Source: a virus
Length of the DNA: 49,922 bases
Reading direction: 5' to 3' (one strand)
IMG/VR virus record: IMGVR_UViG_3300042987_001073
Span: 1 to 49,922 of that record
Shown here: positions 1 through 49,922 of the stretch, one piece after another
Position numbering within the stretch: position 1 is the stretch's first letter
Layout: every line of letters starts with the position of its first letter
Notes under the pieces: model-generated
Databases searched by the model: none
Seen by the model: only the letters and a program-made list of their open reading frames with translations
Told to the model about the DNA's origin: nothing
Position numbers and translations under genes: made by a program

Positions 1-2232
1 CGTCAACTCTCCGTTGCGCGAGACAGACGGCATTTCTGCCGCTGTGACGACGCGCGTCATGAAGTCTTGCAGGAACCGACGGTTCTGCGGAGCAGTAAAG
101 TCGCCACCCTGATAAAGTTGAACACCTTCCGGGCCAAGCGCTTGGGCATCACGCACAGCCCGTTCTGTCGCACTCATCTGCGCAATGGCGCTGCGATTAG
201 ACAGATCGGCAAATCGCTGTGCTTGCTGTGGCGCAAGGCTTTGCGCCTGCATCACCAGAACCGGCTGGCGCATGCCTTGTGCTGCTGGGCCAAGGCTGGC
301 GCGATACGCCTCCGCCCGGTCTGCGAGATCAGGATTGCGGTACACCTCCGCAATCGACATGGTCCGCCCATTGCCGGATATCACCGTGCCGTCGATCAGG
401 ATGATCGGTGCGCCGCGATCAGATGTGCGATCTGGCTGCAATCGAGCCGGGTCAAGCTGACTGGCACGCTCGCGGGCGCCTTGCGTGTATTCTGCCCTAG
501 ACCGGTCACGTGGCTGCAACGATCCTTCGGCCAACCGCAGATCATCCAACTCGACAACGACCGGAACCGCCTCGATCTCCATTGACCCGTCAGGCGTGAC
601 GATGCGTTGTGGCGCCGGTTGTGCGACCGGTTTCATGTCCGGTTGCGCAAGCGGCTCTAGCGTTGGCTCTTGCTGGGGTTCCTGGTCACGCCGACGGGCT
701 GCAGTGTCCGGTTCCCTGTCCGGTTGACGGGATGCGGCCAATGTATCAGCAAGCTGTGACAGCCACTGTGGGTCCAGCGGCCTATTGGTGTTGGCTGGCA
801 CCAGATCGGCAAACGGATTGCCACCGGGTGGCGCTGGATCGGCCGCTACGGGTGCCGCTGGCGCCGGCACTGGTGTCGATGCCTGATCGACCTGTGGCAT
901 TGGCGCCGATGCTGCTGGCGCCGCTGGCGCCGCTGGCGCTGCGGGTGCAGCTTGTGGCGCAGAAGCCGCTGGCGTGGCCGCTGGCGGCGAAACCGGCTCT
1001 TGGCTAGGATACCATGGCAGAACCGGCTCTTGCCGCTGTGCGGGCTCCTGAGCGGCTTCTGGCGCTTGTGGCTGTGTCGGCTGCGTTCCAGATTGTGATG
1101 CGCCACGGCGTCCAGCTGCCGACCTGATCATGCCGGAGCCGATTTGGCGGATGATTTCCGTAAGGCCGCCTACGCCCGCGCCAACGCTTGCCTCCTTCCA
1201 GAAGTTCTCGCCTAGAACCTGCCCAGAGTTATACATTTCCCTAGCAATCAGGTCCTGCAAGAAGCCCTGGCCGCCTTCCTGGACGCCTTCAATAAGAGCT
1301 TGAATACCGATGCGGCCGATAGCTTGAGATATCGGACCACTAAGCGCAGATGGAATCGGAACTGGAAGTCGTCCAAGCAGCACCTGAATTGGCAGCAAGT
1401 CGGTTGATCCAGGCCCAATGCCAAGCAATCCCGACGATATGATCTGATCCTGAGTGAGACCGGGCCGACCAGCCGCACGCTCTTTCCGGTCGTAGTCAAC
1501 TGCGCGCTGCGTTGCCTCGCCAACGCCCATCGAGGAAAACACGGCCAGACCGCCGACAGGTCCAGTCAGAGCAGCAATCGGCAGTCCGAAGGCAACAGAC
1601 CCGAGACCTTGCCCGACCTGACGCCCGTAAGCTTCCTCATATCCAGGCGCAGCCGGAAAAATGCCCTTGGCATATTCCTGCATCGCCTCGCCGGTTTGGA
1701 AAAGCGAGCGCTCTTGTACCGGCGTTGGATTTGCAACCCATTGCTGATCAAGAACTCTGCCAAGACCTTCCCTTGCGCGAGCGCGCTGCTCTGGCGTCAT
1801 CTGACTGTAGCCAGCAACGTCCATCCGAGGATCAATCGGCTCGCCGCGATCAGCTTGGTCCAGCAGTGCTAGGCGCTCGCGCACGCGCTCTGCGGCACCT
1901 CGTTGTGTCGCCGCTGCATAGACATCGGGTGCCTGCACTGCCGTGCCAGCGCTTTGCACAATGCCAGGAATAACGCCTTTGACAACTTCGGCGTATTGCT
2001 GCGGATCGGTCCATCCGCCCGGCGTTTGTGATTGTGCGCTTGGCGATACCGGCGGCGCTGGCGGCTTTGGCGGGAACAACTCCCCGTGCACGATTGTTCC
2101 CGGTATCGGAAGGTAAGACACATCCGGTTTGGCGGCATCTACAACAGTTCCTACGGGCTGAGCCGCAGCATCGGGTGCATTCTGTGCCACTCCAGGGCGC
2201 GGAATGAGATCGTCAAATGGATTGCCAGCCAT
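1..2232 (-). CDS. Polyvalent virion protein with ddrB-like ParB domain (partial, cut by left edge)
   Basis: The open frame runs from ATG at 2232 off the left end: 744 codons with no stop. Residues 1-380 contain a hydrophobic, glycine-rich stretch around 195-300. An Ala/Pro-rich linker follows (about 380-465) with Ala-Pro-Ala repeats. At about 545-700 lies a domain with the ddrB-type ParB signature: DRSRAEYTQGARERASQLDP, then PIILIDG and SGNGRTMSI. This domain is typical of phage polyvalent proteins, giant proteins thought to enter the host with the DNA; the missing C-terminus probably carries more enzymatic domains. The N-terminal motif NPFDDLIP recurs as NPFADLVP near residue 471. It is the last gene of the late operon visible here, 3 bp after the 2236-4656 gene. 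Domain recognition is from motifs only. Confidence 0.8.
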   Translation of the reverse strand, partial: MAGNPFDDLIPRPGVAQNAPDAAAQPVGTVVDAAKPDVSYLPIPGTIVHGELFPPKPPAPPVSPSAQSQTPGGWTDPQQYAEVVKGVIPGIVQSAGTAVQAPDVYAAATQRGAAERVRERLALLDQADRGEPIDPRMDVAGYSQMTPEQRARAREGLGRVLDQQWVANPTPVQERSLFQTGEAMQEYAKGIFPAAPGYEEAYGRQVGQGLGSVAFGLPIAALTGPVGGLAVFSSMGVGEATQRAVDYDRKERAAGRPGLTQDQIISSGLLGIGPGSTDLLPIQVLLGRLPVPIPSALSGPISQAIGRIGIQALIEGVQEGGQGFLQDLIAREMYNSGQVLGENFWKEASVGAGVGGLTEIIRQIGSGMIRSAAGRRGASQSGTQPTQPQAPEAAQEPAQRQEPVLPWYPSQEPVSPPAATPAASAPQAAPAAPAAPAAPAASAPMPQVDQASTPVPAPAAPVAADPAPPGGNPFADLVPANTNRPLDPQWLSQLADTLAASRQPDREPDTAARRRDQEPQQEPTLEPLAQPDMKPVAQPAPQRIVTPDGSMEIEAVPVVVELDDLRLAEGSLQPRDRSRAEYTQGARERASQLDPARLQPDRTSDRGAPIILIDGTVISGNGRTMSIAEVYRNPDLADRAEAYRASLGPAAQGMRQPVLVMQAQSLAPQQAQRFADLSNRSAIAQMSATERAVRDAQALGPEGVQLYQGGDFTAPQNRRFLQDFMTRVVTAAEMPSVSRNGELT

Positions 2233-2235
2233 GCG

Positions 2236-4656
2236 CTACAGTTTCCCCGGATCGATACCTAGTTCACGCAGGCGCTTTTCAACATCAGACCGCTTGGCCC
2301 CGCGCGCCAGTGCGTTGCGAGCTTGCGATAGATACCGCGCTTCGTTGCCAGATGCGGGTTTCGGAAGCAATTCCGCCGTGCTGACGTTTGCGGTTGTCCC
2401 CGCTGATCCAATTGCTGGGCGCCGCACCGTGTTCTCGCCAACCTGACGCGCTTGCGTCACCTGATTGACGGCGCGCAACGTGTCGAGTTGCTGTGTTGGA
2501 TTGGTTTCTGTCAGCAACGGCATCATGCGCTGGTTGCGGTTCGCATTCATCCGTGCTGCCGCCCATTCGCCAGCAGCTGCTATGGCCGTTTTCGGGTTTA
2601 GAAGTTCCCACGCCGACCTGAACCGAGGCGCCCAATTGAGATCGTCAATTGCTTCGCGCAATGGCGTGGTTTGCGATCCAAACTGACTGGCGTATGTCCG
2701 ATGCATGGCATGCTCTGCATCGATTACCGCGTAGAGGCGAGCAGCGTCCTCTCGACCAAGCACGCGCTCGATGACCTGCCGCGCCGCCGGCAAACGCAGG
2801 ACACGCGTCAGGTTATGCGTCTCGCCTTGATTTGCAAGCATATCGTTCAGAGAGCGCACAAGGCCAACCCGGAACAACTCTTGCCGCGCTGTGCCAGCCC
2901 TGACCAACGCCTCACCATCTGTCGTTGGCTGACCAGCCTGACGCGCCTGCTGGATCATACGCTCACCGCGCCGCACCAAGTCGACCGCGTCGGTGAACTC
3001 TGACAGGTTCTCGCGAGATGCCGCGTTCAGCCTCAGCGCTTGTCGTGCACCGGCCTCAAGTGCATCCTCAGCAGCCTTGCCGTCTCGCCACAGATCGTTG
3101 GCGACAGCCCAAAGCGGATTGGTCTGTCTAACCTCGTCGTCCAATTCTTTCTTGAGTTGAGTTAAAGCGCGGAATAGCGGAGACCCAGGCTTAGCGTCGG
3201 TTAGGCGCTGTTGCAAATTCTGGCGCGCGTTGATGTAACCCTCAAGCGTCTGAGGCGGCCATCGCGTCGGCGTGCTCGAAAGCGGTCCGTTTGCGGGCGT
3301 CATCATGTCGTCCAGCGCCTGCCGAACGCCATCAGGAACCGGGCCGCGCTGCGTATCGTATCGCCGCGTCCACCGGTCGAAGATCGGCAGCAAGCTGAAT
3401 GGCTGCTCGTTCGCATAAGCAGCCCGGTACGCATTCGATCCTGCCCGCTCAAGATCGCTGGCATGGCGCGCAGCGACTCCATCGTAGTCAGCTGATCCTA
3501 TCACGCGCTCGAATGCGTTGCGCAAACGCCCGTTGGCCCCGATCTGACGTTCGATCAGGTTCTCGCGCGCAATCGACTTGGCTTGTCCCGGCGTTGCGGC
3601 AGCCGCCCTCATCGTCATCTGGGTGTTGTCGCCGGAGCCTGTCCGGATCATGCCGGCTCGATCGACAAGGTTAAGCGGCCCAAGATGCCTTTCGGCAAGC
3701 TCATCCAAAAGCGTTTGGACGGAGCGTGCGCCAGGGCCGGTGCCATTACCAGCCGCTCGCATGGCTGCACTGATGTCGGCGGCGGATTCGCCGTCGATTG
3801 CACGCCGAACCACCTGCTCGACCTGATCCGCCGTCCAAGGCTGGCGATTGCCCCAAAATCGACGACCACCCGCCACAGCCGTTGTGTCGGGGAACTCGCG
3901 CAGAATTTGACCGATCACATCATCCGGCGTGATGCGGTCTCGCTCCAGCGATCGAGCTATCGCAACAAGCGAACCGGCAGTTGCGTCGCTGGTCTCAGCG
4001 TTTGCTGCGGCACGCGCGCCCATCACGTTCTGCGCAGCACGGCCAATGGCATGGCCTGCCGCACCCATCGGAGCGCCAAGCGTGGCACCAATGCCAGCAC
4101 CCTTGACCGCCCCCGTTACGCGTTTCAGGGCGGCAGAGCCGAGATCGTCATCCTCGTTGACGTCGGCGTGGCCAGCGCCAGATAGACCACCGTAGGTCAG
4201 ACCCAGCTTGGCACCTTGCGCCATGGCGCCACCGATGCCGGCAACCTCGGATGGCAGCATGGCCGCTTCGATGCCGCGCGCAACGCCAGTTCCGGCTCTC
4301 GCCATGCGCGGCGCTGCCGCACTGATTGCCGTTGATCCGGCCCGCAAACCAGCCGCTATGCCACCCGATGCCACCATTGGCACTATGCCGCCGACAATCT
4401 CGCCGGCAAAATGCGTCCATGGGTTCGCCTTGCGCGATTGCTCGCGGCGCTCTTTGTCAAATCCGAGCTTGTCATCAAACCCAAAGGTCGCGCCTTCCAC
4501 AGCGCCTCGACCGAGACTTTCAAAGGCGCTAACTGGCTCGTTTGACAGCAACTTTGATGCCGTCGACCGAAACGCTTCTGGAGACGACAGGTCTATTGCT
4601 TGCGGGTCGTTGCTGACTGGTGTCAGCGGGTCAGCAAGGTCGATCTCATCGGCCAT
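2236..4656 (-). CDS. Large internal virion / DNA-ejection protein (putative)
   Basis: Encodes 806 aa from ATG 4656. The N-terminal third has alternating Gly/Ala-rich hydrophobic segments (about residues 85-215) that could insert into membrane; the remainder is charged, Arg/Gln-rich and probably alpha-helical. It sits between a 957-aa virion protein and the polyvalent protein, the position occupied by ejection proteins in P22/T7-like phages. No enzymatic motif is visible. The assignment as internal virion protein rests on size, composition and position. Confidence 0.6.
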   Translation of the reverse strand: MADEIDLADPLTPVSNDPQAIDLSSPEAFRSTASKLLSNEPVSAFESLGRGAVEGATFGFDDKLGFDKERREQSRKANPWTHFAGEIVGGIVPMVASGGIAAGLRAGSTAISAAAPRMARAGTGVARGIEAAMLPSEVAGIGGAMAQGAKLGLTYGGLSGAGHADVNEDDDLGSAALKRVTGAVKGAGIGATLGAPMGAAGHAIGRAAQNVMGARAAANAETSDATAGSLVAIARSLERDRITPDDVIGQILREFPDTTAVAGGRRFWGNRQPWTADQVEQVVRRAIDGESAADISAAMRAAGNGTGPGARSVQTLLDELAERHLGPLNLVDRAGMIRTGSGDNTQMTMRAAAATPGQAKSIARENLIERQIGANGRLRNAFERVIGSADYDGVAARHASDLERAGSNAYRAAYANEQPFSLLPIFDRWTRRYDTQRGPVPDGVRQALDDMMTPANGPLSSTPTRWPPQTLEGYINARQNLQQRLTDAKPGSPLFRALTQLKKELDDEVRQTNPLWAVANDLWRDGKAAEDALEAGARQALRLNAASRENLSEFTDAVDLVRRGERMIQQARQAGQPTTDGEALVRAGTARQELFRVGLVRSLNDMLANQGETHNLTRVLRLPAARQVIERVLGREDAARLYAVIDAEHAMHRTYASQFGSQTTPLREAIDDLNWAPRFRSAWELLNPKTAIAAAGEWAAARMNANRNQRMMPLLTETNPTQQLDTLRAVNQVTQARQVGENTVRRPAIGSAGTTANVSTAELLPKPASGNEARYLSQARNALARGAKRSDVEKRLRELGIDPGKL

Positions 4657-4668
4657 GATTGATCATCC

Positions 4669-7542
4669 TCACCTAATGATCGGGATAGGATTGCCGTCAA
4701 GATCACCGATGCTACCGAAAAAGCCGCGTTTATAGCTGTTTTCCGGAGCCTCCGGCAGGCTCGTACCATTTTTCATGAAGACTCGTCCCTTGTATTGAAC
4801 CAGCCCATCTGGCGCAGCCAAAAGCTTCTGACGATCGGCTTCCGATATCTGTGGCGCAGCCGGACGCTGTTGTGTCGTCCCCTGGGCAGCATTGCTAGGC
4901 GCGATTGATCCTGATGGCGCCGCTGATGCCGATGCAGGTGCCGCCCCCGAGGCGCCACCCGGTGGCGGAATTTGCTTGTTGACCTGTTCCTCGATTGCAG
5001 CGTTGTCGGGACGGCGACCCTTTGCGTAATACTGCTGACGGTAGGACTCTATCAAAGCATTGCGTTCAGCTACGCGGCGCAAGCTATCGAGCATCGGGCC
5101 AATTGCGGTAGGATCGCGCGCAAGGTCCGGCAATCCTTTTTGAACGAACTCGATATCTGCATTGGACAGCGGCTTGAGCTTTGACGCTGCGGCAAGAACA
5201 AAATCTTGCATCTTGGCTCTGAACTGCTCGGAACTGGAAATCCTGCTCGTGTCGACGTCAAGACCAAGAAGACGAGCCACCTTTGCCACAGCCAGCCGTT
5301 GGTCCGCCAGAGCGCCAGCATACATGTTCTCTGACAGCGCTTTCATTTCGTCGATTGTGCGAACGATGCCGCGAGATTCGTCGACCGTCTTGATCGACTC
5401 GGTTAGCAGCTTTGGCGTGTCTTTTGCGTATTCTTTTGCTGCGATGTCGGCGTACTGATCTGTCCCCGCATCTGGTGGCGTGACCCATTGCCCTGTCCGC
5501 GCGTCGAATATCCGCTTGTTCGGGTCGACCTGGATAATTTTTGCAAGGTCTGCGGCGGCGCGCTGCGTCTCCGTTTGCTGCTTGAGTTGGTTAATCTGAT
5601 ATGGATGCAACGCTTCAGCGCGCGTATTCTCAGACTCGCGCAGTTGTTGCGCGCGATTGGCAAGATCAAGCTTGGCCTTCTCGATTTGCTGCTCGCGCTG
5701 GCTCTTGCGATGGGCTGAGACGCCTTCAATGCCGGCCTGCAATCCTTGGCCAATATGGATTCCGGTGGTTCCTTTGCCGCCCTCGCGTGACCCGATCATC
5801 ATAGCCGCGCCAGCGCGCATCAAAGCATCGCGGCCTTCATCAGACCTGATCCACGACAACGTGCGATCGAAAATACCCTGCTGAGAGGCTGGCGCTGGTG
5901 CCGGTGGCGCAGATTGATTGCCAGATGGATTGAGTGGGCCTTGCCCCATGGTTGGGGGTGGCGGGGCGGCATAGACGGTTCCGTCACCCGGTGGCGCACC
6001 AATCGACTGCTGCCGGACTGGAACATCCGTTATAGGCGGGAGATCATGCCCTTGCGGCATCAGTGGCGTGTTAGGCGGCAGTGGATTGGCCGCACGCTCA
6101 CGCGCAATCTCAACCAATGCCGGCATCGGCGCGGATGGAGGTGTAGGACCAGCGTCGTACAGGCCGGCGGGGTCGTTCAGACCACGAGGGCCTGGGTCCT
6201 GCCATGCGTCGTACGAACCAGCCGGGTCATTGTCATCGACACCACCGCCCGCAGCCCGGTATTGAACAGCGCCGCCAGTCGCAAGGTTGAACAGCCCAGC
6301 GATGCTTGACGAAAGGCCAGACATGGCATCGCCGAAACCAGACATCGATGTGCCAAAACCAGACGATAGATTGGCCATTGGACTGCCGTAGTCCACAGTT
6401 GTGTTCCACCCGCCAGGGCCTGTCGACGAGTTGAGGTATTTACCCAGGCCGTCAGCGCCCTTGCTGATGCCGCCAGCCGCACCTTTGACCGCCTTTGCTG
6501 TGTCGTTGACCTCTCTCCAATGATCGGCGAACCCCTTTTCTTTCTCACCGCCACCCATATTCATGCCGCCCATTTGCACCGGAGCAGACGGCTGCAAGCC
6601 GAAGCGACCTTGGTTGAGATTGAATTGAGGAACGTAACCGATACCGCCACCTGCAGCCCGGTGTGGAACGCGGCCACCACTGGCCAACATGCTGGCAATA
6701 GCCAAACCCGCACCAATCGCTTGTGACCACGTATTCGGCGAGCCGCCAGTGGCCGTCCCGGTCGATGTGCCGGACGAGTTTGTGGTTGACCCGAGATTTG
6801 GCGTTGCCGAGCCAAGAATGCCTGCGAGCCACTGCTGGGTTTGGAACGGATAGGCGCTCTGCGCTTGCGCATTCGCGCTTGCGGCATCGAGAACGCCCTG
6901 CTGGTTCTGTTGCTGCTGGCCGCCGATGCCAAGCAATGCGCTGGTATCGGTATAGGCAAGCTGGCCAAGGTTGCCCATGATGCCAGACGTTTGCAGAGAC
7001 CGCGCCGCCTCGTTTTGTGCGGCCGACAGCGCGGTGTTGTAGCCTTGCGAGCGCAAGTTGGCCATGATCGGTGATTGAACGCGGGACTGCGCTTCTGCCG
7101 TCAATGCTTGCGCGACCGCTTCACGATCTCCACCAAGCGAGCCACGCATCCGCGCATCGCCGACAATGCCTGATTGCTGCCGCTGGTTTTGAACATCGAA
7201 ATCGCGCTGTGTCGCATCAACGACCTGATCGACATACGGATTGTAGTAGTTTTCGATGTTCCCCGAGATGTCGCCAGCGCCAGCGCGCGCATAGCCTGCC
7301 GCCTCGTTGATGTAGGGCGATGCGATGCCACCCCTGATCTGGTTGAAAGCGGCCTGCTGATCTGGCGTAAACCCAGCGACCTGCTGAGAAGTGGCCGGGT
7401 TCCAAGCCGTTCCTGCCGTCGTCTCGGCGCCAGCAATCAGACGCTTGTAGGCATCGATCGTCTCCTGATCAGCCGGACGTATCGTAGACGTTTGATTTTG
7501 CGTCCGCGTCTCTGTCTTTTTATTGCTGCCGCTGCTGCACAT
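4669..7542 (-). CDS. Large virion protein, probable internal/ejection protein
   Basis: Encodes 957 aa from ATG 7542. The N-terminus (residues 1-200) is Gln/Ala/Asn-rich and has the pattern seen in many podovirus internal proteins: polar start, NPATSQQVAGFTPDQQAAF, then a YYNPYVDQVV motif. The centre is Gly/Pro-rich and holds two copies of a HRAAGGG / YRAAGGG motif that recurs in neighbouring virion proteins. The C-terminal third (from about 560) is helical and charged, with a Ser/Ala/Pro-rich tail. The function is inferred from composition and gene order. It is separated from the GNAT gene by 5 bp. Confidence 0.6.
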   Translation of the reverse strand: MCSSGSNKKTETRTQNQTSTIRPADQETIDAYKRLIAGAETTAGTAWNPATSQQVAGFTPDQQAAFNQIRGGIASPYINEAAGYARAGAGDISGNIENYYNPYVDQVVDATQRDFDVQNQRQQSGIVGDARMRGSLGGDREAVAQALTAEAQSRVQSPIMANLRSQGYNTALSAAQNEAARSLQTSGIMGNLGQLAYTDTSALLGIGGQQQQNQQGVLDAASANAQAQSAYPFQTQQWLAGILGSATPNLGSTTNSSGTSTGTATGGSPNTWSQAIGAGLAIASMLASGGRVPHRAAGGGIGYVPQFNLNQGRFGLQPSAPVQMGGMNMGGGEKEKGFADHWREVNDTAKAVKGAAGGISKGADGLGKYLNSSTGPGGWNTTVDYGSPMANLSSGFGTSMSGFGDAMSGLSSSIAGLFNLATGGAVQYRAAGGGVDDNDPAGSYDAWQDPGPRGLNDPAGLYDAGPTPPSAPMPALVEIARERAANPLPPNTPLMPQGHDLPPITDVPVRQQSIGAPPGDGTVYAAPPPPTMGQGPLNPSGNQSAPPAPAPASQQGIFDRTLSWIRSDEGRDALMRAGAAMMIGSREGGKGTTGIHIGQGLQAGIEGVSAHRKSQREQQIEKAKLDLANRAQQLRESENTRAEALHPYQINQLKQQTETQRAAADLAKIIQVDPNKRIFDARTGQWVTPPDAGTDQYADIAAKEYAKDTPKLLTESIKTVDESRGIVRTIDEMKALSENMYAGALADQRLAVAKVARLLGLDVDTSRISSSEQFRAKMQDFVLAAASKLKPLSNADIEFVQKGLPDLARDPTAIGPMLDSLRRVAERNALIESYRQQYYAKGRRPDNAAIEEQVNKQIPPPGGASGAAPASASAAPSGSIAPSNAAQGTTQQRPAAPQISEADRQKLLAAPDGLVQYKGRVFMKNGTSLPEAPENSYKRGFFGSIGDLDGNPIPIIR

Positions 7543-7547
7543 GCCGG

Positions 7548-8018
7548 TCAGGCTCCTGCGATGAAGAACGCGCCAACTGGCTCACCTAAACGACGCCGCA
7601 ACAGTTCGATCTTGGCCTTGGTTCGGTGGTTTGACACCGCTCCAATCAGCAACGGAATGCCGATCTTTGCCGCACACTCCTTGGCAAAATCAATCAGCAT
7701 CTTGGCGTTGTTCGACCGCCTGAACTCAGGCAACACGAACGAGCTTAACTCTTGAAGAACGTCTTGATCGGAATACCACATGCCGCCAAGCTGCATGATG
7801 ATGATGCCCTCAAGAGCATGCGGCTCGCCGATCACACCAATCAGTCCCCCAGTGCGCTCGAAATGACTGGCGATGACGGCCTTGACCCTGCTCTCACTCA
7901 ACTCGAAGATGCCGTTCTCGGCATGTAGCTCTCGGCACAGGAACATGATCTGATCGTAGTCGACCGGCTCCGCAAACCGCACTCGCGATTGCACAGAGCC
8001 CGATGGTTCCGTTGTCAT
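7548..8018 (-). CDS. GNAT-family N-acetyltransferase
   Basis: 156 aa from ATG 8018, chosen because it lies 7 bp after the stop of the preceding gene; an upstream in-frame start would overlap that gene by over 130 bp. The sequence reads as a compact GNAT fold: an N-terminal REL..E segment, a central strand with GIIIMQLGGMWYS, then LPEFRRSNNAKMLIDFAKE, which matches the acetyl-CoA-binding loop and helix (motif A), and a C-terminal aromatic strand. Small acetyltransferases of this kind occur among structural genes of many podoviruses, but their substrate is not known. Confidence 0.75.
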   Translation of the reverse strand: MTTEPSGSVQSRVRFAEPVDYDQIMFLCRELHAENGIFELSESRVKAVIASHFERTGGLIGVIGEPHALEGIIIMQLGGMWYSDQDVLQELSSFVLPEFRRSNNAKMLIDFAKECAAKIGIPLLIGAVSNHRTKAKIELLRRRLGEPVGAFFIAGA

Positions 8019-8025
8019 GATCTGG

Positions 8026-11000
8026 TCAGTCCGTTGCTGGCGGAGGAAGGGACGCAAGCGTGTTGATCGCGTTCTGCCGCTCCTGCATGATCCAGGCGTC
8101 CAAAACGTCGTGGCCGACATCAATGTCACCGTTGCCAAGGGATGCGACCACCTCGGGTTCAATCACATACTCACCATCGGACAGCGCAACGGGAATTTCT
8201 TGCTCGACAGCACCACCGTCCGCTCGCCTGCGACGCGACAGGCTCATGCCGTACGGCCCCGTGCCGAACATGCGATCCATAATCTTCAGTCCGGCATTGG
8301 TATTGCCCTGACCCATGTGCGAGACGATGTCGGCGGGAATGACGTGACTTCCAGACCGTGCCGTGCCCGGCAATTTGTCTGCTCGGCCACCAGTTGCGCC
8401 ATAAAGCGCGCCGGTAAATGGCTTAGCGCCTATGCCGCCGCCAGCAGCGCGCTCTTCCGGCTCGTCATTAGGAGCCGCTGGGTACGGACCTGGACCATAC
8501 CCTTTGCTTTCCGGGCGCACCGGGTAATCAGCATTGCGCGTCAAAACCCCATTCATGGACGGCGGATAGCTCAGTGTCATGCCGTACTTCTCGGCCATGG
8601 AAAGCCACTCATCGTATGGCATCTTTCCGCCACCTAAAATTCCATACCGATTATCTCGCGCGTCTCCCGTTCTGGACTCATCAAAGCGTTTGCGCATCTC
8701 AGCTTCTGTGCGCTCCATGCGCGGAAAACCGGGTGGGTATTTCATATCGGCATCTGAAGGAGCGCCCATTTTGGCAGCGTCACTTTGCGGCGGACCGTTG
8801 CGAATTTCGTGTTGCAAGGTTCCGGGTTCATTCCAGTTCCACGGCATGAACCCGCCATTCCAGGCGTAGTCAGAAATTGCCGTTCCTCCGGCAACCGACC
8901 CGACCTTGGCGCCGATGGACGAGTTCGCCCAATCCCCAGCTCGCTCGTTAATCGACTCGGACAAAGACAGATCGTATGGATCAACATCTTCGCCACGCCG
9001 CAGCTTCCCAAGTGTATCTCGCAACTCCGCCTGCTCTGCCGGATCGCGAGTGCGCGCAAGTGCACGCTCGACATCTTTGATCTCGGCAGCGTTTCTTGCT
9101 TTGAGAGCATCGGTCATAGCAGATGCATCTGCCGCCGTTTGCGCCGCCTCAGTCTGAGACCTGCCGCGTGGCGTATTCGCCTCCCATGCCCTGTTCTCAC
9201 GCATGGTTTGTCGCGCCGACGGCATGCCGCGAACAGCCGATTGCGCACCATAGGCAGTGCCAGCAAGTCCAGCACCATGAAGCCCGGCCATGCCAAGATG
9301 CTTGGCCGCATCAACATACTCACCATGATCGAACTCGCGCCGCGCGTCAGCGCTCTCCTTGGCTACGCCAGCAGCGCTACTGAATACAGGCGCCTCACTG
9401 ACCGTCTTGTTGAGATCGTATCTCTGACCAGTCGTTAGCGGCGGAAGGCCAACCGATTCCCTGACGTAGTCCAGCGCATCGCCAACGCCATAGGCTGCAC
9501 GATTGTACCACGGCGGCTCCCACGCATGCAGTTCTGGCTTGCGATCGACCTTGCCGCCTTCCGCGCGCGCCACGCGCATAGCCCGCTGCGCAATAACGTC
9601 CTCGACAGGCTCGACATCGACGACGTGCTTAGGATCGGCCGTGCGCAAGATCGTGTCTGCCTGCACGCCAACAGTTGATGGCGTAGCCAGCGACCCGCGC
9701 ACCTCGTTGCCCATCGGATCACGTTCGACGATTGATACCGGTTCCTCGCCGGTCTGTTGCATAATGCGAGCAACGTCGTCCTTGCTCATCGGCCCAAGGC
9801 CAAGCACCTCGTTCTCGCGCCGCGAATTAGACGCCTCGACAACCTCGCGCGCGCTAATGCGCATGGGATCGAAGTGGAACACGCCACGCGGGGTCTCGAC
9901 GCGCTCCATGCCAGGAGGTAGCGGCAGCTCCTCAGTTCCGGCCGGAAACATTTGCGCTATGCGCCGACCTTCGATCAGTTGGCGCTGTTGAGCCAGAAGC
10001 GACTCAGGCGTCTCTGGCATCGTAATGCCCGTGTCATCGACGCTGCCGCCATTGGCGTATGTCATGCGGCCCACTCCCGTCATGCGGTCCATCATCCTGC
10101 CAACTAACGCGGTGTCGTTTCCGCGATCCTTATCTGCTTGTGTCGCCACCAGCGAAACGGGAGACGCAAACCGACCAGCGCCGCCTTCTGGATATTTTAC
10201 CTCTCCGCCATCGGCGCGCTTGAGGTACGGCACTGACGCTGCTGCCATCTGCAATCCTCCGGATGCGTCGCCAAGCGGCCTGTGATCGTGACGTAGAGGC
10301 TCAAACTTGATGCCTTCGTCTTCTTTCTGTGGTGACGACTTCGGCGAAATCAACGATGCAATTCGCATCGCCTTGGATACCGCGTCACCACCAAACATCG
10401 ACTCACTTGCGCTTGGCTTTGGCACAGCCGTAGATGCGTCTGGCGCGCTTGATGCCGCAGCGTAAGTCGTAGGCGGAGCCGTCTGCGGTGGAGATGCTGG
10501 CACCGGGTTGCCATAAAAGCCACCCGGTTGCGCTTCTGCGTCCTGACTTGCGACGCGAACCGGCGCGGGCTCTTTTCCATACCGCTCGTTGGGCGTCAGA
10601 AACCATTCACCGTTGATGTTGGTAAAATTGCCGTCGGCCACTGCCCGTGTGGCCCAATTCGGAACCAACACCTCGCCATGCCCCGGCACGGTCATGCGCA
10701 CGGCAGAGCGCACCAGAGACGGGTCCTTTTCGTAATAGGCGCGCATTCCAGCAGGTGAGAAAAAATGCGTCTGTCCCGCCTGCAAAGGGCCACTTCCGCT
10801 CGCTATGCGATCGTATTCTGCGCCCCACTTGTCGATGGCCTGGGGCGTGACCTCGTGCCAGCGATGGCCTAACGCAACTGGATCATAGTGGCGTAGATGA
10901 CGAGTGGGGTCGCCACCTTCTGTGGCCAGCCTGTTGTGAAACGCATGCCCCACGGCAACAGAGCCTGCTCCACGCTGCTCTAGCTGCATAATGGCAGCGG

Positions 11001-11088
11001 CATAATCGCGCTCGGTTGGTTCCCTCCCCAACACGCTTCTTAGGTACTGCTGGAACTCAGGTACTCGCCTGTCGCGCCAGCTGGACAT
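8026..11088 (-). CDS. Large virion protein with possible cell-wall-hydrolase-like N-terminus
   Basis: Encodes 1020 aa. Residues 15-140 resemble SleB-like hydrolases: an acidic residue in IMQLEQRGAGSVAVGHAFHN, an NRL motif, a helix with FxKW-like spacing and THFFSPAGM. This is a weak, motif-level resemblance. The middle is low-complexity with several RADGGEV / YANGGSV / RAAGGGIG / RADGGAV motifs. The C-terminus has two related segments, SHVIPADIVSHMGQGNTNAG and GEYVIEPEVVASLGNGDIDV, a recurrent C-terminal signature of phage virion proteins. It probably belongs to the ejected set, perhaps opening peptidoglycan. Confidence 0.6.
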   Translation of the reverse strand: MSSWRDRRVPEFQQYLRSVLGREPTERDYAAAIMQLEQRGAGSVAVGHAFHNRLATEGGDPTRHLRHYDPVALGHRWHEVTPQAIDKWGAEYDRIASGSGPLQAGQTHFFSPAGMRAYYEKDPSLVRSAVRMTVPGHGEVLVPNWATRAVADGNFTNINGEWFLTPNERYGKEPAPVRVASQDAEAQPGGFYGNPVPASPPQTAPPTTYAAASSAPDASTAVPKPSASESMFGGDAVSKAMRIASLISPKSSPQKEDEGIKFEPLRHDHRPLGDASGGLQMAAASVPYLKRADGGEVKYPEGGAGRFASPVSLVATQADKDRGNDTALVGRMMDRMTGVGRMTYANGGSVDDTGITMPETPESLLAQQRQLIEGRRIAQMFPAGTEELPLPPGMERVETPRGVFHFDPMRISAREVVEASNSRRENEVLGLGPMSKDDVARIMQQTGEEPVSIVERDPMGNEVRGSLATPSTVGVQADTILRTADPKHVVDVEPVEDVIAQRAMRVARAEGGKVDRKPELHAWEPPWYNRAAYGVGDALDYVRESVGLPPLTTGQRYDLNKTVSEAPVFSSAAGVAKESADARREFDHGEYVDAAKHLGMAGLHGAGLAGTAYGAQSAVRGMPSARQTMRENRAWEANTPRGRSQTEAAQTAADASAMTDALKARNAAEIKDVERALARTRDPAEQAELRDTLGKLRRGEDVDPYDLSLSESINERAGDWANSSIGAKVGSVAGGTAISDYAWNGGFMPWNWNEPGTLQHEIRNGPPQSDAAKMGAPSDADMKYPPGFPRMERTEAEMRKRFDESRTGDARDNRYGILGGGKMPYDEWLSMAEKYGMTLSYPPSMNGVLTRNADYPVRPESKGYGPGPYPAAPNDEPEERAAGGGIGAKPFTGALYGATGGRADKLPGTARSGSHVIPADIVSHMGQGNTNAGLKIMDRMFGTGPYGMSLSRRRRADGGAVEQEIPVALSDGEYVIEPEVVASLGNGDIDVGHDVLDAWIMQERQNAINTLASLPPPATD

Positions 11089-11097
11089 GTTGATACC

Positions 11098-11343
11098 TTA
11101 GCTGATGATTGCTCGATCGGTCACGCGACGCCAGTTCGTGCCATCAAAGAAAGCAGGAACGGCACCGCCCGTCTCATTGGTGACGTAGATCATCGTGCCA
11201 ACGCCAGCCGTTGTGTAGGCAGTCGCCGACGCAACGGTGTAGCTCGGAAGGACAGGCAATTGCCCTGTCGCCTGAACCAGCCGCGAGATGTTCTGATTGA
11301 GCGCGATCAGATTGGATAGGAACGCCTGTTCTTGCTGCATCAC
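11098..11343 (-). CDS. Small tail/virion-associated protein ending in a DGTNWRR motif
   Basis: 81 aa, starting with two ATGs and overlapping the stop of the gp10-like gene by 4 bp (ATGA), so it is translationally coupled. The N-terminus is a short amphipathic helix and the C-terminal half is beta-rich, ending with AVPAFFDGTNWRRVTDR. The same ending appears at the C-terminus of the fibre protein encoded at 14396-16114 ([12 protein letters not shown]). This suggests a shared small structural module. The biochemical function is unknown. Confidence 0.6.
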   Translation of the reverse strand: MMQQEQAFLSNLIALNQNISRLVQATGQLPVLPSYTVASATAYTTAGVGTMIYVTNETGGAVPAFFDGTNWRRVTDRAIIS

Positions 11344-13385
11344 AGCCTCCCGTCAGGCTGGCCGCGATAGCGCATCAAGCCAAGCCGCCACCACGACCCA
11401 AGATCAGCGCTGGCAATCTTGGCCTTCAGCCGATGGCCGCGCACCCGCGTCGTCATGTATTTCGTCGTGTCGGTATAGGACAGCGCACCAGACGTCATGA
11501 CCTCGCCGGTCAGGTCATTGGTGGCCGTGATCGTAAACGACAGCGATGCTGGGGTGGTATCGCCGACCTTCTCGTATTTCATGTCCGGCCGAACCTGATC
11601 GACAAACATGCAGTTCTGGCCATCAGCGATCATCACCTCGCCGGTCTCCACATAGGCGTCGATTGGAGACCCGTCGCCGTCGTTGCCATCCTCATGCTGG
11701 TAGATAAGGCCGGCCGATGTTGCCGCAAGCGGATAGCCAAAGACGCTGACATCGAGCCCGCATGACCGGGCCAGCAAACCCTTGTCCCACTCGCCTTTCA
11801 TGTTCATCTTGACGTAGCGCGAGCACTCCCCAGTGCCGTCCTGAACCGACGGATAGAAAAACCAAACCTCAGAGAAGTTGGCGACCGGCCACGCCCAGCA
11901 TTTGTCTTGATTGGCGGTGTCAAGGTCCTGGAAAACGTCATCCCACACCGTGCATTCCAGCGTCTGCACGCCGCCCGCACCGAGCGTATAGAAATTGTTG
12001 TAGCCCATCCAGAACACACGATCCTGGATCACGGCTCGTGCGTATTGGGCAACTAAACCGCAGCCGGCACCGATCTCGTTGAACGAGAACACGAGCGGCT
12101 GGCCAACGTACTGCATCGACCACACGCCAGCGTCCGTCCAGATCAGCGCTTGGTTCGGGCCTTGTATGCCACCGACGATCCGCGAGCCGCTTGGCAGGCG
12201 CACAGAGCCCGCCTGATTTGTCGTATCAACCGTCCACTCGAAATAGTTGTCTTGATCGCTCCACCTGATCAACAGCGGGTCTTGGAACGCGCCAATATTT
12301 CCGGATGACGTTCTTGTAGTTGATCCATATGCGACCAAAATCTGTGCCGGCTGCGCAACGAAAATGCCGGTATTATAGATTGGCGCGTTCTCGGTTGTGA
12401 TGGGGGCCATCGTCGTGAACCCGCCATCCGGGTTCCAATAATAGATCGCACCATCCAGCGGGCAGCACAGAAGCGTCTGCCCCCACGTGTCTATGGTGTA
12501 GCGCGTTGCTGTAATCGGATCACCAACCTGGGCGGAGCTTGTCGAGCCAAGGCCATACGTGCCGGTGCCGTACGTCGATAGGCCGTAACCAGCGCCAGCC
12601 GGCGGCGGACCCAATGTGATGTAGTACAGCAACTGAGCATCGCCGCCGTTCATGCTGACGGTTGCGGTTGATGTTGCCGTAGCGGATGCCGTGATCGTAA
12701 ATGTGGACGACGTCGGCACCGTGATCACATCGTATGTGCCGACAATCGCTATTCCTCCGACTGTCGTTGACAGATCAAACACCGCGCGGCTGCCAATAGA
12801 CAACCCGTGATCAGCCAACGTCACGGTGACAGTCGCCGAACCGTTTGTTGTGTCGAACACCGGAACAGCACCACCACTACTTACGTTGGCGGACGCGTTC
12901 GATGACGCTTCGATCTCGTAGGTTGTTGTTCCGGTGACAAGCGAAATGGGATACAAGCCAGACAAAATGACGCCACCGACGGAAATCGGCGTGTTGAAGT
13001 AGACGGCGTCATACGTGGTGACGTTGCTGATGTTCGGGTCATCGATCGTAACCGTGGCGTCGCCCAACGTCGTCGAAAAGTCGGGCGCAAAATCGCTTTC
13101 CAGCGTCTGCGGCGTGAGATCGGTCAAATCGTCGTTGGTGATGACACCAAATGACCCTGCGGCACCTACCGCGACGCGATCATTGCCATCGAAGTCTTGC
13201 CAGTCGAACATCGCGCGAATAGCGCTGCCCATGCTGAACGGCCAGAACTTGGTCCACCCGCCTATCTTCTGCGGCAGCCCATTGACGAACCGAATGAGGT
13301 TGCTGTCCGACCATCCGGCCTCGTTCAGCGTCGGCGTCAGCGTGGTATTGATGCCGGGTCTGATTTTGATCGGAAGGATCGGCAT
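11340..13385 (-). CDS. P22 gp10-like packaged-DNA stabilization / tail hub (nozzle) protein
   Basis: 681 aa from ATG 13385. The N-terminus (RPGINTTLTPTLNEAGWSDS, then NLIRFVNGLPQKIGGW) has the signature of phage DNA-stabilization proteins that extend the connector below the portal. The body consists of repeated beta-strand blocks, some with GSATVTV-type hairpins, consistent with beta-propeller or nozzle folds. It follows the adaptor gene by 9 bp, matching the order connector then nozzle in short-tailed phages. Role: sealing the packaged genome and holding the tail fibres. Confidence 0.7.
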   Translation of the reverse strand: MPILPIKIRPGINTTLTPTLNEAGWSDSNLIRFVNGLPQKIGGWTKFWPFSMGSAIRAMFDWQDFDGNDRVAVGAAGSFGVITNDDLTDLTPQTLESDFAPDFSTTLGDATVTIDDPNISNVTTYDAVYFNTPISVGGVILSGLYPISLVTGTTTYEIEASSNASANVSSGGAVPVFDTTNGSATVTVTLADHGLSIGSRAVFDLSTTVGGIAIVGTYDVITVPTSSTFTITASATATSTATVSMNGGDAQLLYYITLGPPPAGAGYGLSTYGTGTYGLGSTSSAQVGDPITATRYTIDTWGQTLLCCPLDGAIYYWNPDGGFTTMAPITTENAPIYNTGIFVAQPAQILVAYGSTTRTSSGNIGAFQDPLLIRWSDQDNYFEWTVDTTNQAGSVRLPSGSRIVGGIQGPNQALIWTDAGVWSMQYVGQPLVFSFNEIGAGCGLVAQYARAVIQDRVFWMGYNNFYTLGAGGVQTLECTVWDDVFQDLDTANQDKCWAWPVANFSEVWFFYPSVQDGTGECSRYVKMNMKGEWDKGLLARSCGLDVSVFGYPLAATSAGLIYQHEDGNDGDGSPIDAYVETGEVMIADGQNCMFVDQVRPDMKYEKVGDTTPASLSFTITATNDLTGEVMTSGALSYTDTTKYMTTRVRGHRLKAKIASADLGSWWRLGLMRYRGQPDGRL

Positions 13386-13394
13386 GTGTCTGGC

Positions 13395-14105
13395 CTAGCC
13401 TCGCTGCGGTTGAGCCACGGGCGATGGCTGCTTTGATGTCCAGCTGACGGACGCCCACCGCTTGCGTGCTTCCTCAAGGTTGGCCGATGCGAACAGCGTC
13501 TGGTACTGGGTTTCCCATGACGCCGACATCTTGGGATCATCTGATTGCGAGCCGAAATTTTTCTGATAGCCCGACGCGAAGACCATCGATGCCGCAACGA
13601 ACAGGTCGGGCAGATAGTTGGTGAGGTACGTCGTAGTATTGCTTGCCGTCAGTGGCGCGGGCCTGATCTCACCAACCACCTCTACCGGCCATGCAGTACC
13701 AGGAGACGGACCAACGACAATCGTCTGGTCCGTGACCATGGCAAAATACTCAGGCACGACAGACGCGGCGGTTGACGTTTCGGCTGGATACGCAGCGTCG
13801 AGAAATTCCAGACTGACGGGCTGTAGCTGTGCCACGCGCACGTTGGCAAGGCTCATGATGTTGATTGCATCAAGAACGACAAACCGCCCGGCCGCTGGCG
13901 TCGGCAGAGTGAAATTGCGACTGTTGACCGTGAGCGTTCCCGTCGCGTCACGTACCGTCGTCGACAGAAGATCAAGCTCACGATAGATGCGCTGCTCGGC
14001 ATAGTCGATGATCGACGGAAGTATCTGCACAAACTCCGTCTGAGACGTTGATGTCGTCATCAGATTGGCGATTGTGGATACGTATGTCGAATAGGTGAGT
14101 GCCAC
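13395..14105 (-). CDS. Head-tail adaptor protein (SU10-adaptor-like)
   Basis: 236 aa. Start is GTG at 14105, with GGAG 8 nt upstream, sharing one base with the stop of the preceding gene. The motif at residues 25-47, with LPSIIDYAEQRIYRELDLL, followed by a beta-rich domain and a C-terminal helical region with YQKNFG and ARKRW, matches the adaptor family first seen in phage SU10. Such proteins form a ring between portal and nozzle. It is distinct from the gp4-like connector at 16498-17214, so two connector proteins are predicted. Confidence 0.7.
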   Translation of the reverse strand: MALTYSTYVSTIANLMTTSTSQTEFVQILPSIIDYAEQRIYRELDLLSTTVRDATGTLTVNSRNFTLPTPAAGRFVVLDAINIMSLANVRVAQLQPVSLEFLDAAYPAETSTAASVVPEYFAMVTDQTIVVGPSPGTAWPVEVVGEIRPAPLTASNTTTYLTNYLPDLFVAASMVFASGYQKNFGSQSDDPKMSASWETQYQTLFASANLEEARKRWASVSWTSKQPSPVAQPQRG

Positions 14106-14395
14106 TACCTAATCTCCACTGGGATTGCCTGCACTGCGGCCTGCGCCGCTTGCGCTGCTTTGGTGCGCTCATGCTCGGCGATGGAGTGAAAAGCCGTGCC
14201 GACAACGTCTTCAATCCAGCGCTTGACAACCCACTCTGGTGTGCGCGGAATCGGATTTCCACTGTCGTCATTCTGATTGGCAAACGTCTCCATTCCCCAT
14301 GCGATCAGCCGACCGACATCTTGATCCGATACGGACGCTGTTCGACTGGTGACTGTTCCATCGGTTGCCGTGATTCTGAACTCGATTGATGCCAT
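14105..14395 (-). CDS. Small hypothetical protein between fibre and adaptor genes
   Basis: 96 aa from ATG 14395, adjacent to the TAA of the fibre gene. It begins with a short beta hairpin (IEFRITATDGTVTSRT) and continues as an amphipathic helix ending in an Ala/Gln run. It has no recognisable domain. Its position inside the tail cluster and its tight spacing suggest a structural or assembly accessory role. Confidence 0.6.
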   Translation of the reverse strand: MASIEFRITATDGTVTSRTASVSDQDVGRLIAWGMETFANQNDDSGNPIPRTPEWVVKRWIEDVVGTAFHSIAEHERTKAAQAAQAAVQAIPVEIR

Positions 14396-16114
14396 TTATC
14401 CAATCCTCCAATTGGTGCCGTCATGAAAGACGGGGACAATGTTAGCGCCGCCTCCCGCAACAATTGATTGAAACGTCGTGGCGTTTGCGTCGGAAACCAT
14501 GGCGCGAGCGCCCTGCTCACCAGTTGGAAGATTCGCCACGGTTGTCGTCGGCGTGATCGATATTCCTGCCTTGATTGTAAGGCCGGTTGTTTGTGTTTGC
14601 CCGGTTGTTCCGGATGCAGCCGCAGCAGGTGCCTGAAGAATAATCGACGATGGAGTGCCTGTGCCCGTGCCAGTACCGGCACGTATTGTCAGGTTTCCGC
14701 CACCGATGTTGCTGTCGGTTCCAGAACGCGATCCTTGCGCGCGCAATGTCTGCGCCACAGGTGACGCGGCATCGGCTGCACCCATCTGCAATGTAGCAGC
14801 GGCCGAGCGGACGAGAAACACGTCTTGCGACCCGAGCGACACGCCCATCGAAAAACCGCGGCCGACCCCAGAAAAATACGTGTTCCCAAAAGTGTAAACA
14901 CTGCTTACACCGATCGTTCCGCCGGAGCCGTCCTCTATGTAACCGCCCGACGACCCGACAAATATCCGTCCGTCCTTTCGTACGGCAAACCTTCGCGTAC
15001 CACCGACACTTACGTTGAACAGCTCGGAAGCCGCAGCACTAGCAGTATCAGTTACAGCGACAGTGATACCAGCAAACGTCGTGCCGCCACTGTTCCACGT
15101 CTGAGTGAGAGACCACGGTGCTGACGCTACAATGGAACCGCTCGATACAGTAAGGCCACCAGTGTCTCCGATCAAAAGAGCAGAGTCTTGCACCAGCTTG
15201 CCAGTAGTGCTGTCGAAGCGAACAGCAGCGTTATCCGTTGCGCTTGCAGGGCCGACAACGTCGCCGGCAGCAGCCCACGACCCATCGCCCCGCCAATAGG
15301 TTGATGCCGATGCGCCAGTCCCAGAGTTCAAGTTTGCAACAGGCAAATTCCCAGTTACGCCGTTAGACAGATCGACCTGAGCCCATGCAGGGTTATTGGA
15401 GGCTCCGGTGTTTGACAAGTAGCGTGTTGCCGTTGTGTTTTTGGCAAGGGTTGCCAGCGTGTTGGCTCCCGACGCATAAATGATGTCGCCCTGCGTTGCC
15501 GTGGACAGCCCAGTACCACCACGCGTCACAGCCAACTGACCGGACCAGCCCGCCGTGATCGACACGCTGTTAATCAGGGCTCCGGTCGGCGTACCGCCAA
15601 GCGTGAGTGTGACGTTGGTATCATCAGCCTTGGTCAGCGTGCCAAGCGACGTAACGCCGGTTCCGCCGTTGGCAACAACAAGAGTGCCACCTAGCGTAAT
15701 TGTGCCAGATGATGTGATAGGACTGCCAGTAACCGTCAGTCCAGTTGTGCCGCCAGACAAGGCAACACTGGTGACGGTTCCACCGCCAGCGACTGCTATC
15801 CATTCTGTGTCGTAATTTGCATTGCTGGCCTTCGCCAAAACTTGGCCGGTCGTACCGCCAGTTGGCAACAGTCCGGACACTGAAAGAGCCTGATCGAGCG
15901 TGCAGCTATAAGGCTGCCCATCGGAAATTTTGTATAGCGGAATGCGATATCCGCTTGTTGGCGTTGGCGTTTCGGATGGAAGCACGCCGACCGTCTTGAA
16001 TAAATTCTCGGTCGTCAGCCGGTAGCTGACACTGTTGTACGCTATCTCCAACTCCTCGTCGCCCGTCAGCGCGGTTGTGCGAGCAGGAAGCTGTGGGATT
16101 TTGACGTTGGCCAT
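14396..16114 (-). CDS. Tail fibre protein
   Basis: 572 aa from ATG 16114, which shares one base with the previous stop (TGATG). The N-terminus ([20 protein letters not shown]) is a typical virion-attachment start. The middle is Thr/Gly/Ser-rich with repeated beta segments, including [20 protein letters not shown], a hallmark of fibre shafts. The C-terminus ends [12 protein letters not shown], matching the small protein at 11098-11343. No lyase or glycosidase motif is seen, and no chaperone gene is obvious. Confidence 0.75.
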
Positions 16115-16488
16115 CAGTCGTTGCTCGTGTTTTCGTAGTCTTCGGAGCCGGTCGAATCCTTCACGCGAGGATCGTCGGATTCGGTGACGCGGGTGTCGTC
16201 GTTCTCAGTCACGCGATAATCGACCTCGTCGAACGCGTACGGCTCTGGCCGTGGCTGATCGACGGGCTCAGGGTCTGGCGGTATGATGATGCTGCGGAGA
16301 AAGTCGCTGGGCACATCCATACACGTCGAGCACACTTTCAGCTGAAGGTTGACCATATCCGATCCGGCCCACTGAAACTGATAGGACAGGTCCACCAAAT
16401 TGTAATTCAGTCCGCACCGGTCACAGCTAGCCCATGCTTGCGGGCGCTGCGGATCGACCCGCGCTCTGCCATGCGGGCGCCACGCCAT
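16114..16488 (-). CDS. Small virion protein with Cys4 zinc-binding motif
   Basis: 124 aa. The N-terminal [16 protein letters not shown] is followed by CDRC (about residues 23-26) and, about 30 residues later, CSTC, so a four-cysteine zinc knuckle is likely. The C-terminal third is very acidic, with three VTENDD / VTESDD / VKDS repeats. Proteins with this start and Cys4 arrangement are found next to gp4-like connectors in podoviruses; their role is unknown. It is followed by the fibre gene with a one-base overlap. Confidence 0.7.
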
Positions 16489-16497
16489 TGCGGTCTC

Positions 16498-17214
16498 CTA
16501 GCGATAGTACCCGCCGACGCGCGGCGAGACGTACATTTGCACTTGTTGCTCTGTGTCCTGGCTTGCAGCGATGTCCCACGACTTCTGGGCGCGGTTTGCC
16601 AGGATGTCGGCAAACGTCGGCCCAAGTGCCGCCTTGGCCTTTTCCGGGTAAACGGCGCCAAGCCTGTCGGCCAGCCCGTCCACGAATGCGGTGTTGAACC
16701 GATATGGTATCTCGACATTCATGCCGGCTGGCATGGTCGCGTCCTGAACCTGCCGCACGCACCTGATCTTGAGCGTATAGGTCGTGCTGTCGTCTGGCAC
16801 GGGCCAAACCGTGACTTGCGGCGTCACTTGACGGTCAAACCAATATGACGTTGGGAAGCCTTGCGTCGATTTGTTTGGCATCGAAAAGTATTCAACAGTC
16901 GACATGGCTCCTAGCGGGCGATCTGTCGTCTGCGATCCCGACGTAGTCGAGATGTAGGCGACCTGGATAGCCACGACCTCGGGGTCAAGAGTGTACGTTG
17001 CCGTCCCAGACGATAGCGTTTCACTTTTCAACTCTGACAGCCACAGATTGGGCTGGAGGTTGGACCATTGGCACAGTAGCAGATTGGCCTCGAATGCCGC
17101 ATCCGACATGTGCTCGACAACGATCTCGGTGCGCCGGATTCCAATGCGCGAGAACGAGGCGATGACCAGACGAGACAAAGCCGGATTAAAATTGTAGGTG
17201 CCGCTAGTCGCCAT
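16498..17214 (-). CDS. P22 gp4-like head-tail connector / tail accessory factor
   Basis: 238 aa from ATG 17214. It has the family pattern: N-terminal LVIASFSRIGI, a helix with EANLLLCQWSNLQPNLW, then a beta-rich domain with YTLDPEVVAIQVAYI, PTSYWFDRQVTPQVTVWP and a C-terminal helix region (FVDGLADRLGAVYPEKAKAA). In P22-like phages this protein binds beneath the portal and closes the head. It starts right at the stop of the spike gene. Confidence 0.7.
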   Translation of the reverse strand: MATSGTYNFNPALSRLVIASFSRIGIRRTEIVVEHMSDAAFEANLLLCQWSNLQPNLWLSELKSETLSSGTATYTLDPEVVAIQVAYISTTSGSQTTDRPLGAMSTVEYFSMPNKSTQGFPTSYWFDRQVTPQVTVWPVPDDSTTYTLKIRCVRQVQDATMPAGMNVEIPYRFNTAFVDGLADRLGAVYPEKAKAALGPTFADILANRAQKSWDIAASQDTEQQVQMYVSPRVGGYYR

Positions 17215-19061
17215 TAGGAAGCAGCCTCCAAGTCAATTGCCTGATCCTTCACTGCCCCCGCGATGACGATTTGAGCAGACGCCGATGGATGAATACCGTC
17301 TGGATAATCGGCCGGATCAGACGCGTCGGCGTCCTCGCCAACGCTCGTTCCGTACAGATCGACGTAGTAATCCAGGCGCACACCAACATTAGCGGCAATA
17401 TCGGCGTTGACAGTAGCCCGCCACGTGTTCAGACCCGCCGTTGTAGATGGCGTGACGCTGATGACGCATACGGTGTGACCGGCCGATCTGCGCGCATCGG
17501 TGTAATCGTAAAGCTGCGACAAGAATTGCGCAGTCGTGTCGCCGTCTAGTGCGTAGTCATTGTATCCAACGACAAGAACCAGCATCTGACGCCCGGTTGG
17601 GCTGTTGGCTCTGTAGTAGGCAAGATCATCATCGACAGTAGAGGCGCGGCTAACCAGCGTTGCCATTGTTGCGCCAGACGTTGCGTAATTCCTCACGTCA
17701 TACCCTACAGGAAGAAGTGACCATCGCAGATACCCTGCCATGCTCGTGCTCTGGGCAGGGCTAACGGCAATGCTGTTTCCATCAAACTGAACAAAGAAAT
17801 CACAATTAGATGCAGCAAGAATTTTTGTATTTGCATCGCTTAAAGCTGAAGTCCACGCTGTAAAACGCTCTCCGAAACTATTCCAAAACTGACCTGTCCG
17901 CTGCGAAAACAAGGATACGCGACTAATATCGCTTGGGATAGACGCGCTTGTGTCTGTTGCAATTATTCCTTGCGTGCCAACCATGACAATATCGTTTGTT
18001 GCCATGGACGTTATGGCGCGTTGCCGTTTAATCGACGGCTGCCCAGTTGCGGCAGTGCTATCAACATTGGCATTCCACTGAGTGGTTGCAGCAGAGTTTC
18101 TTCCAAAATGAGTCATGCCACTCGTGCCTTGACGTGCAAAAATCGACGTAGACCCACTGGTGTGGTCGATTAGATATAAGGCTCCAGGGCTAGAGTCGTT
18201 GGCAACATTTCCAAACCCTTGAGCATAAATAGTCATGGCTATTGCGTTAAGCCAAGATAGCGCCGATCCAGTCAATTGAACATCGTCGGCAGACCTCGTC
18301 ACAGAGCCCGTCGTCGTCGGGATCGGGCTCGACCGTTGCAGGTTGTCGTTCTCGTTTTGCACAAAATCGATGGCTACCGCGTCGCCGTTCGTGACAATGC
18401 GGAAGCCTACCGTGGGGTTGGCCAAGGTCTGAGTGGCGATCTCAACCGGACCCCACGATGACGTTGGAGATACGGCGGTCCACGTCGATCCGTTGTCCAT
18501 CGTCATTTCGATGGTGCCAGAGCCGGTGAGTCGTTTCATATAGCAAGACTGCCACCGCGCCGACGAGGCCAGCGTAATTGATTGCAAGCAGGTGGCGTTG
18601 CCAGCCGTCGCCGTCAGGCTCGATGCGCCGTTGACCGTGCCGTCCGGGCCGGTCTGATCCTTAGCTGCGGTGCAGTTGGTCTTGGTCCAAGCTGCGTTGG
18701 TGAGATCGCGCGAATGCAGCACCACGTTGGTGCGGGATTCCTCGACCAAAGCTCCACAGTTCCCACGGCGAAGCGTGTTGGCAGCAAAAGACGTCAGAGT
18801 TCCGTCGGCAAGAGGATAGTAGGTTGTTGCCGGGCTTGCTCGCGCGCACGTGACAATCGCCGTGGTGATTGTCGTCTCAACACCGTTGATCCACACGCGG
18901 TCGTTGATGAAATCCAGGTCTATGTATGGCTCAACTCCGCCAGGAGCCAAAACCCAGGCAGGGATAGTCTCAACAATAAGCCCTGAGCCACCAAGACCGT
19001 CGATGAATTGGAGTCCGTCTCCGAACACCAATCCGTCGCGACTGTCGATCAAGCCAGACAT
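17214..19061 (-). CDS. Tailspike/fibre with C-terminal SGNH (GDSL-like) hydrolase domain
   Basis: 615 aa from ATG 19061. Residues 1-420 are beta-rich and contain an EESRTNVVLHSRDLTNAAW segment seen in alphaproteobacterial phage and prophage tail proteins, followed by a lectin-like region. From about 425 to 600 all four SGNH blocks are visible: GNS (Ser430), Gly463 in ATSGAT, Asn501 in GYND, and Asp588/His591 in DGIHPS. The domain is predicted to act as an esterase, probably deacetylating host surface polysaccharide. Together with the 14396-16114 fibre it gives two candidate receptor-interacting proteins. Confidence 0.78.
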   Translation of the reverse strand: MSGLIDSRDGLVFGDGLQFIDGLGGSGLIVETIPAWVLAPGGVEPYIDLDFINDRVWINGVETTITTAIVTCARASPATTYYPLADGTLTSFAANTLRRGNCGALVEESRTNVVLHSRDLTNAAWTKTNCTAAKDQTGPDGTVNGASSLTATAGNATCLQSITLASSARWQSCYMKRLTGSGTIEMTMDNGSTWTAVSPTSSWGPVEIATQTLANPTVGFRIVTNGDAVAIDFVQNENDNLQRSSPIPTTTGSVTRSADDVQLTGSALSWLNAIAMTIYAQGFGNVANDSSPGALYLIDHTSGSTSIFARQGTSGMTHFGRNSAATTQWNANVDSTAATGQPSIKRQRAITSMATNDIVMVGTQGIIATDTSASIPSDISRVSLFSQRTGQFWNSFGERFTAWTSALSDANTKILAASNCDFFVQFDGNSIAVSPAQSTSMAGYLRWSLLPVGYDVRNYATSGATMATLVSRASTVDDDLAYYRANSPTGRQMLVLVVGYNDYALDGDTTAQFLSQLYDYTDARRSAGHTVCVISVTPSTTAGLNTWRATVNADIAANVGVRLDYYVDLYGTSVGEDADASDPADYPDGIHPSASAQIVIAGAVKDQAIDLEAAS

Positions 19062-19074
19062 GCCAGCATCCTCG

Positions 19075-20037
19075 TCAGAGCGGCACGTTGGCGGACTGAA
19101 GAACGGTGTACGTGACGGTGCCTGACCCCGAGTTCAGCAGTATTCGAGTGACGCGCGGGGCATACGCGTAGTTGCCTTGCGCCGTGGCTGTCGCACCAAC
19201 CAGCGCCGTGTCAGGATGACTTACCCAGTTGACGTTCGCCAGCCCTACCGAGTTCGGATCATCAAGCGATTGCTGAACGGTATAGTTCACGGTGCCGCTG
19301 ACGGAAACCTGCAACGCCGTCGGTGCAAACGAGAAATTGTCGAGAAACACCGGCCTAGATGCTGCGACGCCATTGGTTCCGACCGTCACAGTTCCAGCCG
19401 TTGCGGCCGAACACGTGATTGATGTCACAGTCTTGAAATCCACCGTCGTTGTTGCTGCGCCGATATTCGCGCCAGTGATGGTCTGCGTCAGAATGTTGTT
19501 GCCGCCATCTGTGCCGGTAATGGTGAACGTCTTGGCACTGTCGTTGCCACCCGATGTCACGATGATGCGGCGCCCCATATCCAGGGTAGCCGTGCCATTG
19601 ACACCGACCGAGACGTTGCCAGCTGCCGCATTCGATGCAGTGACAGCGGTCACGGTCGAGAATCGTTTGGTCGTCACAACGATCGATGTGTTCGATCCGG
19701 TCAGAGTCTCCTGCTGATAGGTGCCGCCCTGGCTATTCGGGCCGTACAGGATGCCCTTGACCGTAAAGGTGATGCCGGTGTCGTTGCCGGCCGACGTGAT
19801 CGCCACATAGGCGCCGTCGCCAAGGTAGGCCACTCCGGCGCTGACTAAGCTGCCGTTTAGCGTCAGGTTACCAGCACCAGCAACAGCCTGAGCTTGCGCA
19901 ATCGATGTAGCAGAAAACCCGGACGAGAGCGCCCCATTGATCGCCAGCGCAAACGCGCCAGGAGCGGTCTGCGACGCGCTGATGCCGTCAGCATCTGCCG
20001 TAACCAGCGGGCCTACCGTGACAATCATTGGCTGCAT
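19075..20037 (-). CDS. Beta-rich structural protein with internal repeat (possible decoration/tail protein)
   Basis: 320 aa. Start set at ATG 20037, which has GGAG 8 nt upstream; the frame stays open upstream but would read through a predicted terminator. The sequence is almost free of Lys/Glu and rich in Thr/Gly/Val/Ala. Two similar beta blocks can be seen (ITSAGNDTGITFTVKG.. and VTSGGNDSAKTFTITG..), each followed by a TAGTV/AAGNV.VG.NG turn. It lies after the capsid cluster and its terminator. The function is not identified. Confidence 0.65.
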   Translation of the reverse strand: MQPMIVTVGPLVTADADGISASQTAPGAFALAINGALSSGFSATSIAQAQAVAGAGNLTLNGSLVSAGVAYLGDGAYVAITSAGNDTGITFTVKGILYGPNSQGGTYQQETLTGSNTSIVVTTKRFSTVTAVTASNAAAGNVSVGVNGTATLDMGRRIIVTSGGNDSAKTFTITGTDGGNNILTQTITGANIGAATTTVDFKTVTSITCSAATAGTVTVGTNGVAASRPVFLDNFSFAPTALQVSVSGTVNYTVQQSLDDPNSVGLANVNWVSHPDTALVGATATAQGNYAYAPRVTRILLNSGSGTVTYTVLQSANVPL

Positions 20038-20068
20038 TTTGGTGTTCTCCGACGGGTGGAAAAGGAAA

Positions 20069-20095
20069 GCGCGCGGCCAGACGTGGACCGCGCGC
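20069..20095 (-). terminator. Rho-independent terminator after the capsid cluster
   Basis: GCGCGCGG and CCGCGCGC form a perfect 8-bp GC stem around an 11-nt loop. On the minus strand it is followed by TTTCCTTTTCC (20068-20058). It probably reduces transcription after the capsid and decoration genes, leaving less message for the downstream tail genes. Confidence 0.7.
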
Positions 20096-20116
20096 CATTG
20101 ATGTGAGCGCTGTAAG

Positions 20117-20149
20117 CCAGGGGTTACATTGTTGAGATGTAACCCTTGG
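20117..20149. repeat. 13-bp inverted repeat (hairpin) beside the capsid terminator
   Basis: The arms 20117-20129 and 20137-20149 pair over 13 positions (core GGGTTACAT / ATGTAACCC, one G-T pair) around a 7-nt loop. It lies 7 bp after the stop of the 20156-20398 gene and upstream of the T-tailed terminator. It may protect mRNA 3' ends from exonucleases or be part of a double terminator. Confidence 0.65.
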
Positions 20150-20155
20150 CGATCA

Positions 20156-20398
20156 TCAGCACTTGCCCGCCGACGTAATCGGGTGCTTCGACGAGCTGGC
20201 GGACAGCGGGCTCTTGTCAGCGCCAACTCGACCGCCTCGCGCTCGATCGAGGCGTTTTGGTGCAGCACCACCAATAATGCCGACGGTCTTGGCCTTGGCC
20301 TCCTTCTCAACGTCGGCGTTGCCGCCAGCGTTTGCCGGAGTGGGCTCTTTGGCCATGACGCCGTTGTGCATCTTTGCCTTCTTACCGCGATGTTTCAT
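20156..20398 (-). CDS. Small basic virion-associated protein with RARGGRVGADKSP motif
   Basis: 80 aa from ATG 20398, preceded by an AAGGAAT Shine-Dalgarno. It is highly basic (MKHRGKKAKMHNG start). Near residue 53 it carries RARGGRVGADKSPLS, a recurrent motif of short proteins encoded near phage capsid genes and similar to the R-A-x-G-G motifs in the larger virion proteins here. The function is unknown. Confidence 0.6.
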   Translation of the reverse strand: MKHRGKKAKMHNGVMAKEPTPANAGGNADVEKEAKAKTVGIIGGAAPKRLDRARGGRVGADKSPLSASSSKHPITSAGKC

Positions 20399-20450
20399 GA
20401 TGTCATTCCTTCAATAAAGGATCACGCGTCATTTGCCGCAGAGACGAGAA

Positions 20451-21146
20451 CTAACGCTCTTGCGACACAAAAACGTAGTCGAGCGACAGGATTTTAGCCA
20501 CGGCCTCGCCATTCTGGATGCCGAAGCTGATGGTCAATTCCTCGTCGTCCGGCAGGTTCGTTGTTACCGACGATGCCACGCGGACGTCATTGACGTAGAT
20601 GTCGATGGAATTGCCGCCATTGTAATAATAGCCGACGCTGACGTACGTATCACTGACGATGGTGGTCACTGCCGTGGTCGTCGACGTCGAGTTCTTTGTG
20701 ACCAGCATATTCAGCGTGGCCGAACCGTCGTCTTTTTGGAAGTACACGCCATCCGTTACCGCAAGCGGCGTTGTGTCGGTGATTTGCAGACCGATCACAA
20801 AGTCCGATTGGGTTGCGTCGCTGATCTTGAAGCGCGTCTTGAACCACAACTCCTTTCCGCTTGTGAACTTCCATGTTTCGACAGTGGCGCCTGACGTATT
20901 GCCAGACCACTGAAGAAAATTGGCGTCGTTGTCTGCGGCAGCGTTTGTCACGACAAGAATACCGTTGGCAAGGTTGCCTACGGCTCTGGTTCCAACTCCA
21001 GTCTCGGTGATGGTCCAATCAGCAGCAACATACTGATCGAAATCATCGAACCAAGTGTGGTTCTGTGTGGGGTCTGGCAACGTATACGTGCCGAGCGTCC
21101 AACTCTCCTCGGCTTGCGTCACGCCGCCCACAAAATTGCTAGGCAT
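20451..21146 (-). CDS. Concanavalin A-like (lectin/LamG-fold) capsid-module protein
   Basis: 231 aa. Beginning at residue 30 (WFDDFDQY) the sequence has the alternating strands of a ConA-like jelly roll: GNTSGATVETWKFTSGKELW, FKTRFKIS, FVIGLQI, DGVYFQKDDGS, VSVGYYYNGGNSIDIYVND. Such proteins sit next to capsid genes in many phages and may decorate the capsid surface and bind carbohydrate. No catalytic residues were recognised. Spacing to the capsid gene is 66 bp with a hairpin. Confidence 0.65.
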   Translation of the reverse strand: MPSNFVGGVTQAEESWTLGTYTLPDPTQNHTWFDDFDQYVAADWTITETGVGTRAVGNLANGILVVTNAAADNDANFLQWSGNTSGATVETWKFTSGKELWFKTRFKISDATQSDFVIGLQITDTTPLAVTDGVYFQKDDGSATLNMLVTKNSTSTTTAVTTIVSDTYVSVGYYYNGGNSIDIYVNDVRVASSVTTNLPDDEELTISFGIQNGEAVAKILSLDYVFVSQER

Positions 21147-21174
21147 GGGCTTTTGATCTCCTGTGCGAGAACCT

Positions 21175-21200
21175 GCCGGGCACCACGGTCGATGCCCGGC
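21175..21200. repeat. Hairpin between capsid and ConA-like genes
   Basis: GCCGGGC and GCCCGGC pair perfectly over 7 bp around a 12-nt loop, 12 bp after the capsid stop. No T-run follows on the minus strand, so it is more likely an mRNA-stability or attenuation hairpin than a full terminator. Confidence 0.5.
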
Positions 21201-21212
21201 CGATGCGTGACG

Positions 21213-22124
21213 TTACGAGCTTGGGAACGAGCCCCAAACCGCGCGCGGATCGTTGTAGAAGAAGCCGAACCGCTCGTAACCCTTGACGAGAAGGTTGTCG
21301 GTGATGTTGTCCACCCACATGTCTGTCTCGTAGGGAACGCGCTCCAGGTGAATGAAGCCCTCGATGGACGTATCGAGGAACCACGCACGGGAGTTCGTGA
21401 GGTAGTCCCACGCGATGTACTGCGAGAGACCGCCGGAGAGCGTCAACACGGCGTTGACGTCGTTGTTCGCAGTGCCGGGTCGCAATTCAGACTTGAGCAG
21501 GCGGATGGCCACCTTCTCAAGCTCAAGCGGCACGACCAGACGCTCGGCACGAGCGTAAATCTTCAGCCCGGCCTCATCCACGAAGTCGCGACGCACAGCC
21601 GTCATACCATCAAGCAGCGATCCCTCATTGAGATCGAGATCGGTGGTCGGACGATTAGCCCACGTGCCGCCGTCGTAGGGGTGGTCGGTGGCGCAAAGCG
21701 CCTTGCCGTCGCCGCCGAGACTGGTGCTGTACGTGGTGGCCGTGTTGAAGATTGAAGCAGCCTGACGTTCCTTGTACTGGTTGAAGGCTTTAGCGAGACC
21801 AAGAGCCGTCGGCTTGAACTCCGTCTTGTAGAGGTTGTCGTCGATGGCCTTGCGAGTGATCGCGTAGCCAAGGCCGACTTCCTGCGGCTCCATGTTGTAC
21901 TGCCAGCGCTCGCCGGCGTTGTTGTCGAATGCAGTTGCCGCGCCTTCGTTCTTCAACTCAGGCAGGGACATAAAGCGGGTCTGAACGCTCCGCTCGATCT
22001 GCATATTCGACTTACGCTTGGCGAAAATCTTCCCGTAGAAATTGGGAAGGTCCTTGTACTCGCCAGTGACTTCCATGAGTCCCGGCAGCAGCAGGTCACG
22101 AATCTGACCAAGTGCAATAGCCAT
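21213..22124 (-). CDS. Major capsid protein
   Basis: 303 aa from ATG 22124 with AAGGAGAAA 5 nt upstream, one of the strongest ribosome sites in the window. The N-terminal part is helical (LPGLMEVTGEYKDLPNFYGK), followed by YAITRKAIDDNLYKTEF, ALCATDHPYDGGTWANRP and C-terminal DMWVDNITDNLLVKGYERFG. This layout is that of HK97-fold coat proteins of the Mu gpT-like group; the ATDHP and WVDN segments are typical. It is placed after scaffold and decoration genes, as expected. Confidence 0.8.
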   Translation of the reverse strand: MAIALGQIRDLLLPGLMEVTGEYKDLPNFYGKIFAKRKSNMQIERSVQTRFMSLPELKNEGAATAFDNNAGERWQYNMEPQEVGLGYAITRKAIDDNLYKTEFKPTALGLAKAFNQYKERQAASIFNTATTYSTSLGGDGKALCATDHPYDGGTWANRPTTDLDLNEGSLLDGMTAVRRDFVDEAGLKIYARAERLVVPLELEKVAIRLLKSELRPGTANNDVNAVLTLSGGLSQYIAWDYLTNSRAWFLDTSIEGFIHLERVPYETDMWVDNITDNLLVKGYERFGFFYNDPRAVWGSFPSS

Positions 22125-22151
22125 GTGTCATTTCTCCTTTGGTCAGATGGC

Positions 22152-22751
22152 TTAGATGCCGGTGGAGCCAGTGTTGTTGGCAGCAACGACGACCCAGTTG
22201 TAGGACGACGCTTCGGTTCCGGGCGAACCCGAGACCGCAATGTCGGACCACAGCCGCATGATGCGGAAGGGAAGGGTTGCCGTAGTCGCAAGCGTCGCAT
22301 AGTCGACGGTCGCGCCCGAGAACGCACCGCCAAGACTGGAGCCAGTTCCGATTGCAACGTCGATGTTCTGGCCGACATCGGCAAGAGTGAACGCAGTGCC
22401 AGAGCCCTGCACTACAAACTGCGGCGCACCTGCGGCGAACAGGCACGGAATGACATACGCCTCCACATCACCGGAGGCGTTGGCACCGGGCCAGTAAGGC
22501 GAGTTGACGGTGCGTCCGACGCTGGTGTTGTAGTATTTGCAGCCGACGAAGATACCCGCCAGCTGAGATACCGCCGTGCCGGCCGTCCACTGAGCGATGT
22601 AACCCGTGTTCAGCAGCTTGACGGGGTCCTGGTAGTAGATCGCCGTGGTGTTGTTTGATGCGACCTTGAACACTCGGTGCTCAAAGTTGGGAGAAGCGCC
22701 GCCGGAATTGCCAAGCATCTTGAACCCGAACGGCGCGTTGGTGTTAGCCAT
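22152..22751 (-). CDS. Capsid decoration / stabilization protein (putative)
   Basis: 199 aa. Start set at ATG 22751 (MANTNAPFGFKM) with AAGGAA upstream; a longer frame begins before the gene-poor leader and is unlikely. The sequence is small-residue- and beta-rich, with FEHRVFKVASNNTTAIYYQD and FAAGAPQFVVQG. Proteins starting MAN.NAPFGF directly precede coat genes in many podoviruses and are thought to be minor capsid or decoration proteins. No enzymatic motif is present. Confidence 0.65.
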   Translation of the reverse strand: MANTNAPFGFKMLGNSGGASPNFEHRVFKVASNNTTAIYYQDPVKLLNTGYIAQWTAGTAVSQLAGIFVGCKYYNTSVGRTVNSPYWPGANASGDVEAYVIPCLFAAGAPQFVVQGSGTAFTLADVGQNIDVAIGTGSSLGGAFSGATVDYATLATTATLPFRIMRLWSDIAVSGSPGTEASSYNWVVVAANNTGSTGI

Positions 22752-22861
22752 TGCGTGATGTTCCTTTTGGGGATTGGCATCAGCCCGAACGCGCGCCGGA
22801 CGGTGTAGCCTGTATCCCAGCAAGCGTTGCCGGGACTGGGGTTGAGAACGCTGAAACGACA

Positions 22862-22891
22862 ATCGGGGATGGTCGCGTGACCACCCCCGAT
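22862..22891. terminator. Hairpin, possible attenuator before the capsid genes
   Basis: ATCGGGG-TGGTC and GACCA-CCCCGAT pair around a GCGT loop: 12 bp with one A/C mismatch. On the minus strand the tail is TGTCGTTTC, only moderately T-rich. It lies in the 169-bp gap between the 22921 gene and the decoration gene and may separate scaffold-side from capsid-side transcription. No convincing promoter was found after it. Confidence 0.5.
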
Positions 22892-22920
22892 CGGGTACGC
22901 TCGATACCTGTCGCGCTTAA

Positions 22921-23499
22921 TCAACTGTCGATGTCGACCTTGCGCGAGTAGACTGGACGCAGGGACGGGTCGGTTGCTTCCGGCCGTCCCGTGCGCACAT
23001 AGTTCGCCGCGCGAGCAGCCGGCGAATCCTGATCGAAATAACCGGGACGGGCGGCCTCGTTGCGAGGCTTGCGGCTCTTGTCCAACTCCATGCGAGCCTT
23101 TTGCTGTTCCTCGTAGCGCGCTTGAGCCACGAACGTCTCAGGGCACTCCATGAGGATCAGCCCCTCGAGTCGCACCGGGTAATCCGGATGGCGATCGGCC
23201 GGGACTTCGCGCCAGCCATTGCGCTTGAGCTTGCTGATGTTGGCCGGATCAAGCTCGCCTAACATCATCTCGCGACACCACTGGTAGACCATCCCCTCGG
23301 GCACCAGATCGCGAGGGATATGATACTGACTGTCGGTTGTCGCGACAGCATCGCGAACAAGAACTTCGCCAGTGACGGGGTGGGTGAAGGTCAGCGCGCC
23401 TGGACGTACGGTCTCGCGGTCGGGTGCACGCTCGGGTGCAACCGGCTCGCGGGCTTTGGCTCGGGCGGCTGGCTTGGCTGCTACTGCTGCATCTGCCAT
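22921..23499 (-). CDS. Capsid-module protein with GMxYxW..GLILMxCP domain
   Basis: 192 aa. ATG 23499 is preferred because GAGG lies 9 nt upstream; ATG 23505 is too close to it. The N-terminus is Ala/Arg/Pro-rich. Residues 65-150 form a domain with PEGMVYQWCREMMLGELD, a GW..VP..RHPDYPV segment, then LILMECPETFVAQARYEEQ. A second copy of this domain, fused to a Tat-type signal, is encoded at 33892-34449. It lies just upstream of the coat gene. The function is unknown. Confidence 0.65.
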   Translation of the reverse strand: MADAAVAAKPAARAKAREPVAPERAPDRETVRPGALTFTHPVTGEVLVRDAVATTDSQYHIPRDLVPEGMVYQWCREMMLGELDPANISKLKRNGWREVPADRHPDYPVRLEGLILMECPETFVAQARYEEQQKARMELDKSRKPRNEAARPGYFDQDSPAARAANYVRTGRPEATDPSLRPVYSRKVDIDS

Positions 23500-23510
23500 G
23501 ATCATGATCC

Positions 23511-24542
23511 TCAGTTGGAGACGCCAAGGCGCCCTTGTTGCTGCGCAAGGACGAGGTTCCGCGCATAGGCTGTGTGCGAGATACCCATTGCGTCGGCCAT
23601 CTCCGCTTGCTCGCGCGTCAGCTGCACCTTGAACCGGCCATCGCTGCCGCGCTGGACGATCGGTGCATCACGCGACACTGGCGCAGATACGCGAGGCGCC
23701 ACCGTCGGCTTAGGCTCCGCCGCTGCCGCTTTGGTGTCGACAACAACATCATCCGATGCGGCAGCAGACTTGTCGTTCTTTTCCACCCTGGCGTCGTCCT
23801 TTCCAGCAAACCCCATCTCGCGATCAAGCGCCGCGAAATACTCATCGGTGCCGACCTTGACGCCAGACCGCATCACAGTCTCGTTGGCTGCCATCGCGCG
23901 GAAATAGGCCGCACGATCGTTCATCGGCATGCACTCTGGATGGTCGCGAAACCACTGTTGAGCGCGCGCGTCGAACTGCGACAGGAACGCATCTGCCGGG
24001 TCCGCAGCCTCGGATGCAGGCGGCTCCGACTTTGCTGCCGCATCGGCCTTGGCCTTGGCAGCGTTGGCACGCTGCTCAAGCTGAGACTTGCCATCCTCAA
24101 GGTTTGTGATCTTGGCCCGGACCTCAGCAAGCTTGTCGGCCGCCTCGGATGCCTTCTCGTAATCACCAGCTTCAAGCGCAGCCTTGTGCGCCGCCTTCCA
24201 CGCTTCGATGTCGCCAGTCGCCTTCACCAGCGCATTCGACACAGCTACAAGATCGGACTCGGCTGCTCTGGCTTGAGACACAGCGACGGTGGCCCCGCGC
24301 TCATGTGCCAACTTCTCAGCATCCATCCGACGCTTGCGCTCCTCCGCGAGACGAGCATTCGTCTCGTTAAGGCGCCGCACGAGATCGTTCTGATCTGGTG
24401 AGGCGGCAACCTTCTCGACTTTGCCGGCCGTGGGCTGTGCGGATGACGCACCTTCCTTGCCCGGAACCTTGAGGCCATACGCCGTCTCTAGCGCTTTGAC
24501 CTCGTCGTCACTGAACGTGACGTCAATCATCTCGTCTGCCAT
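23511..24542 (-). CDS. Capsid scaffolding protein
   Basis: 343 aa from ATG 24542 (MADEMIDVTF), 6 bp after the co-chaperonin gene; the longer frame would overlap that gene by over 90 bp. The protein is acidic, Ala/Lys/Glu-rich and strongly coiled-coil between about residues 50 and 175 (LVRRLNETNARLAEERKRRM). A flexible Ala/Pro/Asp stretch precedes the C-terminus, which ends LTREQAEMADAMGISHTAYA. Composition and position between portal and coat genes fit P22-type scaffolds. Confidence 0.75.
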   Translation of the reverse strand: MADEMIDVTFSDDEVKALETAYGLKVPGKEGASSAQPTAGKVEKVAASPDQNDLVRRLNETNARLAEERKRRMDAEKLAHERGATVAVSQARAAESDLVAVSNALVKATGDIEAWKAAHKAALEAGDYEKASEAADKLAEVRAKITNLEDGKSQLEQRANAAKAKADAAAKSEPPASEAADPADAFLSQFDARAQQWFRDHPECMPMNDRAAYFRAMAANETVMRSGVKVGTDEYFAALDREMGFAGKDDARVEKNDKSAAASDDVVVDTKAAAAEPKPTVAPRVSAPVSRDAPIVQRGSDGRFKVQLTREQAEMADAMGISHTAYARNLVLAQQQGRLGVSN

Positions 24543-24547
24543 GTGGA

Positions 24548-24973
24548 TCACCAAATTGTCTCGGGGTCTCTGACCTTGCCACGGATCATCGCGCTGCGAA
24601 TGAGTCGGCACGAAACGCCGTTGAGCGCGATTTCCCATCCCTCCGATGGGCGGTAGACGACCCAGTCATGAATCTTGGGAGGCTCACCTTCGTAGTAGTG
24701 GTGGCCAGACTTGTCGTACTTGAATGCCGTCGGTCCCTTTTTGAGCAAGAGCCCGACCTTGCCCTGAAACCGATCCTCTTCTTTTGCCTTCGGCGTGATA
24801 ATAATGCCGCCCTTCGTTTTCTCCGGCCGCACAAAGGTCGCAAGAAGAACATCATCCTCCATTAGCTCGTAGCCCTGGATCGCAAGCTCGCCGATTTGGT
24901 CGATCAGCGCTTTCTTTGGATCATCTGCCTTGCTCAGCTTTTCGATTGATATAGAGATTGCCGCATTGCTCAT
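24548..24973 (-). CDS. GroES-like (Cpn10-fold) co-chaperonin
   Basis: 141 aa from ATG 24973. From about residue 38 it follows the Cpn10 layout: DDVLLATFVRPEKTKGGIII, an ED.FQGKVGLLLKKGP strand pair, DWVVYRPSEGWEIALNGVSC and a final RLIRSAMIRG strand equivalent to the end of GroES. The KTKGGIII segment corresponds to the mobile-loop region that contacts GroEL. Phage GroES analogues (T4 gp31) adapt the host chaperonin for coat folding, and this gene directly precedes the scaffold. Roughly 35 extra N-terminal residues are unusual. Confidence 0.72.
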   Translation of the reverse strand: MSNAAISISIEKLSKADDPKKALIDQIGELAIQGYELMEDDVLLATFVRPEKTKGGIIITPKAKEEDRFQGKVGLLLKKGPTAFKYDKSGHHYYEGEPPKIHDWVVYRPSEGWEIALNGVSCRLIRSAMIRGKVRDPETIW

Positions 24974-25048
24974 GCGTTTGCCCCATGGTTTAGGTTCACC
25001 GCGACCGGCATGGTCACGTGGCGGATGACGCAGAACTGAATGGAAACT

Positions 25049-25237
25049 CTAGTGGCTGGCTACCGACGGATAGCAGGGAAGCTCTTCTATCGAGATTGTG
25101 TTCTGATCGAACCGCCAATCTCCATCCTTCGACCGATGCACCGTCCATGCCGTGATTTGATCGCCTTCGATGCAGCGAACGACAATGACGCCGTCGTCAC
25201 CGAAATCAACATCGAGCGACCCAAAATTGAGATGCAC
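25049..25237 (-). CDS. Small hypothetical protein
   Basis: 62 aa if started at GTG 25237, which has AGGTG 9 nt upstream, just after the stop of the 25252-25464 gene. A longer frame would overlap that gene by 91 bp. The sequence is beta-rich (LDVDFGDDGVIVVRC, AWTVHRSKDGDWRF) with no recognised domain. The 74 bp between it and the co-chaperonin gene hold no further gene. Confidence 0.5.
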   Translation of the reverse strand: MHLNFGSLDVDFGDDGVIVVRCIEGDQITAWTVHRSKDGDWRFDQNTISIEELPCYPSVASH

Positions 25238-25251
25238 GCACGGCGCACACC

Positions 25252-25464
25252 TCAACTCGGGCGATTGGGATTTTCTTCGTCTTGCTCGGCGATTTCTTTG
25301 CACCACTGCCTCACGTGTTCGAGTGCTCTGATGTATCCACACCGACTTTGATAGTCGGCGTAGTCAGTGGCGCTGCCGATCGCAACTTGAGTAACGCAAA
25401 GGTCCGCTTCCTCGCGAATCTTCAGCAGCAGACGCTTCATGAACGTGCGATCGGCAGGATGCAA
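25252..25464 (-). CDS. Small hypothetical protein of the portal-scaffold region
   Basis: 70 aa. ATG 25464 has AAGGA 10 nt upstream; an alternative ATG at 25440 has none. It is predicted largely helical, with a TDYADYQSRCGYIRALEHV segment resembling short conserved proteins found near phage portals. It begins one base after the stop of the 25467 gene. The function is unknown. Confidence 0.6.
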   Translation of the reverse strand: MHPADRTFMKRLLLKIREEADLCVTQVAIGSATDYADYQSRCGYIRALEHVRQWCKEIAEQDEENPNRPS

Positions 25465-25466
25465 GA

Positions 25467-25973
25467 TCAGTCCTTCTTGGCCTGCATGGCCTCTTTCTCA
25501 AGGCGTCCCTCGCCAGAGCCCGCACCGGCCGTAAGGCGACCGCCAGACGCGCGCATCTGCGGCGGTGGCATCGGTGGTCCACCAGGACCAGCGGGACCGG
25601 CACCCGGTGGCGGCATGGCGCCAGCAGGTGGCATCGGCGGCATGGCAGGCGGCGGCATCGGTGGCGCAGCGGGCTTGTCCATCGGAATGGGCACCGGCAT
25701 CGGCGTCGGCTTGTCGTTGCCGATCATCACGTTGACCGTGGTCTTGCCCTTGCCCTTGCCATCCTTCTTGCCCTTGCCGCCATTTTTGCGATCAAGACGA
25801 CCGCGAGCCGGTGCGCCTTCGATGGCGCCGCCGAACGCGCGATGCTTGATAGGAGAACCGTATGGGTCGTGCGTTTCGGATGAATGGCGCTTGCCTGCAC
25901 CTACGCCTTCCGCTCCGTATGATTTCAGCTTGGTTTTGGCATCGCGCTCGATTTGAGCTTTAAATTCCTTCAT
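25467..25973 (-). CDS. Pro/Met-rich virion-associated protein with AGAGSGEGRLEK tail
   Basis: 168 aa from ATG 25973, overlapping the previous stop as ATGA. A basic N-terminal half has a Gly/Lys stretch (GGKGKKDGKGKGK). It is followed by a Met/Pro-rich tract (about residues 88-145) and the C-terminal motif RASGGRLTAGAGSGEGRLEK. The AGAGSGxGRLEK ending is a recurrent feature of small proteins encoded near phage portals. No enzyme domain is seen; a flexible structural or assembly role is likely. Confidence 0.6.
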   Translation of the reverse strand: MKEFKAQIERDAKTKLKSYGAEGVGAGKRHSSETHDPYGSPIKHRAFGGAIEGAPARGRLDRKNGGKGKKDGKGKGKTTVNVMIGNDKPTPMPVPIPMDKPAAPPMPPPAMPPMPPAGAMPPPGAGPAGPGGPPMPPPQMRASGGRLTAGAGSGEGRLEKEAMQAKKD

Positions 25974-26227
25974 GTGCGGGTCTCCGGTCGGAACCAAGTG
26001 CGAGCCCAAGGCCACCCTTTTCGATCCGGCTCGGCAAGAGGATCGTAGGCGTACTCGATATACGCGATCAGCTTCTGGCGTGTGCTGTCCTCGTAACGCC
26101 AACGGCGCCGTTGCCCCGCAACAACGGCATCCAGGACGGACCCACCCTCATAGACCTCGCATCCGACTGGCGGCTTGGGCACCATCACTCGACTGATGCG
26201 ACGGTTGCGCCTTATGCGAGCTGCCAT
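25970..26227 (-). CDS. Small basic hypothetical protein
   Basis: 85 aa from ATG 26227, overlapping the portal gene end by 16 bp, with GAGGG 9 nt upstream. It is rich in Arg and Trp (RRWRYEDSTRQKLIAYIEYA). It is coupled by ATGA to the next gene. No known domain was recognised. Confidence 0.55.
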   Translation of the reverse strand: MAARIRRNRRISRVMVPKPPVGCEVYEGGSVLDAVVAGQRRRWRYEDSTRQKLIAYIEYAYDPLAEPDRKGWPWARTWFRPETRT

Positions 26228-28476
26228 GGCTCTATTCCCTCGTAATACGGCACGCTGTCGACATCGAGGAAATCCTTGACCATCGGCTCAGTCTCGGGAT
26301 GGACAGACAGGTTGCCGGCCAGCTTCAGCTTCTCCACCATCAACTTGGTGTCGCGGTCCTTTTCCTTCTCGATCCGATTGGCCTCGATCTCAGCCTGACG
26401 GACCTGAGCATTGAGCGCGGCGACAGCGAGCTTCGGATCGATGGCAGGAGCCTGCGGCTCTCCCGGTGCCGACGCCACCGCATGATCCTGCTTCATCTTC
26501 TCGATCAGCAACTGCGTTTGCAGCTTCTTTTCTGTGTTAGCAGCATCGGCCGCGATCTTGGCCTGTTGCACCTGAGCATTGATGCCGGCCGTAATCAATC
26601 GTGGGTCTGGCGGCGGCGCCATCGGCGGCTGTTGCGGAGCGAACAACTCTTGCGGGTTGTCGATGCCAAGCGCTTTTAGCGTAGCCTCATCGACTTTGCG
26701 CGCGTCGTATAGTGTGGGATTGGCCATCTGCAGCTGCTTAACGCCCGCCCACTTCATGATGCGGTGCATATGGCTTGGCGTGTTCGGGTCAGCCTGCGGA
26801 ACAAGATCGTAATCGTTCAGCGCCGCAACCAAGTTCTGCTGGTTCCATTTCGGCTGACCTTTGCGATGGCGCCACAGCGCCTCCGGGTCCTCCTGAAACA
26901 GCCGCTTGAGCAGCCGCAGTTCCTCACTCTGCGAAGCGTGCAGCCCCTTATGGACCGCACCCTCAACCTTCATCTGCTGCTCGATAAGAGCCAGCGTTGT
27001 GCCGACGGGTGCGTTCTGCTTGCCCTCACCGACTTGCGTCTCTGCCATGTTGCCGACGCGCTGGCCGACCGTGCGAACGGCATCCAGAAACTGCATGAAT
27101 GCCGGGCCGGGCTCCTTGTATGGAAGCGGCATGACCATGTCGCGGATGGCCTGCTGGCCATTGGATTGCAGCGGAGCGCCGCCACCCGGTGGCACGCGGA
27201 AGTGGTTCGTCATCTGCTTTGACGAGCCGGTTTGCAGGTACAAGAAGCCGGGGAAGTTGGCCAGCATGCCGGCGTCAAGCACTTCGCGCGTGCCGGCGGT
27301 CAGTGCGACGGCGATATTGCCAAGAATGTGCAAGAGGCCAATGCCGTAGAACCCAAACGCCTTGATGTAGCTGTACTCGACGAACGTCTTGCGCGGCTGA
27401 TACTCGGTGTCGTCCTCGTCCCAATTGCGCCGAACCTCAAGCACTTGTTGCGAGGTTTTGTCGATGGTTACACGATACGGGAGCGGCAGACCCGATTTCT
27501 TGCCCTTGATCTTGTGCTCAAACCCTTGGATGTCGAGTTCGCAATAGCACTCCCACAACTCGTAGTCCTGATCCTCCGGCCGCGTCATCGACGTCGGCTG
27601 GATACCCTGGATGTTTGCGACCTTCTGATCGACGGCATCGGGAGAATTCGGCTGCGGAAACAACGACACGTCGCGGTACACGCCAAGGATTTGCATCCTA
27701 ACCATGTCGGACGGCTTGAGCCTGACAACCTGAGTTACGCGCGCTGCCGACGACAGATCGACCGCCGCATTAGACACGATCAGGTCCTTGGCATCGACGT
27801 ACTCAGACACCGGCCGGTTCTTGAGCGGCGAGTGATAGACCTTCTTGAACCCTGACCCACCAAACCCGGTCATGAACAGCATGCGCCTGGTGTCTGGATA
27901 ATAATCCGACGCGACTGTCGTCAGATACGTGTTCATGTCCCTTTCAAGCGTTTCCGCTTGCTGGTCTTGTGCTCCGATTCCAGGACCGTCGTTGCGCACC
28001 TTGACCGGTCCGCTCGCCGGCAGAAGCTCGGCGCTGGCGTTGGACATGAAGCGAATGCACGCCTCAAGCAAGATTGGATCACGGACAGTAGACATTCCCT
28101 CTAGCGGCGCGCCAGAGGCTATGTCCGACTTCGGATCGTCCAGCTTGAGGCCCAACAGATCGATGCCGCGAGCGCGTGCCTCTAACCATTGCGAGCGGGA
28201 TTGATCGTCGGTTGTGATGGCCGTCCACAGATCGGAGCCGATGCGTCCAAGCTCGGCAGGATCGATCTTGTCGGCCAGATTCTCGTCGTGCCCTTCAAGG
28301 CGCTGGTTCGGCGCATCAAAGCGTGGCGAGAAATCAATGACAACAGAGCCGTCGGGCAGCTTGATCTCAAGTGTGCCGTCCGATGTCAGCTTTGCGGCCT
28401 CGCCCAAAGGCTCATCGCTCTCTCCCTCAACGATCACGTCAAAATCTGCGTCGATGATTGAGTTGAGCGCGTCCAT
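26212..28476 (-). CDS. Portal protein (P22-like size class)
   Basis: 754 aa from ATG 28476 with AAGGA 7 nt upstream. It has a mixed alpha/beta N-terminal region (DGTLEIKLPDGSVVIDF), a central wing and stem (LIVSNAAVDLSSAARVTQVV; FLYLQTGSSKQMTNHFRVPP) and a long C-terminal coiled coil with two QAKIAADAANTEKKLQ / VRQAEIEANRIEKEKD heptad stretches, as in barrel-forming portals. Length is close to P22 gp1. It lies between terminase and scaffold genes. It forms the dodecameric DNA channel. Confidence 0.8.
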   Translation of the reverse strand: MDALNSIIDADFDVIVEGESDEPLGEAAKLTSDGTLEIKLPDGSVVIDFSPRFDAPNQRLEGHDENLADKIDPAELGRIGSDLWTAITTDDQSRSQWLEARARGIDLLGLKLDDPKSDIASGAPLEGMSTVRDPILLEACIRFMSNASAELLPASGPVKVRNDGPGIGAQDQQAETLERDMNTYLTTVASDYYPDTRRMLFMTGFGGSGFKKVYHSPLKNRPVSEYVDAKDLIVSNAAVDLSSAARVTQVVRLKPSDMVRMQILGVYRDVSLFPQPNSPDAVDQKVANIQGIQPTSMTRPEDQDYELWECYCELDIQGFEHKIKGKKSGLPLPYRVTIDKTSQQVLEVRRNWDEDDTEYQPRKTFVEYSYIKAFGFYGIGLLHILGNIAVALTAGTREVLDAGMLANFPGFLYLQTGSSKQMTNHFRVPPGGGAPLQSNGQQAIRDMVMPLPYKEPGPAFMQFLDAVRTVGQRVGNMAETQVGEGKQNAPVGTTLALIEQQMKVEGAVHKGLHASQSEELRLLKRLFQEDPEALWRHRKGQPKWNQQNLVAALNDYDLVPQADPNTPSHMHRIMKWAGVKQLQMANPTLYDARKVDEATLKALGIDNPQELFAPQQPPMAPPPDPRLITAGINAQVQQAKIAADAANTEKKLQTQLLIEKMKQDHAVASAPGEPQAPAIDPKLAVAALNAQVRQAEIEANRIEKEKDRDTKLMVEKLKLAGNLSVHPETEPMVKDFLDVDSVPYYEGIEPWQLA

Positions 28477-28485
28477 GTGCGGTCC

Positions 28486-28707
28486 TTACTCGGCGGGTGG
28501 CTGAGACGCAGCGGCCTGAGCGATCGACGACCTCACCAGCGATGCCATGGTGTGCATGTGCTCGATGTGGCTGACGATCTCGTCCCAGTTTGCTGCGGCC
28601 TGCACTTGCGACAGATGCGAAGCAAGGTTCTTGCCGGCGTGAATGATGCTGCCGATCACGTCGGCGACGGTCGGAGTAAACTGCTCGTGCGGATTGCTAC
28701 CGTCCAT
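28486..28707 (-). CDS. Small helical hypothetical protein upstream of portal
   Basis: 73 aa from ATG 28707. A mostly helical, His-containing sequence (IVSHIEHMHTMASLVRSSIA) lies between the InPase-domain gene (4 bp away) and the portal (9 bp away). No domain is recognised; conserved position suggests a head-assembly accessory role. Confidence 0.55.
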   Translation of the reverse strand: MDGSNPHEQFTPTVADVIGSIIHAGKNLASHLSQVQAAANWDEIVSHIEHMHTMASLVRSSIAQAAASQPPAE

Positions 28708-28711
28708 GTTC

Positions 28712-29245
28712 CTACATCCCTAGCGGTTGTGTTGTGTCGCCCCGAAGCAGCCACCGCTTGAACTGCCCGATTCCCATCCTCGTGACGGCACCGATACGGT
28801 CTGCCGCTTTGTTGTCGGAAAATGCTTTTTTGTACGTCTCAATGGCCTCGTCTTTCGACGTGAACCCCGCCATAACCTTGTGCTCATCGAAGCGACCGGA
28901 TCGCGCGTCGATCTGGTCAATAACGTACACATCGAGCGCCAGCGGGTTCGAGCCCATGTAGACATCGATATGGTCATCGTCGGCGCCGATCGAGCGCTTG
29001 AAGTACCCGTACGAGGCCGGCATCACGACCGACCACTCATGCCCCTCGCGCGTCTTGCCACGACGAATGGAGCCCTTGGCGTTCTCGATCGAAATCACGA
29101 GGCCGTGCCAGCGCAGCTTTCCCTTGGTGTAGTTCCCGGCCGCGACCTTCGCCTCGCTTGGCTTGCGCTCGGTTTTTGCCGCTGCCTGATTGACCTGATC
29201 TCGCGCTAGCCGCATGGCCGTGCGGACAATGTCGCGACCGATCAT
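28712..29245 (-). CDS. Phage InPase-domain protein (polyvalent-associated pyrophosphatase-like)
   Basis: 177 aa from ATG 29245. Residues 36-170 match the phage inorganic-pyrophosphatase-like domain usually found inside polyvalent proteins: NYTKGKLRWHGLVISIEN, a KG..R.G..REG..WS segment, YGYFKRSIGADDDHIDVYMG, FDEHKVMAGF and IGAVTRMGIGQFKRWL. The Asp cluster ADDDHIDV is the likely metal site. Here it is a stand-alone gene between terL and the portal. Activity on pyrophosphate is inferred from the family name, not shown. Confidence 0.72.
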   Translation of the reverse strand: MIGRDIVRTAMRLARDQVNQAAAKTERKPSEAKVAAGNYTKGKLRWHGLVISIENAKGSIRRGKTREGHEWSVVMPASYGYFKRSIGADDDHIDVYMGSNPLALDVYVIDQIDARSGRFDEHKVMAGFTSKDEAIETYKKAFSDNKAADRIGAVTRMGIGQFKRWLLRGDTTQPLGM

Positions 29246-29252
29246 TGCATCC

Positions 29253-31979
29253 TCACGCGTGGTAGAGCGGTGGCAGCGTTGCGCGGTGAACCGATCGAGC
29301 CAATCTTTCCTCCTCGCGTTCCTCGCGGCGGACAGCCATGCCGATAGACCGCAGATGCTTCAACGCTTGCGTCGCCGAGTCAGTCAGGTCTCGATACCGG
29401 CCGTTGGGGAACACGGCGGCCTCGTCGATCAAAAGTTGGGCGAAGTCTCGGCACACCAGACTATCTGGATCATCCTCATCCGAGCGGCTGGCCGGCACAT
29501 GCACGAACCCGTCGGCCCACAAGTGGACCACGGCCATCGCTCGAAAATACTTGTCCCCTTCCGGGTCGATCAGCTCAACACCCCAGCCCTCATTGGCATA
29601 GAGCCGCAGCATCTCTTGAGCCACGGTAATGCCGCTGGCCTTGGCCTCGATCAGCAGCCGATCAACTCGAAGCCGCTTGCATTCGTAGGCGACCCACTCG
29701 ACCAGCCCCCACTGTTTTTTGGCGCGATCCACCCATAGGCGCTCTGTCTCGCCGGGCTTCCGCTCGACCTCCGGGCCGTGCATCTCAAGATGCTTGCGCC
29801 ACGCTTGCAAAAGCATGACCTTCGGGTTGCCATGCTTGTCGCGGTAGATGCCCCAGACCGAGAACCCTGACGGGTCGTTGCGCTCGTTCTTGGTGTAGGC
29901 GCTATCCAGGGACGCCACGATGTATTCCATAGGCGGCGGCGACTTGCCGATGGGTATTTCCTCGTAGACCCACCAGTCCCGTTTGAATATGCCGCCACCC
30001 CGTGGCTCCGGGGATTGCTGGTATTGGCCTGCCCACAAGAACGGGTTGCGCCGGAACCTCGACAGCGTGTCTTCCGGGTAGCGCTCTGGCCACGCCAACT
30101 CGCCGTATTCCGTGCGAGGATCGGTCCAGCCGATCGATGTTGTGTAGCGCCTGCCATCCCACTCCATCGGGATCATCAGGTGCTCGTAGTCCGGCTCGTG
30201 CGAGATGATGTGGCCAGCAACGTCGTTCTCGTGAACCCGCTGCATGATGACGACGATGGCCGACTTTTGAAGATCGTTGAGGCGATTGCTGAGTGCTTCG
30301 TCGAACAACCGAACCGTCTTTGATCTAATCGCGTCTGACTCTCCGTCCGCCACGTTATGCAAATCGTCAGCGGCGAGGCGGTCCCCGCGCTCACCAGTGG
30401 ATACGCCTCCGATCGACGATGCCAGCTTCCATCCCGTTTTGTTATTGGCTGGCTTCTCGACGCCGTCCGACGTCAACGAAAACCGATCGCCGTAAAGAGT
30501 TTGGTACTCTGTGGATTTGATCAGGTCCTTGAACTTGCCGTTGTCGCGCTCCGTGAGATGCACAGCGTACGAAAACGATAGTGTCCGAAGGTGCGGGAGG
30601 TTCATTGGCCCCCATTCCCAAGCCGGCCAAAAGCAATTTGTAAGCATGCTGTTGTGAACTGCGATACCATTAACAACAAACGACGCATCTTCATCCACCG
30701 TTAGACACCTGCATTCGCCAGAGCCATTGGCCACAACCGACATGACCTCGTCGGTGTAGATTGGCGGCTCAAACCGATCCGCGAAAGCAAGCGCCGCGAT
30801 ATCACGCTTGCGCTTCATCAAGCCGGGAAGCTTTGCAATCTTTGCGACTTCGTTACGTGTGCTTGATTGAATGATGTACGACACATACTCGCCGCCCGGC
30901 TGTGCCTTTGTCTCAAGATCATGCGTGTGGCGACGAATGCGCGCTTCGATGTTTAGTATGCCCAGTGCCTTCAGAAGATCGTGCGCCAAGTCAAGGCTTA
31001 CGGTGCTGGCCGTAGCCAGCATAGTTGTCTTTTTGTTGGCGTGTCGAACGGTGACGTTGCCGTCGCAGGACCAATAAGCACCCACAAAGTTTGCAATAGC
31101 CGTTGGGCCAGACTCCATAACAGCTTGCGGGATACGCTTTGTGTAACTGTTCGACAGGTACAGCCCGTGACGTTTTAGCCATTCCAAAACCGGTGGCTCG
31201 TTCGATTTGTCTTTCCATCGACCTTCCGTCGATTTCAAAACAACCTTTGACGCCTTTACTCGCTCATTCGGATGCTTGATCTGGTAAGCGTAGAAGCCGC
31301 ACGCAGAGGCGCAGTAAATAAAGTCGTCAATGGCATCTTGGTCCATGTTCACGAAGGCAAGCGACCGTTGCGATATGCATCCGTCGCCAACTAAGTATCC
31401 AAGAAGACGAGCCTCTTCCGGCGTCATGCTTTGATGGTCAGGATAAGATTCCAGTCGCGGCACGCCAACATAATTACCGGGTCTCAGATTTTTCAACTCA
31501 ACCCAACCGTCTGGTGTGAGGAACGGATGATCTTCCGCCGCCCTAACTTCTCGCCCAGCCCAAGTCGTTAGCTTGAGAAGAGGAAGCACGCCCTGCTCGT
31601 GCACTGCCGTAACGCGTCGCAGGCGCCCCCTGTGCGTGACGACCATATCGTCGACCTTAACGTCGCCGAGTCGTTTGTACCCCTTATCGGTTAACACCGG
31701 CTCGTCTACGTGAACGGGCTTGCTGAATCCTGGCGGGACGTTAATCAACATTCTTGTGATCTGTCCGTACGTCACAGCCTCTAGGTGCTCGCAGATCGCT
31801 CTGATTGCCCACCCATCGACAAACGGCGTCTTGGGTTCCAGCACGTGCCAGAAGTACCGTACGAACTCGAATAGGCCACCCGGCTGGCAATGTTTCTGCT
31901 TGGCCTGACGGCGCAGCAACTCCCGTCTCAGCGCTATCTGGCGTTCCAGAATAGGGCGACGGGAGCCAAGCGAGGACAT
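29253..31979 (-). CDS. terL: Terminase large subunit, interrupted by an in-frame intein
   Basis: 908 aa precursor; about 552 aa after splicing. The extein reads INVPPGFSK (to residue 87) then SMLTNCFWPAWEWGP (from 444), so rejoining restores a GFSKS Walker A loop. Walker B is probably RLAADD (about 534-539). The C-terminal RNase H-like nuclease shows Asp692 in SLDSAYT, Glu778 in LIEAK and Asp864/867 in YRDLTDSAT. It powers DNA packaging through the portal and cuts concatemers. Without splicing the ATPase loop is broken, so packaging should depend on splicing. It is preceded by terS and a small gene and followed by the InPase gene. Confidence 0.9.
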   Translation of the reverse strand: MSSLGSRRPILERQIALRRELLRRQAKQKHCQPGGLFEFVRYFWHVLEPKTPFVDGWAIRAICEHLEAVTYGQITRMLINVPPGFSKPVHVDEPVLTDKGYKRLGDVKVDDMVVTHRGRLRRVTAVHEQGVLPLLKLTTWAGREVRAAEDHPFLTPDGWVELKNLRPGNYVGVPRLESYPDHQSMTPEEARLLGYLVGDGCISQRSLAFVNMDQDAIDDFIYCASACGFYAYQIKHPNERVKASKVVLKSTEGRWKDKSNEPPVLEWLKRHGLYLSNSYTKRIPQAVMESGPTAIANFVGAYWSCDGNVTVRHANKKTTMLATASTVSLDLAHDLLKALGILNIEARIRRHTHDLETKAQPGGEYVSYIIQSSTRNEVAKIAKLPGLMKRKRDIAALAFADRFEPPIYTDEVMSVVANGSGECRCLTVDEDASFVVNGIAVHNSMLTNCFWPAWEWGPMNLPHLRTLSFSYAVHLTERDNGKFKDLIKSTEYQTLYGDRFSLTSDGVEKPANNKTGWKLASSIGGVSTGERGDRLAADDLHNVADGESDAIRSKTVRLFDEALSNRLNDLQKSAIVVIMQRVHENDVAGHIISHEPDYEHLMIPMEWDGRRYTTSIGWTDPRTEYGELAWPERYPEDTLSRFRRNPFLWAGQYQQSPEPRGGGIFKRDWWVYEEIPIGKSPPPMEYIVASLDSAYTKNERNDPSGFSVWGIYRDKHGNPKVMLLQAWRKHLEMHGPEVERKPGETERLWVDRAKKQWGLVEWVAYECKRLRVDRLLIEAKASGITVAQEMLRLYANEGWGVELIDPEGDKYFRAMAVVHLWADGFVHVPASRSDEDDPDSLVCRDFAQLLIDEAAVFPNGRYRDLTDSATQALKHLRSIGMAVRREEREEERLARSVHRATLPPLYHA
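30651..31718 (-). mobile_element. Intein with LAGLIDADG homing endonuclease in the TerL Walker A loop
   Basis: Residues 88-443 of the TerL precursor (356 aa). The N-terminal block begins PVHVDEPVLT, so position 1 is Pro instead of Cys/Ser. Block B has His151 (AEDHP) but Ala148 where Thr is usual. Block F reads CRCLTV with Cys425 at the F:4 position. The C-terminus is IAVHN followed by Ser. The two dodecapeptide motifs are LLGYLVGDGC (192-201) and FVGAYWSCDG (298-307), indicating a homing endonuclease. No position-1 nucleophile plus a block-F Cys suggests class 3 splicing, although the class-typical Trp and Thr are not seen. Confidence 0.88.
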
Positions 31980-31983
31980 ATGT

Positions 31984-32310
31984 CTAGCGCTTAACAGCCT
32001 TCCGCTTGCGCGGTTTTTTCAACCTTGCAAACTCAGCCTTTGTCCAATCTTTCCACGGCGCGCGAGGAACGGTAAATTTCCAAAGCCTGCGCCTAAATTC
32101 GGAAAGGTCCTTGAATTTTTGATCTCTAAGTTCCTGGCCATCAAACAACATTTCACGCCGACCAGTTTTTAAGTCTACGAGAAATAGCGCATCCAAATTG
32201 ACATCTGCCTCAACGTGGAGACAAATATTTCTGTCAGCTCTAGGATGGTTGAAGGCGTGAGCAAACACGCCCGGCTTGAGCATTTTGCACCATAGCTCCG
32301 CATTCGGCAT
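31984..32310 (-). CDS. Hypothetical protein between terS and terL
   Basis: 108 aa from ATG 32310, overlapping the terS stop by one base. It has a beta-rich centre (NICLHVEADVNLDALFLVDL) and a very basic C-terminus (KKPRKRKAVKR). The gene is somewhat more AT-rich than its neighbours. It might be an accessory DNA-binding packaging protein or an insertion beside the intein-bearing terL. No domain was recognised. Confidence 0.6.
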   Translation of the reverse strand: MPNAELWCKMLKPGVFAHAFNHPRADRNICLHVEADVNLDALFLVDLKTGRREMLFDGQELRDQKFKDLSEFRRRLWKFTVPRAPWKDWTKAEFARLKKPRKRKAVKR

Positions 32311-32936
32311 TAGTTCACCGTCCCGTTGCCGTCGTGCATGTTGGCGATCTCGGCATCCGTCAATCGCTCAATCTCGTTGACGATCTCCTCGTCGGTCATG
32401 TTGGTGAAGTCGCCGGGGCCACCATGCTCGTTGTGCTTAACGTCTTTCCATTCCTTGGAGCGACGGTTCTTGAGCCAGAAAATTGCCGCTGTTGTATCGG
32501 CAGCAATCTTCTCTCGATACTTGGCGTAAACGGGCTCAGACGCACCTGCCGGCATAAAGATTTTTACCGCTTCGATCTCGTACCCAACGGCTTTCTGGTA
32601 CAACGATCGCTCAACCCGTTCATCACAAACAGATTTCCCGCTCTTTAGGGCCTGACAAAATGCTTCGTGCTCGCCTTTCCACCGGTAAACCGTTCGCACG
32701 GATACGTTGAAAAAGTCGGCGATCTCTTCATCCGTTGCGCCAAGCATGCACAGCTTTTCAGCCTGGACAGCAAACTCTGGCCGATACTTCGGCGGACGCC
32801 CCCTCGCATCTTCTGGTGGGTTAAGAGGCGACGTCGCCGGCTCGACGCTTTTGCCCTTGGCGCGAGCCTCCGCCCTGTCCGCTGCCGCTTTGACCTCAGC
32901 CTTTGTGAGCGGCTTCTTGCTCAATCCCTTTGCCAT
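32310..32936 (-). CDS. terS: Terminase small subunit
   Basis: 208 aa from ATG 32936. A basic, Ala-rich N-terminus is followed by GRPPKYRPEF and a helix-turn-helix, LGATDEEIADFFNVSVRTVY, at about residues 65-84. Then comes a helical oligomerisation region (SVCDERVERSLYQKAVGYE) and a family-typical AAIFWLKNRRSKEWKDV. It recognises the packaging site and recruits the large subunit. The start overlaps the end of the GIY-YIG gene by 41 bp. Confidence 0.85.
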   Translation of the reverse strand: MAKGLSKKPLTKAEVKAAADRAEARAKGKSVEPATSPLNPPEDARGRPPKYRPEFAVQAEKLCMLGATDEEIADFFNVSVRTVYRWKGEHEAFCQALKSGKSVCDERVERSLYQKAVGYEIEAVKIFMPAGASEPVYAKYREKIAADTTAAIFWLKNRRSKEWKDVKHNEHGGPGDFTNMTDEEIVNEIERLTDAEIANMHDGNGTVN

Positions 32937-33492
32937 GCCTCTTTCTCATCACAACAAGTGTCTCGATCGCAACCAACGGAACCTTGATGCCATCCCGCTT
33001 CATGCATATCAGACGACACGCAAAGTCTCTGAACATGCGATCCCTGACCGCACGATAAATCTTGTATTCTGTTGCGGTCGGGTAAGTCCCACGAGACCGT
33101 GTAAAATGGACCATCCATTCCCGCTCAGTCCGCATGCTCACAAGATACCCGGCACATTCCAGCACGTAACGCTCAAAAGTTGTTACGGTGCCTGGGGAAA
33201 CATTTGTAAGTTGGCCACTAGGAAATCCCTGAATTGTGTGGCGCTCCAACTGGTACGCGCGACCTTCGCTCAACCCATCTTCAATAATCTCGACCGCGAC
33301 CTCGTGACCGCTGCGAAGTATGTCCCTAATACGGTCTGCCTTAGACACATTGTGCCCGCGCCAAAATTTGGCGTCCCGAACGTGGGCGTTCTTTCGGTAT
33401 CCCTTGCCCTTACCTACGTAGAACACTTCGCCATTGCGCGGGTCGACGAGTTGGTAGACGTAGAACACGTTGCCGTTCTTTGGTACTGGCAT
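32896..33492 (-). CDS. GIY-YIG homing-type endonuclease
   Basis: 198 aa from ATG 33492. The N-terminal nuclease shows FYVYQLVDPRNGEVFYVGKG, the GIY...YIG pair as VYQ...YVG, followed by conserved Lys/Arg and a Glu in YQLERHTIQ near residue 82, then an N in QLTNVSPG. The C-terminal part (about 110-198) is basic and may bind DNA. The gene overlaps terS by 41 bp. Free-standing GIY-YIG genes next to terminases usually spread by cutting related phages that lack them. Confidence 0.8.
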   Translation of the reverse strand: MPVPKNGNVFYVYQLVDPRNGEVFYVGKGKGYRKNAHVRDAKFWRGHNVSKADRIRDILRSGHEVAVEIIEDGLSEGRAYQLERHTIQGFPSGQLTNVSPGTVTTFERYVLECAGYLVSMRTEREWMVHFTRSRGTYPTATEYKIYRAVRDRMFRDFACRLICMKRDGIKVPLVAIETLVVMRKRHGKGIEQEAAHKG

Positions 33493-33508
33493 GACCTATG
33501 ACCGACCG

Positions 33509-33895
33509 CTAAACCTTCATCCAAGGGCCGCCTGCTCTACGAACCCAGCCGTCAAACATCCTGTCCACTGTGATCGTCTGAGGATCGGGACACGTGGTTT
33601 CTGACGTTACGACACTGACAGCGGATGCGCCAGTAAGCGTGTTGTCTTTCGGAAGCGTAAAGGTGTGAACGTGCGGGCTGATGAGCGCTTCGCCCCATGT
33701 CGTAACGACGGGTGTGACGCCAGTATTATACACCTGCGGCTCCACCACCATGATTGGATTAGCCTCTTTCAGCGCCCTATCGTGCTTGGCGATAGCCCTG
33801 CCGACTGCCAGGATCAGATCGTCCCTGTTGATCCGGCGCTCGCGCTCGATGGTGTCCATGATCTCATCGGCGATGTATTCGGATGTCGATTTCAT
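33509..33895 (-). CDS. Hypothetical protein
   Basis: 128 aa from ATG 33895, overlapping the stop of the Tat-signal gene as ATGA; the longer frame upstream is a shadow of that gene. The N-terminal 50 residues are helical (EIMDTIERERRINRDDLILA); the rest is beta-rich and Thr/Val-rich. No domain was recognised. Coupling to the upstream gene suggests a joint function. Confidence 0.6.
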   Translation of the reverse strand: MKSTSEYIADEIMDTIERERRINRDDLILAVGRAIAKHDRALKEANPIMVVEPQVYNTGVTPVVTTWGEALISPHVHTFTLPKDNTLTGASAVSVVTSETTCPDPQTITVDRMFDGWVRRAGGPWMKV

Positions 33896-34449
33896 GCGGT
33901 TCCCCTCTCCGCTTGACGCCACTTGGCCGCGATGGCCATGTGCTCTGGCGATACCGGCCCGGTGAACGGCTTGCCGTCCAGGTCCACGATCTGCCCGTTT
34001 GCCTGAACCACATACCCAGATGGCACGATTTGCTTGAGAACTTCCGCCGGCAACCTGTGCCTTTTGCGGAAGTGCTCTTCCGCAGTGCGTAGCTCGCACT
34101 CTAGTGTCGGGCATTGCATCAAGATGAGGCCATGGCGCTCAAATGCGATGGCTGCGTCCTCTACCGGCATGTCAGGATGCGCAGACGGGCGGACAAACGT
34201 CCAGCCATGGTCGATGCGCTCCTCTAGGTTGGCAAGGTCCGGCTCTCCCATCAGCGATGTCCTGACCCAATTGTAGGTCATGCCATGGGGTGGCGTCAGT
34301 GCGGTAGGGGGTGGCACCGCTTCTGCGATGGCGGGTTGTGCCGGCGCCAGAGGCACCTTGGGCAGAACAGCAATGACCGCAGTGCCGGCTAGGCCCTTGA
34401 GAAATCCGCGCCGGGTTAGATCGATAGTCACTGCTCGCGCTTTTCCCAT
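33892..34449 (-). CDS. Tat-signal protein sharing a domain with the capsid-module protein
   Basis: 185 aa from ATG 34449. The N-terminus is a near-ideal twin-arginine signal: LTRRGFLKGL (Arg13-Arg14), a hydrophobic run LAGTAVIAVL, and PAIAEA with a likely AIA cleavage site near residue 42. The mature part has PHGMTYNWVRTSLMGEPD, GW..VRPSAHPDMPV and GLILMQCP, the same arrangement as in the 22921-23499 protein. Predicted to be exported folded by the host Tat system. A fused host signal would explain the mixture. The role is unknown. Confidence 0.68.
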   Translation of the reverse strand: MGKARAVTIDLTRRGFLKGLAGTAVIAVLPKVPLAPAQPAIAEAVPPPTALTPPHGMTYNWVRTSLMGEPDLANLEERIDHGWTFVRPSAHPDMPVEDAAIAFERHGLILMQCPTLECELRTAEEHFRKRHRLPAEVLKQIVPSGYVVQANGQIVDLDGKPFTGPVSPEHMAIAAKWRQAERGTA

Positions 34450-34682
34450 GCTGAACAGAGTGTGAGGTCTGTGGTGTAGACACAGATGACTTCAAATAAA
34501 GCGGGCTGAACCGTTGATGTGTTCGCCAACTGATGAAGCGAATTCCTACTGCATACTCCAACAGCAGCCCTATCAACCGCCCCGGTCGTTCCCCAATGCT
34601 TGCAATTCCCGCACTTTGGGTTGCGGTCTTCCAGCTTCGCCTTGAGATAGGCGGTGATGTCGTCCTGATGTGCGGCGCTCAC
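34428..34682 (-). CDS. Small Cys-rich (probable zinc-binding) protein
   Basis: 84 aa from GTG 34682, which overlaps the previous stop (GTGA). CGNCKHW (about residues 24-30) plus later Cys44, Cys67 and Cys76 suggest a four-Cys metal site. It overlaps the Tat-signal gene by 22 bp. No named family was recognised. Confidence 0.55.
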   Translation of the reverse strand: MSAAHQDDITAYLKAKLEDRNPKCGNCKHWGTTGAVDRAAVGVCSRNSLHQLANTSTVQPALFEVICVYTTDLTLCSAWEKREQ

Positions 34683-34975
34683 GCCTTCTTCCCCTTGGCC
34701 TTGGGCTTGATCGGTGTGACGTTGTCGAGTTCCGACGCGGGCGTGGGTGGCGGCTCGGCGACAACGGGAGCCGGTGTGGGCTCAACAGGCGTTGGCGCGG
34801 GCGCGGCGGCCTTCGGGGCCTTGGGTTCTGCCTTGGCGCGCAACTTGGCAATCGCGTCAAACGCAGCAATGACCGTCTTGGCATCATCGATGCGACCGGT
34901 GTGGTCGTTGCCCGGCTTGTTGGCGTGGGCGTCAGTGATGGCCTGTGCTACGGCCCTGATCTCGTCGGGATGCAT
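34679..34975 (-). CDS. Small Ala/Pro-rich hypothetical protein
   Basis: 98 aa. ATG 34975 was chosen because GAGGGG lies 5 nt upstream; the in-frame start at 35008 has no such site. The N-terminal 45 residues are helical (DEIRAVAQAITDAHANKPGN). An Ala/Pro/Lys tail follows, containing PTPAPVVAEPPPTPAS and a basic end. The function is unknown. Confidence 0.6.
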   Translation of the reverse strand: MHPDEIRAVAQAITDAHANKPGNDHTGRIDDAKTVIAAFDAIAKLRAKAEPKAPKAAAPAPTPVEPTPAPVVAEPPPTPASELDNVTPIKPKAKGKKA

Positions 34976-35023
34976 GCGTCCCCTCAAACACAAATGGCCG
35001 GAGCCCAATTGGGTCCGACCTCG

Positions 35024-35392
35024 TTATTCCGATCCGTCACGCCTGACTGTATCTGTTTGTGTCTGATTCACCTGTAGGTGACAAGCGGAAACTTGTTGAC
35101 GACCTATAGGTGGTGGCAGTGCTTTAGTTTCAGACAAATTTTCGCGCATAACGTGCAACCCAGTCTTGAGCATGTCGCGCGCTCGATCTGCCGCCTCAAT
35201 GCCCTTGAGATGATGCAGGTGATTCAGGGTCTGCTTGATATACCCCTCAACAATATGAAGCTCTGCAACGTGCACAAGGTCTGACATCGCCTTTCTGTCG
35301 CCGGACTGTGCCGACACCATCATCTTGGTCATTTTTTCAAGCGCAGCCTGATATCGCTGGCCGGTGTAGGGACCTGAACCTGAGCTACACAT
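35024..35392 (-). CDS. Hypothetical helical protein, first gene after the late promoter
   Basis: 122 aa from ATG 35392, with GAGG 4 nt upstream. The frame is open up to GTG 35542 (172 aa), but that start lacks a ribosome site and abuts the structured RNA, so the shorter form is preferred with some doubt. A helical stretch (EKMTKMMVSAQSGDRKAMSD; IVEGYIKQTLNHLHHLKG) dominates. No domain was recognised. Confidence 0.5.
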   Translation of the reverse strand: MCSSGSGPYTGQRYQAALEKMTKMMVSAQSGDRKAMSDLVHVAELHIVEGYIKQTLNHLHHLKGIEAADRARDMLKTGLHVMRENLSETKALPPPIGRQQVSACHLQVNQTQTDTVRRDGSE

Positions 35393-35552
35393 GCAACCTC
35401 GTAATTCTTCCGGGGATGGATTGATTTGCGGCTCAAACCGACCATTGGGAGGAATGGCGCTCCGCCACCGATCAACCCTCTCTACCTTAGTCAGACACCC
35501 CGGCTTGCCTGGGAAAGACGGCGGAGCTGCAGACGTACGCACACAAACTGAA

Positions 35553-35706
35553 GACTGATTTGCAGGGCAGTCCGGGCGCTACTCCGGATTCAGGCTATTG
35601 CGGCGGGCGCGTTGCCCAGCAGGATCATAGGCTGTCGCCTCCCCTCACCCTTTCCTGACCATCCCATGCGTGTCTGCTTTCCACGCCGCCGCCCTGCAAA
35701 TCAGTC
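35553..35706 (-). ncRNA. Candidate structured leader RNA closed by a perfect 16-bp helix
   Basis: The arms 35553-35568 and 35691-35706 are perfect 16-nt inverted repeats (GACTGATTTGCAGGGC and its complement) enclosing 122 nt with no gene. A promoter on the minus strand (TTGATC-17 bp-TACATA) would begin transcription within a base or two of the outer arm. The RNA would therefore start with one strand of the closing helix. Inside, GCGGCG and CGCCGC segments could form a further helix. Candidate roles are a leader acting in antitermination of the long late operon or a small trans-acting RNA. Confidence 0.55.
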
Positions 35707-35714
35707 CGGTGCAC

Positions 35715-35743
35715 TATGTACCCGCATCACGATCACAGATCAA
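35715..35743 (-). promoter_or_regulatory. Candidate late-operon promoter
   Basis: On the minus strand: -35 TTGATC (35743-35738), a 17-bp spacer and -10 TACATA (35720-35715). Predicted start is 35706-35708, at the first base of the 16-bp inverted repeat. It overlaps the 3' end of the 35733-36683 gene and would drive the genes from 35392 leftwards, including the terminase and structural genes. Confidence 0.55.
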
Positions 35744-36683
35744 TGCCGTAGTGGGTAACCAGTCGCTCCAATCCACACTTGATGAGTGCAGCGCCAGCGG
35801 CGGACGCTTGAACCGGGCTCTTGTAGCCAAGATAGGCGCGGCCGGCATCCTCAAGGCTCGGCGTCTTTTCAGAGGCCACGCTGTAATCCTCGCACACCAG
35901 CACCATCATCCAGTGCAGCGTCTCGCTTGGATAGGGCTTGCCGGTAACTTGGCATTTGACCACGCCGATAGCCTGACACGCGCGCCACCACGCCTTGTTG
36001 GCGTCGTACCGACGATCCTCGGGGCCAGGAACCTCAAACTCTCGGCCGAACTTATCGAAGTAGTAGCGCTGGGTCTGCTGAGAGATCGGCGTTCCACCGC
36101 CACTCGCAAGCTCACCATATCGAGACGTGACGGATGGGCCGCGATGTCCGTTGATAAAATCGCGGTAGAACCGCCGCGCGGCTTCGGTATAAGCCGCAGC
36201 ATACTCCTTGCCGATCTGCCCGCGCCGAACCATGGCCTCGACCACTGGAACGTGCCTCCACACGTCAGCCTTGGCATCGCGGCCAGCACCAACCGACACG
36301 TTGACCAACTCAAACTCGCCGCGCGACGCAACGCGCTCTGGTGTCGGCGCGTTAGTGTCAATAGTTGCCTCGGCAATCCCATCACCATCCATCAAGCCAA
36401 GCGGATCGCCAGCCCTGCGAAGCTTCAGGCTTGAATTGCGCACGGCGTCGGTTGCCTGCACAAGTTCAAGGATCGCATCTTTGATAGCGGCGACGATAGC
36501 AGGCTCTAGCTCGCCGGTCGGCGCTAGACCAATCTCGTCGTCACGCGGGTCAGCCGAGCGCTCGATCTCGATTGCCGACGGCGCAGATGCGCGCGCGTGT
36601 GGAGCCGGGTATTGGCCATCATCGATGTAGGCCAACAGGACATCGTCCTGCGACACCGGCCCGGTGTCCAGTAGAGTATCCAT
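35733..36683 (-). CDS. Hypothetical protein, faint resemblance to alphaproteobacterial DUF6456-type proteins
   Basis: 316 aa from ATG 36683, which has AGGTGA 6 nt upstream; the frame also contains a TTG at 36719. The acidic N-terminus (residues 1-120) has no recognised motif. From 155 to the end the pattern is a short helix (PVVEAMVRRGQIGKEYAAAY), an aromatic segment RFYRDFINGHRGPSVTSRYG and a C-terminal ALIKCGLERLVTHYG. This recalls the layout of DUF6456 proteins. It sits directly before the late promoter, so a regulatory role is possible. Confidence in the family is low. Confidence 0.6.
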   Translation of the reverse strand: MDTLLDTGPVSQDDVLLAYIDDGQYPAPHARASAPSAIEIERSADPRDDEIGLAPTGELEPAIVAAIKDAILELVQATDAVRNSSLKLRRAGDPLGLMDGDGIAEATIDTNAPTPERVASRGEFELVNVSVGAGRDAKADVWRHVPVVEAMVRRGQIGKEYAAAYTEAARRFYRDFINGHRGPSVTSRYGELASGGGTPISQQTQRYYFDKFGREFEVPGPEDRRYDANKAWWRACQAIGVVKCQVTGKPYPSETLHWMMVLVCEDYSVASEKTPSLEDAGRAYLGYKSPVQASAAGAALIKCGLERLVTHYGIDL

Positions 36684-36755
36684 GGTCGTCACCTGTGTTT
36701 GCCATGCATGCACATCCAAGGCGCAGCGCGCGCCGGATGCACGACGATGCTGGCG

Positions 36756-36893
36756 CTAGTTCTGCTGGGTACTCTGCGTACTCAAATGCGATCTCTGATC
36801 CGCGTACTCGATCGTGCGTACCGTCACGGCTGCCGTTATGATCGCCACCACAATCATCACTGCCGTGAAATACAGCGTGTTGGAGTCGCTCAT
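36756..36893 (-). CDS. Small single-span membrane protein
   Basis: 45 aa from ATG 36893, overlapping the previous gene as ATGA. A single hydrophobic stretch, LYFTAVMIVVAIITAAVTV (residues 7-25), is followed by a polar Gln/Ser tail. It belongs to the cluster of membrane proteins after the endolysin, so it may be a holin, antiholin or accessory. The 72 bp after it contain no gene. Confidence 0.55.
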   Translation of the reverse strand: MSDSNTLYFTAVMIVVAIITAAVTVRTIEYADQRSHLSTQSTQQN

Positions 36894-37153
36894 TTTGGGC
36901 CGCCGATGATGCTGGCCAGATTTACGAGCAACCGCGCCACCATGTCCGACGACATCAGACCGATCAGCGCGAGCAGGCCCAACGACAACCATCTCACTAC
37001 TGCCCAGAGCGTCATGACCTCGATCCGGAAAGATTCCAGCTTCTCCAAACGGGTCTCGTGCTCTTTCTGCGTCCCCGCCAGCCCATTCTTCCCCGAGAAC
37101 CCCCACACTTGGGCCGCCAGCCGGTCTACCAGCGATTCGTAATCCCCGCGCAT
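36890..37153 (-). CDS. Small membrane protein with N-terminal coiled coil (holin-like)
   Basis: 87 aa from ATG 37153 with AGGAG 9 nt upstream. Residues 28-50 form a charged helix (QKEHETRLEKLESFR), followed by a transmembrane segment (VVRWLSLGLLALIGLM) and an amphipathic tail. The arrangement of a short coiled coil plus one span recalls small phage lysis proteins. Part of the lysis cassette. Confidence 0.6.
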   Translation of the reverse strand: MRGDYESLVDRLAAQVWGFSGKNGLAGTQKEHETRLEKLESFRIEVMTLWAVVRWLSLGLLALIGLMSSDMVARLLVNLASIIGGPK

Positions 37154-37186
37154 AGGTTTCGATCTCCTGCGTGAGATTGGCATGTG

Positions 37187-37594
37187 TCATAGCTGCACCA
37201 CCACGATTGCGCTGATGAAGGTCAGGGCTAGGATTGATGCGGACACAACAACTGGGGCCTTTTTGCCAAGATGATGCCGGGTGGCCACGGCCAGGACGGC
37301 GCCACCAATGACGATGGTGACAGCGTTGATAGCGGTGGCGATCCACGTGGCATCAAGAATTGCCCCCGCGTTTCGCTCGCTTGCGCGCAGCACCCAGTAG
37401 GCGTGCCAAAACAGCTGCTTTGCCGCGATCACCAGGACAAACACACCGAGTGCGAACAGCAAAATTGGCGACGGTGCGCTGATATCTCCGCGCTGCACGA
37501 TCGCCCCGCGCAAAATGATGACGGTGCCGATTGCGGCCAACACCATAATCAGCGGGAATTGCAGCATAGAGTGGATGTCTGACGAACTGATCAT
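37187..37594 (-). CDS. Four-span membrane protein, probable holin
   Basis: 135 aa from ATG 37594. Four hydrophobic segments are visible: FPLIMVLAAIGTVIIL, ILLFALGVFVLVIA, ATAINAVTIVIGGAVLAVA and VSASILALTFISAIVVV. It is coupled by ATGA to the Rz1-like gene upstream. Number of spans and position between the spanins and another small membrane protein suggest a holin, but no specific family was recognised. Confidence 0.6.
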   Translation of the reverse strand: MISSSDIHSMLQFPLIMVLAAIGTVIILRGAIVQRGDISAPSPILLFALGVFVLVIAAKQLFWHAYWVLRASERNAGAILDATWIATAINAVTIVIGGAVLAVATRHHLGKKAPVVVSASILALTFISAIVVVQL

Positions 37595-37833
37595 GGGCCG
37601 CTCCGCACCGTTTTCACGTAGCCTTGCAGGCTTTTCAGCCGCTCCGTCTCTTTGAGGTATTGCCTACGCAGCTTCAGATGCTCGACCACAAGATCGGCTC
37701 CCGGCTTGACCTCTCCCAGCTTCTCAGGCGGCGTCATCAGCCTGCCACTGGGTGGCGCGATCTCGGAAGGCGGTGGCACGGACTGAGCGCAGCCGCCAAG
37801 CATCAGCCCTGCAATGACGATCGCGTATTTCAT
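37591..37833 (-). CDS. Rz1-like outer-membrane lipoprotein (o-spanin)
   Basis: 80 aa from ATG 37833. A short signal sequence ends in the lipobox LMLGGC (Cys15), followed by a Pro/Ser-rich stretch (VPPPSEIAPPSGR) and a charged helix. This matches o-spanins, lipoproteins that pair with an inner-membrane Rz partner to fuse the membranes at the end of lysis. It is coupled to the Rz-like gene by an ATGA overlap. Confidence 0.75.
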   Translation of the reverse strand: MKYAIVIAGLMLGGCAQSVPPPSEIAPPSGRLMTPPEKLGEVKPGADLVVEHLKLRRQYLKETERLKSLQGYVKTVRSGP

Positions 37834-38132
37834 CGGGCGATCCTCTCAAATGCTCGCACCATGGCAGGCGTCACCACGCACTTATCGCTGGTCCCCAACT
37901 CAGCCAAAGCCTTCTGGTATCCTTCCGCGCGCAACGCATCCGCGTTGACCGCAGCCTGATCGTCCGTGCGGTTGTATGCAGAAACCTCGGCATTCACCCG
38001 ATCAAGCTCACGCTGGATCGCGCGCACCTTTGACGCGTTGAAACCGTTGCTATCGCCCCAGTGCACAAGATAAGCGGCCAACGCAACAGCGCCGATGGCT
38101 ATCCAAAGCTCTTTCGACAGGATGGCTGTCAT
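37830..38132 (-). CDS. Rz-like inner-membrane spanin (i-spanin)
   Basis: 100 aa from ATG 38132, coupled as ATGA to the endolysin stop. An N-terminal anchor (LWIAIGAVALAAYLVHW) precedes a coiled coil (VRAIQRELDRVNAEVSAYNR) and a periplasmic tail. With the following lipoprotein gene it forms a two-component spanin system. Confidence 0.75.
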   Translation of the reverse strand: MTAILSKELWIAIGAVALAAYLVHWGDSNGFNASKVRAIQRELDRVNAEVSAYNRTDDQAAVNADALRAEGYQKALAELGTSDKCVVTPAMVRAFERIAR

Positions 38133-39100
38133 GGGAGCACCTTTGGTTTGTATCGGCCCTCGCGGAAATCGGCGATGACCTTGCGGATGATATGCCGGCC
38201 GAACCACCAGACCAGGATGGCGCCGACGATCAGCGCCAAGACGGCATGCGCCTTCACAAATGCCGCTGTGGTGGCCAGCGCCGTCGTCAGTGCATTGATT
38301 GACGTGATTTGCTCAGTCGCCTGGGCAATCGGCTCTGCCACCTGAACCACCGTACCGGTGGCCACCGTCGTAACCGCCACCTTCTGTGCGATGTCTGCCG
38401 CCTTGGCTTTGCCGGACACCTGCTTGGCCTCGGCGATTGTCAGGTCTGGCGCGTCAACACCGGGGAACAGCGGCCATATGCGCTTGGCCTTGGCCAGATA
38501 GAGCTTTCGATCCTCAAGCCCGTTATAACCCCCGTTTATCCGCTTGGTGATGGACTTGATGTCGTCTCGCGCGGCCAACTCGTTGCAGCCCTTTGCGTCC
38601 CACTCGGCAAAGGCGCCCCGCAGCGCTGCATAGGGAGACGAGTCCCCGTTCAAGTAGCGCTCATGATCCGCGCGGCCCGTAATCTGCATTGGGCCGAAGC
38701 CGCGATAGCGGTAGCCGTCTCCGGGCTCTGAGTTGCCAAGCTCCCTAGCTTTGCGCGGGTTGCCGAGACCGTAGACGCGCTCCGCAAGCTCTTTTGGCTT
38801 TCCAGCAAGGTATCGCGATTCATCCGGCGTTACCTTGGCGGAATGCCTGCCGACACCGAATATTTCCATGATGCGCGGCGCGCTGTAGCGCATATCTTCC
38901 CACAGCACGGTGAATCCACCACTTTCATGCGCGATCTGGGCCATGAAATGCTGCAATTCAAGCGCGGTATCGATGCCAAACTCGGCGCACAAAGCACCCG
39001 CGTGCTCCTCTAGCGCCTTGACGTAGGCATCCCAGGTGGCGGCCTTGTCGCCGGACTGCGGGCGGGGTGCGAATTTTTGCAGGTCATCGCGCGTCAGCAT
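38129..39100 (-). CDS. GH19 chitinase-like endolysin with C-terminal membrane segment
   Basis: 323 aa from ATG 39100. The catalytic domain (about 40-215) has the GH19 lysozyme pattern: MAQIAHESGGF with catalytic Glu59, a GYRYRGFGPMQITGR motif, and INGGYNG. It cleaves peptidoglycan glycan strands. After residue 225 there is a low-complexity linker and a transmembrane span, LALIVGAILVWWFG (about 290-303), with a basic end. A C-terminal anchor is unusual and could time or localise release. It is followed by Rz, Rz1 and membrane-protein genes. Confidence 0.82.
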   Translation of the reverse strand: MLTRDDLQKFAPRPQSGDKAATWDAYVKALEEHAGALCAEFGIDTALELQHFMAQIAHESGGFTVLWEDMRYSAPRIMEIFGVGRHSAKVTPDESRYLAGKPKELAERVYGLGNPRKARELGNSEPGDGYRYRGFGPMQITGRADHERYLNGDSSPYAALRGAFAEWDAKGCNELAARDDIKSITKRINGGYNGLEDRKLYLAKAKRIWPLFPGVDAPDLTIAEAKQVSGKAKAADIAQKVAVTTVATGTVVQVAEPIAQATEQITSINALTTALATTAAFVKAHAVLALIVGAILVWWFGRHIIRKVIADFREGRYKPKVLP

Positions 39101-39488
39101 GGATCACCCCCCATTCGGTCAGTTGCGCCAACGCCTCATCGAGACCCCACGACACCTCGACCGTAGCGCCAGCGGCGCGCATCTCTTGGTGCACGGCCTT
39201 CTGGATCGGCGTGACGCGCCCCTTATCGGCTTTGAGTTCGAGCGCGAAGATTTTGCCGAATGCCATGATGATGAGATCGGGCACGCCAGCCCTGACCCCC
39301 AACCCGACGAAACGCGCCGCTTCGGTCTTGTTGCGCTGGCCGCCATTTGCCGGGTGGAAAAAAAACACGCCAGGACGCGCGCGGGCCTTGAGATGCTGCA
39401 CGACTGCGCGGTGAATTTGATCTTCGGACAGCGACTTTTGCCGCCGACCAAGGGTCACGGATAAAACAGCAGGCATGTTGGGCACCAT
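39084..39488 (-). CDS. VRR-NUC domain nuclease
   Basis: 134 aa from ATG 39488; ATG 39476 is possible. The VRR-NUC core is clear: FFHPANGGQRNKTEAARFV, GVRAGVPDLIIM with the catalytic Asp, FALELKAD with Glu and Lys, and a downstream Gln in TPIQKAVHQ. Such small nucleases occur near lysis or recombination genes in phages and probably act on branched DNA. It overlaps the endolysin start by 17 bp. A strong hairpin lies 10 nt upstream of the start. Confidence 0.8.
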   Translation of the reverse strand: MVPNMPAVLSVTLGRRQKSLSEDQIHRAVVQHLKARARPGVFFFHPANGGQRNKTEAARFVGLGVRAGVPDLIIMAFGKIFALELKADKGRVTPIQKAVHQEMRAAGATVEVSWGLDEALAQLTEWGVIHADAR

Positions 39489-39497
39489 AGAGTGGTT

Positions 39498-39535
39498 GCA
39501 AGCCCTGCCGGAACGGGGCGACCGGCAGGGCTTGC
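39498..39535. repeat. Perfect 14-bp hairpin just upstream of the VRR-NUC gene
   Basis: GCAAGCCCTGCCGG (39498-39511) and its exact complement (39522-39535) flank a 10-nt loop. On the minus strand the hairpin ends 9 nt before the ATG at 39488, with no T-run after it, so it may control translation or RNA processing. The strong ribosome site normally seen here is missing. Confidence 0.65.
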
Positions 39536-39575
39536 GCCAGGGCCAGCGGAGGGAGGCGAGCCGAGGCTACCGCGC

Positions 39576-39812
39576 TCATCGCGCGGGTCTGTATTCCGTA
39601 CCGGGCAGCACTATCCGCGTCACCAGCCCTTTACGGCTGCAACGCTTGCAGGTGAGATGATCGCCGACGTCGCTGACGGGCGTATCGGATCGAATGCAGA
39701 CGGACGTAGGCTTGATCTCGACGGCCCGGCCACACTTGCACGTAGCAAGGATGGCGAGCCTTTTGGAGATGACTTCCGAGACCGTGGGCTCGGCAAGAAA
39801 CACACCATCCAT
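39576..39812 (-). CDS. Small zinc-ribbon protein
   Basis: 78 aa if started at ATG 39812, which has GGAG 8 nt upstream; the frame is open to further in-frame starts at 39824, 39851 and TTG 39884. Two Cys pairs, CKCG and CKRC about 30 residues apart, predict a zinc ribbon. A role in nucleic-acid binding is possible but not shown. Confidence 0.55.
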   Translation of the reverse strand: MDGVFLAEPTVSEVISKRLAILATCKCGRAVEIKPTSVCIRSDTPVSDVGDHLTCKRCSRKGLVTRIVLPGTEYRPAR

Positions 39813-39937
39813 GGCCATCTCCATCAGGATTGCATGACCAGCTATCGTCATCGCCACGGCAGCCACGGGACACGAGAGATGCAATATCTAGCGTAGTGTC
39901 GTGCTGCTGGCGGCAGGCGGAAAGCCAGAAATGCGAA

Positions 39938-39966
39938 AGCCCGGCCGCCGTTTCCGGCGCCGGGCT
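39938..39966 (-). terminator. Probable terminator after the 40052-40336 gene
   Basis: AGCCCGGC-GCCG pairs with CGGCGCCGGGCT around a TTTC loop: 12 bp with one bulged C. The minus-strand tail TTTCGCATTTC is partly T-rich. A second small hairpin (ACCCTC / GAGGGT, 39971-39986) precedes it. The 239-bp gap 39813-40051 holds no gene. Confidence 0.55.
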
Positions 39967-40051
39967 GACAACCCTCTCGCGAGGGTAGCAACTTATATCT
40001 CACTGCGCGGTGATTTGCATAGGTGGTGATGGTGTGTCAAAGTGACGCACC

Positions 40052-40336
40052 CTAATTGACTTCTGCAACGACCAGTAATGACGGGCTTATTTTTGCCGTT
40101 TCAACAACCGTCGTTGTCAGATGCCACCTGTTGTGCGCCCACACAATGCCTTCTCGCACATGAGCGTTTGCGGGGTGCGCCACCCACGCATCAGAATCAA
40201 CCCACCATCCACGCGCCGGACCATCGACGATAGTCCGCTCTTGAAAAGCGACGCCATCCCATACCCGCACCGGCATGCCTGGAAATGTTGCCGGTGCAAA
40301 TTGGCAGGCAATCGAGATGGCAAGCGCCTTTCTCAC
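40052..40336 (-). CDS. Hypothetical protein
   Basis: 94 aa from GTG 40336, overlapping the stop of the H-NS-like gene (GTGA) with GGTGGAG upstream. It is a compact beta-rich sequence with many Trp (GWWVDSDAWVAHPANAHVRE). The domain was not recognised. Coupled translation links it to the H-NS-like gene. Confidence 0.55.
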   Translation of the reverse strand: MRKALAISIACQFAPATFPGMPVRVWDGVAFQERTIVDGPARGWWVDSDAWVAHPANAHVREGIVWAHNRWHLTTTVVETAKISPSLLVVAEVN

Positions 40337-40638
40337 AACTCCACCGCTCGCCTACGATCGAAGTTCTTTGGCAAGCGGCCTCGCCCTGCCCACGTCACCC
40401 CAGTCTTGGTGTCGCGGTATTTGCGCGACGCTGCCGTGTGTGACTTTGCACCCTTGGCCCGGCCCGTTCCAAGGATGTCGCTGACATCGAGGGAAACTTC
40501 GGCGGCCATGGCCGCAAACCGCTCCCGCAAGAGCTTCTTGGCTTCAGCCTGTTTCTCAAGGATTGTTTCGTCGATCTTGTCGCGCAGATGCCGCAACTGC
40601 TTTGGATTCATGCTGTCAATGTTCAACTTAGACTCCAT
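40333..40638 (-). CDS. H-NS/HvrA-family nucleoid-associated protein
   Basis: 101 aa from ATG 40638. Residues 10-48 form a helical oligomerisation region (LRHLRDKIDETILEKQAEAK). The C-terminal DNA-binding motif at 73-90 reads KYRDTKTGVTWAGRGRLP, close to the alphaproteobacterial form TWSGRGRxP that inserts into the minor groove of AT-rich DNA. It could silence phage or host genes, or counteract host H-NS-like silencing. The usual Ser in TWSGRGR is Ala here. Confidence 0.82.
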   Translation of the reverse strand: MESKLNIDSMNPKQLRHLRDKIDETILEKQAEAKKLLRERFAAMAAEVSLDVSDILGTGRAKGAKSHTAASRKYRDTKTGVTWAGRGRLPKNFDRRRAVEL

Positions 40639-40645
40639 TTGCCAC

Positions 40646-40894
40646 CTACTTACTGATTGCGTTTACCACTAGCCACATTAGGATTGCATCTTGTCCATAA
40701 CTTGGCCAACTCTTCACATCTGCGACGTTGCGGATAAACGCCGCCTTGTCCCCAGACCACGATCCATCCGCATTGAGCGTGATGCTAGCGTCACCGACGC
40801 TGACTGTGTAGGGGAAAAGTGGCTTCGAAACACCAAACGTAATGGTGCCTTCAAGCACGCCAGGAACATTCCAATCGTCTCTACCTTGCGGCAT
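40646..40894 (-). CDS. Small hypothetical protein
   Basis: 82 aa from ATG 40894, which shares one base with the preceding TGA (TGATG); GTG 40897 is an alternative. Beta-rich first half (GTITFGVSKPLFPYTVSV), an NADGSWSGD turn and a C-terminal helix (DAILMWLVVNAIS). No domain was recognised. Confidence 0.5.
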   Translation of the reverse strand: MPQGRDDWNVPGVLEGTITFGVSKPLFPYTVSVGDASITLNADGSWSGDKAAFIRNVADVKSWPSYGQDAILMWLVVNAISK

Positions 40895-41250
40895 CACAGG
40901 TCTCCAATCCTACGCTGCCTAGGGTCGGTATAGTCTGGCCTTTCGCGTGGCCAATGCGTCGGCAGATCGGCCGTGATTTGATAGCGATTGACGTCAAAAC
41001 AGCGTTCCGCTGCGATCTGGATCGCCTTGCATAGCGGAGACGAGTGTGTCCATCCTTGATCTTCGCGCGCCATGCCGTGCCGGTCGATGGAGATAGGATC
41101 GCCCTCGATCGGATGCACGATCACGCCGTCGAATGCCCACCCAACGGTATCATCCCACGCTAAAACATACGTGACATCCATCTCGAATGCTTCCCGGTCG
41201 CCGATGGCTGGCCGAATAGTCCACGGCACTTCGCGCCGGTCGTAGGTCAT
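40894..41250 (-). CDS. Hypothetical protein
   Basis: 118 aa from ATG 41250, overlapping the previous stop as ATGA, with AGGGGTGGA upstream; GTG 41256 is an alternative. The sequence has many Trp and Asp residues (VLAWDDTVGWAFDGVIV). No known fold was identified. Confidence 0.55.
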   Translation of the reverse strand: MTYDRREVPWTIRPAIGDREAFEMDVTYVLAWDDTVGWAFDGVIVHPIEGDPISIDRHGMAREDQGWTHSSPLCKAIQIAAERCFDVNRYQITADLPTHWPRERPDYTDPRQRRIGDL

Positions 41251-41552
41251 TTCCACCCCTCATCCGTGATTTGATATGTATCGCCATCCTTGACGATCAG
41301 GCCGCGCACAACGAGGCTGCCGAGACTGCCCCTGAGATCGTACCTGTCAATGTCGCGACCAAGCCATGCCCGGATGTCTGCCTCGCTTGGAAATCTCCCG
41401 CTTCCAGCGACCTGCAGCCGAGCGCAGATCATGATCGATTGCATACGTCTGCCCATCGGCTGAGCGAGTGATCTGGCGCGGGTTTTTGATAGGTAGGCAT
41501 CCCGTGCCATTTCCAGCGCCACCACGTGGCGTGGCGCGCGCCTCAGAGCCAT
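41247..41552 (-). CDS. Hypothetical protein with winged-helix-like C-terminus
   Basis: 101 aa from ATG 41552 with GAGG 10 nt upstream; overlaps the end of the small membrane ORF. A basic N-terminus is followed by a helix-turn-helix/wing-like segment (EADIRAWLGRDIDRYDLRGS, then LVVRGLIVKDGDTYQITDEG) typical of DNA-binding winged helices. This is a pattern-level guess only. Confidence 0.55.
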   Translation of the reverse strand: MALRRAPRHVVALEMARDAYLSKTRARSLAQPMGRRMQSIMICARLQVAGSGRFPSEADIRAWLGRDIDRYDLRGSLGSLVVRGLIVKDGDTYQITDEGWK

Positions 41553-41683
41553 CGAGCCATAACCTCGATGCCGACCATGGCTGCAACCAAGGCTCCACCG
41601 ATGGCCATGCGCTGGCGCCGGACACGGCGGCGCTCGATTTCTGCGGCAATGTCGGCCGCGATGCGGGCGTAGATAGGCTCCAT
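41543..41683 (-). CDS. Very small membrane protein
   Basis: 46 aa, from ATG 41683 to TGA at 41543-41545, overlapping the next gene by 10 bp. A basic helix (IAAEIERRRVRRQRM) precedes a hydrophobic segment (AIGGALVAAMVGIEVMA). It fills the otherwise empty space between 41552 and 41695. No clear Shine-Dalgarno was seen. Confidence 0.4.
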   Translation of the reverse strand: MEPIYARIAADIAAEIERRRVRRQRMAIGGALVAAMVGIEVMARWL

Positions 41684-41694
41684 GGAGCTATTGG

Positions 41695-41904
41695 TCATGA
41701 CAAATCGGCCCTCTCGTTCCACCCAGCTTCGCGTCCGGCTTCACAGCCGCGCTGATATGCGGCATCTTCAATATCTGCCGCCAAATCCCGAACAAACCTC
41801 CGCCAGTGCTCTTTCTGGCTATCGGTATAGTGCTCAGACCACGTGCCGCCGTTGTTGCCAAGTGCGGCACGGATGGCAAACGCCTCTATCTGCTCTGGCG
41901 TCAT
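41695..41904 (-). CDS. Small hypothetical protein
   Basis: 69 aa from ATG 41904, coupled as ATGA to the RHH gene. It has a helical sequence with IRAALGNNGGTWSEHYTDSQ and WRRFVRDLAADIEDAAY. No domain was recognised. Confidence 0.55.
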   Translation of the reverse strand: MTPEQIEAFAIRAALGNNGGTWSEHYTDSQKEHWRRFVRDLAADIEDAAYQRGCEAGREAGWNERADLS

Positions 41905-42077
41905 GCCCGCTTCTCCGCCGCCGCCATCTTCTTCTTTACACGCTCGTATTGCTCATTCACGGCATCAACGACGACATCGGTCGTTGTCGGAAACGGCTTG
42001 GTGTTGGCCCGCAGCCAATCGATCTTGTCTAGCAAGTCCTGGCTCACACGGACGTTGAGTTGCTTTCTGTTTGACAT
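41901..42077 (-). CDS. Ribbon-helix-helix (CopG/Arc-type) DNA-binding protein
   Basis: 58 aa from ATG 42077. The layout is a short beta strand (KQLNVRVSQDLLDKI), helix, TTTDVVVDAVNEQYERV and a basic tail, as in RHH repressors. The predicted transcription start (about 42079) falls at or next to the ATG, so the mRNA may be leaderless; in-frame starts at 42086 and 42119 would lie inside the promoter. It is the first gene on the left side of a divergent promoter region carrying repeated 7-bp sites, so it probably represses both directions. Confidence 0.68.
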   Translation of the reverse strand: MSNRKQLNVRVSQDLLDKIDWLRANTKPFPTTTDVVVDAVNEQYERVKKKMAAAEKRA

Positions 42078-42085
42078 GCCGGTCA

Positions 42086-42112
42086 TGTATAGCTCGTCTA
42101 GCTTCCCGTCAA
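42086..42112 (-). promoter_or_regulatory. Candidate leftward promoter of the RHH operon
   Basis: Minus strand: -35 TTGACG (42112-42107), 15-bp spacer, -10 TATACA (42091-42086). The -10 lies in an operator half-site. The short spacer would suit a regulated promoter. Confidence 0.45.
42087..42102 (-). promoter_or_regulatory. Operator repeat pair, left promoter
   Basis: Reading the minus strand: GCTAGAC, GA, GCTATAC, two 7-bp sites at 9-bp spacing. The same pair occurs in the right promoter region in the opposite orientation. A likely target is the adjacent RHH protein. Confidence 0.6.
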
Positions 42113-42165
42113 GGGCCAATCACCAAAAATTAACTGTGTCTCAAACAACACAACTCAAAAAAAGC

Positions 42166-42193
42166 TTGCTAGACGTGCTAGACAAGCTATACG
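42166..42193 (+). promoter_or_regulatory. Candidate rightward (early) promoter with operator array
   Basis: -35 TTGCTA (42166-42171), 16-bp spacer, -10 TATACG (42188-42193). Three 7-bp sites at 9-bp spacing overlap it: GCTAGAC (42168-42174), GCTAGAC (42177-42183) and GCTATAC (42186-42192). An alternative promoter is TAGACA (42179-42184) with TATATT at 42201-42206. Confidence 0.5.
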
Positions 42194-42387
42194 GATATGC
42201 TATATTAGAATCAGACGACGGCAAGCAGGCCCGTAGCGCGCTACGACCGGGACACACAAGAGACAGCAGAACGGCTGCCTCCCGGAAGTAGAGAAACAAA
42301 GGCGCTGGACATCCTGATGCCCGACCAAGCTGGAGCCCACCAGCGCAAAGTGCGAAGCGTGGGCGAACGGCTGGTTCTCGCGTCACA
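42194..42387 (+). other. Early-operon 5' leader, no convincing gene
   Basis: The stretch between the rightward promoter and the first ribozyme has an imperfect stem (GCGCTGG / CCAGCGC, near 42303-42354). An ORF opening at ATG 42317 would encode 49 aa but runs through the whole first ribozyme and ends inside the next gene, so it is not accepted. Confidence 0.45.
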
Positions 42388-42451
42388 TGGCGAAACGGCA
42401 ATTCAAGCAATTGGGTTGCTGTCCAGGGCTTACGGCCCTGCTGATGAGCCA
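42388..42451 (+). ncRNA. Type II hammerhead ribozyme 1
   Basis: Order along the RNA: stem II strand TGGC (42388-42391), GAAA (42392-42395), stem III CGGCAA / TTGCTG (42396-42401 with 42416-42421, one G-U), cleavage-site TC (42422-42423) after G, stem I CAGGGC / GCCCTG (42424-42429 with 42435-42440, loop TTACG), CTGATGA (42441-42447), and stem II strand GCCA (42448-42451). All invariant core bases of a hammerhead are present. Predicted cut is after C42423. The Shine-Dalgarno GGAG and the ATG at 42463 follow. Confidence 0.9.
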
Positions 42452-42462
42452 CGGAGACTGTC

Positions 42463-42693
42463 ATGATGCACACCGCGAACATGAACAACCGCGACTTGAT
42501 CTGCTGCGGGCACCGGGTGCCCAATTCGTACATGAGCGCCGATGATCTAGCGTGGGCGGCCAAGTCCAACGTGATCCAACAGGACGCAAACGGCAATTGG
42601 TTCCACACCATGATCACTGATCGGGATCGCAAGTCCCGGCAGAACTACTGGAACCCGGATACGGGTCCTTGGCGCAAGGGTGTCAACTACTGA
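42463..42693 (+). CDS. Early small protein, unknown function
   Basis: 76 aa from ATG 42463 with GGAG 6 nt upstream. Contains CCGHRVPNSYMSADDLAWAA and a C-terminal aromatic segment (NYWNPDTGPW). It is the first gene of the early operon and follows ribozyme 1. The next ribozyme begins 3 bases after its stop. No family was recognised. Confidence 0.6.
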   Translation: MMHTANMNNRDLICCGHRVPNSYMSADDLAWAAKSNVIQQDANGNWFHTMITDRDRKSRQNYWNPDTGPWRKGVNY

Positions 42694-42695
42694 AA

Positions 42696-42761
42696 TGGCG
42701 AAACCTAGCCCGGCGCAATCCGGGCGATGGTCTGCCGCTTAAAGGCGGCACTGATGAGCCA
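42696..42761 (+). ncRNA. Type II hammerhead ribozyme 2
   Basis: TGGC (42696-42699), GAAA (42700-42703), stem III with outer CC/GG and inner CCCGG / CCGGG (42709-42713 with 42720-42724), cleavage TC (42731-42732), stem I TGCCGC / GCGGCA (42733-42738 with 42745-42750), CTGATGA (42751-42757), stem II GCCA (42758-42761). The CCTAG..CGATGG internal loop of stem III is identical in ribozyme 3. Predicted cut is after C42732. GGAG follows one base later. It begins 3 bases after the stop of the first gene. Confidence 0.92.
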
Positions 42762-42772
42762 CGGAGAACGAC

Positions 42773-43066
42773 ATGACCGCAGTCACCGAAATGACCAAGG
42801 TGCTGGCCGACGCCATGAAGGCGGAAGGCAAAGCTGCTCCGGCTAACATGTACCTGTCTTGCGCTCGCGTTTACGTCACCGTCTACGGACCGAAGCTGCG
42901 CACGGTCAAGGCTGCCGCAAAGCGCCTTGGCATCACGTGGACGCATCGCGGCATCTACGTCGGGTACGATAACGCCAGCGGTCGCGAGTACATGAAGGGT
43001 GAGGCAATCGCAGCCGCTCTGAACGCGGCCGGTGTCGATGCCTACCAGCACACTGACGAGGATTGA
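42773..43066 (+). CDS. Early small protein, unknown function
   Basis: 97 aa from ATG 42773, 6 nt after GGAG. It begins with a helix (TEMTKVLADAMKAEGK) and contains KAAAKRLGITWTHRGIYVGY, with a putative helix-turn followed by aromatic strands. The stop codon is immediately followed by the third ribozyme. Unknown function. Confidence 0.6.
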   Translation: MTAVTEMTKVLADAMKAEGKAAPANMYLSCARVYVTVYGPKLRTVKAAAKRLGITWTHRGIYVGYDNASGREYMKGEAIAAALNAAGVDAYQHTDED

Positions 43067-43130
43067 GATCGAAACCTAGGGCAGCAACCCTGCCCGATGG
43101 TCCGCTGGTTAGGCCAGCGCTGATGAGATC
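43067..43130 (+). ncRNA. Type II hammerhead ribozyme 3
   Basis: GATC (43067-43070), GAAA (43071-43074), stem III with CC/GG and GGCAG / CTGCC, cleavage TC (43101-43102), stem I CGCTGG / CCAGCG (43103-43108 with 43114-43119, loop TTAGG), CTGATGA (43120-43126), GATC (43127-43130). The stem II pair has changed on both sides compared with ribozymes 1 and 2 (TGGC/GCCA to GATC/GATC), which is compensatory change. It begins at the base after the previous stop codon; AGGAG and ATG 43142 follow. Predicted cut is after C43102. Confidence 0.93.
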
Positions 43131-43141
43131 AGGAGAAAGAT

Positions 43142-44032
43142 ATGCTGATGACCGACATCAAGCCTGCCGCACACAAGTTTGAAAAGGCCGGTCTTGGCCG
43201 GGCGCCGTTCAAGTTTGTGATGCTGATCTCGCTGCTGCCGCCGTCTCTGGCCGCGCAGAACCCATCCGCATACAACAACGCACTGCGCGAAATCCATTAC
43301 GCCAAGAAATCGCTTGGCCTTGCGCATCTTGGCTGGTGCGAGCATTGCGGTATGACGCTGATGAACAACTACATTATCCGCGACGCCGACGGCATGGCAC
43401 ACGTGGTCGGTTGCGACTGCGTTAAGTACACAGGCGATGCCGGCGTCATTCGTGATGTCGAGAAGGCGGAAAAGAAGCGCCAGAAGCAAGCCCGCAAGTC
43501 CAAGGCGCTTACCAAGAAGGAAGCCAAGGCGCTGGCGGCCAAGCGGACCCGCAAGGAGAAGCGCCGCGAGTTCTTCCTGAAGCACGAGGCGGTCCTGCGG
43601 CTGGCATACGCGAACCGGCACAAGTCCAAGTTCGTCGGCAAGCTGGCGATGGACTTCCTGCGCTGGGGCTCGCTGTCGCCGCGCCAGATCAAGGTGATTG
43701 AGCCGTCGATCAAGCGGGCCGACGAGATCGCAGCCGAACGTACGGCTGAAACGGCTCGCATCGCCAAGGCGGTGCACGTCGGCGCGGTCGGGGAACGGGT
43801 TGAGGTAGAGTTGACCCTGGTCAACTGGATCACGAGCCGCGATGCATGGTCGCCATGGCGGATCGCGGTGTTCCACGATCGCGCCGGCAACACCATCAAG
43901 ACCTTCGGCAAGGTGCCTGACGTTGCGTCGATGGAGAACGGTAACTTTCGTCTGGTCCGCTGCACGGTGAAGGCGCACAGCGAGTTTCGAGACGAAAAGC
44001 AGACAATGATCACCCGACTGAAACTGCTGTAA
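43142..44032 (+). CDS. Early protein with Cys/His zinc-ribbon-like segment
   Basis: 296 aa from ATG 43142 with AGGAG 6 nt upstream. A cysteine cluster CEHCG...VGCDC (about residues 66-93) suggests metal binding; a long, very basic helix with KKEAKALAAKRTRKEKRREF follows (about 115-145), then a beta-rich C-terminal domain (VEVELTLVNWITSRDAWSPW, IAVFHDRAGNTIKTFGK). This architecture fits a nucleic-acid-binding protein, but no family was named with confidence. Third gene of the ribozyme-linked set. Confidence 0.6.
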   Translation: MLMTDIKPAAHKFEKAGLGRAPFKFVMLISLLPPSLAAQNPSAYNNALREIHYAKKSLGLAHLGWCEHCGMTLMNNYIIRDADGMAHVVGCDCVKYTGDAGVIRDVEKAEKKRQKQARKSKALTKKEAKALAAKRTRKEKRREFFLKHEAVLRLAYANRHKSKFVGKLAMDFLRWGSLSPRQIKVIEPSIKRADEIAAERTAETARIAKAVHVGAVGERVEVELTLVNWITSRDAWSPWRIAVFHDRAGNTIKTFGKVPDVASMENGNFRLVRCTVKAHSEFRDEKQTMITRLKLL

Positions 44033-44040
44033 CCCGACCA

Positions 44041-44070
44041 GCCCGCCCCACCTTAGACGTGGAGGCGGGC
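44041..44070 (+). repeat. Intergenic hairpin in the early operon
   Basis: GCCCGCC/CCAC pairs with GTGG/GGCGGGC around a 7-nt loop (11 bp with one bulged A). No T-run follows; it may be a stability hairpin, and stands where the upstream intergenic spaces carry ribozymes. Confidence 0.55.
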
Positions 44071-44100
44071 CGAGGCGTTAGAAGTAGATGGAGGATCGAT

Positions 44101-44598
44101 ATGGGAACGCAGATCACGCATACGATTACCGACCCGACCGGCGCCGTTCACACTCGTCGCTCGTCTGGCCGCCGATACAGCCACGCTGTCGTCGCCATCA
44201 ACTCCGACGGGGCATGGGCACCGCTCACGTGGTGCTCGCGTCGCGATCTCGCCGAGAAGGCGATGGGCCAGTGGCGGTACTACAAGGAGAAGAAGGTCGT
44301 GCCGGTGGCGCGGTCCGAGAAGGAGACGAAAGAAAAGCCGGCTGCACAGTACCCCGGCACCGAGTTCGAGGTGGGTGGCCTGCGGTTTGCAGACACCATC
44401 ACCCAGTGGGGGCACGAGATGATTGCACAGCACAACGGCTGGAAAATCGGGCTGCTGCGGTGCAACGGCGGGTTCAAAGCGTACGGCCAACCGATCAATC
44501 CCGACCCGAAGCGGTATCAGTTTGTTCGCACCAAGGGAGTAGCGAAGCTGGAGAACACGGTCGCCAAAGTATTGAAGCTTATCGCCGAAGCGGAGTGA
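44101..44598 (+). CDS. Early protein, unknown function
   Basis: 165 aa from ATG 44101 with GGAGG nearby; the frame is open upstream but without a ribosome site. Contains QITHTITDPTGAVHTRRSSG and SHAVVAINSDGAWAPLTWCS, then a central charged region and GWKIGLLRCNGGFKAYGQP. The repeated short beta patterns suggest a small mixed fold. No domain was recognised. Confidence 0.55.
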   Translation: MGTQITHTITDPTGAVHTRRSSGRRYSHAVVAINSDGAWAPLTWCSRRDLAEKAMGQWRYYKEKKVVPVARSEKETKEKPAAQYPGTEFEVGGLRFADTITQWGHEMIAQHNGWKIGLLRCNGGFKAYGQPINPDPKRYQFVRTKGVAKLENTVAKVLKLIAEAE

Positions 44599-44605
44599 TG
44601 CACTA

Positions 44606-44636
44606 AGCCCGGCCACGCGAAAGCGTGTGTCGGGCT
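44606..44636 (+). repeat. GNRA-loop hairpin in the early operon
   Basis: AGCCCG/CGGGCT and CACGC/GCGTG form a two-part stem with an internal loop and a GAAA tetraloop. It resembles the AGCCCGGCCAC part of the 45491 terminator but lacks T's, so may be a degenerate terminator. Confidence 0.5.
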
Positions 44637-44672
44637 GAGTGCGTAGGAAAGAATGAAAGACGGGAGACTGCA

Positions 44673-44894
44673 ATGGACTACGACACCGCCTGCGAGTCCC
44701 GCTTCACGCCGCGTCGCGTCATGGCCGAACTCAGCCGCAACGGGTTCGACAGCTTCGTCGTCGGCGACCACGTCGAGACGAGTTGCGAGATCGTTGATCG
44801 TGATGGCCGCATCACCACTGAGATCAAGCACTTTACCGTCGGCAGGGATGGCCGGATCAGCGGGAAGGAAGTGCTCGACTGGCTTGGATACTGA
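44673..44894 (+). CDS. Small early protein, unknown function
   Basis: 73 aa from ATG 44673, preceded by GACGGGAGAC; upstream in-frame starts lack ribosome sites. Beta-rich with SFVVGDHVETSCEIVDRDGR and two VGRDGRI-like repeats. Unknown function. Confidence 0.55.
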   Translation: MDYDTACESRFTPRRVMAELSRNGFDSFVVGDHVETSCEIVDRDGRITTEIKHFTVGRDGRISGKEVLDWLGY

Positions 44895-44926
44895 ACAATC
44901 AAACAACCGGAAGACGGGAGACCTTG

Positions 44927-45484
44927 ATGACCACCAAGATCAAGCTGTTTGACCTCAAAGCCCGCAAGTCTCACATCGAACACAAGCGCCGCCGGTATGC
45001 ACTGAGACGCCACATGGAAACGCCCGGATTCAATGCCGCCGACATTAAGGCCAAGTTGGCTGAAATGGATGCAGCCCCGGAAGCAATCCTTGCGTGCCCT
45101 CATGCCGCAGACATTCACGCCGCGCTGTCGGATGTGAACGGCAAGGCGACGACCCACACCTACACTACCGTTGGCGCTTTGATCGACATTGCCAGCGACA
45201 TCGAGGCCAAGCTGGAGCGTCACGGCGTACCACTGGCCGACCGCGTCGGCGTCACGGTGTCAGCACTGTCCGCCGTTCCAACGAGCAAATCGTACAACCG
45301 GCAATCGCGCTCTGCCATCGCAACCCGCGTCACGTTCCTGCGTGGCACGTCAGCGTGGTACGTAACCGGCATGGAGCGCGTCGAGCGCTACACTGGACCG
45401 GGCGGCGACGAAAAGATCAAGGCCACGCTGCCGGATGCAGCGCGTGATGCCGTGATCCGCAACGCACTTGCTGACTTCGAGTAA
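44927..45484 (+). CDS. Early protein, unknown function
   Basis: 185 aa from ATG 44927 with the same GACGGGAGAC ribosome site as the previous gene. The N-terminus is basic and helical (LKARKSHIEHKRRRYALRRH). The middle forms a helical region with IDIASDIEAKLERHGVPLAD, and the C-terminus ends in acidic helices. Followed by a strong terminator. No family assigned. Confidence 0.6.
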   Translation: MTTKIKLFDLKARKSHIEHKRRRYALRRHMETPGFNAADIKAKLAEMDAAPEAILACPHAADIHAALSDVNGKATTHTYTTVGALIDIASDIEAKLERHGVPLADRVGVTVSALSAVPTSKSYNRQSRSAIATRVTFLRGTSAWYVTGMERVERYTGPGGDEKIKATLPDAARDAVIRNALADFE

Positions 45485-45490
45485 CCAACC

Positions 45491-45525
45491 AGCCCGGCCA
45501 CCAGCAATGGTGCGTCGGGCTTTTT
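45491..45525 (+). terminator. Rho-independent terminator
   Basis: AGCCCG and CGGGCT pair, with CCACC/GGTG inside and a short loop; TTTTT follows. It closes the 44927 gene, so genes 45567 onward may rely on read-through or on their own promoter. Confidence 0.75.
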
Positions 45526-45566
45526 GGTAGGTAAAGGCAGGACAATACGCACCGGAGATCAACATC

Positions 45567-45929
45567 ATGAACCTCGCATCAGAACTTGCACACTACACCG
45601 GCACTGAGCAGTGGTATCGGCACGCTTTGAACCGCAGCGTCACATACACCGATGGCGTTCGCCATTTTGCCGATGCGGCCGGCGCTCACTGGTTCCTCGA
45701 CATCCTGGCAACGGAGATTCCGCCGTTCGCCAAGCGCGAGGGGTTCCTGGCGATCAAGATGGTCGTCGCCAAGAGCAAGGCCAAGATCGCCGCAGACGAC
45801 GGCAACGGCAAGGTGCTGTGGAAACGCGCCATCCGTTTCACCGATTGCCCGGAAGGCGAGTGGATGTTTTTCATGGCACCGGGAGGCCCGCAAGGGACGA
45901 TCGTGATCATGCTGCCATCGGAATGGTGA
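45567..45929 (+). CDS. DUF6876-family protein
   Basis: 120 aa from ATG 45567. It matches the short family with the motif ELAHYTGTEQWYRHALNRSV, then YTDGVRHFADAAGAHWFLDI and a central KMVVAKSKAKIAADDGNGKV. DUF6876 proteins are widespread in bacteria and phages with unknown function. The family is recognised by motif. Confidence 0.7.
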   Translation: MNLASELAHYTGTEQWYRHALNRSVTYTDGVRHFADAAGAHWFLDILATEIPPFAKREGFLAIKMVVAKSKAKIAADDGNGKVLWKRAIRFTDCPEGEWMFFMAPGGPQGTIVIMLPSEW

Positions 45930-45933
45930 GACT

Positions 45934-46155
45934 ATGAACAACCTGCACCGTGACAACCCGCGCGTGGCTAAGGCTGCACGCGAATGCCTTTCCAAGCTGG
46001 CCGACCTTGGCGATGTCATGATTTCGCAACAGGTCGCGCTCGCGTTGGGATTTGCCGAGGCTCTACTTGAGGAACTGGCCGCTGCAGCCGATGCTGGTGA
46101 GACAGCACCGATGGTCGGGCCGGCCGCAACGCGCATCCTGGAGATGAGGCCGTGA
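45934..46155 (+). CDS. Small helical protein, unknown function
   Basis: 73 aa from ATG 45934, four bases after the previous stop. It is helical and Ala/Leu-rich (SKLADLGDVMISQQVALALG). Unknown function. Confidence 0.55.
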   Translation: MNNLHRDNPRVAKAARECLSKLADLGDVMISQQVALALGFAEALLEELAAAADAGETAPMVGPAATRILEMRP

Positions 46156-46337
46156 GGGACCCCCCGAAAATGCAGATCGTGTGGGACGTGCTGCCCCGCG
46201 CGATTGATGCTGAGGACTGGACAGTGATCGAAGCGTGCCGCCGGCTGATCGTAGCCAATCGACTGGGATGGCGGCGCTACACCAACGCAACCGACTGGAA
46301 CATTGTTCTGTCGTTTTATGAATCGGAGGACGCTTAG
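46152..46337 (+). CDS. Small hypothetical protein
   Basis: 61 aa from GTG 46152, overlapping the previous stop (GTGA); ATG 46170 is an alternative. Contains VWDVLPRAIDAEDWTVIEAC. Its stop is directly followed by the next ATG. Confidence 0.5.
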   Translation: MRDPPKMQIVWDVLPRAIDAEDWTVIEACRRLIVANRLGWRRYTNATDWNIVLSFYESEDA

Positions 46338-46448
46338 ATGGATATCGTGACTGTGGTCGCAATGGTGGCCGTCAGCCTGCAAGGCATCGGCTGCATCGTG
46401 TGCGTCGGCATGCTGGCGCGATCCGCGCGGCAGCTTGGAAAAGAATGA
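46338..46448 (+). CDS. Very small membrane protein
   Basis: 36 aa from ATG 46338, directly after the TAG of the previous gene, with GGAGG 7 nt upstream. A single hydrophobic stretch with two Cys (AVSLQGIGCIVCVGMLA) would span the membrane. Confidence 0.5.
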   Translation: MDIVTVVAMVAVSLQGIGCIVCVGMLARSARQLGKE

Positions 46449-46552
46449 CCGGAGCGGCGTTGCCTCGCCACCCCGGTCTGTCGCTCAAAAATCCCGCAAC
46501 AGGAGCCGTGAGCGTAGCTTGCATTAGCACGCTCATGCGCACCCTTCAATAA
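46445..46552 (+). CDS. Possible small ORF coupled to the preceding gene
   Basis: 35 aa from ATG 46445, overlapping the previous TGA (ATGA) and ending 9 bp before the next gene. It begins MTGAALPRHPGLSLKNPATG. The region also contains a GACCGG/CCGGTC stem and a GAGCGT/ACGCTC stem, so it may be a structured intergenic spacer instead. Confidence 0.3.
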   Translation: MTGAALPRHPGLSLKNPATGAVSVACISTLMRTLQ

Positions 46553-46561
46553 GGTGAACGC

Positions 46562-47437
46562 ATGAAGATACAACCGAACAGCAATACCACTCAGATCGTC
46601 GCCGCCTGCGTCCTTGGTGGCATCACCGCCGCAGGCATGTATTTCAACGCCCGCTACGCTATCCAGCTTGGCCACACGTTGGACGAGCAGATTGCGCTTG
46701 GAGCCGTCAGTATCTCATTCGACGCGGCCAAGGTGCTGGCGTTCTGCTACATGATGCACCACCTCTTGCGCTGGTCTCTGGCGCGCGCAGCACTGGCCGG
46801 TCTGATCTGGGGCTTGACCGCAACGTACGCTATGTACGCCGCTGGCTCGTACGCCTTCGGGCAACTGGCCGCTGGCCAGCAGAAGCAGGAAATGATCAAC
46901 AAGGAGCTTCGGGCTCGCGCAGCCGAGATTTTGCGCCTGGAACGCGAGGTTGAGGACGCGAAGTTGGCCAAGAACAGCCGTGGCAACCTGATCTGGGCGT
47001 CGTCGGGCTCCTGCCTTTCGCCGACCACGCCTGAGTCTAGGGAGTTCTGTAACGCGTGGCTCGTCAAACTCGGCACCTTGAATGCCATTCGAGAGAAGGC
47101 CGCGACTGACAAGCGAGTCGAGCGATCGGCATCGCCCGAGTTGATGGAGTGGAGCCGGATTACCGGCCTCAGCATCCACGAGGTGATGATCGCCATCGCC
47201 CTGATCTTTGCGCTAATCATGGAGGTGGTAGCCAGCGTATCCGGCTTCGCCTTTGCCAAGAACAGCCGGGACATCAAGGACGAGATCGCTGCCGAGCAGC
47301 GTAGGCGTAACCACGAGAAGCGCATGGCGCAGATCGAGGCCATGCGTGAGCGCAACGCACGACGCAACGCGCGAGCGCGCGAGCGTCGCGCCGATGCACG
47401 CGCGGCCATGTCCACTGGCTTGCGCGTGGTGAAGTGA
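46562..47437 (+). CDS. Multi-span membrane protein with central coiled coil
   Basis: 291 aa from ATG 46562 with AAGGTG upstream. Segments at about 12-30, 43-65, 75-97 and 206-230 are hydrophobic (e.g. LFALIMEVVASVSGFAFA-like stretch after IALI). Between them is a charged coiled coil (EMINKELRARAAEILRLERE) and a Cys-bearing loop. The basic C-terminus is Arg/Ala-rich (MRERNARRNARARERRADAR). Last gene of the early operon. Function not known; it may modify the host envelope. Confidence 0.6.
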   Translation: MKIQPNSNTTQIVAACVLGGITAAGMYFNARYAIQLGHTLDEQIALGAVSISFDAAKVLAFCYMMHHLLRWSLARAALAGLIWGLTATYAMYAAGSYAFGQLAAGQQKQEMINKELRARAAEILRLEREVEDAKLAKNSRGNLIWASSGSCLSPTTPESREFCNAWLVKLGTLNAIREKAATDKRVERSASPELMEWSRITGLSIHEVMIAIALIFALIMEVVASVSGFAFAKNSRDIKDEIAAEQRRRNHEKRMAQIEAMRERNARRNARARERRADARAAMSTGLRVVK

Positions 47438-47442
47438 CAGAC

Positions 47443-47482
47443 AGGCCCGGCACGGCAACCCCGTGACCGGGCCTTTTTGTTT
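47443..47482 (+). terminator. Rho-independent terminator of the early operon
   Basis: AGGCCCGG and CCGGGCCT form a strong stem with CACGG/CCGTG inside, then TTTTTGTTTT. The 168 bp from 47483 to 47650 hold no clear gene; a small GGCT/AGCC hairpin with TTTTT lies at 47615-47630. Confidence 0.8.
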
Positions 47483-47650
47483 TCTGGCACCCGGTGGCAC
47501 AATGCCACCCCCTTGCCATTGGCCGGCAAATCATGCATGAAGCGGACATGCGAACCACACGCACATACCCGACGCCACGACCGCGACAGCGGCGATGGCA
47601 ACGAACGACAGGGCTCTGAGCCTTTTTGGGCATCGCTCGCCATCTGATAG

Positions 47651-47727
47651 CTGGGTGTAGCTCAGTTTGGTAGAGCGCTCGGCTTGGGACCGAAAGGCCG
47701 TGGGTTCGAATCCCTCCACCTAGACCA
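47651..47727 (+). tRNA. tRNA-Pro (anticodon TGG)
   Basis: Full cloverleaf with encoded CCA. Acceptor CTGGGTG/CACCTAG (one G-T), anticodon loop CTTGGGA, T-loop GGTTCGAATCC. The first pair of the anticodon stem is a C-A mismatch. Confidence 0.88.
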
Positions 47728-47734
47728 CCTACAT

Positions 47735-47811
47735 GATCTCGTAGCGCAGCCGGATAGCGCGTCGGTTTCCGAAGCCGAAGGCCGGTGGTTCGAGTCCACC
47801 CGAGATCGCCA
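47735..47811 (+). tRNA. tRNA-Arg (anticodon CCG)
   Basis: Acceptor GATCTCG/CGAGATC perfect, anticodon loop TTCCGAA, T-arm GGTTCGAGTCC, CCA encoded. Reads CGG, a common codon in high-GC hosts. Confidence 0.9.
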
Positions 47812-47813
47812 AT

Positions 47814-47889
47814 AGTCCCGTGGCCCAACGGATAGGGCGCCGATCTACGAAAGCGGAGATTGCAGGTTCAAATCCTGCCGGGACTGCCA
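47814..47889 (+). tRNA. tRNA-Arg (anticodon ACG)
   Basis: Acceptor AGTCCCG/CGGGACT, D-stem GCCC/GGGC, anticodon loop CTACGAA, T-stem GCAGG/CCTGC, CCA encoded. One A-G mismatch in the anticodon stem. A34 would need conversion to inosine by host TadA. Confidence 0.85.
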
Positions 47890-47894
47890 AGAAT

Positions 47895-47971
47895 GCCCCT
47901 GTAGCTCAGACGGTAGAGCGGCCCTTTTGTAATGGGCAGGTCGTCGGTTCGAATCCAGGCCAGGGGCACCA
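47895..47971 (+). tRNA. tRNA-Thr (anticodon TGT)
   Basis: Acceptor GCCCCTG/CAGGGGC, anticodon loop TTTGTAA, T-loop TTCGAAT, discriminator A and CCA. The pair closing the anticodon loop is T-T. Confidence 0.88.
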
Positions 47972-47973
47972 AT

Positions 47974-48053
47974 GCCGAGGTAGCTTATAGGCTAAAGCGC
48001 CATCCGTGGTCGGGATGGAGAACCTTGGTTCAAATCCAAGGCCGTAGGCCCCA
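47974..48053 (+). tRNA. Degenerate tRNA-like gene (His GTG or Thr GGT)
   Basis: 80 nt with D-stem GCTT/AAGC, anticodon stem CCATCC/GGATGG and T-stem CTTGG/CCAAG, ending CCCCA. The acceptor stem has two mismatches. The loop GTGGTCG gives GGT if T33 is conserved, whereas C73 before CCA points to tRNA-His and GTG. The extra bases and mismatches suggest decay or an unusual tRNA. Confidence 0.45.
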
Positions 48054-48055
48054 AT

Positions 48056-48129
48056 ACCAGTGTCGTCTAGCGGCAAGATGTCGGTTTCCAACTCCGAAGA
48101 CGCGGGTTCAATTCCTGCCACTGGTGCCA
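48056..48129 (+). tRNA. tRNA-Trp (anticodon CCA)
   Basis: Acceptor ACCAGTG/CACTGGT, anticodon loop TTCCAAC, T-arm GCGGG/CCTGC, discriminator G typical of Trp, CCA encoded. T-T at the base of the anticodon loop. Confidence 0.87.
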
Positions 48130-48132
48130 ATG

Positions 48133-48208
48133 GCCGGGTTAGCTCAACTGGCGGAGCGCCGCACTTTGACTGCGGAGGCTGCAGGTTCAAGTCCTGCACC
48201 CGGTGCCA
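48133..48208 (+). tRNA. tRNA-Gln (anticodon TTG)
   Basis: Acceptor GCCGGGT/ACCCGGT (first pair G-T), anticodon stem CCGCA/TGCGG, loop CTTTGAC, T-stem GCAGG/CCTGC, CCA encoded. Its last base directly abuts the stop codon of the converging gene at 48209. Confidence 0.9.
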
Positions 48209-48400
48209 CTATGATTTAGCTTGGGCATGAACCTTCCGCAGATCGCGGATGCGAAACGTGCCCTCGATTTTGACCCACTGATACGGCAATCCTGGGTGTG
48301 GCCACGCGACTTTGGCCATCTTTCCATCGACTGACTTGACCTCGGCCAGAACATTGTCCGGCGTGAGAACGGTATCGCCGATCTTTGGAGTGCTGATCAT
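48209..48400 (-). CDS. Small hypothetical protein
   Basis: 63 aa from ATG 48400, overlapping the previous stop as ATGA. Beta-rich SH3-like sequence (IGDTVLTPDNVLAEVKSVDG, AKVAWPHPGLPYQWVKIEG). Ends exactly at the tRNA-Gln 3' end. Confidence 0.6.
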   Translation of the reverse strand: MISTPKIGDTVLTPDNVLAEVKSVDGKMAKVAWPHPGLPYQWVKIEGTFRIRDLRKVHAQAKS

Positions 48401-48648
48401 GTCCCCGTCACGGCATGGATGGCATTGGTGTCGTGTGGATGCGAGCAGTCACCGCTATCAACCCACTCGATCGCTTTCATCGCCGCTGCGACCTTGCGCA
48501 GATGCGCGGCAAAGCCTAGTCGATCAAGGTTGTTCTCACATCCTGTTGGGCGCGTAGGCCCGCAGTCTGGACACGTTACGCCATCTTCAAGTGCGTCGGC
48601 AAATGCCTCGACATGCCGATATGCGTAGTCATAGCTGCCACCACTCAT
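48397..48648 (-). CDS. Small conserved protein, MSGGSYDYAY family
   Basis: 83 aa from ATG 48648. The N-terminus MSGGSYDYAYRHVEAFAD and the C-terminal AAMKAIEWVDSGD are typical of a short family found in many phages and bacteria with unknown function. A CPDC pair and a third Cys might bind metal. Coupled by ATGA on both sides. Confidence 0.65.
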   Translation of the reverse strand: MSGGSYDYAYRHVEAFADALEDGVTCPDCGPTRPTGCENNLDRLGFAAHLRKVAAAMKAIEWVDSGDCSHPHDTNAIHAVTGT

Positions 48649-49094
48649 GACATCTCCAATTCCGGCACGTCATCAATCTCAAATATTGACAGCTTGCCGT
48701 TGCACGCGATGAACTCGACCGGCTCGACCTTGGCCAGAACAATGCCGTATGGCCCCTGCCACCAAGGCACAATGAACCTGTCGCCTTGCTCGCGCGTTAT
48801 TCCGTGCGGCAGAGCGTACTGAGACCTGATGCAGTCGATGATCTCAGCCTTGGCCACAATGCCACCCCGTGGCAGACTATCGATAGCCGGTGGCTCTTTG
48901 TAGTACCGGCTGCCCGAGAACACCTGATTGTACCACCACACGAATGAGTCGTACTCATCGCGCTTCATGGATTTGGCCGCGTGTATATAGATCGGGCCGC
49001 GATATTGCGTTGACCACGTGCGATTCTCAACACGCTTGCCCATGTGAACGATCGCGTGAGCCCATGGCTGCCGAATGCTGATTGCCATAGCCAT
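48645..49094 (-). CDS. ASCH/PUA-like domain protein
   Basis: 149 aa from ATG 49094, chosen for GAGG 8 nt upstream; a GTG at 49115 lacks one. The N-terminus AISIRQPWAHAIVHMGKRVE then NRTWSTQYRGPIYIHAAK is the ASCH signature, an RNA-binding beta-barrel fold. Conserved residues later include ALPHGITREQ and FIVPWWQGPYGIVL. Role in phage unknown; the family is linked to RNA or modified-nucleoside handling. Confidence 0.75.
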   Translation of the reverse strand: MAMAISIRQPWAHAIVHMGKRVENRTWSTQYRGPIYIHAAKSMKRDEYDSFVWWYNQVFSGSRYYKEPPAIDSLPRGGIVAKAEIIDCIRSQYALPHGITREQGDRFIVPWWQGPYGIVLAKVEPVEFIACNGKLSIFEIDDVPELEMS

Positions 49095-49095
49095 A

Positions 49096-49635
49096 TCAAT
49101 ACCTCGCCCCACCACCGTACGCGGTTATGCGCGCGCCGAACGTCTCATTCATGGTCACAAGCTGCCGAGACGTCCATTCGCGAGTATCGGCGGCAACGCA
49201 GTTCCCGGACTTCTTGAGCCGCTTGGCCGCACGCTTAACCTTGATTCTGTCCAATCTGTCCTGCTCGGCATAGGAAATGTCCGCCTTGCCGCGACACGCC
49301 AAATCCCACGCGCGCCTGACCATCACCTCGTAATCAGGATCATCCAAGATGCGTCGCACGGCCGAATTGGACGCGTGAATGATGCTGGTGTGGTCGCGAC
49401 TGAGCTTGTATGCGACTGCGCTGTATGTGAGGTTGCGCATGCGCGTGCACAAAACAATACCTGCATGTCGCGCCTCGTAGTACGGCTTGGCTCGCGATCT
49501 ACCAATAATGTCTTGATACGAGCAGTCGAATGTCACAGCTGCCGCTCGCATAATCTCCTGGACTGACGGTTGACCATCCTGTAGCGATGCAAAAAATTCC
49601 TTTGCCACGTCTCGTGGCAGCCCCGCAGATGCCAT
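49096..49635 (-). CDS. DnaA domain-IV-like DNA-binding protein
   Basis: 179 aa from ATG 49635. Residues 23-95 match the DnaA C-terminal DNA-binding domain: VQEIMRAAAVTFDCSYQDII, RSRAKPYYEARHAGIVLCTR, LTYSAVAYKLSRDHTSIIHA, with the RDHT signature that recognises DnaA boxes at residues 80-83. There is no AAA+ domain. The C-terminal half is basic. It could compete with host DnaA or mark the phage origin. It lies 14 bp after the dUTPase gene. Confidence 0.8.
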   Translation of the reverse strand: MASAGLPRDVAKEFFASLQDGQPSVQEIMRAAAVTFDCSYQDIIGRSRAKPYYEARHAGIVLCTRMRNLTYSAVAYKLSRDHTSIIHASNSAVRRILDDPDYEVMVRRAWDLACRGKADISYAEQDRLDRIKVKRAAKRLKKSGNCVAADTREWTSRQLVTMNETFGARITAYGGGARY

Positions 49636-49649
49636 GTTGTGCCCCGTGT

Positions 49650-49922
49650 CTATCCCGTTGACCCGAAACCGCCCTCCCCACGCGCGGTCACTGATATGGA
49701 CTCGACCAAATCAAACTCGATGCTGCACACTGGCGCGATGACGAGTTGCGCGATGCGATCACCTCGGTTGACCCACACGCTATCGACCAGAGAGTGATTG
49801 ATCAGGATCACGGCGATCTCGCCGCGATAGTCAGCATCAATTGTCCCCGGTGCATTGAGTACCGTGAGTCCGTGGCGCATGGCCAGCCCTGATCGCGGCC
49901 TGATTTGAGCCTCGTATCCGCG
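49650..49922 (-). CDS. dut: dUTPase (partial, cut by right edge)
   Basis: The last 90 codons of a trimeric dUTPase; the start lies beyond the window. Motifs seen: RPRSGLA (II), [11 protein letters not shown] (III), [12 protein letters not shown] (IV), and the C-terminal [10 protein letters not shown] arm (V) that covers the active site. It removes dUTP and supplies dUMP, consistent with a nucleotide-metabolism module continuing to the right. Confidence 0.9.

Follow-up and report, generated by a model that had tools for sequence, protein, structure and literature searches.

Three type II hammerhead ribozymes lie in a row on the plus strand of a virus contig from IMG/VR (the window: the whole record of 49,922 bases, from a virus of bacteria or archaea). 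They fall within 743 bases with a single gene between neighbours, and so belong with the phage hammerheads known to cluster around single genes. The identification is secure: the motifs, their intact cores, their covariation, and their placement were all observed directly. We consider it probable, at roughly three chances in four, that these ribozymes self-cleave in cis on the rightward early transcript, splitting off the leader and single-gene mRNAs with protected ends; this reading is a prediction from sequence.

Hammerhead 1 (42388-42451) occupies the leader of gene 1. Its stem III has 12 bp and a GCAA loop, and it was recognised by a covariance model made here (R1, below), by Rfam RF02276 below its cut-off, and by a check of its core. 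Hammerhead 2 (42696-42761) lies between genes 1 and 2, and hammerhead 3 (43067-43130) between genes 2 and 3; in both, stem III contains a CCUA/GAUGG internal loop. All three copies have the same order of strands, from 5' to 3': the stem II 3' strand; GAAA; stem III, closed; UC; stem I, closed; CUGAUGA; and the stem II 5' strand. Stem II is open and stems I and III are closed by loops, the three-stem form that defines type II. The catalytic core is unbroken in each copy (C3-A9, G10.1-C11.1, G12-A14, A15.1-U16.1, and C17) and agrees with the consensus CUGANGA, G10.1-C11.1, GAA, A15.1-U16.1, and H17.

The copies are 58-70% identical in pairwise comparison. Stem I is formed by CAGGGC/GCCCUG in copy 1, UGCCGC/GCGGCA in copy 2, and CGCUGG/CCAGCG in copy 3; stem II is UGGC/GCCA in copies 1 and 2, and GAUC/GAUC in copy 3. 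An earlier note on this DNA had claimed a full hammerhead in type II order in all three gene leaders, with stem I strands that differ yet pair and stem II strands that change on both sides. The sequence, a descriptor scan, and the intact cores bear this out, down to the individual strands. Moreover, the predicted cleavage sites, most likely after C42423 (copy 1), C42732 (copy 2), and C43102 (copy 3), are those that the note had named. In ViennaRNA predictions copies 2 and 3 reach the hammerhead fold unaided; the favoured fold of copy 1 alone disrupts stem II.

The descriptor, run over both strands of the window, returned three matches, just these copies, and none in 200 shuffled sequences. Model R1 was built from 33 aligned non-redundant viral sequences, the window sequence being excluded. 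It found the three copies alone in the 49.9-kb record: hammerhead 1 at 42.5 bits (E = 1.3e-10), hammerhead 2 at 69.7 bits (E = 6.4e-19), and hammerhead 3 at 72.9 bits (E = 6.8e-20), the fourth-ranking site having E = 0.76. The shuffles and this independent model rule out a chance origin for the motifs. The earlier note had also looked to the Rfam type II model, RF02276 (Hammerhead_II): all three copies were matched, but only at 22.3 bits (copy 1), 26.9 bits (copy 2), and 20.3 bits (copy 3), under the gathering score of 37. The PaP3 hammerhead was recovered neither by R1 nor by Rfam.

The note had further held that the helices should covary in related phages, and they do so strongly. In the alignment of the 33 sequences, which share the structure and had first passed a descriptor demanding pairing, 14 of the 18 pairs have changed on both sides and 98.8% of the paired cells are indeed paired; sliding the partner strand lowers this to 31-45%. 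A less biased pairing figure comes from a degenerate DNA pattern (GAAACCTA, gap, GATGGTC, gap, CTGATGA) scanned through IMG/VR with no pairing demanded. This yielded 43 matches on 40 stretches, and stem I pairs over at least 5 bp in 40 of the 43. The other three look like chance matches.

The phage type II hammerheads collected here separate into two forms, a division that is this analysis's own reading of loci fetched by pattern rather than sampled at random. In the first form, stem II has 2-3 bp and the stem I hairpin is mostly 21-23 nt; loop I pairs with the tail that follows stem II to a greater extent than in shuffled sequences (4.18 bp, versus 3.59), the pseudoknot usually amounting to at least 4 bp. 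In the second, compact form, stem II has at least 4 bp and the stem I hairpin is 17-18 nt in 104 of 133 sequences, versus 6 of 118 in the other form (Fisher p = 2e-35). An A precedes stem II in 112 of these 133, and the 17-nt class carries a U-N-A-N-G-like loop (U in 68/75, A in 56/75). Loop-tail pairing in compact hammerheads with short loops is at background, 2.50 versus 2.47 shuffled, and thus absent.

The window copies have the compact form. With RF02276 they have in common the order of strands, the catalytic core, and the presence of three stems. However, that model has a stem II of 2 bp and a longer, UGGU-type stem I loop, able to pair with the tail in such phage copies, whereas the window copies have a stem II of 4 bp, a 5-6-nt UUANG-type loop, and a score beneath the cut-off. 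A loop I-tail pseudoknot was sought in the three copies and not found, the best pairing being 2 bp in each. At its own cut-off, RF02276 detects 38 hammerheads in 7 loci where the other form predominates, and none in 10 loci in which the compact form is abundant. What is added here is that a compact, pseudoknot-free subtype is common in IMG/VR contigs and is overlooked by Rfam at its cut-off. The survey thus indicates that phage hammerheads are under-annotated, a common subtype escaping detection.

The CCUA/GAN-GG loop in stem III is favoured in many phage type II hammerheads, including those of loci L125-L164 as well as window copies 2 and 3. Of 74 hammerhead-like matches selected only for CCUA and GGUC, 60 have GAN directly before GGUC; Watson-Crick continuation of the stem at this loop is rare (8/74). 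We take the UA/GAN loop of copies 2 and 3 to resemble the UAA/GAN motifs and the 11-nt tetraloop receptor. A literature search found no paper on docking of a GNRA tetraloop to the CCUA/GAUGG motif.

Placement relative to genes was evaluated in 250 non-redundant type II hammerheads from the fetched phage loci. The element starts between -4 and +5 nt from a stop codon in 68% of them, compared with 6% of random sites and 10% when the opposite strand is taken. In 64% (random, 13%), a ribosome site and its start codon follow within 60 nt, and stop and start are both close in 51% (random, 2%). Any functional account must explain this flush placement behind stop codons, which is a measurable rule. 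The survey includes 48 arrays with at most 10 copies per locus, and a single ORF occupies 52 of the 93 intervals between neighbouring hammerheads; in a narrower earlier set, one-ORF intervals numbered 36 of 73, versus 4% at random. In four IMG/VR contigs (L063, L189, L074, and L021) the row is 7 to 10 type II hammerheads long; in L063, short genes separate them and the spacing is about 250-400 bases. Matches to the subtype also occur in bacterial genomes (Inquilinus, Microvirga, Devosia, Bradyrhizobium, and Holdemania). Among 299 genomes of the bacterial family to which a Nitratireductor genome (G026) belongs, searched with the aim of reaching Agrobacterium and with stricter filters on, there was one weak match.

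In the window array, gene 1 (42463-42693, plus strand) encodes 76 aa and gene 2 (42773-43066, plus strand) 97 aa. Both come from the ORF list and lack a family match in PHROGs and Pfam; no phage relative of gene 2 was found. Gene 3 (43142-44032, plus strand; 296 aa) belongs to PHROG 2319, of unknown function, with distant relatives in Aeromonas phages (25-27% identity) and a short C-terminal match in Vibrio phages. As the earlier note had seen, copies 2 and 3 start right behind stop codons: copy 2 begins 2 nt past the stop codon ending at 42693, and copy 3 directly abuts (0 nt) the one ending at 43066. An ATG lies 11 nt past the end of each of the three copies, and the predicted cut falls 39-40 nt ahead of it. 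The note's statement that the ribozymes separate early genes holds for copies 2 and 3; copy 1 sits in the leader, and so would remove it. We infer that the genes are early from one promoter-like site and from their divergence from the structural genes. The site (42179-42206, plus strand) is a putative promoter of a rightward operon and consists of TAGACA, 16 nt, and TATATT preceded by TG, with 10 of 12 matches in a consensus scan.

Several features near the array were also noted. Structure is predicted in the leader upstream of hammerhead 1 (42213-42387, plus strand), with z -2.3 for 42213-42350. Hammerhead 1 itself is crossed by an ORF of about 49 codons (42317-42466, plus strand) that overlaps the first bases of gene 1. 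The next gene joint (44030-44080, plus strand) has no hammerhead; it has a strong hairpin (-27 kcal/mol for a 71-nt segment, z -3.1), followed by a ribosome site and then by an ATG at 44101.

The probable course of events, from cleavage and its timing to the protection of the new ends and an effect on expression, would be as follows. The RNA would fold and then be cut as polymerase passes each ribozyme. The first cut would take off about 210 nt of leader, and the next two would part genes 1, 2, and 3, with gene 3 at the head of what follows. Each downstream message would begin with a 5'-hydroxyl on the 17-18-nt stem I hairpin, 39-40 nt ahead of the AUG. Each upstream piece would end in the stem III hairpin plus one nucleotide bearing a 2',3'-cyclic phosphate. 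Such ends, a 5'-hydroxyl on a hairpin and a flush 3' hairpin with a cyclic phosphate, would be expected to slow decay, given how bacterial RNA turnover works, mainly in E. coli. Both should withstand 5'-monophosphate-dependent RNase E, 3' exonucleases, and poly(A) tailing, and each gene would therefore have a half-life of its own. The predicted 5'-terminal hairpins have energies of -10.4, -10.8, and -9.9 kcal/mol, and the 3'-terminal hairpins of -13.6, -14.6, and -13.0 kcal/mol.

The position of the copies at gene joints would fit equally well if the ribozymes dampened the early genes, the cut exposing the RNA to decay or uncoupling the translation of neighbours (it would sever any such coupling). 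However, the stable hairpins on both new ends are expected to slow decay, and a pure destruction signal would hardly need one copy per gene; dampening is therefore unlikely.

A more speculative proposal, which we regard as doubtful, concerns the subtype as a whole. A distinct kind of type II hammerhead, compact and free of a pseudoknot, would be in wide use among phages; its stem III would often contain a receptor-like UA/GAN loop, and the current Rfam model would overlook it. Because the element fits closely between a stop codon and a ribosome site, ribosomes terminating or initiating nearby would gate its folding, and cleavage would report on the translation of neighbouring genes. The placement fits such gating, and the plain compactness of phage genomes explains it equally well.

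The cutting of an early transcript into single-gene mRNAs, proposed in the earlier note, is the reading best supported by position, and it has been published before. In prophages, Perreault et al. (2011) described hammerheads clustered around single genes and proposed a role in cutting the transcript (PMC3088659). In these prophage arrays (the Agrobacterium tumefaciens triple around ardA, Azorhizobium caulinodans, and Clostridium scindens), as in the window, neighbouring hammerheads flank single phage genes, and the proposed role, cutting long phage RNA, is the same. The genes themselves differ. Moreover, cleavage of the A. tumefaciens triple array was demonstrated both in vitro and in E. coli (PMC3088659), whereas that of the window array is a prediction. 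Neither the kind of element nor the idea of tandem processing is new, as phage clusters have been known since 2011. The role of hammerheads in bacteria and phages was nonetheless described as an open question by de la Pena et al. in 2017 (PMC6155905), and the window array is a clean test case for it, with a single gene in each interval, clear sites of predicted cutting, and a core that is simple to knock out.

Perreault et al. (2011) also described the pseudoknotted form, and stated that many hammerheads are without a pseudoknot (PMC3088659). Their intergenic Bcep176 hammerhead carries an A6C core change and is reported as still active, with k_obs < 0.1 per min (PMC3088659). An element recovered here from Burkholderia phage Bcep176 (L308, 12167-12238) resembles the window copies: stem II has 4 bp (GGUC/GAUC), the stem I hairpin has 17 nt and the loop UUAUG, and the element lies immediately behind a stop codon. 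Unlike them, it has the A6C change, is the single strong match in its phage, and lacks the CCUA/GAUGG loop. From the A6C change and the intergenic place we infer that it is the published hammerhead. The sole member of the compact subtype with a published rate is thus slow, but it has a core defect that is absent from the three window copies.

Ribozymes flanking one gene, as in 52 of 93 intervals, would also yield the end chemistry required to circularise a freed single-gene RNA (5'-hydroxyl and 2',3'-cyclic phosphate), whether RtcB, some other ligase, or the reverse reaction closed the circle. This is very improbable: the proteins scanned, covering part of the ORFs, include no RNA ligase match, and Perreault et al. 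(2011) sought circular or spliced products and found none (PMC3088659). Equally remote is the notion that the motifs are spreading repeats or recombination cassettes, carried along with accessory genes and cleaving incidentally. It draws on the 58-70% identity of the copies, on the absence of the array genes from the closest terminase relative, and on the scatter of the subtype across many contigs; however, compensatory change and intact cores in diverse phages point to selection on the RNA fold, and placement is flush with genes and strand-specific. Finally, leader hairpins that govern ribosome access without being ribozymes would suit the location directly before ribosome sites, but are scarcely credible, given that all three copies keep the complete catalytic core and that the cut is predicted to raise ribosome-site exposure in copy 2 only, leaving copies 1 and 3 unchanged.

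The minus strand of the record carries structural and packaging genes: major head protein, portal, terminase, and endolysin. The best terminase relative, G001 (72% in the best segment), has the structural module in common; none of the early genes and no hammerhead match were found in it. Because its contig stops next to the homologous structural block, loss and gain of the early genes are indistinguishable there. Two of 24 further terminase relatives have one hammerhead match each. Searches for relatives of the gene 2 and 3 proteins in IMG/VR, for DNA-level matches in phages or plasmids, and for a related virus with the same array genes each returned none.

The terminase large subunit (29253-31979, minus strand) owes its length of 908 aa to an intein with a LAGLIDADG domain (PF14890, PF14528), an insert absent from the closest relative. 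Seven tRNA genes are clustered at 47651-48208 (plus strand), and the ORF at 45567-45929 (plus strand) has a clear match to DUF6876 (PF21781, E = 8e-30).
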